Origin: Candidatus Gastranaerophilales bacterium
GTDB lineage: Bacteria > Cyanobacteriota > Vampirovibrionia > Gastranaerophilales > Gastranaerophilaceae
Assembly: GCA_944325945.1 (NCBI GenBank)
Contig: CALVBW010000027.1
Location: forward strand, 1 to 64,000
Direction of reading: 5' to 3'
Length of the DNA stretch: 64,000 bases
Shown: positions 1 through 64,000 of the stretch, piece by piece
Layout: every line of letters begins with the position of its first letter
How positions within the stretch are numbered: position 1 is the stretch's first letter
Notes under the pieces: generated by a model
What the model saw: only the letters and a program-made list of their open reading frames with translations
Told to the model about the DNA's origin: nothing
The model's database searches: none
Program-made: the position numbers and the translations under genes

Positions 1-2
1 AA

Positions 3-1025
3 AACGCTCAAAGCGCCAATTATCCGTTTTGTACAATAGAGCCTAATGTAGGCGTCGTAAACGTTCCGGATGAAAGATTACCTATTCTGGCAAAACTTTG
101 CAAAACTGATGTTATAATTCCGACAGCGATTGAATTTGTCGACATAGCAGGACTTGTCAAAGGCGCAAGCAAAGGCGAAGGTTTGGGAAACCAGTTTTTA
201 CATAACATAAGAGAAGTTGACGCAATTATTCAGGTTGTCCGCTGTTTTGATGACCCGAATACAATCCACGTCGCCGGGAAAGTAAACCCGCTTGACGATA
301 TTGAAGTTATTAATACCGAACTTGCACTTGCGGATTTGGCATCTGTTGAAAAACGTCAGGCACGAATCTCAAAACAGGCAAAAGGCGGCGACAAAGATGC
401 CGTTCTTGAGGATAAAGTTCTTTCAAAACTCACGGAACTCCTCTCTGAAGGGACATTTATTAATGTGAAAGATCACTTTAATGAGGACGAAATTCCCGTT
501 GTTAAAATGCTTAACCTTATGTCTACAAAACCCGTAATCTATGCGGCAAATGTTTCCGAATACGACCTGAAAGACGGAAACGATTATACAAAACAGGTTC
601 AGGAATATGCATCCAAACACAACGCCGAAGTAGTCCTGATTTCCGCAAAAATTGAAGAAGAACTTGCTGAACTCGGCGAAGAAGAAGCTAAAGAATATTT
701 ATCCGAGTTAGGTGTTGAAGACAGCGGTATTAATCGTATGATTAAATCTGTTTATAAATTATTGAATTTAAGAACATTTATAACCGCAGGTGAAAAAGAA
801 GTCCACGCCTGGACAATTCCGGCAGGTGCTAAGGCTCCTCAAGCTGCAGGCGTAATACATACGGATTTTGAAAAAGGATTTATCAGAGCTGAAATTACCC
901 CGTACAAAGACTTTGTCGAACTCGGCTCCTACGTTGCATGCAAAGAAAAAGGCGTCACACGTCTTGAAGGAAAAGATTACATCGTTCAAGACGGTGATTT
1001 AGTCCATTTTAGATTCAGCGTTTAA
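3..1025 (+). CDS. ychF: Redox-regulated ATPase/GTPase YchF (5' partial)
   Basis: Obg-like translation-associated P-loop ATPase. The reading frame is open from the first bases of the window; roughly 20-25 N-terminal residues with the P-loop lie outside. The visible part begins ANYPFCTIEPNVG, a YchF signature, followed by the G3 motif DIAG and the variant G4 motif NVSE, where ordinary GTPases have NKxD; that change is why the family prefers ATP. The C-terminal TGS domain occupies about the last 85 residues and ends HFRFSV. An internal ATG at 183 is not the start, because conserved sequence precedes it. Family assignment is firm. Confidence 0.95.
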   Translation, partial: NAQSANYPFCTIEPNVGVVNVPDERLPILAKLCKTDVIIPTAIEFVDIAGLVKGASKGEGLGNQFLHNIREVDAIIQVVRCFDDPNTIHVAGKVNPLDDIEVINTELALADLASVEKRQARISKQAKGGDKDAVLEDKVLSKLTELLSEGTFINVKDHFNEDEIPVVKMLNLMSTKPVIYAANVSEYDLKDGNDYTKQVQEYASKHNAEVVLISAKIEEELAELGEEEAKEYLSELGVEDSGINRMIKSVYKLLNLRTFITAGEKEVHAWTIPAGAKAPQAAGVIHTDFEKGFIRAEITPYKDFVELGSYVACKEKGVTRLEGKDYIVQDGDLVHFRFSV

Positions 1026-1032
1026 AAATTTG

Positions 1033-4000
1033 CTAAACAACTGAAGCATAAGCTTTTGTAATATCACTTAATGACGGTTTGTAAGAAACTTTTCCGGTAA
1101 ATGCCACCTGTGATTTTTCTGGGACATGATATAAAATCATTGCGCTGTCTTTTATACAAATCGGACTATTATCTCCATGTTCAAGAACGTACTTATCACC
1201 GTCTTTATGGACATAATAAACATCCTTTTCATCATTTGCATTAATAAATTTTGTACCCTCTTTCAGTCCGGCCTTGAGTCCAAGCATTTTATGAGACGTA
1301 CCCGGGTCTGAAAGGAATATTTTATCATGGTCCAGATAAACAGGCAGCGGCTTGTATTCGTCCTTAGGATTATGGTTGATTCCGCCTGTGTTAAATAATG
1401 AAATTGCCATTTTTCCGTCAGTATTTTCTCTGAAAATTACAGAGACCTGTGATTTATAATCACCATTAGACACCTGTTGTAACGGTAAAAGTATCGGCGC
1501 ACCGTTATTGAGTGCATCAAGTTCAGGTCTTGACCTGAGTGCCATTATGTTTTTCAGCTTATTGTAATATTCTTTGACAAATGCCTTATTCTCATCATCA
1601 AGCCATTCATTATGAATATACGCACGGTTTTGAAGATAAATATTTTTTGTTTTAGACTCAAAACCTGTAGAGGCTAAATCATCACCGGAATATAATGTAG
1701 GTTTGCCAGGAAGTGCTACCAGATATTCCATCATGCCTGTAAGTTTTGAAAATGCCGGTTTTACAAGCTTTTCAAATGCTTTATTCTTTAATAATCTGCA
1801 TTCTTGTTCACCAAGCTTATTAGGATATTTTTCATTGTAACGTGATTGTCTTATAATAGCATCAAGCGTAATGTCAAATGGTTTGACGCCAAATGAATCA
1901 GCTTCAAAATGTTTACCAAGATAATTACCGTTTACCATATCAGTTATGGCATGACTAAGAGCTTCAAATGTTGATTTGTGATTTTCCCTGAATATTTCAT
2001 TTGCTTGGCTCAATTCATTCAGTGACTCAATTAATGCTGTCCGCATTGCTTCACCCATGGCAACAGCTTTCGGGCTTACATTTGAAAAATCAAATCTGTT
2101 TACTTCGTCCTCTTTTGGAGGATTATTCGGATCAAATCTGTCATTAACGAGCTTATATGCTCTCATTCTATAGTCTTTATTAGCTTTATCCGTAAGATCA
2201 GAGAAAAACATTCCCATATCAAGAGCCAAACCGTGTAAAATTCTCGGCTTATCATGATTACCTACAAATGTGTATGAATATATAAGAGAATTTAAATCTG
2301 AAGAAGCTAAGTAATTCTTACCAATATCATATTTGTTATAAAGCATTTTATTATAAATATGAGCAGGCAAATCTTCAAACTTAATTTCCATATTTCCTTT
2401 TTCATACTCAAGTTTTTGTCCGAACATGCCTATTATATCGTTAAAATAATAAGTATAATTCGCAAGTGCGGTTAAATCTGCATCATTCAAAAACTTGCGT
2501 CTTACATCAAGCGCATGTTTATATCTGGAAGAAGCATCACCGTTTCCAACTTTATGTAAATCATATTCGTCCGTAAGTTCGGCAACCAGATATGAATTTG
2601 GATTTATTTTTAAAATATTATCACTGAACAATTTCCAGAAATTCGTTACATTTTTCCAGGTATAATCAAAATCAGTGTTTTGATTTCTTAAAGAATCCAT
2701 ATTCCCAATATCTTTTGCAGCATCAATTCTCCAATCCAAACCAACTTCAGACCGGTCTACAATCATATCGGCAATAGCGAAACTTTCAGCGCTTGTGCCT
2801 TCAATTGATTTTTTAAGGGCATCTGCGAGAAATTTTTTATCAGCTTCACTAATTTTTGATATGCCTGACCTGATTTTTGAAATAAGACTCATCGCTTCAT
2901 CTTCGGGAGAAGCGCCGTAAATACCTAAAGTTTGCAAAGATATTTCTTTTAAAGCTTCATAATCATATCCGATTTCGCCGGTTTTATTGTCCGCATAAAC
3001 CTTTGCATCAGGCTGCAACGCCTTAATTACCGCAAACCTTGCAATTTCCTGCGTCAACAAAGGCAAAACATATTTTCCGTACAAAGATGTTTCAGCACCT
3101 TCCGAAAATTTTTGAGACAAATCATTCTGTACTCTATCCAGAATGTCAAGCGCAAAATCGGACATTTCTTTATCATACATCTTTTGCGTATAATCATAAC
3201 CGCGTTTATATGTATCAGTCACCTGAGGATTGCCTTTTTTATACAGGTCATATTTAGAAACACCGATTTCATCTTCATGTATTGCACGTTTTGCAATATA
3301 CGGCGTTGCCATGACACTTGCAATATTATCTCCAAATTCAATTGAATCAAGCGGCAGATTCATTAAACCCATTTTTACCTGATCTTTATAAGAATCAGAA
3401 TAAAATTGTCTGTTTGTTTCATAGTTGCCGTCAAGAATGTTTTGGATTACGGTTTTATTAAGGTTATCTATCTTTTTCGGGAATATATTTTTATCAATAT
3501 TCTGGTTTATTTTTTCAAATATTTCACCAGCACTTTTACCTTCAATATTCTTTAAATTTTGAGCTGTGTATAAAGTTAAGATATCTTTTGCCTTTTGTGT
3601 CCAGAATATGCCGGATGTTATTGCATAATCCTGAACTTCAATATTATTTTGTTTTAATAATTTAGCAAATTCTTCTCTATCTTCAAACGGGATATTTTTC
3701 ATTTGCTCTGTTATTGCATGAGATGGAGTATAATTCAATTTTAAAATATCAGTATTTGCGTCCCAGGTTTCTATATTACTTTCAATTTTGTCTTCCAATT
3801 CAAAATAAACATTTTTAGATAGAAATCTTGTTCCGTTAATATCATCAATTTTTATTTTATCTTTATGCGTTTTGTTATAATCGCTCAAATTAAGCATGTT
3901 TTTATGATAAACTTCCGGATCAACTTCAAATTTATACGGAACAACAGTATCATTATGAGTGTTTATATCATAAGGACTATTTGTATTTAAAACATCATAT

Positions 4001-5130
4001 GACTTGATTAAATGTGTATTATCTTCAAGCTGTTCTTCACTTACGAGTCTTTTATCGAAAATCTGGATATAAGTTGGTTTTTTAGGATCATAATCATCAT
4101 TTCCTGCCATGTAAATCACGCCGTCAGAAGTTTGTCTGTATGTATAAGGGCTGTTGACAATCTTATGAGAAATAAAATCCTGATTTTTACCGAATACACC
4201 TAATGTAAACGGGAAACCTGAAGCATTAAACCAGTGATAAAACGGTGATTTTTCACCCCATTTCAAAACATTGGCAAAATGTATACCTTCCAAGCCTTCA
4301 TTAACAAAGGCACCATCTGAAACAAACGTCATGCCTTTTGCAAACATCTTTCTTGTCAAAGAAGCAAAATTATTTATATTACCCAATGATTGCGCAATCT
4401 GCATATTATTTTTATTCCAATATGCATGTGAAGAAACAGTGTCATCCGTAAATAAAGGCAATGAAATTATACTTGAATAACCGTCAAATTCGCCATCATC
4501 AAGAGATTTTTCAATACCGGCAAGAGTTCCGCCCATTTTATTTGAAAAATGCTTATAAGATCTAATAGCTTTTTGCTGTAATTTTTCATCTTTAAGAATA
4601 TTTTCTCCTGAGAAAAGCTCCTTATTGTACACATAGCCTACATTAAAATTATCAGGGATAACCAACTTCATAGAGCCGCCATGTGCCAAATTAGAACCGG
4701 ATTGAGTCACATAATTATAAATTTCATGTGCACCTTTTGTATCCGTATTATCAATAATATTCCCGGCGTCAACGGTATAAATAGGATGTCCTCCGCCAAT
4801 AGGTACTAATTTGTAGTGATACGCAAACGGAGTATCATTTGAAATAAAATAACTTCCTGAAAGGTCAACTATATTTTTCCCGCTTGTAAGTTTTCTTTCA
4901 TTTAAATGTTTGTCATCAGTGCTGTCGCTATTTGGTATAATATCAGTTATATAATAATTTCCGTCCTTGTCTTTATCTACGTTATATATTTCCAAATAAC
5001 AATTATACTTATTTTCATCAAACGGATAATTAAATTCGTACACTCTTGCGCCGTAATCATCTTTTGCAGGTGCATATCCTTTAAAAGAAACTTTGGGCAT
5101 CATATTTAAACTTATAGAATTAACTTTCAC
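1033..5130 (-). CDS. Very large GH13-type alpha-amylase family glycosidase
   Basis: Probable alpha-glucan hydrolase or transglycosidase of about 1365 residues, far longer than ordinary amylases (450-700). GH13 landmarks are visible: DWRIDAAKD (nucleophile Asp, about residue 800), VAELTDEYD (acid/base Glu, about 850) and GNHDKP (transition-state Asp, about 957), then a C-terminal beta-domain-like stretch. The N-terminal 750 residues match no domain I recognise. The start is placed at GTG 5130 because AAGGAG lies six bases upstream; a TTG at 5184 would extend the frame but has no such site. No signal peptide is evident, so it may act on intracellular glycogen. Substrate is unknown. Confidence 0.8.
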   Translation of the reverse strand: MKVNSISLNMMPKVSFKGYAPAKDDYGARVYEFNYPFDENKYNCYLEIYNVDKDKDGNYYITDIIPNSDSTDDKHLNERKLTSGKNIVDLSGSYFISNDTPFAYHYKLVPIGGGHPIYTVDAGNIIDNTDTKGAHEIYNYVTQSGSNLAHGGSMKLVIPDNFNVGYVYNKELFSGENILKDEKLQQKAIRSYKHFSNKMGGTLAGIEKSLDDGEFDGYSSIISLPLFTDDTVSSHAYWNKNNMQIAQSLGNINNFASLTRKMFAKGMTFVSDGAFVNEGLEGIHFANVLKWGEKSPFYHWFNASGFPFTLGVFGKNQDFISHKIVNSPYTYRQTSDGVIYMAGNDDYDPKKPTYIQIFDKRLVSEEQLEDNTHLIKSYDVLNTNSPYDINTHNDTVVPYKFEVDPEVYHKNMLNLSDYNKTHKDKIKIDDINGTRFLSKNVYFELEDKIESNIETWDANTDILKLNYTPSHAITEQMKNIPFEDREEFAKLLKQNNIEVQDYAITSGIFWTQKAKDILTLYTAQNLKNIEGKSAGEIFEKINQNIDKNIFPKKIDNLNKTVIQNILDGNYETNRQFYSDSYKDQVKMGLMNLPLDSIEFGDNIASVMATPYIAKRAIHEDEIGVSKYDLYKKGNPQVTDTYKRGYDYTQKMYDKEMSDFALDILDRVQNDLSQKFSEGAETSLYGKYVLPLLTQEIARFAVIKALQPDAKVYADNKTGEIGYDYEALKEISLQTLGIYGASPEDEAMSLISKIRSGISKISEADKKFLADALKKSIEGTSAESFAIADMIVDRSEVGLDWRIDAAKDIGNMDSLRNQNTDFDYTWKNVTNFWKLFSDNILKINPNSYLVAELTDEYDLHKVGNGDASSRYKHALDVRRKFLNDADLTALANYTYYFNDIIGMFGQKLEYEKGNMEIKFEDLPAHIYNKMLYNKYDIGKNYLASSDLNSLIYSYTFVGNHDKPRILHGLALDMGMFFSDLTDKANKDYRMRAYKLVNDRFDPNNPPKEDEVNRFDFSNVSPKAVAMGEAMRTALIESLNELSQANEIFRENHKSTFEALSHAITDMVNGNYLGKHFEADSFGVKPFDITLDAIIRQSRYNEKYPNKLGEQECRLLKNKAFEKLVKPAFSKLTGMMEYLVALPGKPTLYSGDDLASTGFESKTKNIYLQNRAYIHNEWLDDENKAFVKEYYNKLKNIMALRSRPELDALNNGAPILLPLQQVSNGDYKSQVSVIFRENTDGKMAISLFNTGGINHNPKDEYKPLPVYLDHDKIFLSDPGTSHKMLGLKAGLKEGTKFINANDEKDVYYVHKDGDKYVLEHGDNSPICIKDSAMILYHVPEKSQVAFTGKVSYKPSLSDITKAYASVV

Positions 5131-5228
5131 ACAATACTCCTTACTACTTTGATTATAATAAATATGAAGCTTAATTTTTGCCAAAATAAAAAGCTTTATT
5201 AAGAAATTTTTACATACTTTAATATTAT

Positions 5229-5257
5229 ATGACTAATTACTTTTTCTGAACTATAAT
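5229..5257 (+). promoter_or_regulatory. Probable sigma-70 promoter of ahcY
   Basis: ATGACT and a perfect TATAAT are separated by 17 bases, about 50 bases ahead of the ahcY start. No SAM- or SAH-riboswitch-like structure was recognised in the short leader. Confidence 0.5.
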
Positions 5258-5307
5258 TAAAACGTGTACGAAATACAATTAATTTGTATTTAATCAGGAG
5301 AAATTAA

Positions 5308-6571
<1,264 letters not shown>

Positions 6572-6573
<2 letters not shown>

Positions 6574-6601
6574 AAAAAAAGAGCCTTAGGGCTCTTTTTT
6601 T
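6572..6601 (+). terminator. Rho-independent terminator of ahcY
   Basis: Stem GAGCC / GGCTC with loop TTAG, flanked by an A-run and a T-run that extend the pairing, immediately after the ahcY stop. Confidence 0.85.
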
Positions 6602-6707
6602 AAGATATACAAATATAATATTTTTTTCTGCAATAACAAAATCTTCTTTGGTATTTTTATATGTTTGTACGCATTACTTAAAGTATTTCACACAAATGTG
6701 AAGAATT

Positions 6708-6770
6708 GTTACAAAAAATACAAACACTGAAATCAGACAATTTTAAAATACTTTATATATGTAAGAGAGA
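6708..6770 (+). promoter_or_regulatory. Upstream motif plus promoter-like box of the 6796 gene
   Basis: GTTACAAAAAATACAAAC lies about 85 bases before the start codon, and ATACTTTATATATGTAAG about 40 bases before it. The same arrangement precedes the genes at 27131 (minus) and 43833; the GTTAC/TTTACA part also precedes those at 18121, 35011, 49716 and 62186. Function as an activator site plus -10 region is inferred. Confidence 0.4.
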
Positions 6771-6795
6771 GTACACAAACATAAGGAGAGCTATT

Positions 6796-7119
6796 ATGTC
6801 ATTCTTAGCGGTAGATGCACAAAAAAGTTTATTCATTTTGCAGAGGAACCAGCTGCAATACGAACAAACCCTTGTTATGAATGAAGCCAACTGGGTTTCA
6901 AAAGAAATGGGTTATTATGCCAATGAAATGGATGAAGATGCAGATTTGGACAATGATCCTTATTATGTAGGCTTGCAGCAGACTGAAGAGTATTTGGAAT
7001 CCAGACAGGACACCTTAGATTCACAAATTCAATTGCTTGATAACGAAATTTCAAGCTTGAAAACTCTGGTCAACAACAATATTAAAAACAGCTGTGGCTT
7101 GAACTTAATAGGCAGCTAA
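6796..7119 (+). CDS. Small lineage-specific protein, helical
   Basis: Unrecognised 107-residue protein beginning MSFLAVDAQKSLFILQRNQL. It has no signal peptide or membrane segment and looks wholly helical and acidic, with a likely C-terminal coiled coil. Its last 40 residues resemble the end of the 16994-18121 product: both show a D..I/L..LD.E...L.T spacing followed by N[IV]..S. The ATG at 6796 is chosen because AAGGAG lies eight bases upstream; the frame stays open further upstream but without a site. Function unknown; a structural or secreted role is only a guess from the shared C-terminal pattern and shared promoter motif. Confidence 0.7.
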   Translation: MSFLAVDAQKSLFILQRNQLQYEQTLVMNEANWVSKEMGYYANEMDEDADLDNDPYYVGLQQTEEYLESRQDTLDSQIQLLDNEISSLKTLVNNNIKNSCGLNLIGS

Positions 7120-7120
7120 T

Positions 7121-7149
7121 AAATAACACGCAATCAGGCGTTTATTTTT
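7121..7149. terminator. Possible bidirectional terminator between convergent genes
   Basis: AAATAACACGC pairs with GCGTTTATTT around a short loop, with one bulge, between the 6796 gene and the folD stop codon, which it overlaps. T-rich on both sides. Confidence 0.45.
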
Positions 7150-7972
7150 CAAAAAGTTCTACGGTGTTAAGCATTAATGAAGTAATAGTCATTGGGCCGA
7201 CACCTCCGGGAACCGGCGAAATATATGATGCTATTTTGGAAACATTTTCAAAGTCGACGTCTCCGCGTGTTCTACCCGCCGCATCTTTGAAAATTCCAAC
7301 ATCAACCACAACACAGCCGGATTTCAACATTTTTTCTTCTATTATATTTTCCCCTACTGCAGAAATCAAAATATCTGCAGTTTTTGTTATATCAGCAAGA
7401 TTTTTTGTATGACTATGGCAAACTGTAACCGTAGCATTTCGATTTAACATCATTTGAGCCATAGGTTTGCCAACAATATTTGAACGTCCTACAATAACTA
7501 CATGCTTTCCGTCAATTTCAATATTATATTCATCAAGCAATAACAAAATTCCTTTTGGGGTACAGGGATAGACAAAAGGTTCTTCACCTGAAAACAATTT
7601 GCCGAAATTATATGGCGTAAAACCGTCAACATCTTTTTTAGGATCAATCATATTAATAACTTTGTCTTTTGAAATATGTCCCGGCAATGGCAATTGCACA
7701 AGAATTGCATTGACATTTTCATCTTTATTTAATGCGTGTATTTTATTCAAAAGTTCATCTTCATTAACTGATGACGGATAAGTAATTATATTTGAATTTA
7801 TACCAATTTCTTCCGCTGTTCTTTTTTTATTGTTCACATAAATCAAACTGGCAGGATCATTTCCGACCAGGATTACTGTAAGCGAAGGTTTTTTATCCAT
7901 CAATGAAATTTTGGACTTCAAATCACCAAGTATTTTTTCTTTTAATTTTTTTCCGTCAAGAATTATTGCCAT
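7142..7972 (-). CDS. folD: Bifunctional methylenetetrahydrofolate dehydrogenase/cyclohydrolase
   Basis: Interconverts 5,10-methylene-, 5,10-methenyl- and 10-formyl-tetrahydrofolate in the cytosol. The 276-residue protein shows the catalytic YVNNK lysine motif near residue 50, the DVDGF motif, the Rossmann element GRSNIVGKPMAQ and the family end signature PVPGGVGPMTI. It is the last gene of the minus-strand operon rplI / MetE-like / CooC-like / folD, only seven bases after the CooC-like gene. The neighbours suggest that the one-carbon unit it supplies is used in methyl transfer, but that is inference. Confidence 0.96.
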   Translation of the reverse strand: MAIILDGKKLKEKILGDLKSKISLMDKKPSLTVILVGNDPASLIYVNNKKRTAEEIGINSNIITYPSSVNEDELLNKIHALNKDENVNAILVQLPLPGHISKDKVINMIDPKKDVDGFTPYNFGKLFSGEEPFVYPCTPKGILLLLDEYNIEIDGKHVVIVGRSNIVGKPMAQMMLNRNATVTVCHSHTKNLADITKTADILISAVGENIIEEKMLKSGCVVVDVGIFKDAAGRTRGDVDFENVSKIASYISPVPGGVGPMTITSLMLNTVELFEK

Positions 7973-7979
7973 TGTTACC

Positions 7980-8723
7980 TCACTGGGGCAGATTTAATCT
8001 AAAATAAAATTCTTTAATCGCATTTTGTACAATTTTTGACTCTTTTTGAACCGTATTTGCTTCCAGAGATTTATCATAAGGTATTACACCCAAAATATCA
8101 AGATCATATTTTTTCAGCAATTCATATACATTACCTAATTCATCATTTGCAGCTTTATTAATTACAACACCCAATTGCCCTCCGGCAGCATATTTAGCAC
8201 TAAATTCTTCAATACGTTTTGCAAGGTGTGCGGATGCTTCATTAGGATTTGCGACTATTATTGTCGTATCTATATCTGTATCTACAAGCTGATTTAAATA
8301 TTTCAAATCAAATTCACAATCAAAAATAACAATATCATATCGCTCAATAAGCTTATAAACAGCAGCGTTAATCTGACCGGTAATAGGGCAACGGCAATCC
8401 TTTGAACCTACAAGCCAGGAAACAATAATATCGACATTTTCATCCAGCGACACTACAATATCTTCCATTGCCCATTCTATAAATTCCTGTTTTGTCATAT
8501 TTTCAGGAATGCCTGTTTTATATTCATGTTTGCCGCTTCTAATACCATAAATTGTATTTCTTATATCAAGCCCGAAACTATGCCCGAGCTCTCCTGTCAG
8601 ATCATTATCTAAAAGCAATATTGTCTTATCCGGAAACATCTCCTTCAGTATACTTAAAAATGCTTTGGTAATAGTTGTTTTTCCGCTTCCGCTTTTTCCG
8701 GTAATTGCGAGTTTAGTTGTCAT
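7980..8723 (-). CDS. CooC-like P-loop ATPase (nickel-insertion / MinD family)
   Basis: SIMIBI-class ATPase of 247 residues. The N-terminus TGKSGSGKTT is a deviant Walker A loop with the extra lysine typical of MinD/CooC. Residues 110-112 form a CxC motif (KDCRCPITG), at about the position where CooC1 binds nickel between two monomers. FDCEFD is a possible Walker B region and NKAAND the base-recognition segment. CooC proteins mature Ni-containing CO dehydrogenase, but no such enzyme is in the window. It overlaps the upstream MetE-like gene by 11 bases and precedes folD by seven, so co-expression is near certain. The metal and client protein are unknown. Confidence 0.7.
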   Translation of the reverse strand: MTTKLAITGKSGSGKTTITKAFLSILKEMFPDKTILLLDNDLTGELGHSFGLDIRNTIYGIRSGKHEYKTGIPENMTKQEFIEWAMEDIVVSLDENVDIIVSWLVGSKDCRCPITGQINAAVYKLIERYDIVIFDCEFDLKYLNQLVDTDIDTTIIVANPNEASAHLAKRIEEFSAKYAAGGQLGVVINKAANDELGNVYELLKKYDLDILGVIPYDKSLEANTVQKESKIVQNAIKEFYFRLNLPQ

Positions 8724-9756
8724 TATACCTCTCTTTTAATTCAAATGTTAATCGCATTGCTTTTTCCGCAAGCTCGTCAGATAAAGAACCCGCACCGCAT
8801 GTTGGTGTAACAAGTGAATTATCCATTATTAGTTTCTCATTAATTCCTTTTTTAGTCAAATAATTAACAGCTTTTTTAAAATTTACAACAAGTTGTTCCA
8901 AATCCGCATTTTCCAACGCACTTACATCTTTTGTCGGAACTATTCCCCAGGCTATTTTACCGCCTTTTTCAAGAAATGTTTTAATACTTTCGTAAAAAAT
9001 ACTCAAATTTTGAGCATAAGCATATGCATCAAGGCTTATTATATCTATACCTGAAGAAATAGGCACAGTCCAGTCACATTTGCCGCAACAATGAACACCG
9101 GACATACCGCCGTTATCTTTAATCACGTCAGATATTTCCTTAATCATTGAAGATGCTTCTTTATGTGAAACCGTAAGATAACTGGATGCACCGAGCTGAG
9201 TTAATACGGGCTCGTCAATAAAAATTATCGGCAGCGCACCTGTTTTCTTTATCTCAATTACCTGCCACAAAGCCTTTAGCGACAAAATTTTAACAATTAA
9301 CTCTCTTAATGTTTCATCATAAACAGCACATCGACCTTTTGTATCACAAAGAGTAGTGGCGAGAGTAAAAGGTCCTGTTATCTGACCTTTAGCGAATTTA
9401 CAGTTATTACTTTTTATTAATTGCAAAAAACCTTTAAAAGTCGAAGAAAAATTTTCACTTATAGCAAATTTTTGAAGCAAATCATAATCTTTATTGTATA
9501 TTATAGCTTCATAATCGGACAAAAATTGTTCAATATCATCAAAAAAGGCTTCATTTTCCGTATCAAAACAAAATTCACCTTCTTGAGGAATAAAAAATGA
9601 AGGCATACCCTCCAAAAATTGGAAAGACATGTCTTCATTTTTACTAACTTTTGCCAGCTGCGGCCAAAACGGTATTTTATTAAAATACTTTTGAACAATT
9701 GTTAAAGCTTTTTGGGGATTATCATAAGGTAATGAACCGATTGCCAGACACTCCAT
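8713..9756 (-). CDS. MetE-core/UROD superfamily methyltransferase-like protein
   Basis: 347-residue TIM-barrel protein resembling the C-terminal catalytic half of cobalamin-independent methionine synthase and the related corrinoid methyltransferases. Zinc ligands are recognisable: GVHCCGK gives the HxC pair and TPTCGAGSL the distal Cys. GQITGPFTLA and IFIDEPVL match conserved barrel segments. The N-terminal folate-binding half of MetE is absent, as in methylcobalamin-using core enzymes. The start has AGGGGG seven bases upstream. Its operon with a CooC-like ATPase and folD resembles one-carbon loci of acetogens. The methyl donor and acceptor cannot be told from sequence. Confidence 0.65.
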   Translation of the reverse strand: MECLAIGSLPYDNPQKALTIVQKYFNKIPFWPQLAKVSKNEDMSFQFLEGMPSFFIPQEGEFCFDTENEAFFDDIEQFLSDYEAIIYNKDYDLLQKFAISENFSSTFKGFLQLIKSNNCKFAKGQITGPFTLATTLCDTKGRCAVYDETLRELIVKILSLKALWQVIEIKKTGALPIIFIDEPVLTQLGASSYLTVSHKEASSMIKEISDVIKDNGGMSGVHCCGKCDWTVPISSGIDIISLDAYAYAQNLSIFYESIKTFLEKGGKIAWGIVPTKDVSALENADLEQLVVNFKKAVNYLTKKGINEKLIMDNSLVTPTCGAGSLSDELAEKAMRLTFELKERYNDN

Positions 9757-9772
9757 TCAATCCCCCTGGAAC

Positions 9773-10276
9773 TTATTCTTCTTCAGTTGTTTCTTCAACT
9801 TCTTCTTCTATTGATTCTTTAACAACTTCTGACGCCGTAACAACAACTGCCAATTCACATTTAACTTTAGACGTCAATTTAATAAGCATTTTATATTCAC
9901 CGATTTTGTTAATAGGCGCATTCAAAAAAACATTTTTTCTGTCAACTTCAATGCCGGATTTTTCTTTTAACTCTTCGGTCAATTTTTTAGTTGTAATAGT
10001 ACCGAACAATTTTCCTGATTCACCGGCTTTTGCAGACAATTCAAGCTTGCCGAACTTTTCAATTTCTTCAGCCTTTTTAAGAGCCTCAGCGTGTAATTTT
10101 TCCTGTTTAGCTTTAATTCTTGCCAAATTCTTTTCACGATTTTCAAGTGCACCTTCAGTTGCTATTTCTGCAACAGCCTGAGGCAATAAAAAGTTTCTTG
10201 CATAACCGTCTTTAACATTAACGATGTCACCTGCTTCACCGAGGTTTTGAACATCTTTTTTTAATATAACCTGCAT
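9773..10276 (-). CDS. rplI: 50S ribosomal protein L9
   Basis: Ribosomal large-subunit protein at the L1 stalk base, binding 23S rRNA. 167 residues: the N-terminal domain begins MQVILKKDVQNLGEAGD and contains GYARNFLLPQ, then the long connecting helix, then the C-terminal domain around FGTITTKKL. The final 20 residues are an acidic tail rich in Glu, longer than in most L9. A good AAAGGAG site precedes the start. Unusually, it leads an operon with the MetE-like, CooC-like and folD genes; the next gene starts 16 bases after its stop. Confidence 0.95.
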   Translation of the reverse strand: MQVILKKDVQNLGEAGDIVNVKDGYARNFLLPQAVAEIATEGALENREKNLARIKAKQEKLHAEALKKAEEIEKFGKLELSAKAGESGKLFGTITTKKLTEELKEKSGIEVDRKNVFLNAPINKIGEYKMLIKLTSKVKCELAVVVTASEVVKESIEEEVEETTEEE

Positions 10277-10368
10277 TTTATATCTCCTTTTCTATTTATA
10301 TCTCGCAAGTATGCCTATACTATAACAAACAAAATATAATGTCGAGTATTTTTTTCGGATTGTAAAGA

Positions 10369-10587
10369 TTATATATAGGGTTTTATTCTTATGAATTTTA
10401 ATTCATAACCTAAAATTTCGCCGATTAATTTTGCTTCTTCATATTTCAGTGTTTGCCGCATTAATTTCTGAGATATATTTGACTGCGAATAATATTTCCC
10501 CGTCTTTTTGCTTAATTCTTTTGCCAGTTCGGTTATGGATACATCATTTTCTGCAAGTAAAGTTTTTATATCTGTTCTTACGCTCAT
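10369..10587 (-). CDS. Small helix-turn-helix DNA-binding protein
   Basis: 72-residue protein with an XRE-like helix-turn-helix: the segment TDIKTLLAENDVSITELAKE, then YYSQSNISQKLMRQTLKY as recognition helix, ending in a short strand-like tail. It lacks any effector domain. It is divergent from prepilin gene 1, and two palindromes lie in the 125-base gap, one inside the pilin promoter, so it is a plausible local repressor of itself and of the pilin gene. That role is inferred from position; the fold call is reasonably secure. Confidence 0.65.
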   Translation of the reverse strand: MSVRTDIKTLLAENDVSITELAKELSKKTGKYYSQSNISQKLMRQTLKYEEAKLIGEILGYELKFIRIKPYI

Positions 10588-10607
10588 TTATGCCCTCTAT
10601 TATTATA

Positions 10608-10636
10608 TTGACATATATTGAACAATATGGTAAAAT
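10608..10636 (+). promoter_or_regulatory. Sigma-70 promoter of prepilin gene 1 with palindrome in spacer
   Basis: Perfect -35 TTGACA, 17-base spacer, -10 TAAAAT. The spacer contains the 14-base palindrome ATATTGAACAATAT (10615-10628), well placed for an operator that blocks RNA polymerase. Confidence 0.75.
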
Positions 10637-10638
10637 TG

Positions 10639-10674
10639 ATTATTATAAAGGAATAATTATTCCTTTATAATAAT
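10639..10674. promoter_or_regulatory. 36-bp perfect palindrome upstream of prepilin gene 1
   Basis: Two 17-base arms (ATTATTATAAAGGAATA and its complement) around a 2-base centre. It begins about where transcription from the 10608 promoter should start, so it is either an operator or a 5'-UTR hairpin. It also lies upstream of the divergent HTH gene. Confidence 0.7.
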
Positions 10675-10712
10675 AATATTTGATACAATTTTTAATGGAA
10701 GGTATAATTTAT

Positions 10713-11438
10713 ATGGCTAAAAACGCGTTTACTCTGGCAGAAGTGTTAATAACATTAGGAATTATTGGTGTTGTGGCAGCATTAACTATACCTGCTTTGA
10801 TATCCAAATATGATGAAAAGGTTATGCTAAATAAACTTAAACGTTCTTATTCGGAAATACTAAACGCAATAGATTTAAGAAGAGCTGAATCCGGCTCAGG
10901 CGGTTATGCACAGTTATTTAATCCTTCTATGACGGAAGCTGAACAATTAGACGGTATTTTAAAATATTTAAAAGTTATAGAACGCTGTTCTGCATCGGAT
11001 TCAAAAGGCTGCGGAGGAAAATATAAAGTATATCCTAAAAACAGATCTAATGACGGTTACGGAAATGTAGCCACAAGCTCACAAGGCGGTGAACGGGCAA
11101 TTTTAAGTGACGGAACTCTTGTCCGTATCTCGAAAAAAAACTGGACAGGGAACTGCCAAACTACTTATACTAACAGATATGAAACAGATGAAAATGGAAA
11201 TTATACAAATTTAGTGGATGGAAAGCCTGTTCCTTCTCAGCCGTTCCAGGTAACGCAATGTGCAGAAATATTTTTTGATACAAATGGACCTAAAGGCAGA
11301 AATCAATATGGTTACGACATGTATGGTATAGTTGTTACTCCGACAGAACTTACGCAACAGACATATTATGGCGGATTGTATGATACAATGCGCACAGGAA
11401 AACTCTCTTATGAAAAATATTCTGAAGGCACATATTAA
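10713..11438 (+). CDS. Type IV prepilin-like protein 1
   Basis: Prepilin-type protein of 241 residues. After a four-residue leader MAKNA comes FTLAEVLITLGIIGVVAALT, the class-III signal that prepilin peptidase cleaves before Phe, with Glu at +5. A helical stalk follows, then a globular region with Cys pairs and the segment FFDTNGPKGRNQYGYD, which matches the D.NG...PN..G.D motif of the other prepilins in this window. The ATG at 10713 is chosen since it gives a normal leader with GGAAGG upstream; the frame extends 11 codons further. Pseudopilin or minor pilin role is likely. Transcribed alone from a strong promoter. Confidence 0.85.
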   Translation: MAKNAFTLAEVLITLGIIGVVAALTIPALISKYDEKVMLNKLKRSYSEILNAIDLRRAESGSGGYAQLFNPSMTEAEQLDGILKYLKVIERCSASDSKGCGGKYKVYPKNRSNDGYGNVATSSQGGERAILSDGTLVRISKKNWTGNCQTTYTNRYETDENGNYTNLVDGKPVPSQPFQVTQCAEIFFDTNGPKGRNQYGYDMYGIVVTPTELTQQTYYGGLYDTMRTGKLSYEKYSEGTY

Positions 11439-11469
11439 GAACCCGTTATATTGTCATTTAAGTAAAAAA

Positions 11470-12114
11470 CTATTTTATATCAGGAAACAAATAATGTATA
11501 CCGTCATCACCCCTCCATCGAATATATCCCGTTTTTGGGGTTCTATCTAAATCCAAAACACTGACAAGAGCCCAATTGCCGCGAATTACGTTAAGCTTTA
11601 TTTTTGTCGGCATATTCATTTCTGCGATAAATTGAGAACTTTCATCAGGTGCACTTTTAATATTTTTAACACTTTCCGGTGCACCTTTTAAAATATAAAG
11701 CCCGTATTTTCTTCCGTACATATTATAAAAATGAACCCAGCTCATAAATTTATAAGGGTCATCTTTTTTAATCCATCCTGTTTCACCGGTTTTGTTGTTA
11801 TAAATTATCTGAACCCAATCTTCTGTTTCATCCGTTACAGCAACAAATCCCAGTTCTTTTTCCGGAATAAAGACAATAAAAAGCTCATTGAACTTCACAC
11901 CTTCGGGGAAAATATCAACTGCCGACCATTTAATATTATTAATTATGCTTGATTGATCATCCGGCTGTTCATAAAGCATTATATCTTTAGACACCTGATA
12001 CAGCCCGATAGTTCTCAAGTCATTAGGTTCAACCTTTACGGGCATAATATTTGCCGCATTCACAGGTAAAATCAAACCGAATAACACAGTCAAAATCGCT
12101 ATCAGTTTTTTCAT
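11470..12114 (-). CDS. Secreted SH3-like domain protein
   Basis: 214-residue protein with a clear Sec signal peptide (MKKLIAILTVLFGLILPVNA, cleavage after ANA or so). The rest resembles two bacterial SH3-type modules, one around residues 35-110 with the TGETGWIKKDD motif and one near the C-terminus with GYIRW. Such domains usually bind cell-wall peptides, so an envelope location is expected. The start is the ATG at 12114 with AAGGAGG six bases upstream, inside the gap after pheT; both genes are probably one transcript. No catalytic domain is visible. Confidence 0.65.
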   Translation of the reverse strand: MKKLIAILTVLFGLILPVNAANIMPVKVEPNDLRTIGLYQVSKDIMLYEQPDDQSSIINNIKWSAVDIFPEGVKFNELFIVFIPEKELGFVAVTDETEDWVQIIYNNKTGETGWIKKDDPYKFMSWVHFYNMYGRKYGLYILKGAPESVKNIKSAPDESSQFIAEMNMPTKIKLNVIRGNWALVSVLDLDRTPKTGYIRWRGDDGIHYLFPDIK

Positions 12115-12125
12115 TAACAACCTCC

Positions 12126-14588
12126 TTATTCGCGGAATGATATATCAGCGTAAGTTTTTTGAAGTTTTTCTCTGACGGATTGCATTTGTTTTTCAATAAT
12201 TTCGTCAGTTAAAGTTGCATTTTCATCCTGCATTTTAATGCGGAAAGCAAGACTTTTGTAACCTTTATCAATATTTTCACCCTGATAAATGTCAAACACT
12301 TCGCTTCCTTTGAAAATATTTTGCTGAACAGCGCCTTTTATGACTTTTTGAATTTCGTCAAACGTAACATTTTCGTTTATTACAAACGCTAAATCTCTGC
12401 GGACTTCAGGGAATTGCGGAAGTTTTTTGAAACGCGGCACGGTTTCTTTTACCGCTGAGATTATTGTTGTCAGATTTAATTCAAATAAAAACGCATTTTG
12501 ATTAAGTTTCAATTTGTCTTTCAAAAGCGGATGGATTTGTCCGAAATATCCGATTCTTTCCGGTTTTTTGCCTAAAAGCAGAATTTCTGCGGTTCTATAT
12601 GGGTGCATATAGTCGATATCGGAGCAGAGGTTTAATTTAATTCTTCTTTCGACACCGAGAACTCCAAACAGATGTTCAAAAATGCCCTTTACGGTATAAA
12701 AATCAAGCGAGCCCGTATTTTGCCATTTTGAATTTTGTATTTCACCGGTTAAAACACCTGCCAGGATTTTGGATTCCGTAACGCCTGTTATTTTTTCATC
12801 AGCTTCGCCCGTAATTTTATAGGTTTTGCCGATTTCGTAACCCCAGAAATTTTTCTGACCGTTGTCAAAATTGTTTTTCATAACGTTCAAAACGCTTGCG
12901 GCAAGTGATTGACGCAGCATTGAGTATTCTTCGCTTGCAGGGTTTTCGACATAAACTGCTTTTTCCTGTTCAAACGGTACCATAAATTTGTCAAGGAATG
13001 ATTTACCGATTAATGAGCTTGTGATTATTTCGTTAAGTCCTGAATCCTGCATAAGTCTGTTTACTTTTGCGGTGACTTTTTCTTCCAGAGAAATTTCCGG
13101 CATTTCGTTTTTGGCGGGAAGTGTCGGTGCAATTTTGTCGTAGCCGTTTATGCGGGCAATTTCTTCTATCAAGTCAATTTCGCGTGTTGCGTCATAAGCA
13201 CGCCATGAAGGTACTGAAAATTTTGCAGCGGCTTCATTTCCGCCGAGTTTTTTAAACCCGAGATTTTCCAGAATTGTACAGCATCTTTGAGGCTCAATTG
13301 TGCATCCGAGAATTCTTTTTACTTCAGGGAATCTCAAAGTTATTTCAATCGGATCAAGCTTGTTTTTGCCTGTTTCAACGACGCCTGTAACTTTTGCGTC
13401 AGCGTATTCCGTCATTAACTGCATTGCGCGCATTAAGGCGGGTTTTATTGCTTCAATATCAACGCCTCTTTCGTATCTTGCGCTGGCTTCACTTCTATAA
13501 CCTGCACTGCGGGCAGATTTACGGTTTGTTACAGGAGTAAAATATGCGGCTTCAAGTGCAATATTTTTAGTATTGTCGTCGATTTCGGAATTTTCACCGC
13601 CGAATACACCGCCCAGACATACACCATGATCTTTTGTAGCAATCAGTACTGAATCAGTTGTTAAAGTTCTTTCAACACCGTCAAGTGTTGTAAGTTTTTC
13701 GCCTTCTTTTGCACGTCTTACGCAAAGATATCCGTTTAATTTATCAAAATCAAACGCGTGAAGAGGGGTGCCGTATTCAAGCATTACATAGTTTGTAATA
13801 TCAACAATATTGTTTATTGCACGTACACCTGATGCAAGAAGCCTTTTTTGCATCCAATCGGGTGACGGCTTAATCTTAATATCTTTTATCAAACCTATTG
13901 AATAATATTTGCAGACATCTTCATCTATAATTTCAACATCAAACTCATTTGTTGATAAATCTTTTGTGCATTCAATTCTGTTAAATTTTAAAGGTTTATC
14001 AAATATCGCACTTAATTCTCTTGCAATCCCGAGAACAGACATTTCATCTCCTCTGTTTGCAGTCGGTGCGACATCAAGGATGTAATCTTTTTCAAACCCT
14101 AAAACATCTTCCGCATTAAGTCCTATTTCTACATCGGGGAAAATTCTGTTAAGTATCAAAATGCCGTCTTCTTCCTGATAATTTCGTTCTGCAACCCCTA
14201 ATTCATCAGCTGAACAAAGCATGCCCTGAGATTCAACACCGCGTATCACAGCCGGCGTGAGGGTAAACATCTCGCCTGTTTTTCTGTCAAGAACCTGACT
14301 TCCGACGCTCGCATAAGGAACAATCTGACCTTCCGCGATATTTTGTGCGCCGCAGACAACTGTTTTGAGTCCTGAACCTGTATTGACGGTTACAAGATGT
14401 AATCTGTCGGAATTCGGATGGTTATCTATTTTTTCAATCTTAACTGTTCTTATATTAGTAAATTTAGGTTTTAATTCTTCAATCGCCTCTACTTCCAAAC
14501 CGCTCATAGTAAGCTCATGTGCGATTTCTTCCGGCTCTTTATCAGATAAATCAACAAATTCATTCAACCAATTAAGTGATACTTGCAT
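12126..14588 (-). CDS. pheT: Phenylalanyl-tRNA synthetase beta subunit
   Basis: Non-catalytic, tRNA-binding and editing subunit of the alpha2-beta2 PheRS. 820 residues, normal length. N-terminal MQVSLNWLNEFVDLS, an EMAPII-like tRNA-binding domain at about 40-150 (NHPNSDRLHLVTV), B3/B4 editing region in the middle, and a C-terminal FDX-ACB anticodon-binding domain (LPQFPEVRRDLAFVI). The ATG at 14588 is chosen because GAGGGA precedes it and it matches the family start; an open frame continues 26 codons upstream. pheS is not adjacent in this window, so the two subunits are encoded apart. Confidence 0.96.
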   Translation of the reverse strand: MQVSLNWLNEFVDLSDKEPEEIAHELTMSGLEVEAIEELKPKFTNIRTVKIEKIDNHPNSDRLHLVTVNTGSGLKTVVCGAQNIAEGQIVPYASVGSQVLDRKTGEMFTLTPAVIRGVESQGMLCSADELGVAERNYQEEDGILILNRIFPDVEIGLNAEDVLGFEKDYILDVAPTANRGDEMSVLGIARELSAIFDKPLKFNRIECTKDLSTNEFDVEIIDEDVCKYYSIGLIKDIKIKPSPDWMQKRLLASGVRAINNIVDITNYVMLEYGTPLHAFDFDKLNGYLCVRRAKEGEKLTTLDGVERTLTTDSVLIATKDHGVCLGGVFGGENSEIDDNTKNIALEAAYFTPVTNRKSARSAGYRSEASARYERGVDIEAIKPALMRAMQLMTEYADAKVTGVVETGKNKLDPIEITLRFPEVKRILGCTIEPQRCCTILENLGFKKLGGNEAAAKFSVPSWRAYDATREIDLIEEIARINGYDKIAPTLPAKNEMPEISLEEKVTAKVNRLMQDSGLNEIITSSLIGKSFLDKFMVPFEQEKAVYVENPASEEYSMLRQSLAASVLNVMKNNFDNGQKNFWGYEIGKTYKITGEADEKITGVTESKILAGVLTGEIQNSKWQNTGSLDFYTVKGIFEHLFGVLGVERRIKLNLCSDIDYMHPYRTAEILLLGKKPERIGYFGQIHPLLKDKLKLNQNAFLFELNLTTIISAVKETVPRFKKLPQFPEVRRDLAFVINENVTFDEIQKVIKGAVQQNIFKGSEVFDIYQGENIDKGYKSLAFRIKMQDENATLTDEIIEKQMQSVREKLQKTYADISFRE

Positions 14589-14692
14589 TTTATTTCCCTC
14601 TTTTATAATTCTATAAACTAAATTGTAGTACAAAATAAACAGATTGTAAAATAATTGTGTAAACAAAATTTGCGTATTGCATACACTTTTTC

Positions 14693-14720
14693 TTGATAAA
14701 AATTTTTTTTATGGGATAAT
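14693..14720 (+). promoter_or_regulatory. Promoter of fusA
   Basis: TTGATA, 16-base A/T spacer, GATAAT, about 60 bases before the fusA start codon. Confidence 0.6.
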
Positions 14721-14778
14721 TTTTATGTAGCTTATAAATAGCAGAAGTACACAATAATATAAAAAAGGGAAAAACAAA

Positions 14779-16866
14779 ATGGCTAGAAAAACTCCATTAG
14801 AGAAAATCAGAAACATTGGTATTGCCGCTCACATTGATGCCGGTAAAACCACTACAACAGAGCGTATTTTGTTCTATACAGGTAAAACTCACAAAATCGG
14901 TGAAGTTCACGATGGTGCTGCTGTTACCGACTTTATGGAACAGGAACGCGAAAGAGGTATTACAATCCAATCCGCTGCTGTAACAGCATCCTGGAAAGGT
15001 CACCAGATTAACATCATTGATACCCCGGGTCACGTTGACTTTACAATTGAAGTTGAACGTTCATTGCGTGTATTAGACGGCGTTGTTGCTGTATTCTGTG
15101 CGGTTGGCGGTGTTCAATCTCAATCAGAAACAGTTTGGAGACAGGCTAACAGATACGAAGTTCCGCGTATGGTATTTGTAAACAAAATGGACAGAACCGG
15201 TGCTAACTTCTATCGTGTAGTTGACCAGATAAGAAACCGTTTGGGCGCTAACGCTCATCCTATCAGATTGCCTATCGGCGCTGAAGATCAATTTAAAGGT
15301 CTTATCGACTTATTTGAAATGAAAGCTTATATCTATACCAACGATTTGGGTACTGATATTAAAGTTGAAGATATTCCTGCAGATATGGCTGAAAAAGCTC
15401 AACAATACAGAGATGCTCTTGTTGAAGCTATCGCTGAATGCGACGACGATATTATGATGAAATATCTCGAAGGCGAAGAAATTTCAATTGACGAATTGAA
15501 AAAAGGCTTGAGAAAAGGTGTTTGCGACAACAAAATCGTTCCGGTAACCTGCGGTACTGCGTTTAAAAACAAAGGCGTTCAGTTGTTATTGGATTCAATT
15601 GTTGAATTAATGCCTTCACCGGTTGATGTTAAAGCTATTGAAGGTGAACTTGAAGACGGTACAAAAGTTGAAAGACATTCATCTGATGATGAACCGTTCT
15701 CAGCTCTGGCTTTCAAAGTTATGACAGACCCTTATGTCGGTCGTTTGACATTCTTGAGAATATATTCAGGCAAATTGACTTCAGGTTCTTATGTTCTTAA
15801 CGCTACTAACGGCAAAAAAGAACGTATTTCAAGACTTGTTCAAATGTACGCTGATCAAAGAATTGAAGAAAATGAAGTTTTTGCTGGCGACATCTGTGCG
15901 GCTGTAGGTTTGAAAGATACTACAACAGGTGATACATTGTGTGATGAAAAATCACCGATTATCCTTGAAAAAATGACTTTCCCTGAACCTGTAATTTCAG
16001 TTGCTATTGAACCTAAAACAAAAGCAGACCAGGATAAAATGGGTATTGCTCTTCAAAAACTTGCTGAAGAAGATCCGTCATTCAGAGTTAAAACTGATAA
16101 TGAAACAGGTCAGACAATTATTTCAGGTATGGGTGAACTTCACTTAGATATCATTGTTGACCGTCTGCTCAGAGAATTCAAAGTCGACGCTAACGTTGGT
16201 AAACCTCAGGTTGCTTACCGTGAAACTATCCGAGGCAATGCTGATCAGGATTCCAAATTCATCCGTCAATCAGGTGGTAAAGGTCAATACGGTCACGTTA
16301 AGATTAAGATTTCACCTGCTGAAGAAAATGCCGGATTTGTATTTGAAAACAAAATCGTCGGTGGTGCTATTCCTAAAGAATACATTGAACCTGCAAGAAA
16401 AGGTATGGAAGAAGCACTTGAAGGCGGTATCTTAGCAGGCTATCCGATGATTGACGTTAAGGTTGAGCTTTATGACGGTTCATACCACGAAGTCGACTCA
16501 TCTGAAATGGCATTCAAAATTGCCGGTTCTATGGCAATTAAAGAAGGCTGCCGCAAAGCAAAACCGTGTATCCTTGAACCTATGATGAAGGTTGAAATCG
16601 AAGTACCGGAAGAAAACACAGGTGATATTATCGGTGATATTTCATCACGCAGAGGCCGTGTTGAAGGTATGGAAATTATCGAAGGTACCGGAATTCAAAA
16701 AATCAATGCGATTGTACCTCTTGGTGAAATGTTCGGTTATGCAACAGACATCCGTTCAAAAACTCAAGGCCGCGGTACTTTCTCAATGGAATTCAAATGC
16801 TACGAGCAGGTTCCTGCAAATATCGAAAAAGAAATCATCGAAAAATCAGGCGCTGCAAAAGCATAA
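14779..16866 (+). CDS. fusA: Elongation factor G
   Basis: Ribosomal translocase GTPase of 695 residues. G1 [16 protein letters not shown]3 DTPGHVDF and G4 NKMDRTG are intact; domains II to V follow in order, with RGITIQSAA as switch I and [10 protein letters not shown] in domain III. It stands alone between its own promoter and terminator, rather than in a str operon with rpsL, rpsG and tuf. Codon usage is visibly more selective than in the neighbours, as expected for an abundant protein. Confidence 0.98.
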
Positions 16867-16883
16867 CGAATTTGATAATTATA

Positions 16884-16918
16884 AAAAAGAGTTCCTTGTT
16901 AGGAACTCTTTTTTTTTA
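16884..16918 (+). terminator. Terminator of fusA
   Basis: Stem AGAGTTCCT / AGGAACTCT, loop TGTT, followed by nine T. Confidence 0.9.
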
Positions 16919-16920
16919 AT

Positions 16921-16945
16921 AAAAAACCACTTTTGTAAAGTGGTG
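16921..16945 (-). terminator. Terminator of the 16994-18121 gene
   Basis: Stem CCACTTT / AAAGTGG with a 3-base loop; on the minus strand it is followed by a six-T run. Confidence 0.8.
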
Positions 16946-16993
16946 GAAAAAAGGGGAAAGGTAGATTTTAAAATCGTTAATTTAAATTTTTGT

Positions 16994-18121
16994 TTAACTG
17001 AACATACTGAATGATTTTTCAACGTTCTTATCTACGACGTTTTTAACAGATTCATATTCAGTTTGAAGTGCATTGTGTTCTGTATCCAATTTTTTCAATT
17101 CAAGATCAATAACACTGTCTTTCTTTTCAAGAGCTGCAATATCCTGATTATATTTAGCTTCAACACGTGCAATTTCGCGTTCGTCTTCAACTTCCTGAAT
17201 TGCATCATCATCACTTATTGTTGTTGAAACAAATTTCCTGTCAGTTGCTGAGAAATATTCAAGAAGCAATTTACCTTCTCTTATTTGGCGTTCAAACCAT
17301 TCATTATCTTTAATTGTATCTGCTTCACTTTGTTCTGTATAATAACCTGCAGATGCCATTTTATTGAATATATTTCTCAAATAATCAATATAACCGGCAT
17401 CAACATCATCAGCAGTCTGCAATGCAATATTAGCTGCAGAGCCTACCGGATTATATAGTCCGTTAGTATAAAAATCGCTTGTGATTGCAACAGCATAATC
17501 ATAAAGCTCACGCTGCTCCTGAGTTGTGCCTTCAAAGTTTATTGCTTTTGTTTCGCCGTTTGTTGTGTAAGTAGCGTAACCGTTAAACAAGGTATTATCA
17601 CCAAATGATGTATATCCGTATTCAATTACAGGATTACCTTCATCATGTTCCTCATCATCAAAAGTAATTCCGACAGAGGCAAAATACTTATCCCATGCTT
17701 CGTGAATTTTTGTCTTTGCATCATCCTCGTTAAGATCTCCAATATCAGATTGAGAATAATTCAATTCAGCAAGAAAAATATTAAAATCACCGTTGCCGGC
17801 TTCAAATGCTTTGGCTTGCTCTTCCGTGACAAGAATTTGACCTTTTGTATTTGTTACAACATACTGTCTGCCAAGAGCAACTGTCTCAAAACCTGTCATA
17901 AGACTATATGAAATGTCCGAATAATTTGCAATAGAACCGTTAAAACTTGTCAAAACAGTAAGTTTTGTGGCAGCAAGAGCATTATTGTAATCAGTATTGA
18001 CCTGCTCTGTTTCATCCGCAAGGCGTTGTTTGGAATATGAAAGCGCCTGACCATTGGCTTCATTATCACTTAGTCTTGCAGTAATGCTGAGCAAACGTGC
18101 TTGTCCCGCTGCCATTCCCAT
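16994..18121 (-). CDS. Lineage-specific protein with helical ends
   Basis: Unrecognised 375-residue protein starting MGMAAGQARLLSITARLSDN. There is no signal peptide. The N-terminal 50 residues are a strong amphipathic helix with SYSKQRLADETEQVN; residues 100-250 are acidic and probably globular; the last 90 residues form a coiled coil ending KNVEKSFSMFS. The overall plan of helical ends around a variable middle recalls axial or secreted proteins exported without cleavage, but no homology to flagellar proteins is claimed. Its C-terminus resembles that of the 6796 product. AAAGGA lies 12 bases before the start; a second ATG two codons in is possible. Confidence 0.7.
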   Translation of the reverse strand: MGMAAGQARLLSITARLSDNEANGQALSYSKQRLADETEQVNTDYNNALAATKLTVLTSFNGSIANYSDISYSLMTGFETVALGRQYVVTNTKGQILVTEEQAKAFEAGNGDFNIFLAELNYSQSDIGDLNEDDAKTKIHEAWDKYFASVGITFDDEEHDEGNPVIEYGYTSFGDNTLFNGYATYTTNGETKAINFEGTTQEQRELYDYAVAITSDFYTNGLYNPVGSAANIALQTADDVDAGYIDYLRNIFNKMASAGYYTEQSEADTIKDNEWFERQIREGKLLLEYFSATDRKFVSTTISDDDAIQEVEDEREIARVEAKYNQDIAALEKKDSVIDLELKKLDTEHNALQTEYESVKNVVDKNVEKSFSMFS

Positions 18122-18199
18122 AAGCTTTAACGTTCCTTTCTAAATACTTTGTATTTATTTCTACGGAAAATTTTTACGGAACTTTAGCATTTCGATAAA

Positions 18200-18222
18200 A
18201 TTTGTAAACAAAATGTTACATA
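18200..18222 (-). promoter_or_regulatory. GTAAC/TTTACA motif upstream of the 18121 gene
   Basis: Read toward the gene: TGTAACATTTTGTTTACAAA, about 80-97 bases before its start. Same motif class as at 6708 and elsewhere in the window. Confidence 0.4.
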
Positions 18223-18320
18223 AAAATTCATATGTAATTACTGCTGACCTGGTAAAGCTCACCGGTCATTTTAACAACTCCACATACGGAAGAAGAGAAT
18301 GAATTAAAATATCAACAGAA

Positions 18321-21140
18321 TTATGCGATAGCCTGACGGCATTCTTCGCAGATACCGTTTTCGTCAAGTTTTCTGTATTTCCAGCAGCGTTCGCATTTTT
18401 CGCCTTCGGCTTTTGTAACCCAGACGGTGTAATCGTCTTCAGTATATTCATTTAATACATCTGACGGTTTTATGTCCGTTACGTAAGCTTGAGATGTAAT
18501 GAAAATATTTGCGAGTTCATCTGCATTTGCCTTTAAAACCGTATCGTCAGCTGTTTTTACATAAACCGCAACCTCTAATGAACTTCCGACTTTTTTATCG
18601 GCTCTTAAAGGTTCAATTGCGCGGGTAACGACTTCACGTGTCTTCAAGATTTTTGTGAAATCTTCTTCCAACTGCGGATTATTCCATTTTTCGTTTACAA
18701 CAGGCCAATTTGAAAGCAAAATACTTTCCAAACCGCCTTTTTGAGTTTCCGGAACGTTTTGCCAGATATCTTCCGCCTGATGCGGCATTACAGGAACAAG
18801 CAGTCTGACAAGAGTTTGCGAAATTTCATACAAAACCGTCTGGCATGCACGTCTTGAAAGTGACTTTTTACCTGCCGTATACAATCTGTCTTTTACAATA
18901 TCCAGATAAAATGCGCTCAGGTCAACTGCAGCAAAGTTTTGGAGGCTCTGGAAATATTTGTAAAATTCATAATTTTCAAACGCTTCCGTAACCTGTTCGA
19001 TTAACTGATTTAACTTATAAAGCGCGAATTTATCAAGTGATTTAAGTTCATCATATTGAACATAATCTGTTTTCGGGTCAAAATCAAACAGGTTGCCGAG
19101 CAAAAATCTTGAGGTATTTCTTGTTTTTTTGAAAATTTCAACAAGCTGTTTGATAATATTGTCGCCGATTTTGGTATCATTTCTGTAATCGACGGACGCT
19201 GCCCAGAGCCTTAATACATCTGCGCCGTAGGTTTTGATAATATCATCCGGTCTGATGTAATTTCCAAGAGATTTTGACATTTTTCTGCCGTCCTCTCCGA
19301 ATACAAAGCCGTGCGTAAGAACTGATTTGTAAGGTGCTTTGCCTTGAGTTGCAACAGATGTCAAAAGTGAGGACTGGAACCAGCCTCTGTGCTGGTCAGA
19401 GCCTTCAAGATACATGTCAACAGGTGTATGTCCCAGCTCATCCGAACGTTTTTCAACAACAGCACGCCATGTTATACCTGAATCAAACCATACATCCATG
19501 ATGTCGTTTTCTTTTGTAAAACAATGGGTTTTGCCGCACTTCGGACATTTGAAGCCTTGAGGCAAAAGTTCATCCGCGCTGTATTTTACCCAGGCATCAG
19601 AACTTTCTTTTTCAAAGATTTTAGCGACATTTTCAATAGTTTCATCGGTTACGATAACTTCTCCGCACTCTTTGCAATAGAAAACGGGTATAGGAACACC
19701 CCATGCTCTCTGGCGTGAAATACACCAGTCTGAACGGCCTTCCACCATGTTTGAAATTCTTGCTTCACCGCTAGAGGGAATCCATTTGACTTTTTTGATT
19801 TCTTCAAGCGTCTGTTGTCTGAACTTATCAACTTTTACAAACCACTGCGGTGTTGCGCGGTAAATTACCGGGTTTTTACATCTCCAGCAGTGCGGATAGC
19901 TGTGCTGAATGTCTTGTTTTGCAAGTAATGCCCCGCATTTTTCAAGTTTTTCTATTACAATTGAGTTGCCTTTATAGTAAGGAACCCCTTCCAAATCTTT
20001 GTCCTGAACCTTATCTGTCCATACACCTTTTGAATCCAACGGAGAAAATACTTCAATACCGTATTTTAATCCGACTTCATAGTCTTCAAGACCGTGTCCT
20101 GGAGCTGTATGAACAGAGCCGGTACCTGCATCAAGAGTAACGTGTTCGCCTAAAATTATCGGTGATTTTCTGTCAACAAGCGGATGTATTGTGTTTAAAA
20201 GTTCCAAATCAGCACCTGTGCATGAGGCAATTACGTTGATGTCTTTTTCTTCCCAGCCTACATCTGCTAAAAATGCGCCCAAAAGTCCCTGTGCCGCAAC
20301 ATAAATATCGCCTTTGTATTCAAAGAAGGTGTATTCAAATTTCGGGTGCATTGAAATCGCCATGTTTGAAGGAATTGTCCACGGAGTTGTCGTCCAAATT
20401 ACCGCGTAAATGTTTTTGTCATTCTGAACTCGTTTCAGAATCTCTTTGTTTAGTTTTTCCGTTGAATCATCATCAAATTTAAATCTTACATAAATTGAAG
20501 TTGATGTGTGATCTGCGTATTCAACTTCAGCCTCAGCAAGTGCAGTTTCGCAAGATGCACACCAGTAAACCGGTTTCAATCCCTTTTCAATATAACCTTT
20601 TTTATACATTTCCCCGAAAACTCTGACCTGTTCGGCTTCAAATTCAGGATTAATTGTCAAATAAGGATGTTCCCAGTCTCCCCAGACGCCAAGTCGTTTG
20701 AATTCGGATTCCTGTCCTTTTAAATTTTTATGAGCGAATTCACGGCATTTAGCACGTAATTCAAGAGGAGTAAGCGCGCTTCTGCCGCCTTTAATATTCT
20801 TTACGACAGCGTTTTCTATCGGAAGTCCATGCCCGTCATAACCCGGAACATACGGCGCATAAAAACCTTTTTGGGATTTGTATTTAATCAAAATGTCTTT
20901 TAAAATTTTATTTAAAGCTGTTCCGACGTGAATTTTTTCGGAGCTTAAATACGGAGGCCCGTCGTGAAGTACAAAGCTGTTTGTCTTATCACGCTGCTCA
21001 ATATTTTTTTCATAAACATTTTTTTCTTCCCAGAATTTTTGGGTTTGAAGTTCTTTCACAGTTGCATTTGCTCTCATTTCCAGAGTTGTTTGAGGCAAAT
21101 TCAGGGTGTTTTTGTAATCCGTTTTTGTCTGTTCGCTCAT
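18321..21140 (-). CDS. ileS: Isoleucyl-tRNA synthetase with in-frame repeat insertion
   Basis: Class I synthetase charging tRNA-Ile, 939 residues. GYDGHGLPIE, WTTTPWTIPSN of the CP1 editing domain, and KMSKSLGN are present. The HIGH motif reads HVGT at residues 71-74, with Thr at the second histidine position. The C-terminal zinc finger CERCWKY ... CEECRQA is intact, so this is a type 1 enzyme. Residues about 233-241 (EILKRVQND) are encoded by a dispersed hairpin repeat inserted in frame just before the WTTTPW segment. The downstream symporter gene overlaps its start by four bases, but is upstream in transcription, so the two are co-transcribed. Confidence 0.95.
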   Translation of the reverse strand: MSEQTKTDYKNTLNLPQTTLEMRANATVKELQTQKFWEEKNVYEKNIEQRDKTNSFVLHDGPPYLSSEKIHVGTALNKILKDILIKYKSQKGFYAPYVPGYDGHGLPIENAVVKNIKGGRSALTPLELRAKCREFAHKNLKGQESEFKRLGVWGDWEHPYLTINPEFEAEQVRVFGEMYKKGYIEKGLKPVYWCASCETALAEAEVEYADHTSTSIYVRFKFDDDSTEKLNKEILKRVQNDKNIYAVIWTTTPWTIPSNMAISMHPKFEYTFFEYKGDIYVAAQGLLGAFLADVGWEEKDINVIASCTGADLELLNTIHPLVDRKSPIILGEHVTLDAGTGSVHTAPGHGLEDYEVGLKYGIEVFSPLDSKGVWTDKVQDKDLEGVPYYKGNSIVIEKLEKCGALLAKQDIQHSYPHCWRCKNPVIYRATPQWFVKVDKFRQQTLEEIKKVKWIPSSGEARISNMVEGRSDWCISRQRAWGVPIPVFYCKECGEVIVTDETIENVAKIFEKESSDAWVKYSADELLPQGFKCPKCGKTHCFTKENDIMDVWFDSGITWRAVVEKRSDELGHTPVDMYLEGSDQHRGWFQSSLLTSVATQGKAPYKSVLTHGFVFGEDGRKMSKSLGNYIRPDDIIKTYGADVLRLWAASVDYRNDTKIGDNIIKQLVEIFKKTRNTSRFLLGNLFDFDPKTDYVQYDELKSLDKFALYKLNQLIEQVTEAFENYEFYKYFQSLQNFAAVDLSAFYLDIVKDRLYTAGKKSLSRRACQTVLYEISQTLVRLLVPVMPHQAEDIWQNVPETQKGGLESILLSNWPVVNEKWNNPQLEEDFTKILKTREVVTRAIEPLRADKKVGSSLEVAVYVKTADDTVLKANADELANIFITSQAYVTDIKPSDVLNEYTEDDYTVWVTKAEGEKCERCWKYRKLDENGICEECRQAIA
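20418..20444. repeat. GTCATnCTGA hairpin repeat inside ileS
   Basis: 27-base element, hairpin TTCTGAA / TTCAGAA with a 5-base loop, flanked by GTCA and TCTC. It matches the element at 50087-50114 (opposite strand) at nearly all positions, the one differing stem pair being compensated. Length is a multiple of three, so the ileS frame is kept. Confidence 0.75.
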
Positions 21141-22462
21141 TCTATTCCTCTATTCGTAACTTTTTCATAAATATTTTTTATACCGGAAAAATCCCATTCA
21201 AGCTTATCATGGTCAGTTTCGGCAATAAATTCTTTCATTTTTCCGTAATTAAAAGCATTTTCCCAACGTGCAATAACAACAGTTGCAACGCAATTTCCTA
21301 TCAGATTTACGGTTGTTCTGCCCATATCAAGTATTTGATCAATACCCAAAAGTATTGCAACGCCTAAAAGCGGGATATTGAAACTTGCGAGAGATCCTGC
21401 AAGAACGATTAAAGAAACTCTCGGAACGCCTGCAATACCTTTGCTGGTAAGCATTAACGCCAGCATCATTATAATTTGCTGATTTAAATCAAGATTTATA
21501 CCTACAATCTGTGATGAAAACAAAACTGCCATTGCAAGATATAAAGTGCTGCCGTCAAGGTTAAAAGTGTAGCCTGTAGGCATTACAAAGCCGACAATAT
21601 TTTTCGGCACACCGAATTTTTCCATAATTTCAATAGCTTTCGGAAAAGCAGCTTCCGAACTTGCTGTTGTAAACGCTAAAATTGCCGGCTCCTGAATTGC
21701 CTTTATAAGATTTCTGAAAGATATTTTGGCATATTTACAAGCAATAAATAACACCAGAAGAACAAATACTGCCAGTGCTGTATAAAGTGAAAATATAACC
21801 TTGGCGTAATTTTTTAATATATTAAGCCCGTTTGCGCCGACCGTTGAAGCTATTGCGCCAAAAATACCGAGAGGTGCAAAATACATAACGTATTCGGTAA
21901 ATTTAAACATAATTTTTGAAACGGATGTCAAAACTTCCATAACAGGCTTTGCGGCTTTGCCGACAGTACACATAGCAATTGCAAAAAATATTGAAAACAC
22001 AACTATCTGAAGTAAATTTCCATCAGACATTGCCTGAATTATACTTGTCGGGAATATATTCATTATCATATCGGAAATTGAAGTATGCGCATTAGTTTCA
22101 GCCATTAATCCTGCTTCATTTAGCAAAGCAGGATTGTTTGCAAAACTGTCTGATACAAATCCCATACCCGGCTTGAATATATTTGCCATTGTTAAACCTA
22201 TAACAAGTGCAAGTGTTGTCACGACTTCAAAATAGATTACTGTTTTAAGTCCTATCTTCCCGAGACTTTTAATATCACCGTGCCCGGCAATTCCGACCAC
22301 AAGCGTTGCAAACAACAACGGTGCAATAATCATCTTGACCATACGAAGGAATATAACAGCAAAAGGACGCATTTTAACCGCGAATTCAGGGGCAAAATGT
22401 CCTACCAGAACACCTAAAACAAGTGCTACAAATATTAAGGCTGTAAGTTTTGAATGTTTCAA
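21137..22462 (-). CDS. Dicarboxylate/amino acid:cation symporter (DAACS family)
   Basis: 441-residue secondary transporter of the GltP/DctA/SLC1 family in the inner membrane, taking up glutamate, aspartate or C4-dicarboxylates with Na+ or H+. Eight or so hydrophobic segments, HP1 motif TASSEAAFP, TM7 motif PTGYTFNLDGS and a TM8 region MGRTTVNLIGN are visible. The TM8 Arg in DMGRTTVN suggests an acidic substrate. Its stop overlaps the ileS start as ATGA, implying translational coupling, although the functional link to ileS is not obvious. Confidence 0.9.
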   Translation of the reverse strand: MKHSKLTALIFVALVLGVLVGHFAPEFAVKMRPFAVIFLRMVKMIIAPLLFATLVVGIAGHGDIKSLGKIGLKTVIYFEVVTTLALVIGLTMANIFKPGMGFVSDSFANNPALLNEAGLMAETNAHTSISDMIMNIFPTSIIQAMSDGNLLQIVVFSIFFAIAMCTVGKAAKPVMEVLTSVSKIMFKFTEYVMYFAPLGIFGAIASTVGANGLNILKNYAKVIFSLYTALAVFVLLVLFIACKYAKISFRNLIKAIQEPAILAFTTASSEAAFPKAIEIMEKFGVPKNIVGFVMPTGYTFNLDGSTLYLAMAVLFSSQIVGINLDLNQQIIMMLALMLTSKGIAGVPRVSLIVLAGSLASFNIPLLGVAILLGIDQILDMGRTTVNLIGNCVATVVIARWENAFNYGKMKEFIAETDHDKLEWDFSGIKNIYEKVTNRGIE

Positions 22463-22492
22463 AAGTTTCCCTCTGTTTATATTATAGTATAA

Positions 22493-24986
<2,494 letters not shown>

Positions 24987-24990
<4 letters not shown>

Positions 24991-25712
24991 AAAAAATTTT
25001 ATTAGGCGCCGTATTAATAGGACTTTTAGCCACACCTGCGGTTTTTGCGGAAACAGAACGCGGGTTTGTAAGCGCAACCGCCACAGCTAACAAAGAACTT
25101 GCACCCGACACCGTCGAAATTTCAATCGCTGTCGTAACTTATGATAACAAATCAATGCAAAAAGCCACTTTAGAGAATAAACAGCTTTCCGACAAATTGT
25201 ATAATGCAATGAAAGGTTTGATAACACCTGCAAACGGCGACTGGGTAAAAACATCAGATTACAGCGCACAGCCTGTTTATGTATACACAAATAACAAAAG
25301 AAATTTTGACAAATACGAAGTTTCAAACAGAATTATTGTTCACACCAAATCAATTGATAAAGCAGGCGACATAATTGATCAGGCAATAACTCTGGGCGCG
25401 ACAAACATTGATAACCTTAATTTCACATTATCATCTTATGAAAAAGAATGTGACAACTTGCTTACACAGGCAGCACAAAAAACACGTACAAGAGCCGAAC
25501 TTCTAGCAAAAGCAGCGGGCACAATGATTACCGGAACAAAATCAATTTCCGCAAGCTGCAACACAACAGGCATATCCCAAAGAATTATGTATAATATGAT
25601 GGCAAAATCTTCCGTGGCAGATTCAGAAGCCGCAATGGGAAGTTCAACACCTATTTCCACAGGAGTTATTAAAATTTACGCGAATGTAAACGTAAGCTAT
25701 TTTGTGAAATAA
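24987..25712 (+). CDS. SIMPL (DUF541) domain secreted protein
   Basis: 241-residue protein with a Sec signal peptide (MKKILLGAVLIGLLATPAVFA) and a SIMPL/DUF541 domain: GFVSATATANKELAPDTVEI at the start, the KYEVSNRIIVHTK centre, and a C-terminal ATNIDNLNFTLS ... VNVSYFVK. The family includes YggE/BP26, periplasmic or outer-membrane proteins with a ring-forming fold and poorly known roles in oxidative stress. Located in the ligA run by overlap, and ended by a strong terminator. Confidence 0.88.
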
Positions 25713-25722
25713 AGATTAAATT

Positions 25723-25756
25723 AAAAAAAGACCGGAACAAAGTTCCGGTCTTTTTT
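25723..25756. terminator. Bidirectional terminator between SIMPL gene and trpS
   Basis: Stem GACCGGAAC / GTTCCGGTC, loop AAA, A-run before and T-run after; convergent genes share it and the trpS stop overlaps it. Confidence 0.9.
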
Positions 25757-26753
25757 AATACATACCTATAATATTTCTGACTTCTTTCAAGACTTTTTTG
25801 GCTTCAGCTCGGGTTTTTTCGGAACCTTTACGGATAATTTCACGAACCTCATCCAAATGTTCCTCATAATATCTTCTGCGCTCTCTGATATCATGGAGGC
25901 GTTCATTTACCAGTGCACCCAATTGTCTTTTACAATCCGCACAGCCGCGGGAACCCTTTTCACATTCGCATCTAACCGTATTAACCTGTTCAGCGTCGCC
26001 AAAAATCTGCCAGTATTTAAACGCGACTTCGCACTGATCGGGATGTCCCAAATCATCACGGCGCAAGCGGCTTCTGTCGGTAATCGCAGTCATTATCTTT
26101 TTCGCAGTGACTTCTTCCGTATCGGAAATTTTTATATCATTATTATACGATTTACTCATCTTGTTGCCGTCAAGTCCGCAAATCAATGAACATTCGTTCA
26201 AAATCGGCTGAGGCTCATTGAAAAAGTCCGTCTTATAAATATTATTAAACCTTCTTACAATATCTCGCGTAATTTCAATATGCGCGATTTGATCAACACC
26301 TACAGGGATTAAGTGTGAATTAAGCATCATAATATCCGCACTCATCAAAACCGGATATCCCATAAGTCCGTAACTTATCTGAGAATTCGCAGCCTCTTTT
26401 GTGCGTAAAATTTTTGCCATATCCTTTAAGGTCGGGTCACGCTCAACCCAGTTTTGCGGGGTAACCATACTCAAATAAATATGTAATTCCGCAATCTCAG
26501 GCACTAACGATTGAACATATATCGTTGATTTTTCAGGATCAATTCCTGACGCCAGCCAATCAATTACAACATCTATAACATCCTGACGGAGATTTTCCGT
26601 ATTGTCGTATTTGGTAGTCAATGCATGCCAGTCAGCGACGAAAAAATAACAATCATATTCATTTTGGAGCTTAACCCAATTTTGTATAACCCCGAGATAA
26701 TGCCCCAGATGCAATCTTCCCGTTGATCTCATTCCTGATACAATTCTTTGCAT
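25755..26753 (-). CDS. trpS: Tryptophanyl-tRNA synthetase
   Basis: Class I synthetase charging tRNA-Trp, 332 residues, normal length. N-terminal IVSGMRSTGRLHLGHYLG holds the HIGH-type motif, GNKMSKSYNN the KMSKS motif, and the Trp-pocket region MSADIMMLNSHLIPVGVDQ is intact. Gene stands alone. A UUCG-loop terminator of the upstream gene lies just before it. Confidence 0.97.
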   Translation of the reverse strand: MQRIVSGMRSTGRLHLGHYLGVIQNWVKLQNEYDCYFFVADWHALTTKYDNTENLRQDVIDVVIDWLASGIDPEKSTIYVQSLVPEIAELHIYLSMVTPQNWVERDPTLKDMAKILRTKEAANSQISYGLMGYPVLMSADIMMLNSHLIPVGVDQIAHIEITRDIVRRFNNIYKTDFFNEPQPILNECSLICGLDGNKMSKSYNNDIKISDTEEVTAKKIMTAITDRSRLRRDDLGHPDQCEVAFKYWQIFGDAEQVNTVRCECEKGSRGCADCKRQLGALVNERLHDIRERRRYYEEHLDEVREIIRKGSEKTRAEAKKVLKEVRNIIGMY

Positions 26754-26783
26754 TTAATACCAACCTTTCCGCAATTATTATAG

Positions 26784-26811
26784 CATAAAAAAACGGCCGA
26801 AGCCGTTTTAA
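26784..26811 (-). terminator. UUCG-loop terminator of the 26841-27131 gene
   Basis: On the minus strand AAACGGC, loop TTCG, GCCGTTT then T-run. Confidence 0.85.
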
Positions 26812-26840
26812 TTTATCCTATTTCCTTTTATCCTATCAAT

Positions 26841-27131
26841 TTACGCAACTACTTTTGATACAAAATTTGCAATTTCAAAGAATGAATCTTTGACAAATTC
26901 TTTTGCCAATGTTTTAATCGGTCTGTTTTCAATACAGTCAAATACGTAATAAATCGGATCTTTTGAATTGTTAAAACGCATTCTTCTGTCAGATTTTTCA
27001 AGGTAGCAGTAATCTTCAATAGAAAATCCCGTATTGGAATTTCTTTTGTTACCTTTTCTTCTTCTGGTTAAAGCACCGAACTGACCGTTGCCTGCCGTAT
27101 TATTATGTGAATTAGCTGCTGTTTCAATCAT
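26841..27131 (-). CDS. Small basic lineage-specific protein
   Basis: Unrecognised 96-residue protein starting MIETAANSHNNTAGNGQFGA. The first 45 residues are Asn/Gly/Arg rich and probably disordered; the rest (from FSIEDYCYLEKSDRRMRF) may fold. No signal peptide or membrane segment. It has its own promoter-like box and terminator. The box is nearly the same as those of the 6796 and 43833 genes, so these may be co-regulated. AAGAAAGAGAG is the only ribosome-site-like sequence. Confidence 0.6.
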   Translation of the reverse strand: MIETAANSHNNTAGNGQFGALTRRRKGNKRNSNTGFSIEDYCYLEKSDRRMRFNNSKDPIYYVFDCIENRPIKTLAKEFVKDSFFEIANFVSKVVA

Positions 27132-27157
27132 ATTTTGCTCTCTTTCTTAAAAAATTA

Positions 27158-27242
27158 ATCTCTTCTTGTATATATAAAGTATATAAACTCAAAAAAATTG
27201 CCTTTTTTGAAAAAGAAATGTTACGATTTATTTACAAACATT
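27158..27242 (-). promoter_or_regulatory. Shared upstream motif and promoter-like box of the 27131 gene
   Basis: Read toward the gene: GTTTGTAAATAAATCGTAAC about 90-106 bases before the start, then ATACTTTATATATACAAG about 40-55 bases before it. The second block differs from that of the 6796 gene at two positions. Confidence 0.45.
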
Positions 27243-27253
27243 GCAAATACAAA

Positions 27254-28666
27254 TTATTCTTCTAATTCAATAACGTCTTCATCAGATATGATATTTTTTC
27301 CGACGGCTTTTTCAAGACCTGCTTTTGCGGAATTATATTCGTATAACGCCTGATAATAAGTCAGTTGAGCCGTTTCATACATAATTTGAGAATCTTTTAA
27401 TTCTGTCGGACTTGCCTCACCGACTCTGTATCTGCCGTATGAAAGCTCATAATTCTCTTTTGCCTGTTTAACCTGCAAAAGCGCAACCGGCATTTGATTT
27501 TTCTTTTCTTCAAGAGTTAAAAACGCGTTTTGGATTTCGAGGTAAATCTGGTTTTGAGTATTCTGTGCATTTGCAAGCTCTTTATCATACAAATACCGTG
27601 CTTCTTTAATCTCGTTGCGGATTAACATACCGTTAATTGTCGGAAAATTCAAATAACCGCCGAGGTTATAACCGTGGTTTGAAGTCCAGCTTTTACCGCC
27701 GAGCTGTAGTTGACCTTCTACGGATAAAGTCGGGAAATATGACTTTTTAACGAGTTTAAGTGTTTGATTTGCGGTTTCCACCTTGATTTCAGCAAGACGC
27801 AACTCCGGACGTGCTTCTCTTGCAATATCAACCGCGGCATTAAAAGTCAAATTCAACGGCTGATACTGAAGTTTATCCATAACATTATATTTATCAATAA
27901 AAGGGACGCCCATAACATTATTCAATCTGGCAATCGCAAGGTTTACCCCGTTATCCGCTTGAATCAATTTAAGTTTTGCATTACTCAAATTTGATTCGGC
28001 AATAGTTACGTCTACCTTAGGATTCATACCGATTTCATAAAAAGCTTTTGCCTGATCGTAAAAGAGCTGGAATTTATCAACCGTATCCTGCGCGACACGG
28101 CGGTTTTCATAGGCAAATAAAAGTGCATAATATGCATCTTTTGTCTGATAAATAACATCATTTATCACTGCGGTCAAGGAAGCTTTATAACCTTCATAAT
28201 CCAAGCGTTTAATGGTTGCCTGATTTTGTGTAACACCAAAATCATACAGCATTTGCTGCAACGTAACCTGTCCCATCAAATAATAGTTAAATGTCAAATT
28301 TTGCCCCAAAGCATCGGACAATTGAAGTTGTCGAATTCTGGTATAACCTGTTTGCCAGCCGATTTGAGGGAAATAATTCGACCAGACCTGTTTTATTCTG
28401 GCATCTGAAGCTAAAATATCCTGAAAAGCCGCATTAATTTGAGGGTTGTTGCCAAGTGCAAGTTCAATACAGTTTTCAAGCGTAAGGTCAATATTTTTTT
28501 CAACGGAACCTGAAATTATATATTCGGAACTGCTGTTATTTTCAGGTAAAACCTTTTCGGATTTCGGGAATTCCTTATCCTGAATAGCATTGCCTATTGC
28601 AATATCTTCTGCGGCAACAGGCAGAATACAAAAACTCAATATTAAAAGTAAAAATCTTTTTATCAT
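27254..28666 (-). CDS. TolC-like outer-membrane efflux channel
   Basis: 470-residue outer-membrane factor that completes a tripartite RND pump. Signal peptide MIKRFLLLILSFCILPVAA, then two OEP repeats made of long helices (first around residues 60-260, second around 265-455) with the typical GRYRVGEASPTELKDSQIMY near the end. Overlaps the RND gene by four bases, third in the operon. The presence of this set argues for a diderm envelope. Confidence 0.9.
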   Translation of the reverse strand: MIKRFLLLILSFCILPVAAEDIAIGNAIQDKEFPKSEKVLPENNSSSEYIISGSVEKNIDLTLENCIELALGNNPQINAAFQDILASDARIKQVWSNYFPQIGWQTGYTRIRQLQLSDALGQNLTFNYYLMGQVTLQQMLYDFGVTQNQATIKRLDYEGYKASLTAVINDVIYQTKDAYYALLFAYENRRVAQDTVDKFQLFYDQAKAFYEIGMNPKVDVTIAESNLSNAKLKLIQADNGVNLAIARLNNVMGVPFIDKYNVMDKLQYQPLNLTFNAAVDIAREARPELRLAEIKVETANQTLKLVKKSYFPTLSVEGQLQLGGKSWTSNHGYNLGGYLNFPTINGMLIRNEIKEARYLYDKELANAQNTQNQIYLEIQNAFLTLEEKKNQMPVALLQVKQAKENYELSYGRYRVGEASPTELKDSQIMYETAQLTYYQALYEYNSAKAGLEKAVGKNIISDEDVIELEE

Positions 28667-31600
28667 TTCTTTTTACCCTTATTAACTTTTCTAGCGATAT
28701 TGACTTTCATTTCTTCAATAATCACATAAAATGCAGGAACAAGGAAAGTACCTATAAAGGCAACCGCAATCATACCGCCAAACACCGTCATACCGACCGA
28801 ATGACGGCTTGCCGCACCTGCACCTTTTGCAAAAACGAGAGGCAACAGACCGAGGATAAATGCAATATTTGTCATCATAACCGCACGGAACCTTAATTTT
28901 GCCGCCTGCATTGCCGCATCTTTTATTGCCATGCCTGCTTCGTGCGCGTCTTTAGCAAATTCAATAATCAAAATTGCCTGTTTTGTACTCAAGCCCAGAA
29001 GCATAACAAGCCCGATTTGAGAATACAAATCAAGCGAATATCCCGCTACATACTGGAAGAATAGCGCTCCGACAAGAGCAACCGGCGATACCAGAAGTAC
29101 GGCAATCGGAAGCATCCAGCTTTCATATAAACCTACCAAAAACAAATAGACAAATACAATTGACATTGCAAGAATAGGTCCGATTTGTCCGGAAGATTCC
29201 TGTTCCTGAAGCGAAGTTCCTGACCACGCGTAACCCATGTCTTTTGGCAGAACCTCCTGTGATAATCTTTCCATAATTGCCATTGCCTGACCTGAAGATA
29301 CACCTTCTCGGGCTGAGCCGTTTATGGTAATTGCAGGATATAAGTTAAACCTTGTTCTGCTGTAAGGTCCGACTATATTATCTATTTTTAAGACAGACGT
29401 GATTGGAACCATTTTGCCGTAATTATTTTTTACGAATATTTTATCAATATCGGCAGGTCTTGCTCTAAATTCGGAATCAGCCTGCATATAAACACGATAA
29501 ACACGTCCGTATTTATTAAAATCATTTATGTAAGATTTACCGAAATATGCTGCAAGAGCGCTGTAAATCTCAGAGATTTCAACCCCCTGCGCCATAGCTT
29601 TTGCCACATCAACATTCAATAAAAGCTGAGGCATATTTGACGTGAATGAGGTGTAAACCATAGTGAAATTCGGATCTTTATTTGCAGCAGCAAGAAGCTT
29701 CAATGCCTCGTCATAAAGCTCTTGTGAATCTCTGTTACCTTTATCCAGAAGCTGATATTCAAAACCGCCGAACATACCCAGACCGGAAATCGCAGGCGGC
29801 GAGAATGACGCAATTGTTGCAGACGGATAATTTGAAAATTCTTTTCGCATTATAGCCAAAATTCCCTCAGCAGATTCGGCTTTTGATTTTCTCTGTGACC
29901 ACGGTTTAAGCTGTGCGACAATAAATGCCGTATTTTCACCGTTAAAACCTACCATTGTAATAGTTGTTTCAACACCTTTTATCTTCAAAATTCTGTCTTC
30001 AATTTCATTTGCAACCATACTTGTCCTTGACGCTGATGAACCGTCAGGCAGCTGGATTTGCGTAAAAATGGCACCTCTGTCTTCTGACGGCAAAAAGCCC
30101 GTAGGGATAAGATTAAACATAAATATAACAAATGCAACAATTCCCAAAAGCACGCCCATTGTAAGTTTTGCAGAATTTATAAATACATTTGCGCCTTCCA
30201 GATATTTATCACGAACATTATTGAACCAATCATCAAATTTCTGAATAAATTCAAAATCAGCCTTTTCGTCACCTGATTTCAAAATCATAGAACAAAGAGC
30301 AGGCGAAAGTGTCAATGCAACAAGGGTTGACAAACCGATTGATGATGCGATGCACAAAGCGAATTGTCTGAACATCTGCCCCGTAATCCCTGCCATAAAT
30401 GATACCGGCACAAATACCGCCATCAAAACAAGTGATGTTGCAAGAACAGCGCCGAACACCTCTTTCATTGTAATTTCCGTTGCTGTTTTTTGATCTTTGC
30501 CTTCTTGAATATGACGCTGGGTATTTTCCAGAACTACAATGGCATCGTCTACAACAAGCCCTACCGCCAGTACTAACGCAAATAAAATCAACAGGTTAAT
30601 TGAAAATCCCAGAAGATTCATAAATATAAACACACCGATTAACGAAACCGGAATTGCACAGAAAGGAATAAAAGCAGCTCTCATACTGCCAAGAAACATA
30701 TAAGTTACAAGCCCCACAAGCAGAATTGCAAGCGCGATTGCGTGAATAACTTCATTAATTGATTCCCTTACGAATTCCGTTTCATCGTGCTGAATCTCAT
30801 ATTCTATACCCTGCGGAAAGCCTTTGCTGAGTTCTTCCATTTTCTTCTGGATTTTATTGGACAAATCAATTGCGTTTGCCTCGGGAAGCTGACTGACCGA
30901 AATAATTGCCGCATTTTTACCGCCTATTCTTGAAAAATAAGAATAACTTTCAGCACCGAGTTCAACCCGCGCAATATCTTTCAGTTTAATCTGAGATCCG
31001 TCGGGTTTTGATCTGACAACAATTTCTTCAAACTCTTTAGGATCCTCAAGACGCCCGCGGGTACGCATTGTTAATTTAATCATCTGAGGATCTTTCATAG
31101 GCTCAACACCCAAATCTCCGGCAGGCGTTTGAGTATTTTGAGCCTGAACTGCCGCTGCCACTTCGCTTGTGGAAACTCCTAAGCTTGCCATTTTATTTGC
31201 GTCAAGCCAAATTCTCATTGAATATTCGGTTGAACCGAATACCTGAACTTTACCCACACCTTTTATACGCGCGAGTTCATCTTTAATATAAATCGCGGCA
31301 TAGTTTGCAATATAAAGGTTATCATAAGTTCCCGTCGGTGAATTTACGGAAATCATCAAGATACCCGGGCCGCCCGTGGATTTTTTAACCGTCAAACCGT
31401 ATCGCCTAACCTCTTCCGGCAGACGGGGAGTAACCAGTTGCAGCTGGTTTTGAACGTTTACAACCGCCATATCAGGGTCGGAGCCTATATCAAAATACAA
31501 TGTTAATTGATAAGAACCGTTTTGAGATGTTGAGGACATATAAATCATGTTTTCAACACCGTTCAATTGAGCTTCGACAGGTGCTGCAACGGTAGATTCA

Positions 31601-31782
31601 ACAACGTCTGAACTTGCACCGGCATATACGGCACTTACAACTACCTGCGGAGGCGTAATTGACGGATATTCCTCCAACGGCAGAGTTGTTATCATAAGCA
31701 TACCCGCCAGAATAATCGCAAGAGAGATTACTATAGCAAGTTTTGGACGTTTTATAAATAAATTTCCGGAATTTTCTGCCAT
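28663..31782 (-). CDS. RND efflux pump, HAE1 (AcrB-like) family
   Basis: 1039-residue proton-driven inner-membrane pump for hydrophobic or amphiphilic compounds. TM4 carries the proton-relay pair in GLVVDDAIVVLENT, and TM10 the partner Lys in GLSTKQAILIIEFAKD. Two large periplasmic loops and about 12 membrane segments fit the family. The N-terminus FIKRPKLAIVISLAIILAG is typical. One-base overlap (TAATG) with the MFP gene and four-base overlap with the TolC-like gene show one operon. Substrates cannot be predicted. Confidence 0.96.
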   Translation of the reverse strand: MAENSGNLFIKRPKLAIVISLAIILAGMLMITTLPLEEYPSITPPQVVVSAVYAGASSDVVESTVAAPVEAQLNGVENMIYMSSTSQNGSYQLTLYFDIGSDPDMAVVNVQNQLQLVTPRLPEEVRRYGLTVKKSTGGPGILMISVNSPTGTYDNLYIANYAAIYIKDELARIKGVGKVQVFGSTEYSMRIWLDANKMASLGVSTSEVAAAVQAQNTQTPAGDLGVEPMKDPQMIKLTMRTRGRLEDPKEFEEIVVRSKPDGSQIKLKDIARVELGAESYSYFSRIGGKNAAIISVSQLPEANAIDLSNKIQKKMEELSKGFPQGIEYEIQHDETEFVRESINEVIHAIALAILLVGLVTYMFLGSMRAAFIPFCAIPVSLIGVFIFMNLLGFSINLLILFALVLAVGLVVDDAIVVLENTQRHIQEGKDQKTATEITMKEVFGAVLATSLVLMAVFVPVSFMAGITGQMFRQFALCIASSIGLSTLVALTLSPALCSMILKSGDEKADFEFIQKFDDWFNNVRDKYLEGANVFINSAKLTMGVLLGIVAFVIFMFNLIPTGFLPSEDRGAIFTQIQLPDGSSASRTSMVANEIEDRILKIKGVETTITMVGFNGENTAFIVAQLKPWSQRKSKAESAEGILAIMRKEFSNYPSATIASFSPPAISGLGMFGGFEYQLLDKGNRDSQELYDEALKLLAAANKDPNFTMVYTSFTSNMPQLLLNVDVAKAMAQGVEISEIYSALAAYFGKSYINDFNKYGRVYRVYMQADSEFRARPADIDKIFVKNNYGKMVPITSVLKIDNIVGPYSRTRFNLYPAITINGSAREGVSSGQAMAIMERLSQEVLPKDMGYAWSGTSLQEQESSGQIGPILAMSIVFVYLFLVGLYESWMLPIAVLLVSPVALVGALFFQYVAGYSLDLYSQIGLVMLLGLSTKQAILIIEFAKDAHEAGMAIKDAAMQAAKLRFRAVMMTNIAFILGLLPLVFAKGAGAASRHSVGMTVFGGMIAVAFIGTFLVPAFYVIIEEMKVNIARKVNKGKKK

Positions 31783-32957
31783 TATTTACCCTTTTTTTCA
31801 GCCGTGTGTTCTTTTTGCTTAATTTTAGCCATTTCCTCCGGCGTAACAATAGTTACCGGATGTCCGGGCGTAACTTTTTGTAAGCCGTCGGTTATTACTC
31901 TGTCACCCGCCTCTAATCCTTCTGTTACAACCCAGTAATCACCTGTCTGCTGACCTACTTTTATATATGTCAACTGCGGCAAATCATCTTTATCCATTTT
32001 GTAAACATATTTACCTGCCTGATTTTCTTGAACTGCAGCCTGATGAACTACCGGCACCTTGACTTTATTATTTGAATACAATTTTATGGTAACAAATTCA
32101 CCGTGCAAAAGCCTGTTGTTAGGATTTTTGAATGTCGCACGGAGTGTTACCGTACCTGTTGACTGGTCAATTTTGTTGTCCAAAAAATCTTGAACACCGT
32201 CAAGCTCATATTTTTCGCCGTTATTAAAATACAGTTCAACTTTTCTGTTTTTGTAATTTTCCATATCGGCCTTGGCTAAAGCGTCAAAGTCATTGGAATC
32301 AAGCGGGAATGTAACATATATAGGATCCGTACTGTTGATTGTTGTCAAAGGACCTGACGACGGCGATACATAGTTCCCGACGGTTACGGTAATAATACCG
32401 ACTCTGCCGTTTACCGGAGATTTTACCATTGTATAGCCGTAATTTCTCTGACTGTCCTGATAAGCTGCCTGAGCTGATGCCAGCTGTGCCCTCAGGGCAT
32501 CCCTTTGTGACAAAATCTGATCATACTGAGCTTTTGCTATATAATCTTTTTTTACAAGCTCACTTGCACGTGCCAGCTGTTTTTCCGCATATTCAAGCTG
32601 GGCTTTTGTATTCGCTACATTTGCCTTTGCAATATTTGCAGTGTTTATAAATTCATTAGGCTCTATCTGAAACAAAACCTGACCTTGTTTTACGTAATCG
32701 CCTTCTTTAAAATAACTTTTCTGCAAATATCCGGAAATACGCGCAAGTACATTGACCTGATATTTGGAAGTTACACGCCCCGGAGCCTGAAAACTTTTGA
32801 TAATCTCCCTTTCACCTATTGCTTCAACCTGAACACTCGGTGCAGGCTGCATTCTCATTTTTTTTGTACTTATATATTCTCCGACAATACCTGAAATATA
32901 CCTCAAAAAAATCGCCGCAAGGACTATTATTAATACAATAATTATATTTTTTTTCAT
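31782..32957 (-). CDS. RND periplasmic adaptor (membrane fusion protein)
   Basis: 391-residue AcrA-like adaptor that links the RND pump to the outer-membrane channel. N-terminal membrane anchor (about residues 4-22) without a lipobox Cys, biotinyl-lipoyl half-motifs (GYLQKSYFKEGDYVKQGQVLF and a second at VKSPVNGRVG), a coiled-coil hairpin (about 95-160) and a C-terminal beta-barrel. First gene of the MFP-RND-TolC operon. No regulator gene sits beside it; two GTAAC repeats lie 30-50 bases before the start. Confidence 0.93.
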   Translation of the reverse strand: MKKNIIIVLIIVLAAIFLRYISGIVGEYISTKKMRMQPAPSVQVEAIGEREIIKSFQAPGRVTSKYQVNVLARISGYLQKSYFKEGDYVKQGQVLFQIEPNEFINTANIAKANVANTKAQLEYAEKQLARASELVKKDYIAKAQYDQILSQRDALRAQLASAQAAYQDSQRNYGYTMVKSPVNGRVGIITVTVGNYVSPSSGPLTTINSTDPIYVTFPLDSNDFDALAKADMENYKNRKVELYFNNGEKYELDGVQDFLDNKIDQSTGTVTLRATFKNPNNRLLHGEFVTIKLYSNNKVKVPVVHQAAVQENQAGKYVYKMDKDDLPQLTYIKVGQQTGDYWVVTEGLEAGDRVITDGLQKVTPGHPVTIVTPEEMAKIKQKEHTAEKKGK

Positions 32958-33042
32958 TGCTCTCCCCTGATAAAAAAGTGGTTTTGTAACAAAAATCGTA
33001 ACAAAAACAAATCAGGTTTGCAATAGTAAAAATATACAAATA

Positions 33043-33612
33043 TTAACGACAAGAACGTATAAAATCAAGCATATCAGCAAGCGCTCTGCCACGATGTGAA
33101 ATCTTATTTTTTTCATCCTCGGACATTTCTGCCATTGTTTTTCCCGAATTTTCTACAACAAAAACCGGATCGTATCCGAATCCGTTTACACCGGATTGAT
33201 GTTCTGCAATTTTGCCTTTGCATTCACCTTTTGAAACATGCAAAATCTCACCGTTTTCATCCAAAAGTGTCATAACGCATACAAATTTTGCACTTCTGTC
33301 GGATACTCCTTCAAGTTCTTTTAAAATTTTATTAATCTTTTCCTGCTGTGTACCTGCATAACGTGCGGAGAATAAGCCGGGAGCGCCGTTTAAAGCGTCA
33401 ACACACAACCCTGAATCATCCGCAAGCGACATTTTATGAGATACTCTGACAGCTTCTTTTGCTTTTTTATAGGAATTTTCTTCAAAAGTCAAACCGTCCT
33501 CAACAGGATTAAAGCCCTCATCCGGCAAAACAAATTCTATTCCGCTGCCATCAGAAATTTCGTTTATCTCCCTTAATTTATCTTTATTTCCCGTTGCGAA
33601 AACTATTTTCAT
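33043..33612 (-). CDS. rdgB: XTP/dITP diphosphatase (RdgB/HAM1 family)
   Basis: Removes non-canonical purine nucleoside triphosphates from the nucleotide pool. 189 residues with the family start FATGNKDKLREI, the LADDSGLCVDAL catalytic segment, GFGYDPVF and SHRGRAL near the end. It overlaps uppS by a single base, as second gene of a two-gene operon. Confidence 0.95.
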   Translation of the reverse strand: MKIVFATGNKDKLREINEISDGSGIEFVLPDEGFNPVEDGLTFEENSYKKAKEAVRVSHKMSLADDSGLCVDALNGAPGLFSARYAGTQQEKINKILKELEGVSDRSAKFVCVMTLLDENGEILHVSKGECKGKIAEHQSGVNGFGYDPVFVVENSGKTMAEMSEDEKNKISHRGRALADMLDFIRSCR

Positions 33613-34340
33613 TATTTACCGTACCGTCTTTGTCTGTGCCCGAATTCAAAAATGGCTTTTGAAAGCAATTCCTCGTCAAATTCCGGCCAGAATTCTTTCA
33701 TAACTAAAAATTCCGAATATGCAATCTGCCACAAAAGATAATTTGAAACCCTCATCTCGCCGCCCGTTCTGATTAACAAATCAGGATCCGGAATATCTTT
33801 TGTATAAAGTTCTTTGGATATCAAATCTTCCGTAATATCTTCCGGTTTTGCACCTTTTTCTATTATATGTTTAACTGCATTTACAATCTCATCACGGGAG
33901 CCGTAATTAAAAGCTATCTGCAATCTGACACCCGTATTGTTTTTTGTATAATCCATTGCATCATACAAAATTTTCTGTAATTTCGGGTTCAACTTGGTCA
34001 AATCACCGATAAAATTAATCACAACGCCGTTTTCATGAAGTTCCTTTAATTCATTTTTTATAGTATTTGCCAGAAGTTCCATCAAAAACGCAACTTCTTC
34101 GGGTTTTCTGTTCCAATTTTCAGTTGAAAAGGCATACACGGTCAAATATTTCACACCAAACTTATGGCAAGCTTTAAGCGCAGCTTTTAATGCATCAACG
34201 CCTTTTTTATGACCCATTGCGGACGGAAGATTTCGTTCTTTTGCCCAGCGGCGGTTCCCATCCATAATTATTGCTATATGCTGCAAATTAGTACTTTTTA
34301 CTATTTCTTCGGCTGTTAATTTTTCAATCTCAGTTATCAT
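33612..34340 (-). CDS. uppS: Isoprenyl (undecaprenyl) diphosphate synthase
   Basis: cis-Prenyltransferase making the lipid carrier for peptidoglycan and O-antigen synthesis. 242 residues; HIAIIMDGNRRWAKERNLP carries the catalytic Asp, YAFSTENWNRK the conserved substrate segment, and DLLIRTGGEMRVSNYLLWQ the C-terminal dimer and Mg region. Start region TAEEIVKSTNLQ is slightly longer than in E. coli. It leads the operon with rdgB. A terminator directly upstream separates it from the 34409 gene. Confidence 0.96.
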   Translation of the reverse strand: MITEIEKLTAEEIVKSTNLQHIAIIMDGNRRWAKERNLPSAMGHKKGVDALKAALKACHKFGVKYLTVYAFSTENWNRKPEEVAFLMELLANTIKNELKELHENGVVINFIGDLTKLNPKLQKILYDAMDYTKNNTGVRLQIAFNYGSRDEIVNAVKHIIEKGAKPEDITEDLISKELYTKDIPDPDLLIRTGGEMRVSNYLLWQIAYSEFLVMKEFWPEFDEELLSKAIFEFGHRQRRYGK

Positions 34341-34363
34341 AATTCCTCACCCGAAAATTATAG

Positions 34364-34398
34364 CACAAAAAAACACCGCCGAAGCGGTGTTTTTTTAA
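34364..34398 (-). terminator. Terminator of the 34409-35011 gene
   Basis: Stem AACACCGC / GCGGTGTT; minus-strand loop TTCG then seven T. Confidence 0.85.
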
Positions 34399-34408
34399 AA
34401 TTTAATCT

Positions 34409-35011
34409 TTACTTGAGAGAACTTCTCGGTGTTATTCCTGAAAAAGCATGTCTGAGTTCAGCAAATTTTTCTTTGTGCAAGGCTTTTGAATTAAGTTTTG
34501 CTGCATATTCGTCAACACCTCTTACATATTCCAAAATACCTTCTTTTTTAGCTTTTTCCAATTCAGGACTTAAACCTCTGCTAAAAATAGTTGTATTTTC
34601 AACTTTTTGTTGTTTTTTAAATATATTTTTTACAAATTTCTTAGACTTAGCCCATTTATCAGCAACAAAATCAGAAACAGAATTATATGCTTTACTTAAT
34701 CCTTCTTTAGCATTTTCAATATTTTTACTAAATCCGTTTTCTTTTAAATCTGCAAAAAATTTGCCGATATTTTTGCGGTAAATAATTCCAGCAGCAATTG
34801 CACCTGCAGCAGCCAGACCGCCTACAATGCCCAGAACAAGCTTTTTAGTTTTTGAATTATCTTTTTTAGGTACACCGTAAACATCAGTCAGCTGTTTCAA
34901 CTGAGCTTTATTTACAACAACAGCACCCATATTACCATTTGTAACAGTGACTGAGTATCTGTCCTTACCTATTTTTCTAACATCATAACCGGGAATTGCT
35001 ACTATTGACAT
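34409..35011 (-). CDS. Single-pass membrane protein, lineage-specific
   Basis: Unrecognised 200-residue protein starting MSIVAIPGYDVRKIGKDRYS. The first 45 residues look like a small beta fold, then a Lys-rich stretch, a Gly/Ala-rich membrane helix (LGIVGGLAAAGAIAAGIIY, about residues 62-80), and a long basic helical C-terminus. The GxxxG-like helix resembles membrane-inserting segments of bacterial effectors, but that is only a resemblance. It has its own terminator, an AAAGGAC site, and the GTAAC motif about 80 bases upstream. Confidence 0.65.
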   Translation of the reverse strand: MSIVAIPGYDVRKIGKDRYSVTVTNGNMGAVVVNKAQLKQLTDVYGVPKKDNSKTKKLVLGIVGGLAAAGAIAAGIIYRKNIGKFFADLKENGFSKNIENAKEGLSKAYNSVSDFVADKWAKSKKFVKNIFKKQQKVENTTIFSRGLSPELEKAKKEGILEYVRGVDEYAAKLNSKALHKEKFAELRHAFSGITPRSSLK

Positions 35012-35083
35012 ATTAATGTCCTTTCAAAATATTCTACCTACATTTACATTAAAACTCTTAAAAATTTTTATTGCTATTATTTA

Positions 35084-35104
35084 TATATTTTGTTACAAAC
35101 ATTA
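35084..35104 (-). promoter_or_regulatory. GTAAC motif upstream of the 35011 gene
   Basis: Read toward the gene: TTAATGTTTGTAACAAAATA, about 75-93 bases before the start codon. Confidence 0.35.
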
Positions 35105-35108
35105 ACAA

Positions 35109-35134
35109 ATGAGTACCCTTTAAGGGGTACTCAT
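35109..35134 (-). terminator. Possible terminator of nrdJ
   Basis: Perfect stem ATGAGTACCC / GGGTACTCAT with a 6-base loop 30 bases after the nrdJ stop; the T-run is weak. Confidence 0.55.
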
Positions 35135-35163
35135 TTTACTCTCTTTCTTATTGCGGATAAAGT

Positions 35164-37170
35164 TTATGAACAGCCTGAATAGCCACATTTCAAGCAAATA
35201 AAGCAGCCTTCTGCCATTTGAATTTCATTACCACATTCAGGACATTTAACCGTTTTAATTTCCCCCGTAGGTTCTTCTGAAACGGTTTCAGCGACTTCCT
35301 CCACTTTTTCCTCTGCCTTTTCTTCGGATTTTTTCTTGTCATCCAAATTCATAGGCTGGAATTGACGGGAATTGTTTCTGTATACCGTAATACCTTTAAG
35401 ATTATTTTTGTATGCAAGAATATAAGCTTCTTCGATATCTTTTCTTGTAGCATGTTCTTCAAAGTTTACGGTTTTAGAAACAGCATTATCAGTATGCAGC
35501 TGGAATGCTGCCTGCATTTTTACATGCCAGTACGGAGAAACATCGTGAGCGGTCACAAAAATATGTTTAACTTCATCTGATATTCCGTCTACATGCGCAA
35601 TTGATCCGTCTTTTGCAATCTTTTTCATCAATTCTTCGGAATAAAGTCCGTGAGATACCATATAATCTTTGAAAATCGGATTGATTTCAAGCATTTCGGT
35701 ACCGTCCATAATCAATCTTGAAAATACAAGACCGAATAAAGGTTCTACACCGCCTGATGCACCGGCTATCATTGAAATTGTACCGGTCGGCGCAATACAT
35801 GTAGTGGTTGCATTTCTGATACCGTATTGTTTAATAAGTTCATCCAATTCTTTCCATTGATCATCGGAAATTTTACCGGCGGATTTACCTTTATATTTGT
35901 TATAAAGATAATATTCACTATCGTAAACACTTCCTTTAAAGTTATTAAATCTTCCGCGTTCTTTTGAAAGTTCAATAGATTCGCATTTTGATTCATAATC
36001 TATAAATTCCATAACCTGACTTGCGAGTTTGGTACCTTCTTCTGATGCATAAGATATGCCCATTTTCATAAGCATATCAGCCCAGCCCATAACACCAAGA
36101 CCGATTTTTCTGTTGTTTTGAACCATTTCAGAAATTTGCGGAAGCGGATAATTATTAACCGCAATGACGTTATCCAAAAATCTGATTGCAGTTCTGGTTG
36201 TTTCAGCCAGCAAATCCCAGTCAACCTCTGTGCCTGAAGATGTTTCTTTAACCATTCTGCCAAGGTTGATTGACCCTAAATTACATGCTTCATAAGCCAA
36301 CAAAGGAACTTCGCCGCAAGGATTTGTTGATTCAATTTCGCCGATTAAAGGTGTCGGGTTATCAGCATTCATTTTGTCAATGAACACAATACCGGGCTCG
36401 CCGTTTCTCCATGCACCGTCGACAATCATGTCAAATACTTTTTTCGCGCTTAATCTGCCGACAACCTGATTATTCTGCGGATTAATCAGGTCATAATCAG
36501 TACCGTTAATATAGGCTTCCATAAATTTATCAGTTACGGCAACAGAAATATTAAAGTTGTTTAACTTATTGTTATCAGATTTACATTCAATAAAGTCCAA
36601 AATGTCAGGGTGATCAACTCTCAAGATACCCATATTAGCGCCGCGGCGTGTACCGCCCTGTTTAACGGCTTCCGTTGCAGCGTTAAATACTTCCATAAAG
36701 GATACCGGACCTGATGAAACACCCATTGTTGATCTTACAACACTGTTTTTAGGTCTTAATTTTGAGAAAGAAAAACCTGTGCCGCCGCCGGATTTATGAA
36801 TTAAGGCTGTATTTTTAACTGTTTCAAAAATACCTTCCAGAGAATCCTCAACAGGCAGTACAAAACAAGCTGCCAATTGTCCGAGTTCTCTACCCGCATT
36901 CATTAAGGTCGGTGAATTCGGCATGAAATAAAGATTTGTAATAGATTTATAAAATCTTTCGGTAAGTTTATCAACATCGGATTGAGTCGCACCGAATTTA
37001 AAATCGCCTTCCGCAATGGTTTTTGCAACACGTCTGAACATATCAGCCGGTTTTTCCGTACAATTTCCGTCTTTATCGCGTTTAAGATATCTTCTCTCCA
37101 ATACTTTTACCGCGTTTTCGGATAAACATACATCATCAATACACGTAGAATCTGCCACATTAACCTCCAT
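35164..37170 (-). CDS. nrdJ: Adenosylcobalamin-dependent (class II) ribonucleoside-diphosphate reductase
   Basis: Reduces ribonucleotides to deoxyribonucleotides using a B12-derived thiyl radical. 668 residues. Conserved points: GGTRRGANMGIL, STNPCGEVPLLAYEACNLGS with an active Cys, and CIAPTGTISMIAGASGGVEP. An acidic linker leads to a C-terminal zinc-ribbon (CPECGNE ... CLKCGYSGCS) like that of the NrdJ/NrdZ group, probably delivering electrons. No other ribonucleotide reductase is in the window. I looked for a cobalamin-riboswitch box upstream and found none. Confidence 0.95.
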   Translation of the reverse strand: MEVNVADSTCIDDVCLSENAVKVLERRYLKRDKDGNCTEKPADMFRRVAKTIAEGDFKFGATQSDVDKLTERFYKSITNLYFMPNSPTLMNAGRELGQLAACFVLPVEDSLEGIFETVKNTALIHKSGGGTGFSFSKLRPKNSVVRSTMGVSSGPVSFMEVFNAATEAVKQGGTRRGANMGILRVDHPDILDFIECKSDNNKLNNFNISVAVTDKFMEAYINGTDYDLINPQNNQVVGRLSAKKVFDMIVDGAWRNGEPGIVFIDKMNADNPTPLIGEIESTNPCGEVPLLAYEACNLGSINLGRMVKETSSGTEVDWDLLAETTRTAIRFLDNVIAVNNYPLPQISEMVQNNRKIGLGVMGWADMLMKMGISYASEEGTKLASQVMEFIDYESKCESIELSKERGRFNNFKGSVYDSEYYLYNKYKGKSAGKISDDQWKELDELIKQYGIRNATTTCIAPTGTISMIAGASGGVEPLFGLVFSRLIMDGTEMLEINPIFKDYMVSHGLYSEELMKKIAKDGSIAHVDGISDEVKHIFVTAHDVSPYWHVKMQAAFQLHTDNAVSKTVNFEEHATRKDIEEAYILAYKNNLKGITVYRNNSRQFQPMNLDDKKKSEEKAEEKVEEVAETVSEEPTGEIKTVKCPECGNEIQMAEGCFICLKCGYSGCS

Positions 37171-37368
37171 AGTCTGTTATTTTAAAAGTAATTCTATCCC
37201 TTAAAAGCATGCCCGAAAGCATGATTGTTCTACAATTTTACATCAGTTTTCATTTACGCGCAACAGCATGCCAAAACTGTAACACTATTTAATTTTTTAC
37301 GTGATAAATACGCTATCTATATACAACAAAAATGCTGAACCCATATACCCTCTGCATTTATTGCGTAA

Positions 37369-37491
37369 GAACAACCTGACAAAACCCGCAACAACGGTTA
37401 TGGCTGTACCGCATGGGTAATTTATAACAAAAATATGGATTACCTGAAATGCAGCTATTTATCCTGGGACGGCAAACATAAATGCGATTAA
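37369..37491 (+). pseudogene. Remnant of a prepilin-like gene (3' end)
   Basis: The + strand encodes NNGYGCTAWVIYNKNMDYLK then CSYLSWDGKHKCD and a stop. This closely follows the C-terminus of the 49896 prepilin (DGCTAWVLTFNNMDYLHCDG, LSWDGAHSCKDAK). In-frame stop at 37366 and no start or pilin N-terminus upstream, so only the tail survives; a second frame just upstream may hold more decayed sequence. It occupies the 350-base gap between nrdJ and rpsI; the rest of that gap (37171-37368) shows nothing else clear. Confidence 0.8.
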
Positions 37492-37521
37492 AAAAGCCGG
37501 TTTTGAAAACCGGCTTTTGAT
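37490..37521. terminator. Terminator of the ribosomal operon (bidirectional)
   Basis: Stem AAGCCGGTTTT / AAAACCGGCTT with a minus-strand T-run, directly after the rpsI stop, and after the pilin remnant on the other strand. Confidence 0.85.
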
Positions 37522-37522
37522 A

Positions 37523-37918
37523 TTAACGTTTTGAGAATTGGAAACGTTTTCTTGCACGTTTGCGACCGTATTTTTTACGTTCTTTAACACGCGGATCACG
37601 TGTCAGCAAACCTTCAAGTCTTAATACGTTTCTGTATTCTTCGTTAGATTTTACAAGTGCTCTTGCAATACCGTGTCTGATTGCACCGCATTGAGCAACA
37701 ACACCGCCGCCTACAGCTTTTACTCTGACATCATATTTATCCTGATTATCAGTCAAAACAAGCGGTCTGTAGACTAACATTTCTATGGCAGGTCTGTTTC
37801 CGATATAATCGGTTAATTTTTTACCGTTTACGAAAATTCTGCCTTTGCCTTTAACCAATTTTACTACTGCAATAGAGGTCTTTCTGCGTCCTGTAGCTAT
37901 AATTTCTTTATCAGCCAT
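37523..37918 (-). CDS. rpsI: 30S ribosomal protein S9
   Basis: 131 residues; contacts the P-site tRNA anticodon loop with its C-terminal tail, which here ends RKRARKRFQFSKR, the conserved -SKR. GRRKTSIAVVKL and VRVKAVGGGVVAQCGAIRHG are family signatures. Overlaps rplM by one base; last gene of the operon. Confidence 0.98.
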   Translation of the reverse strand: MADKEIIATGRRKTSIAVVKLVKGKGRIFVNGKKLTDYIGNRPAIEMLVYRPLVLTDNQDKYDVRVKAVGGGVVAQCGAIRHGIARALVKSNEEYRNVLRLEGLLTRDPRVKERKKYGRKRARKRFQFSKR

Positions 37919-38355
37919 TATTTAACCTCCTTTTCTAATACAATTGGTTTTTGTGCAGCATGCGGATGTTCCGGACCATTGTAGACTTTCAATTTTGTAA
38001 ATTGAGTATCGCCCAATGTGTTATGCTGAAGCATCCCTTTTACTGCTTTTTCAATTAATTTTCTTGCATCTTTTTCGCGTACTTCTTTTACGCTTGCAGC
38101 TTTCAAGCCGCCCGGATAACCGGTGTGATGATAATAAATTTTATCAGTTTCTTTTTTACCTGAAACAACAACTTTGTCAGCATTGATTACGATGACAAAA
38201 TCACCTGTATCAACGTTGGGTGTATATTCAGGTTTATTTTTACCTCTTAGAATATTAGCAATTCTGGCAGCCAATCTGCCCAGGATTTCACCTTCGGCAT
38301 CGATTAAATACCATTTTCTTTCAACTTCCAGAGGTTTTGCTGAATATGTTTTCAT
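37918..38355 (-). CDS. rplM: 50S ribosomal protein L13
   Basis: 145 residues, starting [20 protein letters not shown] as in other L13. The ATG at 38355 has GGAG seven bases upstream; an upstream extension of nine codons (from 38382) is not conserved. [17 protein letters not shown] and [19 protein letters not shown] are typical. Paired with rpsI as in most bacteria. Confidence 0.97.
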
Positions 38356-38403
38356 GCTTATTCTCCATTTTTTACCACACATCGAAAATATTCCGATGAA
38401 GGT

Positions 38404-39159
38404 TTAATATGTTACTTCTACTAATGTCAATCCATACGGACTGACGGTTTGACCGGCTTTCTTCCGATCTTTTGCCTCAAGAACATTTTTCATATGTTCA
38501 GGTTGCATGTTGTGCCCTTCTATTTCTAAAAGGGTTCCGACAATGGCTCTTACCATATTATACAAAAACCTGTTTCCTATAATATCAATAATTACCCTGT
38601 CGCCGGCGCGTGAAACTTTCGCTTCATAGATAAAACAAACTTTGCTCGGGTTCAGCGTTCCGGAACTTTTAAAACTTGAAAAATCGTGTTCACCTTTGAT
38701 ATAATCCAATGCTTTTTGCATTCTTTTTATATCAATCTCATACTTAATTCTTAATAAATCTCCGTCAAAAGCGTTTTTGCATCTGCGATTAACAAATTCA
38801 TAAACATAATGACGTTTTTTAGCCGATTTTTGTGCATGAAATTTAGGGGAAACCTCTTTCAAATCAGAGACAGATATATCTTTGGGAAGTATTTCGTTCA
38901 GAGAATAGACAAACTTTGAAGCAACAATAGGTTTGTCACAATCAAAATGAACGACCTGCCCGACAGAATTTACACCTCTATCTGTCCTTCCGGAAAAGAT
39001 TGTTTTAACCCGCCGGTTATTATTTATGGTTTTACCATATATCAATGTACTGAGTGCTTTTTCAAGTTCTCCCTGTATAGTCGGTAAATCACTTCCGGCT
39101 TGCAATTGGCTTCCGGCATAGTTTTTACCTATATACTGAACCTGAACGGCATAACGCAT
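38404..39159 (-). CDS. truA: tRNA pseudouridine(38-40) synthase
   Basis: Isomerises uridines in the anticodon arm of many tRNAs. 251 residues; catalytic Asp in FSGRTDRGVNSVGQVVHF, then HYVYEF and the C-terminal RFLYNMVRAIVGTLLEIE segment. Lies three bases after rplQ, a common arrangement in Gram-positives and cyanobacterial relatives. Confidence 0.96.
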   Translation of the reverse strand: MRYAVQVQYIGKNYAGSQLQAGSDLPTIQGELEKALSTLIYGKTINNNRRVKTIFSGRTDRGVNSVGQVVHFDCDKPIVASKFVYSLNEILPKDISVSDLKEVSPKFHAQKSAKKRHYVYEFVNRRCKNAFDGDLLRIKYEIDIKRMQKALDYIKGEHDFSSFKSSGTLNPSKVCFIYEAKVSRAGDRVIIDIIGNRFLYNMVRAIVGTLLEIEGHNMQPEHMKNVLEAKDRKKAGQTVSPYGLTLVEVTY

Positions 39160-39162
39160 ATG

Positions 39163-39591
39163 TTATACCAGTTGGATTAATGCCATTTCAGAGGCATCTC
39201 CGCGTCTTGGCGGCAAACGGTAAATTCTTGTGTAACCGCCTTCACGGTTAGAATATTTTTTACCGATTACAACAAACAATTTTCTCAAAACTGTTTCTGC
39301 TGCCAATTTTTTGTCAGCCTGAGGTGCGTCAAAAACTTCACCTGTTGCCAAATCCATATATTTTCCGGTTTCTTTGTCGAAAATATATTTAGCGGCCTGG
39401 CGGCGGCTGTTCAAATCACCTTTTTTTGCAAATGTGATAATCTCTTCAGCGTACGGTCTCAAAGCTTTTGCTCTTGCCATAGTTGTTTTGATTTCACCAT
39501 GCATAAAAAGTTCAGTCGCTAAAGAACGCAACAAGGCTTCTCTTTGGTCTTGTGCTTTTCCAAGCGTATGTTTTTTAGTTTGGTGTCTCAT
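39163..39591 (-). CDS. rplQ: 50S ribosomal protein L17
   Basis: 142 residues, slightly longer than the 115-130 typical because of an insert around residues 68-92 (KETGKYMDLATGEVFDAPQA). Start MRHQTKKHTLGKAQDQREAL and end GYTRIYRLPPRRGDASEMAL are family signatures. Located downstream of rpoA as usual. Confidence 0.97.
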   Translation of the reverse strand: MRHQTKKHTLGKAQDQREALLRSLATELFMHGEIKTTMARAKALRPYAEEIITFAKKGDLNSRRQAAKYIFDKETGKYMDLATGEVFDAPQADKKLAAETVLRKLFVVIGKKYSNREGGYTRIYRLPPRRGDASEMALIQLV

Positions 39592-39625
39592 TTTTATTTT
39601 CCTTTTTATTAATTTATTATCTTAA

Positions 39626-40594
39626 TTAGCCGATTTCTTCTTCCATTTCAGGGCTTGGAGCTAATTCCAATCCGAAATGATGAAGTCTTTCGATTACTTC
39701 GTCAGAAGATTTTTTGCCGAAATTTTTAATATTCAACAAATCATGTTCTGATTTTTTCAACAATTCAGCCATTGAATTGATGCTTGCACGTTTCAAGCAA
39801 TTATATGCTCTGACAGACAATTCCAATTCTTCAATGGTCATTGAAGGAACGTTTGAATCTTCTTCCTGAGTTTCTTCAACGGATGCAACAGGTGAAATTA
39901 CCGGTTGACCTGTAATTGATGCGATTTGCATAAAGTGGTCAATCAAAAGATTAGCTGCCTGACTTAATGCGGTTGTAACATCAATTGAGCCGTTTGACCA
40001 GATTTCAAGAGTCAATTTATCAAAGTCAATCATATCGCCTACACGTGTATTTTCAACATTGTAGCTTACGCGTTTGATAGGCATGAATGTTGCGTCGATA
40101 GGTAATACATCAATTGATAAACCTTTTGCATCTCTCGGAACATCATTTGCAACATAACCTTTGCCGGTTTCTACGATAATATCAGCGTGGAATGAACCGC
40201 CGTCGGCTACTGTACAAATTAACCAATCCGGATTTACAACCTTAACACCTGCCGGCAATTGAATATCACTTGCAAGAACCGGTCCCGGACGATCAACATC
40301 TATTCTTAAATGTTGTGCATCTTTTGAATCGGTTTTAACAACTAAGCCTTTAAGGTTCAGCATTACATCAATAACATCTTCCAAAACACCCGGAATTGCT
40401 GTGTATTCGTGAGTAATACCTTCAATTCTTGCTGATGTTACGGCTGTACCTTCAAGACTTGATAATAATACACGTCTTAAAGAGTTACCGATTGTAGTAC
40501 CAAAGCCTCTTTCCAACGGCTCAATTACAAATTTACCGTATTGTGAACCGTCTGAGCTTGTTGTTGTATTTACGCATTTAATTTTTAATTCCAT
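39626..40594 (-). CDS. rpoA: RNA polymerase alpha subunit
   Basis: 322 residues. N-terminal assembly domain with FVIEPLERGFGTTIGNSLRR and the FDKLTLEIWSNGSI segment; an acidic linker near residue 235; C-terminal domain with LSVRAYNCLKRASINSM and LLNIKNFGKKSSDEV that binds UP elements and activators. Normal length and operon position between rpsD and rplQ. Confidence 0.98.
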   Translation of the reverse strand: MELKIKCVNTTTSSDGSQYGKFVIEPLERGFGTTIGNSLRRVLLSSLEGTAVTSARIEGITHEYTAIPGVLEDVIDVMLNLKGLVVKTDSKDAQHLRIDVDRPGPVLASDIQLPAGVKVVNPDWLICTVADGGSFHADIIVETGKGYVANDVPRDAKGLSIDVLPIDATFMPIKRVSYNVENTRVGDMIDFDKLTLEIWSNGSIDVTTALSQAANLLIDHFMQIASITGQPVISPVASVEETQEEDSNVPSMTIEELELSVRAYNCLKRASINSMAELLKKSEHDLLNIKNFGKKSSDEVIERLHHFGLELAPSPEMEEEIG

Positions 40595-40661
40595 TTGTTT
40601 TCTCCTAGTTTTATAATAACTATTGATTTTTCTATTTTAAATTCTAGGCTGTTTGCCCGGA

Positions 40662-41264
40662 CTATTTAGAATAATATTCAATTACCAAATGTTCTTTGAT
40701 TTCAGGATCAAGTTCTTCTCTTTCCGGAATTCTGTCAAAAGTAATTTTCAAAGCATCTTTGTCAATTGTCATCCATGCGGGTGCACAAGCCAAATCAATT
40801 GATTCCAATACATTTTTCAAGTATTCTGAACTTCTTGATTTAACTGTTACAACGTCACCGGGTTTTACCAGATATGACGGGATGTCTACTTTTTTACCGT
40901 TTACAAGAACGTGACCGTGGTTTACGATTTGTCTTGTTTGCTTACGTGTTACGCCAAAACCTGCTCTGAACAAGATATTATCCAATCTTGATTCCAAAAG
41001 CTGTAACAAAATTGTACCTGTTACGCCTTTTCTTCTTGCAGCTTCTGAGTAGTATCTTGCAGATTGTTTTTCGCTTACCAGATATGTAAGTCTGATTGTT
41101 TGTTTTTCATTTCAGTGAATTGCATATTCAGAAAGTTTTTTTCTGACTGCGCCGTGCTGACCTGAAGCACTTTGTCTCATAGAAGAAGTTAATTTTCTAT
41201 TAGACAAATCTTTTACACCGTAGTTACGGAATAATTTATTTGTAGGTCCTTTGTATCTTGCCAT
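40662..41264 (-). pseudogene. rpsD: 30S ribosomal protein S4, interrupted by an in-frame TGA
   Basis: Primary 16S rRNA-binding protein. The start is ATG 41264 with AAGGAG five bases upstream; MARYKGPTNKLFRNYGVKDL follows, then KKLSEYAIH, then TGA at 41112-41114 (codon 51), then NEKQTIRLTYLVSEKQ and the rest of S4 to IEYYSK in the same frame. Total length 200 residues is normal. Homologues have a Leu or similar residue where the TGA sits, and TTA to TGA is one base change. rpsD is single and essential in bacteria, so a sequencing or assembly error, a strain mutation with readthrough, or a second copy elsewhere are the options. TGA is otherwise a stop here. Confidence 0.9.
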
Positions 41265-41350
41265 TTTTTCTCCTTTACTTTTGCGGGGCATCTATGGTTT
41301 GCTTGTTGGCTTTAAGCAAGCCCCCGCGGTTTTATACTAATAATTATGCG

Positions 41351-41737
41351 TTATACGCGTCTTTTCTTCGGCGGTCTGCAGCCATTGTGCGGGATAGGAG
41401 TTACGTCTTTAATAAGAGTAATTTCCAAACCTGCGGCTTGAATAGCTCTGATAGCTGTTTCACGACCTGAACCGGGTCCTTTGATGTAAACTTCAACTTT
41501 TTTCATACCCTGGTCTATAGATTTTTTAGCAACAAGTTCAGCTGCTGATTGAGCTGCAAAAGGTGTTCCTTTTCTTGCGCCTTTAAAACCCGTAGCTCCT
41601 GCTGTTGCCCATGCAATAGCATTACCCTGGGTGTCTGTTGAAGTTACGATTGTATTGTTGAAAGTTGACTGTATGTGTACAACTCCCTGCAATACGTTTT
41701 TCTTTTCTTTTTTCTTTGTTTTTACTGGTCTTGCCAT
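41351..41737 (-). CDS. rpsK: 30S ribosomal protein S11
   Basis: 128 residues; [40 protein letters not shown] and the C-terminal [18 protein letters not shown] are diagnostic. Part of the small-subunit platform near the mRNA exit. The 77-base gap to rpsM holds an 8-base tandem repeat. Confidence 0.98.
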
Positions 41738-41775
41738 TTCTAGTTATCCTTTACTTTTTATCTTTCTTTTTATTA

Positions 41776-41813
41776 AGTTACTAGGTTACTAAGTTACTAA
41801 GGCACTAAGTAGC
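41776..41813. repeat. 8-bp tandem repeat between rpsM and rpsK
   Basis: Units AGTTACTA, GGTTACTA, AGTTACTA, AGGCACTA and a partial AGTAGC. The complementary units (TTAGTGCC, TTAGTAAC) recur at 50204-50235 in the prepilin 3 leader. Confidence 0.8.
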
Positions 41814-41814
41814 G

Positions 41815-42180
41815 CTATTTCTTTTTCGCAACTGCGCCGTTTTTCTTGCCGCGGCGTGTTCTTGCGTTAGTTTTTGTTCTCTGGCCTCTTACAGGAAGGT
41901 TACGTTTGTGACGCAAGCCTCTGTATGAACCGATTTCTTGAAGACGTTTGATGTGCATTGTTACTTCACGTCTCAAGTCACCTTCTATATGGTAGTTTGC
42001 TAATTCATTACGAAGATTTTTAATATCTTCTTCCGTTAAATCATCTGTTCTTAAATCAGGTGATATTTTAGTAGCTTCAAGAATTTTTGCACTTCTTGTT
42101 GGTCCTATACCGTAAATATAGGTTAATGCTACTATCATTCTTTTGTTACGAGGTAAATCTACCCCTGCTAGTCTTGCCAT
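41815..42180 (-). CDS. rpsM: 30S ribosomal protein S13
   Basis: 121 residues; [34 protein letters not shown] and the basic tail [16 protein letters not shown] are typical. Small-subunit head protein contacting 23S rRNA and P-site tRNA. Preceded by a 212-base spacer from rpmJ that is unusual for this operon. Confidence 0.98.
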
Positions 42181-42392
42181 TTATTTTTCTCCTTTTCTTG
42201 GCTTTTGGCGAAATTCGGGATTTCAATTCGGGCTTAATTCTAATCAAACCGTCATCCTGTTCCGCCCCTGTTGTTAGATTTTTTTGGGTAAGAGGCTTAA
42301 ATACTTCCTCTCCACCTGCTGATGCCCGCAGGTTCGGCTTCTGTTCAAAGCAAATAGGAAATTTTATGCGCCGGGCACAAATAAATTCCCGC
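42181..42392 (-). other. Unusually long spacer between rpmJ and rpsM
   Basis: No gene seen. Contains GTCATCCTG (similar to the dispersed repeat ends), a CCTGC/GCAGG hairpin near 42318-42335 and a GCCGGG/TCCCGC inverted pair just after the rpmJ stop. The rest of the operon is tightly packed, so this may be an inserted repeat or an RNA element. Confidence 0.4.
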
Positions 42393-42506
42393 TTAGCCCT
42401 GTCTTTGTTTGTGTTTCGGATTTTCACAGATAACTGCGATTCTTCCTTTTCTTTTAATACATTTGCATTTATCGCAAATTTTTTTTACTGATGATCTTAC
42501 TTTCAT
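42393..42506 (-). CDS. rpmJ: 50S ribosomal protein L36
   Basis: 37-residue zinc-ribbon ribosomal protein. Translation starts [20 protein letters not shown] and ends [10 protein letters not shown]36 normally has the C..C....C....H zinc set, and here CDKCKC, VIC and KH provide it. AAAGGA lies about eight bases upstream. Position between infA and rpsM is the standard one. Confidence 0.95.
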
Positions 42507-42542
42507 TTTGTTTTCCTTTATATTTATATTTGTGAGATGTTT

Positions 42543-42758
42543 TTATTTTAATCTGAAGGTAATTCTGCCTCTGGATAAATCATACGGGGTCATTTCAACT
42601 TTTACTCTGTCGCCCGGAAGAATTCTTATAAAATTCTTTCTGATTTTCCCTGAAATATGTGCCAGAATTTCATGATCGTTTTCAAGTTTTACCCTGAACA
42701 TGGCATTCGGCATTGCTTCAAGTATTGTACCTTCTAGTTCTATTACGTCTTTTGACAT
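42543..42758 (-). CDS. infA: Translation initiation factor IF-1
   Basis: 71-residue OB-fold protein; [20 protein letters not shown] and [19 protein letters not shown] are diagnostic. ATG 42758 has GAGG upstream; the frame is open 16 codons further but not conserved. First gene of the operon that runs to rpsI. Confidence 0.97.
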
Positions 42759-42853
42759 ATTTTCCTCATTATTTCGACTGTGATTTTGGGCATAGTAAAC
42801 CCACATAAAAAATTATATTTGCAAAATATTTGTTTGCAAGCAGTATTATTGAA

Positions 42854-42865
42854 TTTGCATGCAAA
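42854..42865. promoter_or_regulatory. 12-bp palindrome upstream of the infA operon
   Basis: TTTGCATGCAAA about 100 bases before infA, with a half-similar TTTGCAAGCA nearby at about 42832. Could be an operator; AT-rich context lowers confidence. Confidence 0.3.
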
Positions 42866-42928
42866 AATCATCCGCGAAATTTATTTTGTTTTTTTAATAA
42901 TGGCACTCTTTCAATAAAATTAACCAAT

Positions 42929-42966
42929 TAAAAAAGTCGGATTTTAAAGAACTTTCCGACTTTTTG
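42929..42966 (-). terminator. Terminator of prepilin gene 2
   Basis: AAAAAGTCGGA / TCCGACTTTTT stem, 12-base loop, T-run on the minus strand, 45 bases after the 43012 stop. Confidence 0.8.
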
Positions 42967-43011
42967 TAAATTTTTCTTAATATTTTTAATTATTTTATTT
43001 TTAATTAAACA

Positions 43012-43674
43012 TTAATAATCCATTTTCCAACCGTCCAACATGATTTTATCAAAACATGCGCCACGGTATCCGGCTTGGTCAGCCCAAGCCTCACAGGACC
43101 AATCTTCGTTACCAACATTATAAGAATTACCCACCACGCCATCGGAATAAATATCAAAATTAAATAAATCTCTACCATTAGTATTTGGACCTGCTTTACC
43201 ATTCAAATCAAATACAAGACGAATATAACCATGGTAAATATATCCATCATCTGCATCAACATCAGATACACAAACAGGAAAACCATAAGAAAGTTTAAGA
43301 CATCTTGTATCATCACTAAACATTGCATCAATTGCAACACTTTCCGAACCGTCCAACGAACTGTATGAAGCCCCGAAGCATTCAGCCGGCGTACACTCAT
43401 CACTAACTTTTAAATATTTTTTTAGAAATGAAATAGCACCGTCAATATCTTCATAGGCATATGTATAATCTAAAGTATCAACTCTTTCATCAGCCAATGC
43501 AGCCACAGCCGCATTAGATACATCATTATAAAGTTTCTGCATTTGTGTAATTCTTACTTTTGTCTGATGGTTCGTAAGCACTGTAGGTATGGTCATTGCA
43601 GAAATTACACCGATTATACCAAGTGTTATTAAGACTTCTGCCAAAGTGAATCCGAATTTAAAAGTTTTTTTCAT
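43012..43674 (-). CDS. Type IV prepilin-like protein 2
   Basis: 220-residue prepilin-type protein with a normal eight-residue leader MKKTFKFG, then FTLAEVLITLGIIGVISAMT. The globular part has paired Cys, and VFDLNGKAGPNTNGRDLFNF fits the D.NG...PN..G.D.F motif shared by the four prepilins here. GAGGGAGAA upstream is the ribosome site. Unlike genes 3 and 4 it has no homopolymer tract or repeat in the leader. Own terminator; monocistronic. Confidence 0.88.
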   Translation of the reverse strand: MKKTFKFGFTLAEVLITLGIIGVISAMTIPTVLTNHQTKVRITQMQKLYNDVSNAAVAALADERVDTLDYTYAYEDIDGAISFLKKYLKVSDECTPAECFGASYSSLDGSESVAIDAMFSDDTRCLKLSYGFPVCVSDVDADDGYIYHGYIRLVFDLNGKAGPNTNGRDLFNFDIYSDGVVGNSYNVGNEDWSCEAWADQAGYRGACFDKIMLDGWKMDY

Positions 43675-43705
43675 ATATTCTCCCTCTATTTATTAAAAAT
43701 TATAT

Positions 43706-43817
43706 CGTGTTTACAAATATTTTGCAACAACAGAAAAAATATTACGTAATGTTAAATTTATGATTTTTTCTGAAATCAAGCGGGAATAAAATACTTATAT
43801 AATATAAGAGAGTATAA
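43706..43817 (+). promoter_or_regulatory. Shared upstream motif and promoter-like box of the 43833 gene
   Basis: GTGTTTACAAATATTTTGCA about 105-125 bases upstream, and AAAATACTTATATAATATAA followed by GAGAG about 25-45 bases upstream. The second block closely resembles those of the 6796 and 27131 genes. Confidence 0.45.
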
Positions 43818-43832
43818 AATCGGAGTGTAAAT

Positions 43833-44201
43833 ATGGCTGACAGGATTAACAGTATAGAAGATTTGGAACAATTAAAAGCGGCTGCGGCTGCTCAAGGGAC
43901 AACTGTTCCGAACTATAACGAATGGAGCCAGATTTTAAGCGATCTTGAAGAAGCCGGTATACAATCTACCGGATCATTTTCCGGAGATAAAGCTTTAAGA
44001 GATGAAATTCAAAGAACAGTAGAACAATATATTGAACAGACAAAAATCGAACAAACACAGCAGCAACAGCAAACACAAAGTGAACAACCTCAAAAAATAT
44101 CACAAACCGATAACGAACAGGCAATAAAAGCTACTGTTGCAAATGCCGTAAGTTCAAGTATTATGGCTGATTATATGAAGTATTATCATATGTTAATGTA
44201 A
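43833..44201 (+). CDS. Small Gln-rich lineage-specific protein
   Basis: Unrecognised 122-residue protein starting MADRINSIEDLEQLKAAAAA. A helical N-terminal half, then a Gln-rich linker (TQQQQQTQSEQPQ, about residues 75-90), then a short helical end YMKYYHMLM. No signal peptide. CGGAG about seven bases upstream is the ribosome site. Its end overlaps the convergent lepB stop by nine bases. Shares the promoter box with two other unknown genes. Confidence 0.65.
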   Translation: MADRINSIEDLEQLKAAAAAQGTTVPNYNEWSQILSDLEEAGIQSTGSFSGDKALRDEIQRTVEQYIEQTKIEQTQQQQQTQSEQPQKISQTDNEQAIKATVANAVSSSIMADYMKYYHMLM

Positions 44202-44825
44202 TACTTTTACTCTTGTAAACGGCCAGAACAAAAATACTGCTTTTCCCACAAAACGATCTTTCGGGAGGGTGCCCCAATAGCGGCTATCCTGCGAATTTCC
44301 GCGGTTATCCCCCATCATAAAGTATTCGCCCTCAGGAATTATAAAAGGTCCGCAGTACATAGCCTTTGTGCAAGGTGGATAATCATAAACACTTCTTACA
44401 TAAGGCTCATCCAGCGGTTTATCATTTATATAAACCGTACTTTTGCCGTCATTATCCTGTTTAACCTCAAATTTATCTCCGGGCATTCCTATTACGCGCT
44501 TAATATAAGCTATATCTCTACAGAAAAAACCGGTCAATCTTGAAAATAACTTCCACGGGGTATTTTTCAGTTCTGTAAACGGAGGATAAAATACCATTAT
44601 GTCTCCCCGTTCAGGCGTTTTATAAAATCTTGAAAATCTTTCTACAAAAATTCTGTCACCCTCCACAAGCGTCGGTTTCATGGAACCTGACGGAATCCAA
44701 CGGATTTCTCCTATAAAAAATCTTATTATTATCACCATTACAACAACAAATACAATAGTATCAACCGTTTCTTTTATTGCCGGCTGATTTTTTTTATACC
44801 ACGCTTTTATTTGTTCCTTAAACAT
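44193..44825 (-). CDS. lepB: Signal peptidase I
   Basis: Membrane-bound serine protease that removes Sec signal peptides. 210 residues: one membrane anchor (about residues 20-40), catalytic Ser in WIPSGSMKPTL, general-base Lys in IAYIKRVIGMPGD, and GDNRGNSQDSR. Overlaps the polyprenyl synthase gene by eight bases. The start codon ATG 44825 follows a weak site within the upstream gene. Confidence 0.95.
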   Translation of the reverse strand: MFKEQIKAWYKKNQPAIKETVDTIVFVVVMVIIIRFFIGEIRWIPSGSMKPTLVEGDRIFVERFSRFYKTPERGDIMVFYPPFTELKNTPWKLFSRLTGFFCRDIAYIKRVIGMPGDKFEVKQDNDGKSTVYINDKPLDEPYVRSVYDYPPCTKAMYCGPFIIPEGEYFMMGDNRGNSQDSRYWGTLPKDRFVGKAVFLFWPFTRVKVLH

Positions 44826-45678
44826 CCTCTAACAACTCCAAAAGCTCTATTAATGATGCTTTATATATACTTTCCTCAAAATCTTGAATACATTGCTTTG
44901 CACAATTGACATAATTATTCAACAAATCTTTTGTTTTTTCAATACCTTCATCAAGATTATCCGACAATATCAGAGGTGCATTATAAATTCCTTCTTCCAG
45001 ATCGCTTGCATTTTTTGTGGCATCGGAATTTTTTACATTAATCAAATCATCCCTTATTTGAAAAGCAAGCCCGAAATCTGATGCAAATTCCAGAGCCGTC
45101 TCATCAATTTCGTGCTCGGCAAGAATAAATGCAGCTTTCAATGCAGCTTCAAATAAAGCACCCGTTTTTTGTGATGATTTTTCTATATAATCTTCAATAC
45201 TTATTTTTTTAAATCTATTAAAATACTGATTAACTTCACCAAGACACATTGTTTTTACAGTATCCGCCAATAATTCAATAACAGACAGTGACCCGATTTT
45301 TACGAGCTTTTTCAATGCTACACCCAGAAGATAATCGCCTGAAATTACGGCAAGCTGGTTATCAAATTTATCATTTAAAGTCGCAATACCGCGCCGCAGT
45401 TTGCTCTCATCAATAACATCGTCATGAATTAACGATACGTTATGAATAAGTTCAATTGCTGCCATAAGTTCATAATGCACCGGTAAAAGATAAATCTTTG
45501 ATGCCCTTAAATATAATATAGTCATCAGAGACCTTATTCTTTTTGAAGGTGCATTTAAAAAGCCATCAATCGCCCTGTCCAGCTCCGGATTTAAATCCGG
45601 ATTGAATGCCAGATTCTTATTTACTCTCTCTATATCCGCTTTTACAATATTACAAATTTTTTGATATTGTTCATCCAT
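44818..45678 (-). CDS. trans-Polyprenyl diphosphate synthase
   Basis: 286-residue all-helical isoprenoid chain-elongating enzyme. First Asp-rich motif SLIHDDVIDES is intact. The second, FQIRDDLINVKNSD, has Asn in place of the third Asp of DDxxD. Length is shorter than typical long-chain synthases (about 320). Likely makes a quinone side chain or a similar prenyl diphosphate; the product length is not predictable here. Operon with lepB. Confidence 0.85.
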   Translation of the reverse strand: MDEQYQKICNIVKADIERVNKNLAFNPDLNPELDRAIDGFLNAPSKRIRSLMTILYLRASKIYLLPVHYELMAAIELIHNVSLIHDDVIDESKLRRGIATLNDKFDNQLAVISGDYLLGVALKKLVKIGSLSVIELLADTVKTMCLGEVNQYFNRFKKISIEDYIEKSSQKTGALFEAALKAAFILAEHEIDETALEFASDFGLAFQIRDDLINVKNSDATKNASDLEEGIYNAPLILSDNLDEGIEKTKDLLNNYVNCAKQCIQDFEESIYKASLIELLELLEDV

Positions 45679-45847
45679 AATTTTATAATATCAAAAAAAG
45701 TTATTTAGGCAATAAAACATCAAAATTTCGGTCAATCGGGTAAATACGTATGAATACAACAACATATTTAATTTTATCAAATTTATTCGGAATAATCTTG
45801 AAGTCCTGTGTATTCTGTGTTAAAATCCGTTTACAGGAGAGTGACTT

Positions 45848-46594
45848 TTGAAAAAAAATATATTTAATACATTTCTATCAAAAATTGACAATTTCCCGCT
45901 GTGGATTAAACAGATAATTTTTTTAAAATTATCTGATGATATAAAATCACACGTTTGTGAAAAATTTTTGAAAGAAAATTCAGAAGATATATTTTCGCTA
46001 TATAAACCCACACTCACCTTTAAAGGAAGTGAAGAATTAAAAAACAAATCGTGCGGACTGGATTTAAATATTTATAATTTTTTAGAATATTGCGAAAATA
46101 ATTCAAACATTCTCGAAATTTCTTTGAATACATTTTTATCAATGGAAGAAGTCGCGAAATATTTTATTTTCTGCATTGAACAGGGCTATATTGAACAGCC
46201 TGAAAATATTGAAATTCAAGCAATGGCAGGTTTTATAGCAGGTAAATTCAGAACGGGCGAATATTTCCGTCAAAAAGGAGCAATAACGGATGAACAGCTG
46301 GAAAAAGCCGTTCATATAAGTGCAAAATCGCAAAAAAAATTCGCCGAAATTCTTGTGGATTTAGGTTTCATAACTCAGGATGACGTTTCTGCAATGCTCA
46401 CAATTAAAGAAGAAGCTAAAAAACGATTTATCCTTGATTATAATACTGTTCCGCAGGGGAAAAACGAATTTTGTGATAAAGAAGAAATGTATAAAAAGGA
46501 AATTACCGATTTAAAAACTGAAAATGAAAAACTAAAAAAACAAATTTCTCAATTACTGGAAATAATAAGAAAAGATGACAGAGACCTATCCTGA
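45848..46594 (+). CDS. Standalone protein with PilB/GspE N-terminal-like domain
   Basis: 248 residues. Residues about 137-195 (GEYFRQKGAITDEQLEKAVH ... FAEILVDLGFITQDDVSAML) resemble the T2SSE_N/MshEN module found at the N-terminus of type IV pilus ATPases, which can bind c-di-GMP. No ATPase domain follows; instead there is a C-terminal coiled coil. Start is TTG at 45848, eight bases after AGGAG. It overlaps the asparaginase gene by 20 bases. A regulatory role linked to pili is conceivable given the prepilins nearby, but unproven. Confidence 0.55.
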   Translation: MKKNIFNTFLSKIDNFPLWIKQIIFLKLSDDIKSHVCEKFLKENSEDIFSLYKPTLTFKGSEELKNKSCGLDLNIYNFLEYCENNSNILEISLNTFLSMEEVAKYFIFCIEQGYIEQPENIEIQAMAGFIAGKFRTGEYFRQKGAITDEQLEKAVHISAKSQKKFAEILVDLGFITQDDVSAMLTIKEEAKKRFILDYNTVPQGKNEFCDKEEMYKKEITDLKTENEKLKKQISQLLEIIRKDDRDLS

Positions 46595-47528
46595 AAAATT
46601 AGTAAAATACATACGTGACGGACTTGTTGAACAGGAGCACTTCGGTTTTGTTGTTTTATGCAACAGAGAAAAAATAATAGGCACAACCGGAGAAACAAAC
46701 AACTGTCCGTTTTATTTAAGATCCTGCGCAAAACCTTTACAGGCAAGCCTTTTAATAGATTTTGGCATGGACAAATTTTTCAATATGACTGAAGACGAAA
46801 TTGCGCTCTGCTGTGCATCCCACGCAGGAGAAGAAATTCATACCGAAACAGCACAAGGACTTTTAAAAAAAATAGGACTTGAGCCGAACACATTAAAATG
46901 CGGTCTGCATAAACCTTTATCAAAGACAGAACAAAAAAAAATGTTACTTAATGGCGAACTTGAAAATGTTTTCCACAACAATTGTTCAGGAAAACACATA
47001 ATGATGCTGGGATTATGCGTAATGAACGGCTGGGATATATTGACTTATGACGATATAAATCACCCTTTACAAAAACTTATTAAACAAAAAATTTATGAAT
47101 TATGCGAAATTAAACAAAATTACCCCGTAACATCTGACGGATGCGGTGTCCCAATTCACTCAATGCCGCTTTTTAATATGGTGAAAGGCTACCTGAATCT
47201 TTTCTGTAATCCGGTTTATGAAAAGCTAACACACGCTTTTCTAAATAAACCCTACATCATTGGCGGCGAGGACAGAACCGACACAAAAATTATTGAAAAT
47301 TCAAAAAATATAATTGCAAAAGTCGGAGCCGGCGGACTTTGTATTGTAGTAAATACGGAAAAAGAAGAAGGTTTTGCCGTAAAAATCTGCGACAGCGATA
47401 TGAAAGCACGGGAAATTGTTGTTATTGACACGTTAAAAAATCTTCGCTGGGCTGAAAATATACCTTTTGACAGAACAATCAAAACAATTCATGGCAAAGT
47501 CGTCGGTGAAATAATTACTAAACTCTAA
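46575..47528 (+). CDS. L-asparaginase, ReAV/thermolabile type (Asparaginase_II)
   Basis: 317-residue amidohydrolase converting asparagine to aspartate and ammonia; unrelated to the classical bacterial type I/II fold. Family motifs: YLRSCAKPLQA, CCASHAGEEIHT, NNCSGKHIMML, TSDGCGVPIHS. The zinc-binding Cys/Lys set of Rhizobium etli ReAV is represented by the GCGVP and RSCAKP segments. No signal peptide, so cytoplasmic. Starts within the preceding gene, 20 bases before its stop, so probably coupled. Confidence 0.88.
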   Translation: MTETYPEKLVKYIRDGLVEQEHFGFVVLCNREKIIGTTGETNNCPFYLRSCAKPLQASLLIDFGMDKFFNMTEDEIALCCASHAGEEIHTETAQGLLKKIGLEPNTLKCGLHKPLSKTEQKKMLLNGELENVFHNNCSGKHIMMLGLCVMNGWDILTYDDINHPLQKLIKQKIYELCEIKQNYPVTSDGCGVPIHSMPLFNMVKGYLNLFCNPVYEKLTHAFLNKPYIIGGEDRTDTKIIENSKNIIAKVGAGGLCIVVNTEKEEGFAVKICDSDMKAREIVVIDTLKNLRWAENIPFDRTIKTIHGKVVGEIITKL

Positions 47529-49716
47529 GTTCTATCCAGCCTTTATCTATATATTCGCCTAAAAATTTCTTTGCATAAGCGTTATAATCGACTTTTGTAT
47601 TCTCTTTTTGAATATTATTAAACCCTTTGTCATACAAATTCTGAATAGTAGACATTACAGTTTTAAGCTGACTTCTTGAAAAATTTGAGCCTTCTATAAA
47701 TTTTGAGATATCCATAAATCTGCGTTTAGCAAGACCGGGGAGAACTTGTTTTTTACCTCTTATAGTACCGCAGGCTTGATCCATCTGACATGCCGCTTCG
47801 ACGTAATCAGAATCTTTAAGAGCCTGACATAATTTTGGACTTTCGATAAGATTGCCTGTGTTAAAAATTAAACCGTATAGTGCTTCTTTTTGACCTTGTG
47901 TAAGCTTATCAAATGCATCTTTACCGATTGCTCTTCGTATTTTATTCTGTGCATCAAATATATCACGTGCTAATAGACTGTAAACCTGATTATCCGAAAT
48001 TGTTTTTCCGCGATATAAAGATGTATCCCCGTGAGCCTTTGTATTATGTCCTATGCCGATTGTCGGAATTCCGCAATCATCATTATATAAACGATTTCTT
48101 TTTTTCTCAATAGAAATTAAATCATTTATAAATTCTTCACTGACACCGGTTGCATCAATTACCGCCTTTTTAGTAGCTATAATTTGAATATTCTTTATTT
48201 CTTTTTCAGACAAAGAGTCCGTTGATTTTATATTTCGTAAATTACTGTTATACAGTTGTAAATCTTTTACAGGAATATTATATTTTATTGAAAGATTTTG
48301 AAGAGTTTCACCTTTTTTAACCTTATGAACAACAATACCACGATTTGACTTAATGGTATTTGCCGGAGTACTAACATTTGAGCCTCCGGAGACTTTTTTA
48401 TTTTGCTGTACCGGAGCATTTTGTTTTGCCTTTATTGCTTTTTGTGCTGCCTCAAGCTCTGCCACTTCAGCTTTATCAGGAATTACAATCGTCTGACCGG
48501 GTTGAATATGTTTCGGGTTTTGAATATTGTTTTTGTACATAATGGAAGCTGTTGAAACCCCGTATTTTAATGCAATTTTAGATAAAACATCCCCGTTTTT
48601 TATGGTATATTTTACGTCCTGCTGCGGCTTTGGCGCATCATAATCATCAGGCTTGGAGAGCCTCAAGACTTTTCCTGCGTCAATTCTGTCACTTTTTAAA
48701 TTATTCCATTCTTTTAAATCTTTTAAAGATATACCATATTTAATTGCAATTTCGGAAAGCGTATCACCTTTTTTCACCGTATGGGTTTTTGGTGTTTTTT
48801 CAACAGCCGGTTCAGGCTTATTTTTTAATTCTTCAAGCTGCGTAACTTCTTCTTCTGTCGGAATTTCAAGAACCTGATCTTTAAATATTCTGTCTTCATT
48901 TTCAATATTATTATGAAGCATAATTGCCCACATTGGAATGTTATATTTTTCGGCGATTTTGGAGAGTGCTTCACCGTTTTTCACAGTATGCAAAATCTTT
49001 TGAGGCGTTGCCTGCACAACGTCAAATTCTACTTCCAAATCTTCAAAACCTAAATCCTGCCCTGCCAATTTTGGTACATTAAGTATCTCGCCTATTTTTA
49101 ATGTTTCGCCATGATCGGGGTTTAATACTTTTAACATATCAACAGTAATATCATGAGATTTTGCGATAGCATACATGGTATCTCCGGCTTTAACCTTATA
49201 ACCAGGAACTTTTAGAACCTGATCTTTTTTCAAATTATTCAAATCAATTTCTGGGTTTAAAAGTGCCAATTCTTCACGGAAAAGGTTAAATTTTGACATG
49301 ACGGAATAAGCGCCTTTTCCCTGTTCAATTTTCCATGTGCCGAAAACTTTTTCGGATTCCGCATCTAATGAGGGCGTCTCTTGGACAGCTGAAGGCTGCG
49401 TAACCTTTATTACAGAACCTGCTTTAATAATTTTATTTCCGTTTTTATCGGTTTCCAGATCAGGATTAAGGTCAACAATCTCGGCGACAGTTGTTCCGTA
49501 GTGATTTGCAATACTGTATAAAGTTTCTTTCGGTTGAACAAGATGGCTGCCATCAGGAACATTTATAGTGGAATCTATCACTACTTCCTTAACTGTATCA
49601 TTTGAATTCAGCGGTTTTTGCACTATAACAGTGTCAGACGGCTGTTTAACCACCTGTTCTGACTTCTCAGATACCTGTGGAACATATATATTAGTGTCAA
49701 AATTAGTAATTTTCAA
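47518..49716 (-). CDS. LysM-repeat protein with T4-lysozyme-like (GH24) domain
   Basis: 732 residues. Six to seven LysM modules (starting about residues 57, 127 degenerate, 173, 241, 312, 369, 455) bind peptidoglycan; a GH24 muramidase domain follows (about 520-670) with T4-like catalytic residues Glu in ISIEKKRNR, Asp in LYNDDCG and Thr in IPTIGIGH, and GLAKRRFMD near the end. No signal peptide, so export would need a non-Sec route or lysis. Start is TTG with AGAGG eight bases upstream. The GTAAC motif lies about 75 bases before it. Likely wall remodelling. Confidence 0.85.
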   Translation of the reverse strand: MKITNFDTNIYVPQVSEKSEQVVKQPSDTVIVQKPLNSNDTVKEVVIDSTINVPDGSHLVQPKETLYSIANHYGTTVAEIVDLNPDLETDKNGNKIIKAGSVIKVTQPSAVQETPSLDAESEKVFGTWKIEQGKGAYSVMSKFNLFREELALLNPEIDLNNLKKDQVLKVPGYKVKAGDTMYAIAKSHDITVDMLKVLNPDHGETLKIGEILNVPKLAGQDLGFEDLEVEFDVVQATPQKILHTVKNGEALSKIAEKYNIPMWAIMLHNNIENEDRIFKDQVLEIPTEEEVTQLEELKNKPEPAVEKTPKTHTVKKGDTLSEIAIKYGISLKDLKEWNNLKSDRIDAGKVLRLSKPDDYDAPKPQQDVKYTIKNGDVLSKIALKYGVSTASIMYKNNIQNPKHIQPGQTIVIPDKAEVAELEAAQKAIKAKQNAPVQQNKKVSGGSNVSTPANTIKSNRGIVVHKVKKGETLQNLSIKYNIPVKDLQLYNSNLRNIKSTDSLSEKEIKNIQIIATKKAVIDATGVSEEFINDLISIEKKRNRLYNDDCGIPTIGIGHNTKAHGDTSLYRGKTISDNQVYSLLARDIFDAQNKIRRAIGKDAFDKLTQGQKEALYGLIFNTGNLIESPKLCQALKDSDYVEAACQMDQACGTIRGKKQVLPGLAKRRFMDISKFIEGSNFSRSQLKTVMSTIQNLYDKGFNNIQKENTKVDYNAYAKKFLGEYIDKGWIELRV

Positions 49717-49786
49717 TATAAATACCTCTTCTACACAAATATAAATACGGATTATAACGCCGAAAACTTTAACCCCGAATTATAAG

Positions 49787-49807
49787 TTGTTACATTTAGT
49801 TTACACA
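49787..49807 (-). promoter_or_regulatory. GTAAC/TTTACA-type motif upstream of the LysM-lysozyme gene
   Basis: Read toward the gene: GTGTAAACTAAATGTAACAA, about 72-90 bases before the TTG start. Confidence 0.35.
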
Positions 49808-49895
49808 CTAAAAAAATTTCAAAAGAAAAATTGAATTAATTTTCTTGACAAAATATGCAAAATAATATTTAATAAAAGAAAAAAGGAGATTAGAT

Positions 49896-51001
49896 ATGTT
49901 GAAAAAGGTTGTACAAAAAGCGGTTCAGATAGTCGCCCCCCCCCGAAATTAGCTCAGAGCTTAGGATTTAAGGGTTTTAAGCTTACATGTCATCCTGAGG
50001 TGCCTGAGGCACGACAACATATTAGGTTTTTGTGTAACTTTACAGGTCATCCTGAAATGTTAGCCGCAGGATCTCAAAAAGTTAATGAGATGCTGAAACA
50101 AGTTCAGCATGACAGAAATACCTTCCCTCGCCCCTTGGGGAGAGGGATAAAGGGAGAGGGGCAAGGCTGTGACAAAACCGTGAGCGAAGCTCACAGAAAA
50201 TTCTTAGTGCCTTACTGTCTTAGTAACTTAGTATCTTCTAAAAAAGCCGCGTTTACCCTTGCTGAGGTCTTAATAACCCTCGGCATAATCGGAATTGTGG
50301 CTGCTATGACAATCCCGACGCTTATTTCTAAATATCAGGAAAAAACCTATATAACCAAATTGAAAAGGGCATACTCAATGCTTGCACAGGCATATAAGTT
50401 TGTTGAGCTTGAATATGGCAGTCCTAAGACATGGAATCTTCAAAAATGGGAATCCGAAGAAGATGCGGAGGGTAATACACAAATTACATCCTCTGGTTCT
50501 ACCGATATGGTTATCAGCAGATTTGCCAAATATATGAAAACGAGCAAAATTTGTGAAGCCGCAGATAAAGATTGTATGGAAGAAATTGATTATCTGCGTT
50601 TGTCAGGTGTATCTGACGATCAACATTTTCGCGGCGGCAGATTTGGCACAATGATTTTAAGTGATGGCACTATAATATATAATTATGTTAATAGAGACAA
50701 TTGCACGACTAATGAATATGGAACATCTTACTGTGCTCATTTTTATGTTGATCTAAACGGGCAAACAGCCCCGAATAAGCGCGGGCTCGATTTTTTTGAG
50801 TTTATTATGACTGATAACGGGATTATACCAAACGGGTTGAAAGGTACTACCTCTGAGGTAGGGTCTTTTGAACGCACTTGTAATAATGAGGGTTCAGGTG
50901 ATGGCTGTACTGCTTGGGTTTTGACCTTTAATAATATGGATTATCTCCATTGTGATGGCTTATCCTGGGATGGTGCGCACTCCTGCAAGGACGCAAAATA
51001 A
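49896..51001 (+). CDS. Type IV prepilin-like protein 3, frame broken at a 9-C tract
   Basis: ATG 49896 has AAGGAG seven bases upstream and reads MLKKVVQKAVQIVAPP, then stops at a TAG because the C-run at 49936-49944 has nine bases. With ten, the frame continues open through a long leader into SKKAAFTLAEVLITLGIIGI and a pilin body of about 250 residues ending LSWDGAHSCKDAK. The open frame without its start runs from about 49946. The leader (about 119 residues before Phe) contains a 267-base in-frame mosaic of dispersed repeats. YVDLNGQTAPNKRGLDFFEF is the shared pilin motif. Either phase-OFF, a pseudogene, or a homopolymer miscount. Confidence 0.8.
49936..49944. repeat. Nine-C homopolymer in prepilin 3 leader
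   Basis: GTCG, nine C, GAAA. Frame arithmetic: one extra C joins ATG 49896 to the pilin frame. Confidence 0.9.
50087..50114. repeat. GTCATnCTGA hairpin repeat copy in prepilin 3 leader
   Basis: Same element as 20418-20444 in ileS on the other strand; encodes EMLKQVQHD here and EILKRVQND in ileS. The G:C pair in the stem replaces T:A of the ileS copy. Confidence 0.8.
50204..50235. repeat. 8-bp tandem repeat in prepilin 3 leader
   Basis: TTAGTGCC, TTACTGTC, TTAGTAAC, TTAGTATC; complementary to the array at 41776-41813. Confidence 0.8.
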
Positions 51002-51011
51002 ACATAAGTTT

Positions 51012-51045
51012 GCGGGTTGGGCTTTCAGCCCAACCCGAGCTTTTT
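51012..51045 (+). terminator. Terminator of prepilin gene 3
   Basis: Stem CGGGTTGGGCT / AGCCCAACCCG, loop TTC, then a five-T run. Confidence 0.85.
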
Positions 51046-51694
51046 ATGTATTAAAAATTCTGTCGCCGGCATCGCCCATGCCGGGAACTATATAACCCTT
51101 TTCGTTCAAATGATCATCAACTGCAGCGGTTATGATTTCAATATCGGGGTAGTGTTTTTGAATATTTTCAATCCCCTGCGGCGCTGCAATTATACAGATT
51201 ACCTTAATATTATCTATCGGAATTCCTTTATCCGCATAGAGTTTAATAGCTTCTATAAGTGAATTCCCCGTTGCAAGCATAGGATCGGTAATATAAATAT
51301 AAAATTTTTCAGGATTAGGAGCTTCCATCGGGACTTTATTATAATACCAGACAGGTTTTAAAGTTTTTTCATCACGGTACATACCGATATGTCTTATGCA
51401 GGCCTGCGGAAGAATATCAATTGCCTCATCCGTAAAAATTAATCCTGCACGCAAAATTGGTGAAATTATCAAATTAATGTCCGGATCAACTGTTTTTGCC
51501 TTAAATGTCGTTAAAGGTGTGGTAACTTCTTTTTCAACAAGCGGAAGATTTTTGGCAGCCTCGTACAATAAACACCTGGTAATCTTTCTTGTTGCAATTC
51601 TAACACCTTGACTATCCGTATTTTTATCTCGCATTGTGCATAAATTTAGCAGCACAACCGGATTATTAATCACTCTGACTTTTTCTTTCTTCAT
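51044..51694 (-). CDS. upp: Uracil phosphoribosyltransferase
   Basis: Salvages uracil with PRPP to UMP. 216 residues; the PRPP loop ITDPMLATGNSLIEAI and the C-terminal GMGDAGDRIFNT are diagnostic. ATG 51694 is chosen (AAGGGGTGG upstream); an extension to 51727 is not conserved. The start lies inside the end of the MCE gene, so the pair is coupled. Confidence 0.95.
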   Translation of the reverse strand: MKKEKVRVINNPVVLLNLCTMRDKNTDSQGVRIATRKITRCLLYEAAKNLPLVEKEVTTPLTTFKAKTVDPDINLIISPILRAGLIFTDEAIDILPQACIRHIGMYRDEKTLKPVWYYNKVPMEAPNPEKFYIYITDPMLATGNSLIEAIKLYADKGIPIDNIKVICIIAAPQGIENIQKHYPDIEIITAAVDDHLNEKGYIVPGMGDAGDRIFNT

Positions 51695-52334
51695 GTTTCC
51701 ACCCCTTAATCCTATTTTGAAAATCATCTCTGTTTTTCATCATATTATCAACGAAATCATCTGTTTGTTTTATACCCTTTTGAATATCTTCGGGTCTAAC
51801 TTTTAAATGTTCGGTTGAAGAATCTACAACCCCCATTTCATTTGCAAAGTGAGAAAGCTTGGTCGCAATGGAATCAATTTTGCCAAACATATCATTTAGC
51901 AAACCTATTGAATCATGCAGTCTTTTCGGAGTATTAATAACAATTAATCTTTCGGCATGCTCATTTTCATCCGGAGGATAAAGTTCCAAACTTTTTGACC
52001 CGCCAAGCCCGTTGAATTCCACTGTCGCAATTACGCCCTTTGGCAGCTTTAAATCCTTATCATTTATAACAAATCTTACATAAACATTATTTGTTAAAAT
52101 TTTTATATTTGTAATATACCCGACCTGAACCCCCATGTATTTGACAGGAGAACCCACAATCATTCCGTCAACATCAGGCATAAATATTTGATAGCTCGGA
52201 TGTTCTTTAAATTCCTTATATCTATATAAACGAAAACAACCAATACATAAACACAAAATAACAAACCAGATTAAAAATTCAAGCCATGCATATAATCTTA
52301 TGTTTTCTTTAAACTTCATAACTTTATTATACAT
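51666..52334 (-). CDS. MCE/MlaD-domain membrane-anchored protein
   Basis: 222 residues with one N-terminal membrane helix (about 17-38) and an MCE domain (about 48-130: FMPDVDGMIVGSPVKYMGVQ VGYI, broken here for length). MCE proteins form hexameric periplasmic rings that carry lipids between membranes with an MlaE/MlaF ABC module; neither permease nor ATPase is adjacent. The C-terminus is a helical, charged tail. Two possible starts, 52334 or ATG 52319, neither with a good ribosome site. Overlaps upp by 29 bases. Confidence 0.8.
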   Translation of the reverse strand: MYNKVMKFKENIRLYAWLEFLIWFVILCLCIGCFRLYRYKEFKEHPSYQIFMPDVDGMIVGSPVKYMGVQVGYITNIKILTNNVYVRFVINDKDLKLPKGVIATVEFNGLGGSKSLELYPPDENEHAERLIVINTPKRLHDSIGLLNDMFGKIDSIATKLSHFANEMGVVDSSTEHLKVRPEDIQKGIKQTDDFVDNMMKNRDDFQNRIKGWKHEERKSQSD

Positions 52335-52413
52335 GGAAAATACAGGTTTTTACCCCTTGCCAAAAAATTTTTTGTATTATAATATTATAATTGTAAAATA
52401 TGAGGAATTTTAA

Positions 52414-52653
52414 ATGGAACAAATAATTAAAGTAGCATGGGACTTAAACGACAACACTGAAAACAGATATCAGCTTGTGTATGAAATTGCTGAACTCGCA
52501 AAAAAATTAGTTGATGAAAATCAGGCAAAAAAGGCGCGCGAAGATTTCGGCTTTGAAGAAAATTATGAAACAGGTTACAAAAAAGAAAATCCTGTTGAAC
52601 ATGCTATTATGGTTAAAGCGTCCGAAGCTGACGACAACCGTTTAGTCGGCTAA
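52414..52653 (+). CDS. Possible RNA polymerase omega subunit
   Basis: 79-residue protein. NRYQLVYEIAELAKKL resembles the NRY.LV..A..RA conserved segment of omega, and NPVEHAIMVKASE the later KPV..A..EI region. Spacing between the two is a little longer than usual. TGAGGA lies nine bases upstream. If right, this is rpoZ; the similarity is short, so the call is tentative. Ended by its own terminator and followed by the PNP gene. Confidence 0.5.
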   Translation: MEQIIKVAWDLNDNTENRYQLVYEIAELAKKLVDENQAKKAREDFGFEENYETGYKKENPVEHAIMVKASEADDNRLVG

Positions 52654-52662
52654 ATGTTTTTG

Positions 52663-52701
52663 AAAAGCACAAAATGGTAATACCAATTTGTGCTTTTTTG
52701 T
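52663..52701 (+). terminator. Terminator after the omega-like gene
   Basis: AAAGCACAAA-A-TGGTA pairs with TACCA-A-TTTGTGCTTT, then T-run; internal mismatch. Confidence 0.8.
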
Positions 52702-52721
52702 GTAGATTTAGGGGTATTAAA

Positions 52722-53522
52722 ATGAACGAAACAATCAATTTTATTAAAGAAAAAACAAACAATTTTGAACCGGAAATCGCTATAATACTGGGTTCAGGAC
52801 TCGGGGAATTCGCAGATGAATACTGCGAATATGCTCTTTCCTATTCCGAAATCCCGAATTTCATTAAATCCAATGTAAAAGGTCACAAAGGCAGGCTTGT
52901 TTTTGCGGAAATTGAAGGCAAAAAAGTTGTGATGATGCAGGGCAGAAACCACTTTTACGAAGGTCATTCAATGTCTGAAATTACATATCCGGTCAAAGTG
53001 ATGAAAAAACTCGGCGTCAAAACCCTTATCCTGACAAATGCAGCAGGGGCTGTAAATGAAAGCTTTAGACCTGCTGATTTAATGATTATAACCGACCATA
53101 TTAATTTTATGGGAGCAAATCCGCTTGTCGGACCTAATGATGACACTCTGGGCGAACGTTTTCCAGATATGAGCGAAATTTATAAAAAAGATTTGATTAA
53201 ATTAGCTGAAAAATGCGCAGAAAAGTTATGTCTGGATATTCAAAAAGGTGTTTATTTTGCCTCCTCCGGTCCGAGCTATGAAACTCCTGCCGAAATCAAT
53301 ATGGCAAGAATCTTAGGCGCAGACGCCGTCGGGATGTCTACAGTTCCTGAGGCAATTGTCGCAAATTACTGCGGATTAAAAGTCCTCGGCATAAGCTGTA
53401 TATCTAACGCGGCAAGCGGTATTTCAGGGGGGCAATTGTCGCATACGGAAGTAATTGAAACAACCGACAAAGCCAAAAACCGCTTTAAATCGCTTGTACT
53501 GGAAATATTAAAATCATTATAA
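52722..53522 (+). CDS. Purine-nucleoside phosphorylase (trimeric type)
   Basis: Cleaves (deoxy)inosine and guanosine to base and pentose-1-phosphate. 266 residues; IILGSGLGEFAD, NVKGHKGRLVFA, MQGRNHFYEGH, LTNAAGAVN and GADAVGMSTVPEAIVA are conserved sites of the PunA/XapA family. ATG 52722 follows AGGGG; upstream extension in frame reads through the preceding terminator and is rejected. Purine salvage, near upp for pyrimidine salvage. Confidence 0.94.
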   Translation: MNETINFIKEKTNNFEPEIAIILGSGLGEFADEYCEYALSYSEIPNFIKSNVKGHKGRLVFAEIEGKKVVMMQGRNHFYEGHSMSEITYPVKVMKKLGVKTLILTNAAGAVNESFRPADLMIITDHINFMGANPLVGPNDDTLGERFPDMSEIYKKDLIKLAEKCAEKLCLDIQKGVYFASSGPSYETPAEINMARILGADAVGMSTVPEAIVANYCGLKVLGISCISNAASGISGGQLSHTEVIETTDKAKNRFKSLVLEILKSL

Positions 53523-53523
53523 A

Positions 53524-54573
53524 TTAATCCACATTTGCGGAAAGACAATTTTTTTCATAATGCAGATGTTCAATCATTGAATTCACACGGCTCATCATAT
53601 CATTGAACATCGGAACAGGTAAACTTTGTTTTCCGTCAGACAGAGCATTTTCAGGATCATGATGAACCTCTATCATCACTCCGTCAGCACCGACAATCAA
53701 ACCTGCTTTTGTCATAGGTTCAATCAAATATCTCTGACCTGTTCCATGACTCGGATCCACAATTATCGGTAAATGTGAATATTTTTTGATAACAGGAATT
53801 GAGGCTATATCCATGACGTTTCTCGTAAATGTACTGTCAAAACTTCTGATTCCGCGCTCACAAAGAATAACCCGTTCATTACCGTTATACATAATATGCT
53901 CCGCAGCAAGCAAAAATTCTCTTATTGTACTTGCAAGACCGCGTTTTAGAATTACAGGCTTATTACATTTACCGACAGATTTTAAAAGTTTGAAATTCTG
54001 CATGTTACGCGCGCCGATTTGAACAACATCGACATAATCACAAATCATATCCAAATCCGCAGAATCCATAACTTCAGTCACAGTCAGCAATCCTGTTTCT
54101 TCACTTGCTCTTTTTAAATATTTCAAAGCTTTTTCTTCATATCCTTGAAAATCATAAGGAGAAGTTCTGGGTTTAAATGCACCGCCTCTTAAAAATTCGC
54201 AGCCCATCTCTTTTGCGGCAAACGCAACCTTTTGCAGACCTTCATATTCGCTTTCAACCGAACACGGACCGACAATCATAACAGGCTTATTAGCGCCGCC
54301 GATTTTCACGCCGTTTTTGAATTCTATAACCGTATCCTCCGGTTTCCTGTCACGGGATGCAAGCCTAAAAGGTTCGCGGATTATTTTAACCTCTTTTACC
54401 CCTTCAAGAGCACTTATTCTGCCGGGCGTGATAGATGTTTTATCTCCGAATGCATCAATAACAGTATGGATTTCGCCCTGATTTACAATAACCCTGAATT
54501 CATGTTCGGTTAAAACGTCAACTACTCTTTTTATATTCTCTTTTGAAGCCGACGGCTCCATTACTATAATCAT
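53524..54573 (-). CDS. aroF: 3-deoxy-7-phosphoheptulonate synthase (type I-beta)
   Basis: First step of aromatic amino acid synthesis, joining PEP and erythrose-4-phosphate. 349 residues: an N-terminal ferredoxin-like regulatory domain (about 1-75) as in Thermotoga and cyanobacterial enzymes, then the KDOPS-like barrel with VGPCSVES, RGGAFKPRTSPYDFQG, ILKRGLAST and DPSHGTGQR metal and substrate motifs. The stop lies two bases from the convergent PNP stop. Feedback by Tyr or Phe is usual for this form. Confidence 0.95.
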   Translation of the reverse strand: MIIVMEPSASKENIKRVVDVLTEHEFRVIVNQGEIHTVIDAFGDKTSITPGRISALEGVKEVKIIREPFRLASRDRKPEDTVIEFKNGVKIGGANKPVMIVGPCSVESEYEGLQKVAFAAKEMGCEFLRGGAFKPRTSPYDFQGYEEKALKYLKRASEETGLLTVTEVMDSADLDMICDYVDVVQIGARNMQNFKLLKSVGKCNKPVILKRGLASTIREFLLAAEHIMYNGNERVILCERGIRSFDSTFTRNVMDIASIPVIKKYSHLPIIVDPSHGTGQRYLIEPMTKAGLIVGADGVMIEVHHDPENALSDGKQSLPVPMFNDMMSRVNSMIEHLHYEKNCLSANVD

Positions 54574-54604
54574 AAATTTTCTCCTTATAATCTAATTATA
54601 GCAT

Positions 54605-54640
54605 AAGAAAAAAGCGGCTCATTTCTGAACCGCTTTTTCC
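54605..54640 (-). terminator. Terminator of ppdK
   Basis: AAAAAGCGG / CCGCTTTTT stem with 12-base loop, T-run on the minus strand, just after ppdK. Confidence 0.8.
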
Positions 54641-54656
54641 AAATAATTATCCTAAC

Positions 54657-57317
54657 CTAGCAAGTAACGGCTTGTTTAGCTTCAACAACTGCCTGAGCTG
54701 CAGCAAGTCTTGCCTGAGGAATTCTGAACGGTGAGCAAGAAACATAGTCAAGACCGATTCTGTGAGCGAATTTAACAGAATCCGGATCTCCGCCGTGTTC
54801 ACCGCAGATACCGCCGACAAGGCTCGGGTTAGTCTTTTTGCCGCGTTCCATAGACATTTCAATCAATTGACCTACGCCTTTTTGATCTAATGTGTCAAAC
54901 GGGTTAGCCGGCAAGATTTTTTGTTCAACGTAACGGTTGAGGAATTTACCTTCAGCATCGTCACGTGAATAGCCGAATGTCATCTGTGTTAAGTCATTGG
55001 TACCGAATGAGAAGAATTCAGCGTATTCTGCAATTTCGTCAGAAGTCAATGCAGCACGCGGAATTTCAATCATAGTACCGAATTTGTAATCAACTTCAAC
55101 ACCTTTTTCAGACATAACGTCTTTTGCAACACGAACTAAAACGTCTTTTGCGACTTTAAGCTCGTTTACATGACCGATTAACGGAACCATTACCCAAGGT
55201 TTAACGTTTACGCCTTCTTTTTTCAAATCGCAGCATGCTTCAAAGATTGCTCTTACTTGCATTTCATTGATTTCAGGGTAAGTCAAACCTAAACGGCATC
55301 CGCGAAGACCCATCATCGGGTTAGCTTCTGAAAGGCTTTCAACAACGTGAAGCATTTCTTCTTTTTCTCTTGAATCTTTGCCCAAAGCTTTCAATGTTGC
55401 AACTTCTGCAATCAAAGATTCTTTATCAGGCAAGAATTCATGAAGCGGCGGGTCAAGAAGTCTTACTGTTAAAGGCTTATCACCCAATGCTTTGAACATT
55501 GCATAGAAGTCTGAATACTGCATAGGCAATAAGTGATCAAGAGCTTCTTTTCTTGCTTCAGGAGTACCTGCGATAATCATTTTTTGTACCCAGGGGAGTC
55601 TGTCAGGATCCATGAACATGTGTTCCGTTCTGCAAAGACCTACACCTTCAGCACCGAATTTCAAAGCATTTTCGATGTCTTTCGGAGTATCAGCGTTAGC
55701 TTCAACTTTCATTTGTTTAATTTCGTTGACCCATGAGAAGAATTTATTCCAATTGTCATCAATTCTTGCTTCTACAAGCTTAACAGCACCTTCCATAACA
55801 AGACCTTTACCACCGTCAAGAGAAATAATATCGTCTTTGTGGTAAACAGTACCGTCGCTGCCTGTTAAAGTTTCATTAGAAAGATCGATTTTCAAATCTT
55901 CGCAACCTGAAACGCAGGGTTTGCCCATACCTTTAGCAACAACAGCTGCGTGAGAAGTTGCGCCGCCTCTGAGGGTCAAAACGCCTTGTGAAACTGCCAT
56001 ACCGTGAATATCATCAGGGCATGTTTCAACACGAACAAGGATAACTTTTTCGCCTGCAGCACCGCGTTCAGCAGCTTCTTCAGTATCGAATACGATTTTA
56101 CCTACAGCAGCACCCGGAGATGCGTTTACACCTGTACAAATTTTATGAGCTTCTTCCATTGCTTTTGAATCGAAACAAGGTAAAAGAATTTGGTTTACTG
56201 TATACGGATCAACAAGCTGGATTGCTCTTTCTTTAGTAATAATACCTTCTTCGTACATATCAACGGCAATTTTAACAGCTGCTGCAGCAGTTCTTTTACC
56301 GTTACGAGTTTGAAGAATCCAGAGTTTTCCGCGCTCAATTGTAAATTCCATATCCTGAACATCTTTGTAACCAAGTTCAAGTTTTTTAGCAATATCAACA
56401 TATTGTCTGTACAAATCAGGCATTTCATGCTCAAGTTCAGCGATAGGTTTCGGAGTTCTGATACCTGCTACAACGTCTTCACCTTGAGCGTTTGTCAAAT
56501 ATTCACCGTAGAATTTGTTTTCACCGGTTGCAGGGTTACGTGTGAATGAAACACCAGTTGCGCAATCGTCGCCCATATTACCGAATACCATTGTTTGAAC
56601 GTTGACCGCAGTACCATAGTTGTGGTCAATTTTGTTCATATTTCTGTAAGCAACGGCACGCGGAATATTCCATGATCTGAATACTGCTTCAATTGCTTCT
56701 TCCAACTGAATATAAGGATCTTGCGGGAATTCTTTGCCTGTAACTTCTTTAATAACTCTTTTGTAAACAGGGATTAAAGATTTCCAGCCTTCTGCTGAAA
56801 TTTCAGTATCTTCTTTAACGCCTTCACGTTCTTTAAGTTTTTCAACTTCTGATTCAAAATATTTTTGTCTGTCCATTTCCCATGCAACAGAACCAAACAT
56901 AGTTAAGAAACGACGATAGCTGTCATAGCAGAATCTCGGATTGTTAGTCAATCTGATCATAGCTTCAACGGTTTCGTCATTCAAACCTAAGTTCAAAATT
57001 GTTTCCATCATACCTGGCATAGAAAGTCTTGCGCCGGATCTTACTGATACCAATAAAGGATTCTGGTTGTCGCCGAATTTTTTACCGGCTTGTTGTTCAA
57101 CTTCCTTCAAATAATACTTCACTTCATCCATCAACCCTTCAGGCATTTTGTTTCCGTGATTAATGTAGTCCATACAAGTTTCTGTTGTAATGGTCAACCC
57201 CGGAGGAACAGGCAGGCCTAAATTGGTCATTTCCGCAAGGTTAGCACCTTTGCCGCCGAGAAGATTACGCATGCCGGCATTACCTTCTCTGAAAAGCCAT
57301 ACTCTTTTTTCTGTCAT
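54657..57317 (-). CDS. ppdK: Pyruvate, phosphate dikinase
   Basis: Interconverts pyruvate, ATP and Pi with PEP, AMP and PPi; in anaerobes usually glycolytic. 886 residues: N-terminal ATP-grasp domain (KGANLAEMTNLGLPVPPG), phosphohistidine domain with catalytic His in GGATSHAAVVAKGMG, and the PEP-binding barrel with GLRGCRLGLTYPEI and the catalytic Cys in GGICGEHGGDP. The promoter and leader region directly upstream is duplicated ahead of prepilin gene 4. Confidence 0.98.
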   Translation of the reverse strand: MTEKRVWLFREGNAGMRNLLGGKGANLAEMTNLGLPVPPGLTITTETCMDYINHGNKMPEGLMDEVKYYLKEVEQQAGKKFGDNQNPLLVSVRSGARLSMPGMMETILNLGLNDETVEAMIRLTNNPRFCYDSYRRFLTMFGSVAWEMDRQKYFESEVEKLKEREGVKEDTEISAEGWKSLIPVYKRVIKEVTGKEFPQDPYIQLEEAIEAVFRSWNIPRAVAYRNMNKIDHNYGTAVNVQTMVFGNMGDDCATGVSFTRNPATGENKFYGEYLTNAQGEDVVAGIRTPKPIAELEHEMPDLYRQYVDIAKKLELGYKDVQDMEFTIERGKLWILQTRNGKRTAAAAVKIAVDMYEEGIITKERAIQLVDPYTVNQILLPCFDSKAMEEAHKICTGVNASPGAAVGKIVFDTEEAAERGAAGEKVILVRVETCPDDIHGMAVSQGVLTLRGGATSHAAVVAKGMGKPCVSGCEDLKIDLSNETLTGSDGTVYHKDDIISLDGGKGLVMEGAVKLVEARIDDNWNKFFSWVNEIKQMKVEANADTPKDIENALKFGAEGVGLCRTEHMFMDPDRLPWVQKMIIAGTPEARKEALDHLLPMQYSDFYAMFKALGDKPLTVRLLDPPLHEFLPDKESLIAEVATLKALGKDSREKEEMLHVVESLSEANPMMGLRGCRLGLTYPEINEMQVRAIFEACCDLKKEGVNVKPWVMVPLIGHVNELKVAKDVLVRVAKDVMSEKGVEVDYKFGTMIEIPRAALTSDEIAEYAEFFSFGTNDLTQMTFGYSRDDAEGKFLNRYVEQKILPANPFDTLDQKGVGQLIEMSMERGKKTNPSLVGGICGEHGGDPDSVKFAHRIGLDYVSCSPFRIPQARLAAAQAVVEAKQAVTC

Positions 57318-57381
57318 AGTTTTTCTCCTATTTATTTAAACTAAATTAAACGACTATACAAGGTATAATAGCACAAAAAAA
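57315..57381 (-). repeat. Direct repeat A: ppdK promoter/leader region
   Basis: From the ATG back about 67 bases; includes GGAGAAAA and ATTATACCTTGTATAGTCG. Nearly identical (about five differences) to copy B at 58216-58283, same orientation. Confidence 0.85.
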
Positions 57382-57411
57382 TATTTTCAGCGAATTTACC
57401 GAAAATATTTT
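57378..57411 (-). terminator. Terminator of prepilin gene 4
   Basis: AAATATTTTC / GAAAATATTT stem with 12-base loop and T-runs on both strands, between the 57428 stop and the ppdK promoter. Confidence 0.7.
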
Positions 57412-57427
57412 TTTTAATATTCAGAAA

Positions 57428-58218
57428 TTATTTTTCTATAGCACCGCCAACAATATAATTAATATTATCATAATACAATCTGTTATTTTGAATTACATAT
57501 TCTAAATAGCCCTCAAACGAACCAAGACCGCAACCGATAGTATTTTCATAAATCCTTACTTTAAAAATATCTCTACCAACCTGATTAGGAAGTTTTACTC
57601 CATTTGTATCAATTACGACTTCAGCGCAATAGGTCGCAATTTTTTCAACTGTAATCGGATTTTTATTTTCATCTAACGCAATATCACCATTTTCATCCGT
57701 TACCAAATTACTAACAGTACGCCTGCATGAATTATATTGTGTCACCTGAAGCAAAATACCATCAATAGACAAAAATCTGGGGTTATTTCCTATATAACCA
57801 CCCAAGTAAGTTTCTCCGTCTGTCGAATATGCCTTTGCTAATTTATAAGAATAAGTCCCGCCGCATTTTCCGTCATTTGCGCTACAGAATTCCTGAACTT
57901 TATAAAATTTAGATAAATCTTCCGCAGTCTCAAGACTTGTATTGGAAGGATTAAATATTGCAGTATTATTGCCATAACCTTTTTCGGCACGAGCAAGTCC
58001 TACTGCGTTTGTCAGCTGAGCATAAGCCTTTTTAGCACTCTGGACAAGCACTCTTTCCTGATAATTCGATATCAATGTCGGAATTGTCATTGCTACGACA
58101 ACACCTATGATGCCGAGTGTAATTAGAACTTCTGCCAGAGTAAATGCCCTAAAACCCTTGCTATGTCTACTTAGAAGGGTCGCCCCCCCCCGACATACCG
58201 TAAAGCTTTACTTTTCAT
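57428..58218 (-). CDS. Type IV prepilin-like protein 4, frame broken at a 9-G tract
   Basis: ATG 58218 has GGAG nine bases upstream and reads MKSKALRYVGGG, then RPF and a stop, because the G-run (58183-58191 on the plus strand as C) has nine bases. With ten it reads GGGATLLSRHSKGFRAFTLA and on through EVLITLGIIGVVVAMTIPTL into a pilin of about 240 residues ending NYIVGGAIEK. Leader then has 25 residues before Phe. VIDTNGVKLPNQVGRDIFKV is the shared motif. The leader and start region are a copy of the ppdK leader, so expression may follow ppdK's promoter. Phase-OFF, pseudogene or miscounted homopolymer. Confidence 0.8.
58183..58191. repeat. Nine-C/G homopolymer in prepilin 4 leader
   Basis: On the gene strand GTC, nine G, CGACC. 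One more G restores the frame to the pilin. Confidence 0.9.
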
Positions 58219-58283
58219 AATTTTTTCTCCTATTTATTGAACTAAATTAAACGACTATACAAGGTATAATAACACAAAAAAAT
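58216..58283 (-). repeat. Direct repeat B: copy of the ppdK promoter/leader before prepilin 4
   Basis: See copy A at 57315-57381. The match begins at the start codon and stops sharply about 65 bases upstream. Confidence 0.85.
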
Positions 58284-58317
58284 AAACCCGCATAATAATT
58301 TTCCATAAAACTATCAT

Positions 58318-59018
58318 CTGCCTGAGGACAACATATTGTGTCAATATGGGTAAAGGCGCTTTACATAAAAACTATTATAGGTATATGTCAGCATTTTCTT
58401 TCTCTTTTTTTGCGAGGAAAAGAGAAAGAAAACGCTGGCAAAAGAAAGAGAAACACGCTAAATAAATTGCAATCCTTTGGATTGTTCAAGCCCTAACGGA
58501 CGCACTACGTGCCGTTGCAGTATTTTATCCCTCGCCCCTTTGGGGAAACAAAGCGAACCAACGAGAAACGAGTTGTGTGAGCCTGTTTCCGGAGCGTAGC
58601 GTAGGTGAGGGTGTACGAAGGACAGGAGAGGGGCTAAAATCCTGCAATCTCTTACCGCGCCTAAGAACAACGGCGCGGAGCTGCTACGCAGCATTAATAC
58701 CGCGATAGCGGAGTGAACAATAACTGTAGCCGAAACAATCTTCATAGGCGTGTATTGTCTGAGCGATAAAGTATTTTGATCCCGCAATAAATGCGGGATG
58801 ACGTATAGCGAGTTTACACGCCTTTATGTTGAGGCGTACAAGTTATTAGTGAACGAAGCGTGCGGTGGTTTTGTGCAACTTTTGCCATCAAAAGTTGCCG
58901 CCGTGCGCGCAGCACCCGCCGGAGGCTCTAAAATAATAAATAAAAATAACTTCCGATAATAATTTTATGTAGAGCGTTTTACCAATATTGGCACAATATA
59001 ATGTCCTGCCTCAGGCGC
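58318..59018. repeat. Non-coding repeat island with imperfect terminal inverted repeats
   Basis: Ends 58318-58382 and 58953-59018 are inverted copies with few gaps (shared blocks GCCTGAGG, ATATTGTG, CAATAT, GGTAAA, TACATAAAA, TATTAT). The interior has no credible gene and contains several hairpins: CAGC..TTTTCTTTCTCTTTT at 58389-58437, ATCCCGCA/TGCGGGAT at 58779-58799, GCAACTTTTG/CAAAAGTTGC at 58875-58898, and a CCCTCGCCCC segment at 58531 shared with the prepilin 3 leader. Fits a MITE-like or composite repeat element. The interval 58284-59061 holds nothing else I can name. Confidence 0.65.
58779..58802. repeat. GTCATCCCGCA hairpin repeat
   Basis: Arms ATCCCGCA / TGCGGGAT, 5-base loop, followed by GAC; the GTCATCC end matches the other dispersed elements. 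Confidence 0.65.
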
Positions 59019-59061
59019 TGGTTTTTATGATACAGGCTCACAAATCACAATATTTAGACTG

Positions 59062-59292
59062 CTATTTTTTAAAATAATCACAGATTAACGTTTTTTTACG
59101 GGGCAAAAGATTTTTTACACCTTCAATAAATTTATTCTTTTGAGACTCTTCCAATTCTTTTTTCAGGATTGCTTTTTCCAAAACGACTTTATTATAAAGC
59201 TCAGCACAAACTGAACTCTTATCCATATGCTCTTTTAATTTGGCAAGCTGGCGCTCTTTTTCCTTTATTGCTAATACCAGTTCTTTTTTCAC
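59062..59292 (-). CDS. Small coiled-coil protein
   Basis: Unrecognised 76-residue, Lys/Glu-rich protein starting MKKELVLAIKEKERQLAKLK; about the first 55 residues should form one coiled coil, with a basic end KNLLPRKKTLICDYFKK. No good ribosome site is evident and it borders the repeat island, so it may be real or an old fragment. Confidence 0.45.
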   Translation of the reverse strand: MKKELVLAIKEKERQLAKLKEHMDKSSVCAELYNKVVLEKAILKKELEESQKNKFIEGVKNLLPRKKTLICDYFKK

Positions 59293-59368
59293 TAATAAAA
59301 CCTCATTTATTTCGACATGAAAAGAATAATATTCTTTTACTTATTTTAAATCGACTTTTTAGGTGATT

Positions 59369-59920
59369 TTAACAATTTGCAGTTAATAAATCATACTTAT
59401 AACCTATTTCCATGGCATTTTTATTTAAAGGTAAAAGATTTTTTCTATGCGGTGGAAGCACAATATCAAGAGCACGTTCTAAAATTTCAACAGATAAAAG
59501 TCCGCTTGCTCTAAGCAATAACCCTAAGGCAAGCATATTAGCCATTTTTACATTACCCAAATCCACTGCCATTTGGGAAATCGGTGCAAAAATGTAATGA
59601 ATATCATCTCTGTTTTTCTTTTCTTCTGCAAGTGTTGTATTAACTATTAAATACCCGCCTTTTTTAACTTTAGGCTCAAATTTATCAAACGATGCCTGGT
59701 TTAATACAATTATAAAATCTGTTTCTTTTTTATTAACAGAGCTTACTTCATCATCACTCATTACAACTTCACAATTAACGGTTCCGCCCCTCATTTCGGC
59801 ACCGTATGAAGGATACCAGGTTACATTTTTATGATTAAGCATAAAGGCATTCGCCAGCACTTCACCCGCTAACAATACGCCCTGACCGCCAAATCCTGCT
59901 ATTATAAAATTCTTTTCCAT
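59369..59920 (-). CDS. 2-oxoacid:ferredoxin oxidoreductase gamma subunit
   Basis: 183 residues, start MEKNFIIAGFGGQGVLLAGE with the family FGGQG motif. GGAAGG lies about ten bases upstream of ATG 59920; a longer frame (to 59965) would begin inside a dispersed repeat and is rejected. Together with the alpha, beta and delta genes upstream it forms a four-part enzyme of the KGOR/VOR type that oxidises a 2-oxoacid to acyl-CoA and CO2, reducing ferredoxin. Last gene of the operon. Confidence 0.92.
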   Translation of the reverse strand: MEKNFIIAGFGGQGVLLAGEVLANAFMLNHKNVTWYPSYGAEMRGGTVNCEVVMSDDEVSSVNKKETDFIIVLNQASFDKFEPKVKKGGYLIVNTTLAEEKKNRDDIHYIFAPISQMAVDLGNVKMANMLALGLLLRASGLLSVEILERALDIVLPPHRKNLLPLNKNAMEIGYKYDLLTANC

Positions 59921-59936
59921 ATTGTATTTCCTTCCG

Positions 59937-59999
59937 TCCATTTTGAGCGAAGCGAAAAATCTCAATGAGATTCTTCGGGCATAGCCCTCAGAATGACTT
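59937..59999. repeat. GTCATnCTGA repeat at the end of the oxidoreductase beta gene
   Basis: Read on the minus strand: GTCATTCTGAGGGCTATGCC, then CGAAGAATCTCA and a further TTGAGATTTTTCGC segment. Stems ATTCT/AGAAT, GGGC/GCCC and AATCTCA/TGAGATT. The TGA inside GTCATTCTGA is the stop codon of the beta subunit. Confidence 0.75.
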
Positions 60000-60743
60000 T
60001 TCTGTTACATCTTTATAAATTCCCGGAACAAATACCGGCATCATTTCATTTCTCACACGTTCATGCGCTTGTTCCGGCGTCATGTGCCAGTTTGTAGGGC
60101 ATGTTGATAAAATTTCAACGAACCCTAAACCCAGCCCGTGAAGCTGTACTTCAAAAGCCTTTTTAATTGCCTGTTTTGCCTTTCTTATATTGGCAATTGT
60201 ATCCAGTGAAACCCTTGCTGAAAAAGCGGTTCCATCACAAAGAGCAACATGCTCCGCAATTTTAATCGGATATCCGTAATATTCCACATTACGTCCCGTT
60301 GGAGATGTTGTCGTAACCTGCCCCAAAAGAGTTGTAGGACCAAGCTGACCTCCTGTCATGCCGTATGTTGTATTATTAATACAAATTGCGGATAATGATT
60401 CCCCTCTAAGCGCGGCATGCAAACTTTCTGCCAAACCGATTGACGCGAAATCTCCGTCGCCTGAATATGTGAACACAAATTTATCCGGATTTGCGCGTTT
60501 AACACCGGTTGCAACAGCCAACGCCCTACCATGCGGTGCTTCTATTGCATCAACATTTAAAAAATCATATATTGTAACCGAACATCCGATAGAAGTTGCT
60601 GCAATTGTATTTTCTCTTAGACCAAGTTCATCCATGACTTCACCCACGAGCCTGATTGCAACCCCATGGTCGCAGCCCGGACAAAACGTATATCTGAAAT
60701 CCTTCTTAAAAGAATCGGGTATTTTAAAAACTTGTGTTTCCAT
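59988..60743 (-). CDS. 2-oxoacid:ferredoxin oxidoreductase beta subunit
   Basis: 251 residues; binds thiamine diphosphate. TFCPGCDHGVAIRL holds the CxxC-type start, SGDGDFASIGLAESL and INNTTYGMTGGQLGPTT the GDG...NN TPP/Mg motif. The final Ser-Phe and the stop are contributed by a dispersed repeat (59937-59999). One-base overlap with the alpha subunit gene. Substrate could be 2-oxoglutarate or branched-chain 2-oxoacids. Confidence 0.94.
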   Translation of the reverse strand: METQVFKIPDSFKKDFRYTFCPGCDHGVAIRLVGEVMDELGLRENTIAATSIGCSVTIYDFLNVDAIEAPHGRALAVATGVKRANPDKFVFTYSGDGDFASIGLAESLHAALRGESLSAICINNTTYGMTGGQLGPTTLLGQVTTTSPTGRNVEYYGYPIKIAEHVALCDGTAFSARVSLDTIANIRKAKQAIKKAFEVQLHGLGLGFVEILSTCPTNWHMTPEQAHERVRNEMMPVFVPGIYKDVTEKSF

Positions 60744-61810
60744 TATGCCATTGCCCCCTCTATTGCAGATTCCAAATCCTCAACACTCGGCCATGAGCCA
60801 ACAGGCTTTCCGAAAAATTCTACAGGAACTTTTCCATTGACTGCAAGCCTTACATCACGCACCATTTGCCCCATATTTACCTCGATTGTCAAAAATTTCT
60901 TGACTTTCTTAGCCAATTCTTTCAAACGCATATTCGGAAACGGGAACAGCGTAATCGGTCTAAAAAATCCGATTTTCAAACCTTTTTCACGTAATTTCTT
61001 AATCGCAGCCTTCACGTTTCTTGAAAGACTGCCAAAACTTAATACCAGCAAATCCGCGTCATCAGTATAAAGTTCTTCGTACATAACTTCTTTTTCTTCC
61101 AAAAGCTTATATTTATTAAACAAATGTCTGATATGCTCACATTGAGGACCTTCCGTCGGAGAATACGATCTGATAATTCTTGATTCTCTGCCTTTTGCAC
61201 CTGATAAAGCCCATGAAGAATTATCAATCTCAGGGTAAGGATATTCACCGAATTCCACAGGCTCCATCATCTGTCCCAAAAGTCCGTCTGCAAGAAGAAT
61301 TGCAGGATTTCTGTATTTATGCGCAAGATAAAAAGTTTTATAAGTCAAATCAACAGCTTCTTGAACAGTTGACGGTGCAAGAACAATAATTTTATAATCA
61401 CCGTCACCGCCGCCGATTGTTGATTGATTATAATCGCCTTGAGAAGGGAATATATTACCCAATCCCGGACCTGCTCTCATTACACTAACCAATACTACAG
61501 GAAGCTCATCGGACGTAGCATAAGAAAGCGCCTCCTGCATTAAAGATACCGCGCATGAAGATGAAGATGTCATCGCCTTTTTGCCGGTAGAACAGGCTCC
61601 GAGCGTCATATTAATTGCGGCGAGTTCACTTTCTGCAGACACATAAGCCCTTTTTAATTCCTGCATTTTTCCGCTCATAAATTCGCCTATCTCGCTTTGC
61701 GGAGTAATAGGATAACCGAAATAACAGTCACAGCCGGCAATCACAGCCGCATTAGCTATTGCATAATTCCCTTTTGTTAAAACCTTTTTACCAGTTAAGC
61801 ATTCTACCAT
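60743..61810 (-). CDS. 2-oxoacid:ferredoxin oxidoreductase alpha subunit (KorA/VorB-like)
   Basis: 355 residues; contains the pyrimidine-binding and core domains of the family: FGYPITPQSEIGEFM, the catalytic-loop SAESELAAINMTLGA with its Glu, and MRAGPGLGNIFPSQGDYNQS. The length and these motifs fit VorB or KorA, not the fused single-chain PFOR. Operon order delta, alpha, beta, gamma. The exact substrate is left open. Confidence 0.9.
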   Translation of the reverse strand: MVECLTGKKVLTKGNYAIANAAVIAGCDCYFGYPITPQSEIGEFMSGKMQELKRAYVSAESELAAINMTLGACSTGKKAMTSSSSCAVSLMQEALSYATSDELPVVLVSVMRAGPGLGNIFPSQGDYNQSTIGGGDGDYKIIVLAPSTVQEAVDLTYKTFYLAHKYRNPAILLADGLLGQMMEPVEFGEYPYPEIDNSSWALSGAKGRESRIIRSYSPTEGPQCEHIRHLFNKYKLLEEKEVMYEELYTDDADLLVLSFGSLSRNVKAAIKKLREKGLKIGFFRPITLFPFPNMRLKELAKKVKKFLTIEVNMGQMVRDVRLAVNGKVPVEFFGKPVGSWPSVEDLESAIEGAMA

Positions 61811-61813
61811 GTT

Positions 61814-62026
61814 CTATCCTTTATAAACCTCTGTTATAGCCATATCCGGACATCTTGTCGCGCACATTGCACAGCCCAGACAAACACCTTGAGGGTCATC
61901 AAATTCAACTATTTTATCTCCCAGCTTGTTTGTCTTATTACTGACTTTGATAAGATGCTTCGGGCATTCCTTAATACATAGATAACAAGCCTTACATTTT
62001 TCACTGTCTATAACTATCCGGCTCAT
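61814..62026 (-). CDS. 2-oxoacid:ferredoxin oxidoreductase delta subunit (2[4Fe-4S] ferredoxin)
   Basis: 70 residues with two cluster motifs CKACYLCIKECP and CLGCAMCATRCP. ATG 62026 is chosen (AGAGGTGG upstream); the open frame extends 27 codons into the promoter region. It starts the operon and shuttles electrons from the alpha/beta active site. Divergent from the giant coiled-coil gene. Confidence 0.94.
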   Translation of the reverse strand: MSRIVIDSEKCKACYLCIKECPKHLIKVSNKTNKLGDKIVEFDDPQGVCLGCAMCATRCPDMAITEVYKG

Positions 62027-62087
62027 GTCCACCTCTCTTGATACATTTTCTATTGTACCACTAATTATCTCAAATTTCGCTATAATC

Positions 62088-62101
62088 TTTACAATTGTAA
62101 T
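62088..62101 (+). promoter_or_regulatory. Palindromic TTTACA motif upstream of the coiled-coil gene
   Basis: TTACAATTGTAA (62089-62100), a perfect palindrome about 86-97 bases before the 62186 start, similar in sequence and spacing to the motifs of six other genes in this window. Confidence 0.4.
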
Positions 62102-62185
62102 AAACAAACTTAATATTTTTGCTCAATTGCTTATAATTCTGCTACTATATATAAAGTAGGGATATTATTAAGGAAACAACAAAAC

Positions 62186-64000
62186 ATGGCGCAAACAGTA
62201 GAAGAACTTGCTGAAATTTTAGATAATATAAAACTTGAAGCTGACAGAAATGCGGAGACTTTTGACAAATTATTAACCAGTATTAATAATAAACTTGAAT
62301 TTATGTCAAATGACACAGAAGCCGATGACTTGATAAAAGTTTACCTAACAGAACTTAAAAAGACTCTTGAAGAAAGACATGCACTTGTTGTTTCTGAATT
62401 CAATAAAATAGAAACATCTTTCAATTCTCTTAATGAAGAACAAACAAAACTTACAAAAACTGCTGAAATGAAAGAGATGTTTGATATATTTTCAAGCAAT
62501 ATGCAAAGTATTGCAAGAGAGCTTTATGACCAAAAAGAACTTCTGGCACAATATGATGAAAGATTTGCTGCATTCACTGCTGACAAAACTGACAAAAATG
62601 AAATAATAACCTCAGTTGCCGGCATAAGAAAAGATGTTGAAATAATTAACCAGAGTTTTGAAACATCAATTGCAGATATTAATGCCAATATTCAATCCAT
62701 ATTTAAAAATCTCATTGTAATGGATCCTACTGCTCAAAATGATATAGTTAAACGCGAACTTGAAAATATCTATTTATCAACAAATGCAATTCTTTCGGCA
62801 CTGCATGTGGTTGATCAAAAAAATGATGATCTGGCACAGACTTTAGAAAATTTTGTTACAAAAGAAAATTACGAACAGTCACAGGAAAAATTAAATACAA
62901 TAATAGAAAAATACGATAATATTTATGAAAAATTAAATAATGTTACGGAAAAAACAGACCTTGACAGTATTATATACAAAACGACGGAGATTTCAGACAA
63001 AATAAATCAACTTCCGCTCAGGGAAGATTTAAAATATTTTTCCGATAAAACAACAGAGCTGTCTGAACAAATTGCAGCACTTCCCCAAATAAACAATCTG
63101 GAACAGGTGGCAGAAAAAACCGTTGAAAATATTAAAGAAAAATTGGCTGAAAATTCTTCTAAGCCAGAGCTTGAACAATTATTATCCCAGAATAAAGAAA
63201 TTATTGAAAAATTTGCACCTGTGGCAGAAAAAACTGATATTGACAATATATTAATGAAAACAGTTGATATCTCACAGAGACTTGATGAAGTCCCGACCAA
63301 GTCAGATATTGAACAAATTTCAGGTAAAACAATTGCCATAAGCGAACAGCTGGATCAACTTCCTCAGCAAAGCGACATGGCGGATATTTATCATTGCGTT
63401 CATGAATTTTCAACTATTTTAGATACCCTTAGAGAAAATTTAACATCTTCAAATGAAAATACTAAGCAAATTATAAACGAACAATTAGATAAATTAAATT
63501 CCGTATTATCAGCAGTCGTCACAGAAAATGATTTTACCGGATTCAGACACGATCTTGCTGATTTTATCCAAAAAATAATTGATAACACAGTAAGTTTAAA
63601 TGAAAACCTCAATGTAAACAAAGATGTTCTGCACAATTTGATAAAAGAAATTGAAAGTCTTGATATAAACCAGAATATCAATACAATCGCAAATGCGCTT
63701 GACGGATTAAGGATAAATGTTTCTGATAATATAAGTCTTATCAACACTAAAATTGACAATTTTTCATCAAAAGTTGACGAACTTTCAAATCAAAATCTCG
63801 AAGACCGCATTAATTCTTTAAGCGAAAACATTTATGATTCTTCCGAAAGCATAAAGAATATGCAGTCTGAAGTATTTGAAAAATTATCAAAAGATAATGA
63901 AGAGCTTCAGGAACAACTCGTCAACTTCAATTTTGATAAAAAATTTGAAAATTTATCATCTGCAATTAATGACGTTCATAATACGGCAATTGATAATGCA
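62186..64000 (+). CDS. Large coiled-coil protein (3' partial)
   Basis: Open frame of 605 codons running off the window, starting MAQTVEELAEILDNIKLEAD with AAGGA about ten bases upstream. Almost entirely Glu/Lys/Leu-rich helix, no signal peptide or membrane segment. An internal repeat is visible: EKTDLDSIIYKTTEISDKI near residue 253 and EKTDIDNILMKTVDISQRL near 346, each followed by LP..D and KT..(I/L)SEQ(I/L)..LP. Such repeats recall apolipoprotein-like or tape-measure-like rods. Function unknown; the C-terminal domain beyond the window may decide. Confidence 0.8.
   Translation, partial: MAQTVEELAEILDNIKLEADRNAETFDKLLTSINNKLEFMSNDTEADDLIKVYLTELKKTLEERHALVVSEFNKIETSFNSLNEEQTKLTKTAEMKEMFDIFSSNMQSIARELYDQKELLAQYDERFAAFTADKTDKNEIITSVAGIRKDVEIINQSFETSIADINANIQSIFKNLIVMDPTAQNDIVKRELENIYLSTNAILSALHVVDQKNDDLAQTLENFVTKENYEQSQEKLNTIIEKYDNIYEKLNNVTEKTDLDSIIYKTTEISDKINQLPLREDLKYFSDKTTELSEQIAALPQINNLEQVAEKTVENIKEKLAENSSKPELEQLLSQNKEIIEKFAPVAEKTDIDNILMKTVDISQRLDEVPTKSDIEQISGKTIAISEQLDQLPQQSDMADIYHCVHEFSTILDTLRENLTSSNENTKQIINEQLDKLNSVLSAVVTENDFTGFRHDLADFIQKIIDNTVSLNENLNVNKDVLHNLIKEIESLDINQNINTIANALDGLRINVSDNISLINTKIDNFSSKVDELSNQNLEDRINSLSENIYDSSESIKNMQSEVFEKLSKDNEELQEQLVNFNFDKKFENLSSAINDVHNTAIDNA

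Follow-up and report, generated by a model that had tools for sequence, protein, structure and literature searches.

A nine-base G run in a type IV pilin-like leader as a candidate phase-variation switch in Candidatus Gastranaerophilales

How is a pilin made from a gene whose start codon and pilin frame are one base out of register? The question is raised by a minus-strand gene in the window (the whole 64,000-nucleotide stretch of DNA analysed here), in which a run of nine G separates the start codon from the pilin part.

The prepilin genes of the window

The preliminary description had correctly located ATG 58218, its ribosome-binding site and the nine G. The gene has the following features, of which the start codon, ribosome-binding site, tract and short frame were read from the sequence.

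58216..58218, minus strand: start codon, with GGAG upstream
58227..58230, minus strand: ribosome-binding site GGAG
58183..58191, minus strand: G9 tract (C9 on the plus strand), which sets the frame
58171..58218, minus strand: short open frame at G9, MKSKALRYVGGGRPF-stop; paralogues have the same outcome
57428..58147, minus strand: pilin part, AFTLAEVLITLG..., 239 residues including A, open back to the tract
57428-57430, minus strand: stop codon of the pilin part
58219..58282, minus strand: region upstream of the gene, 95% identical over 64 bp to 57318-57381

At G9, the frame from the ATG ends after 15 codons. As predicted earlier, a tenth base would place 25 leader residues ahead of FTLAEVLITLG; the leader would read MKSKALRYVGGGATLLSRHSKGFRA, and the prepilin motif is visible in the gene's own sequence. 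From the tract to the cleavage site, the pilin frame has no ATG, GTG or TTG, so an internal start cannot rescue the gene. The match of the upstream region listed above lies 5' of the adjoining pyruvate phosphate dikinase-like gene; it looks as though the pilin gene had taken over a copied housekeeping promoter.

Three in-frame paralogues (L296, L133 and L056) scored above the cut-offs of PF07963 (N_methyl) and TIGR02532, and the NCBIfam matches were to GspG/ComGE-type pilins. An AlphaFold2 model of the pilin (mean pLDDT of 83.6, but only 51-53 across the first 20 residues) has a 53-residue N-terminal helix (residues 4-56), followed by strands and a beta-rich domain. A Foldseek search of this model against the PDB found nothing at E<=0.001. 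Since the globular domains of pilins are highly divergent, resemblance to a solved pilin is not a strict requirement. The motif, the profile matches and the predicted fold support identification of the product as a type IV pilin-like protein.

A second prepilin gene in the window also carries a tract, and two others served as comparators.

49896..49898, plus strand: start codon of the second tract-bearing prepilin (C-type leader), read from the sequence
49936..49944, plus strand: C9 tract, core GTCGC9GA, in opposite orientation to its gene, read from the sequence
50249..51001, plus strand: pilin part of the second gene, AFTLAEVLITLG...
10725..11420 (end approximate), plus strand: comparator prepilin without a tract, short leader MAKN-AFTLAEV
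43041..43653 (end approximate), minus strand: comparator prepilin without a tract, leader MKKTFKF-GFTLAEV

As had been noted, the second gene has the same tract at the same length and is likewise one base short. G or C runs of at least 7 occur only twice in the 64-kb window, both times in a prepilin leader. At 36.7% G+C, about 0.03 G9/C9 runs would be expected in 64 kb and two are present. The tracts had also been called independent, and this was wrong: they have a common 15-bp core, GTCGC9GA, which lies on one chromosomal strand in both cases and is oriented opposite to their genes, and they belong to a family with 38 exact copies of a 14-bp core.

Prepilin leaders are also lengthened, to up to about 200 residues with the frame kept, by dispersed repeats (e.g., LRYYGTKALRSN, HVILNLFQDL and KQVQHD). 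Such stretched leaders are seen at 49970-50248 of the window and at L003, L004, L021, L030 and L059, and their repeats resemble in-frame palindromic elements elsewhere.

A tract family under selection in the pilin frame

The window's genome (1.63 Mb, 32 contigs) holds the 38 exact copies of the 14-bp core TCGCCCCCCCCCGA and eight more with one mismatch, and nearly every exact copy lies where a prepilin-like gene begins. When the genome was searched with variable run length, 38 sites were found, 36 with nine bases, one with ten and one reading G8A. Nearly all sites follow one plan: a ribosome-binding site, an ATG, about 9 to 13 codons and the run of a prepilin-like gene. In total, 82 prepilin-like genes were found in the genome, and 52 tract-bearing ones were analysed. 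This scale (tens of loci, 82 prepilins), the membership of one dispersed family and the out-of-frame bias described below were all absent from the preliminary description. A gapped-pattern scan of contigs returned mostly GC-rich chance matches, no G9 or G10 copies of the element were found in viral contigs, and an Rfam search of the leaders gave no match.

The core is common to the G-type leader (MRNKEFKNV-GGG...) and the C-type leader (MLKKVVQKAVQIVAPPP...), in which it is reversed relative to the gene. A third leader type, MGANTHHDYFSL..., has G10-11. The GANTH, KNADY and PKW types have a different core, yet the run and the one-base shortfall are kept. Around the tract, TCG...CGA is invariant, third-codon base included. 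In G-type loci the run is followed (e.g., 58172-58190) by CGAC-YCYYC, with a pyrimidine in every case, degenerate codon positions included, and this segment could pair with the run across a loop of GCGA. In three genomes, an A separates the G run from CGACT (G8A in L057 and L114; G10A in L099 and L145); such an interruption should make the switch less slippery.

Eleven genomes of the genus supplied 124 tract-bearing prepilin loci, at which the frames were compared over 8,542 codons from the run to the pilin motif; this stretch often contains an insert, up to about 200 codons long, that is built from dispersed repeats. The pilin frame contained 6 stops and the other two frames 719 and 892, and 119 of the 124 loci had no stop at all in the pilin frame. 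These loci share repeats and are not independent, but the contrast between frames is still extreme. At most 13 of the 124 were in frame with the upstream start, versus 41 expected at one third (p=3e-9, loci treated as independent), and two of the 13 (L105 and L109) are interrupted by early stops and are not intact.

The usual run length is 9 and the in-frame length 10 in the G-type, C-type and PKW leaders and in several single leader types; among G-type loci 52 of 64 have nine bases, and among C-type loci 23 of 29. The GANTH type usually has 11 and the KNADY type 12, one base from 10 and from 11, respectively. In-frame loci mostly have length 10, which is in frame at 8 loci. One of them, L296, is a near-twin of the gene at 58218 in the same genome, with the same leader plan, G10, MKNIKFESIGGGATLLSRNSKGFRAFTLAEV and an intact 269-residue prepilin. 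Another, L056, is in frame at G10 with the start MQRKVMANI, and L009 and L158 are in frame at length 9 through other changes.

The dN/dS ratio was 0-0.29 in nine orthologue pairs, including 0.14-0.24 in four pairs with length 9 in which neither species has the gene in frame. The pair L138/L153, in frame in both, differs by 12 synonymous changes and no others. These comparisons show that the pilin frame is under selection as far upstream as the tract. Since the dN/dS values and stop counts show that these are not pseudogenes, the upstream start must sometimes join the pilin frame.

Tract length and its possible explanations

Tract lengths range from 7 to 13. Over 520 bp, L070, in the window's genome, and L099, in genome G012 of another species, differ only at the run, which is G9 in the former and G10A in the latter; L136/L145 show the same change. 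Of the orthologues L030 and L134, the first has G9 and is out of frame, whereas the second has G10 and is in frame, and genome G013 has nearly identical leaders with runs of G10, G12 or G13. In genus g10 (genome G173), the lengths at 12 loci are 10-13 and 4 of the 12 are in frame, as free switching would predict. The preliminary description had proposed looking for such tracts in relatives and would have counted their absence against its reading; they are present in homologous prepilins across the genus and the family. G runs of at least 9 occur in 126 of 146 genomes of the family, and other genera carry tracts in pilin leaders and in glycan genes. Two non-pilin genes of genome G113 (genus g57) have internal poly-G/C runs of 11 and are both out of frame: L290, an RfbG-like dehydratase by our reading of its sequence (NVIGGGDFACDRLVPD) with G11 in mid-gene, and L291. 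Both are likely phase-variable surface-glycan genes.

We favor, at a probability of about 0.68, a reading of the G9/C9 run as a switch for translational phase variation that sits in a type IV pilin-like leader and is operated by replication slippage. Slippage would alter the run length; at 10 (or 7 or 13) the start codon would read through into the prepilin, and at 9 translation would stop within a few codons. With a repertoire of tens of pilin genes, nearly all one base from ON, few pilins would be expressed per cell at a time, and their identity would drift by slippage and selection. We infer that slippage is the cause, that cells switch reversibly and that the benefit is a diversified surface. 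The locus resembles a simple-sequence-repeat phase-variable gene in that the length of a homopolymer within the coding frame decides whether the product is full length and the frame beyond it is kept open by selection. Run length also differs between near-identical copies (L070/L099, L136/L145 and the G013 leaders), as it does in such genes. The phase-variation design offered in the preliminary description is well supported by related loci, whereas the homopolymer error offered beside it is not.

Several observations count against a switch. Free slippage should yield a range of lengths, but the loci are strikingly uniform at 9, and the cleanest change (G9 to G10A in L070/L099) adds two bases and does not turn the gene ON. 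MutS1 and MutL are present in the genome, so slippage should be damped. Loss of mismatch repair was considered as a cause and was rejected, as both proteins are encoded.

The uniformity can also be read as programmed slippage, the main rival, in which a fixed-length G9/C9 run would give constant low pilin output through slippage of RNA polymerase or -1 frameshifting by ribosomes, with the DNA unchanged. Length 9 and the one-base shortfall are conserved across species and in several unrelated leader types, the flanks are invariant to the third-codon base, the G-type run can pair with the always-pyrimidine segment, and purifying selection acts even on genes that neither species has in frame. However, RNA-level slippage is strand specific, and both G and C are used on the coding strand, which fits a DNA-level event. 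The shortfalls are unequal (+1 at 9, -1 at 11 and 12), some loci are plainly in frame at 10, and length differs between orthologous and identical copies. The hairpin overlaps the run rather than lying downstream, and C-type leaders lack it. A search for a downstream stimulatory structure conserved in all members found the hairpin in G-type loci only; no compensatory pairs were seen in it, the G being constant. We therefore regard programmed slippage as unlikely. Slightly less probable again is its specific form, in which the nine-base run would be a recoding site giving a constant low trickle of every pilin and the length-10 alleles would be locked-on variants.

It is highly improbable that the run is mainly a nucleic-acid element, such as a site of leader recombination or gene conversion or a 5' regulator, with a secondary effect on frame. 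Conservation of the core at the nucleotide level in both orientations would suit this, as would the different leaders possible on orthologous pilins. A further case comes from genome G025, of another genus, where a conserved leader of about 160 nt with the short frame MQKLSIERIS-G11-GATD-stop precedes about 15 pilin genes (L119-L130) that have their own ribosome-binding site and ATG, with a conserved CCGTG...CACGG hairpin between leader and gene. Because its run (11-12 in G025; 13 in genome G085, with a wider search pattern) lies in a separate upstream short frame and the pilin has its own start, that run cannot set the pilin frame directly. In the window's genus, however, the shortest loci have no other pilin start, so that frame matters, and the GANTH, KNADY and PKW types retain the run and the shortfall with differing cores.

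Very little probability attaches to an assembly or base-calling error, in which true runs of 10 were all called as 9. Homopolymers are error prone and the same base is missing at nearly all loci, but lengths of 7, 8 and 10-13 were resolved in the same kinds of assembly, a single genome contains G9, G10 and G11 runs, independent genomes of the genus agree on length 9, in-frame G10 copies occur in the window's own genome, and L009 and L158 are in frame at 9. The slightest chance is that these are dead genes, a duplicated family of frameshifted pilin pseudogenes: the majority of copies are out of frame and L105, L106 and L109 also have stops, but the pilin frame has 6 stops where about 805 would be expected, intact in-frame members exist, and neither dN/dS near 1 (nine pairs) nor random pilin-frame stops (124 loci) were seen.

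Replication slippage at a frame-setting run, the reading that we prefer, explains everything but the tight hold on length 9. Shorter runs are documented to slip less in C. jejuni (PMC4965091); the same tendency would help to explain that hold, and, consistent with it, types at 10 or more vary more here than types at 9. In addition, recombination may homogenise the copies, given that third-codon bases next to the run do not vary. In a genome of 1.6 Mb, about 80 genes encode prepilins and most of those examined rest one base from ON, a large natural set for asking why length 9 is so tightly held. If the switch is real, standard gene callers would miss or truncate tract-bearing pilin genes, and metagenome reads would directly reveal which pilins are ON in each host.

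Comparison with known systems

Poly-G phase variation is textbook knowledge in pathogens, and our literature search found no report of it in a Gastranaerophilales-like lineage. In Neisseria, pilC has poly-G in its signal-peptide region, PilC being a pilus-associated adhesin and not a pilin, and the opa genes form a many-locus repertoire that switches independently through CTCTT repeats. As in both of these, a slip-prone repeat in the leader would control a surface protein here, although pilC and opa comprise few loci each.

The poly-G/C contingency loci of Campylobacter jejuni become less stable with length and depend hardly at all on flanking sequence (PMC4965091). Both organisms have an AT-rich genome and many genes with frame-setting G/C runs (8-12 in C. 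jejuni). In C. jejuni these are mostly separate surface-modification genes in a mix of ON and OFF states, whereas here they form one paralogous pilin family that is about 90% out of frame.

By analogy, the closest demonstrated case is the sortase pilus of Bifidobacterium breve, a gut commensal in which replication slippage at a G tract is the switch and the gene is likewise out of frame in the reference (Penno et al. 2022, PMC9187656). There, G11 slips more than G10, a minority of cells are ON, and the mouse gut shows enrichment of the in-frame lengths (PMC9187656). In both systems, the G tract is intragenic and early in a pilus gene, and a one-base change joins the frames. The B. breve genes encode Gram-positive sortase pili in two clusters, whereas those described here are type IV pilin-like genes at tens of loci with both G and C runs; switching in B. 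breve was seen by deep sequencing (PMC9187656), and the present system is known from assembled sequence.
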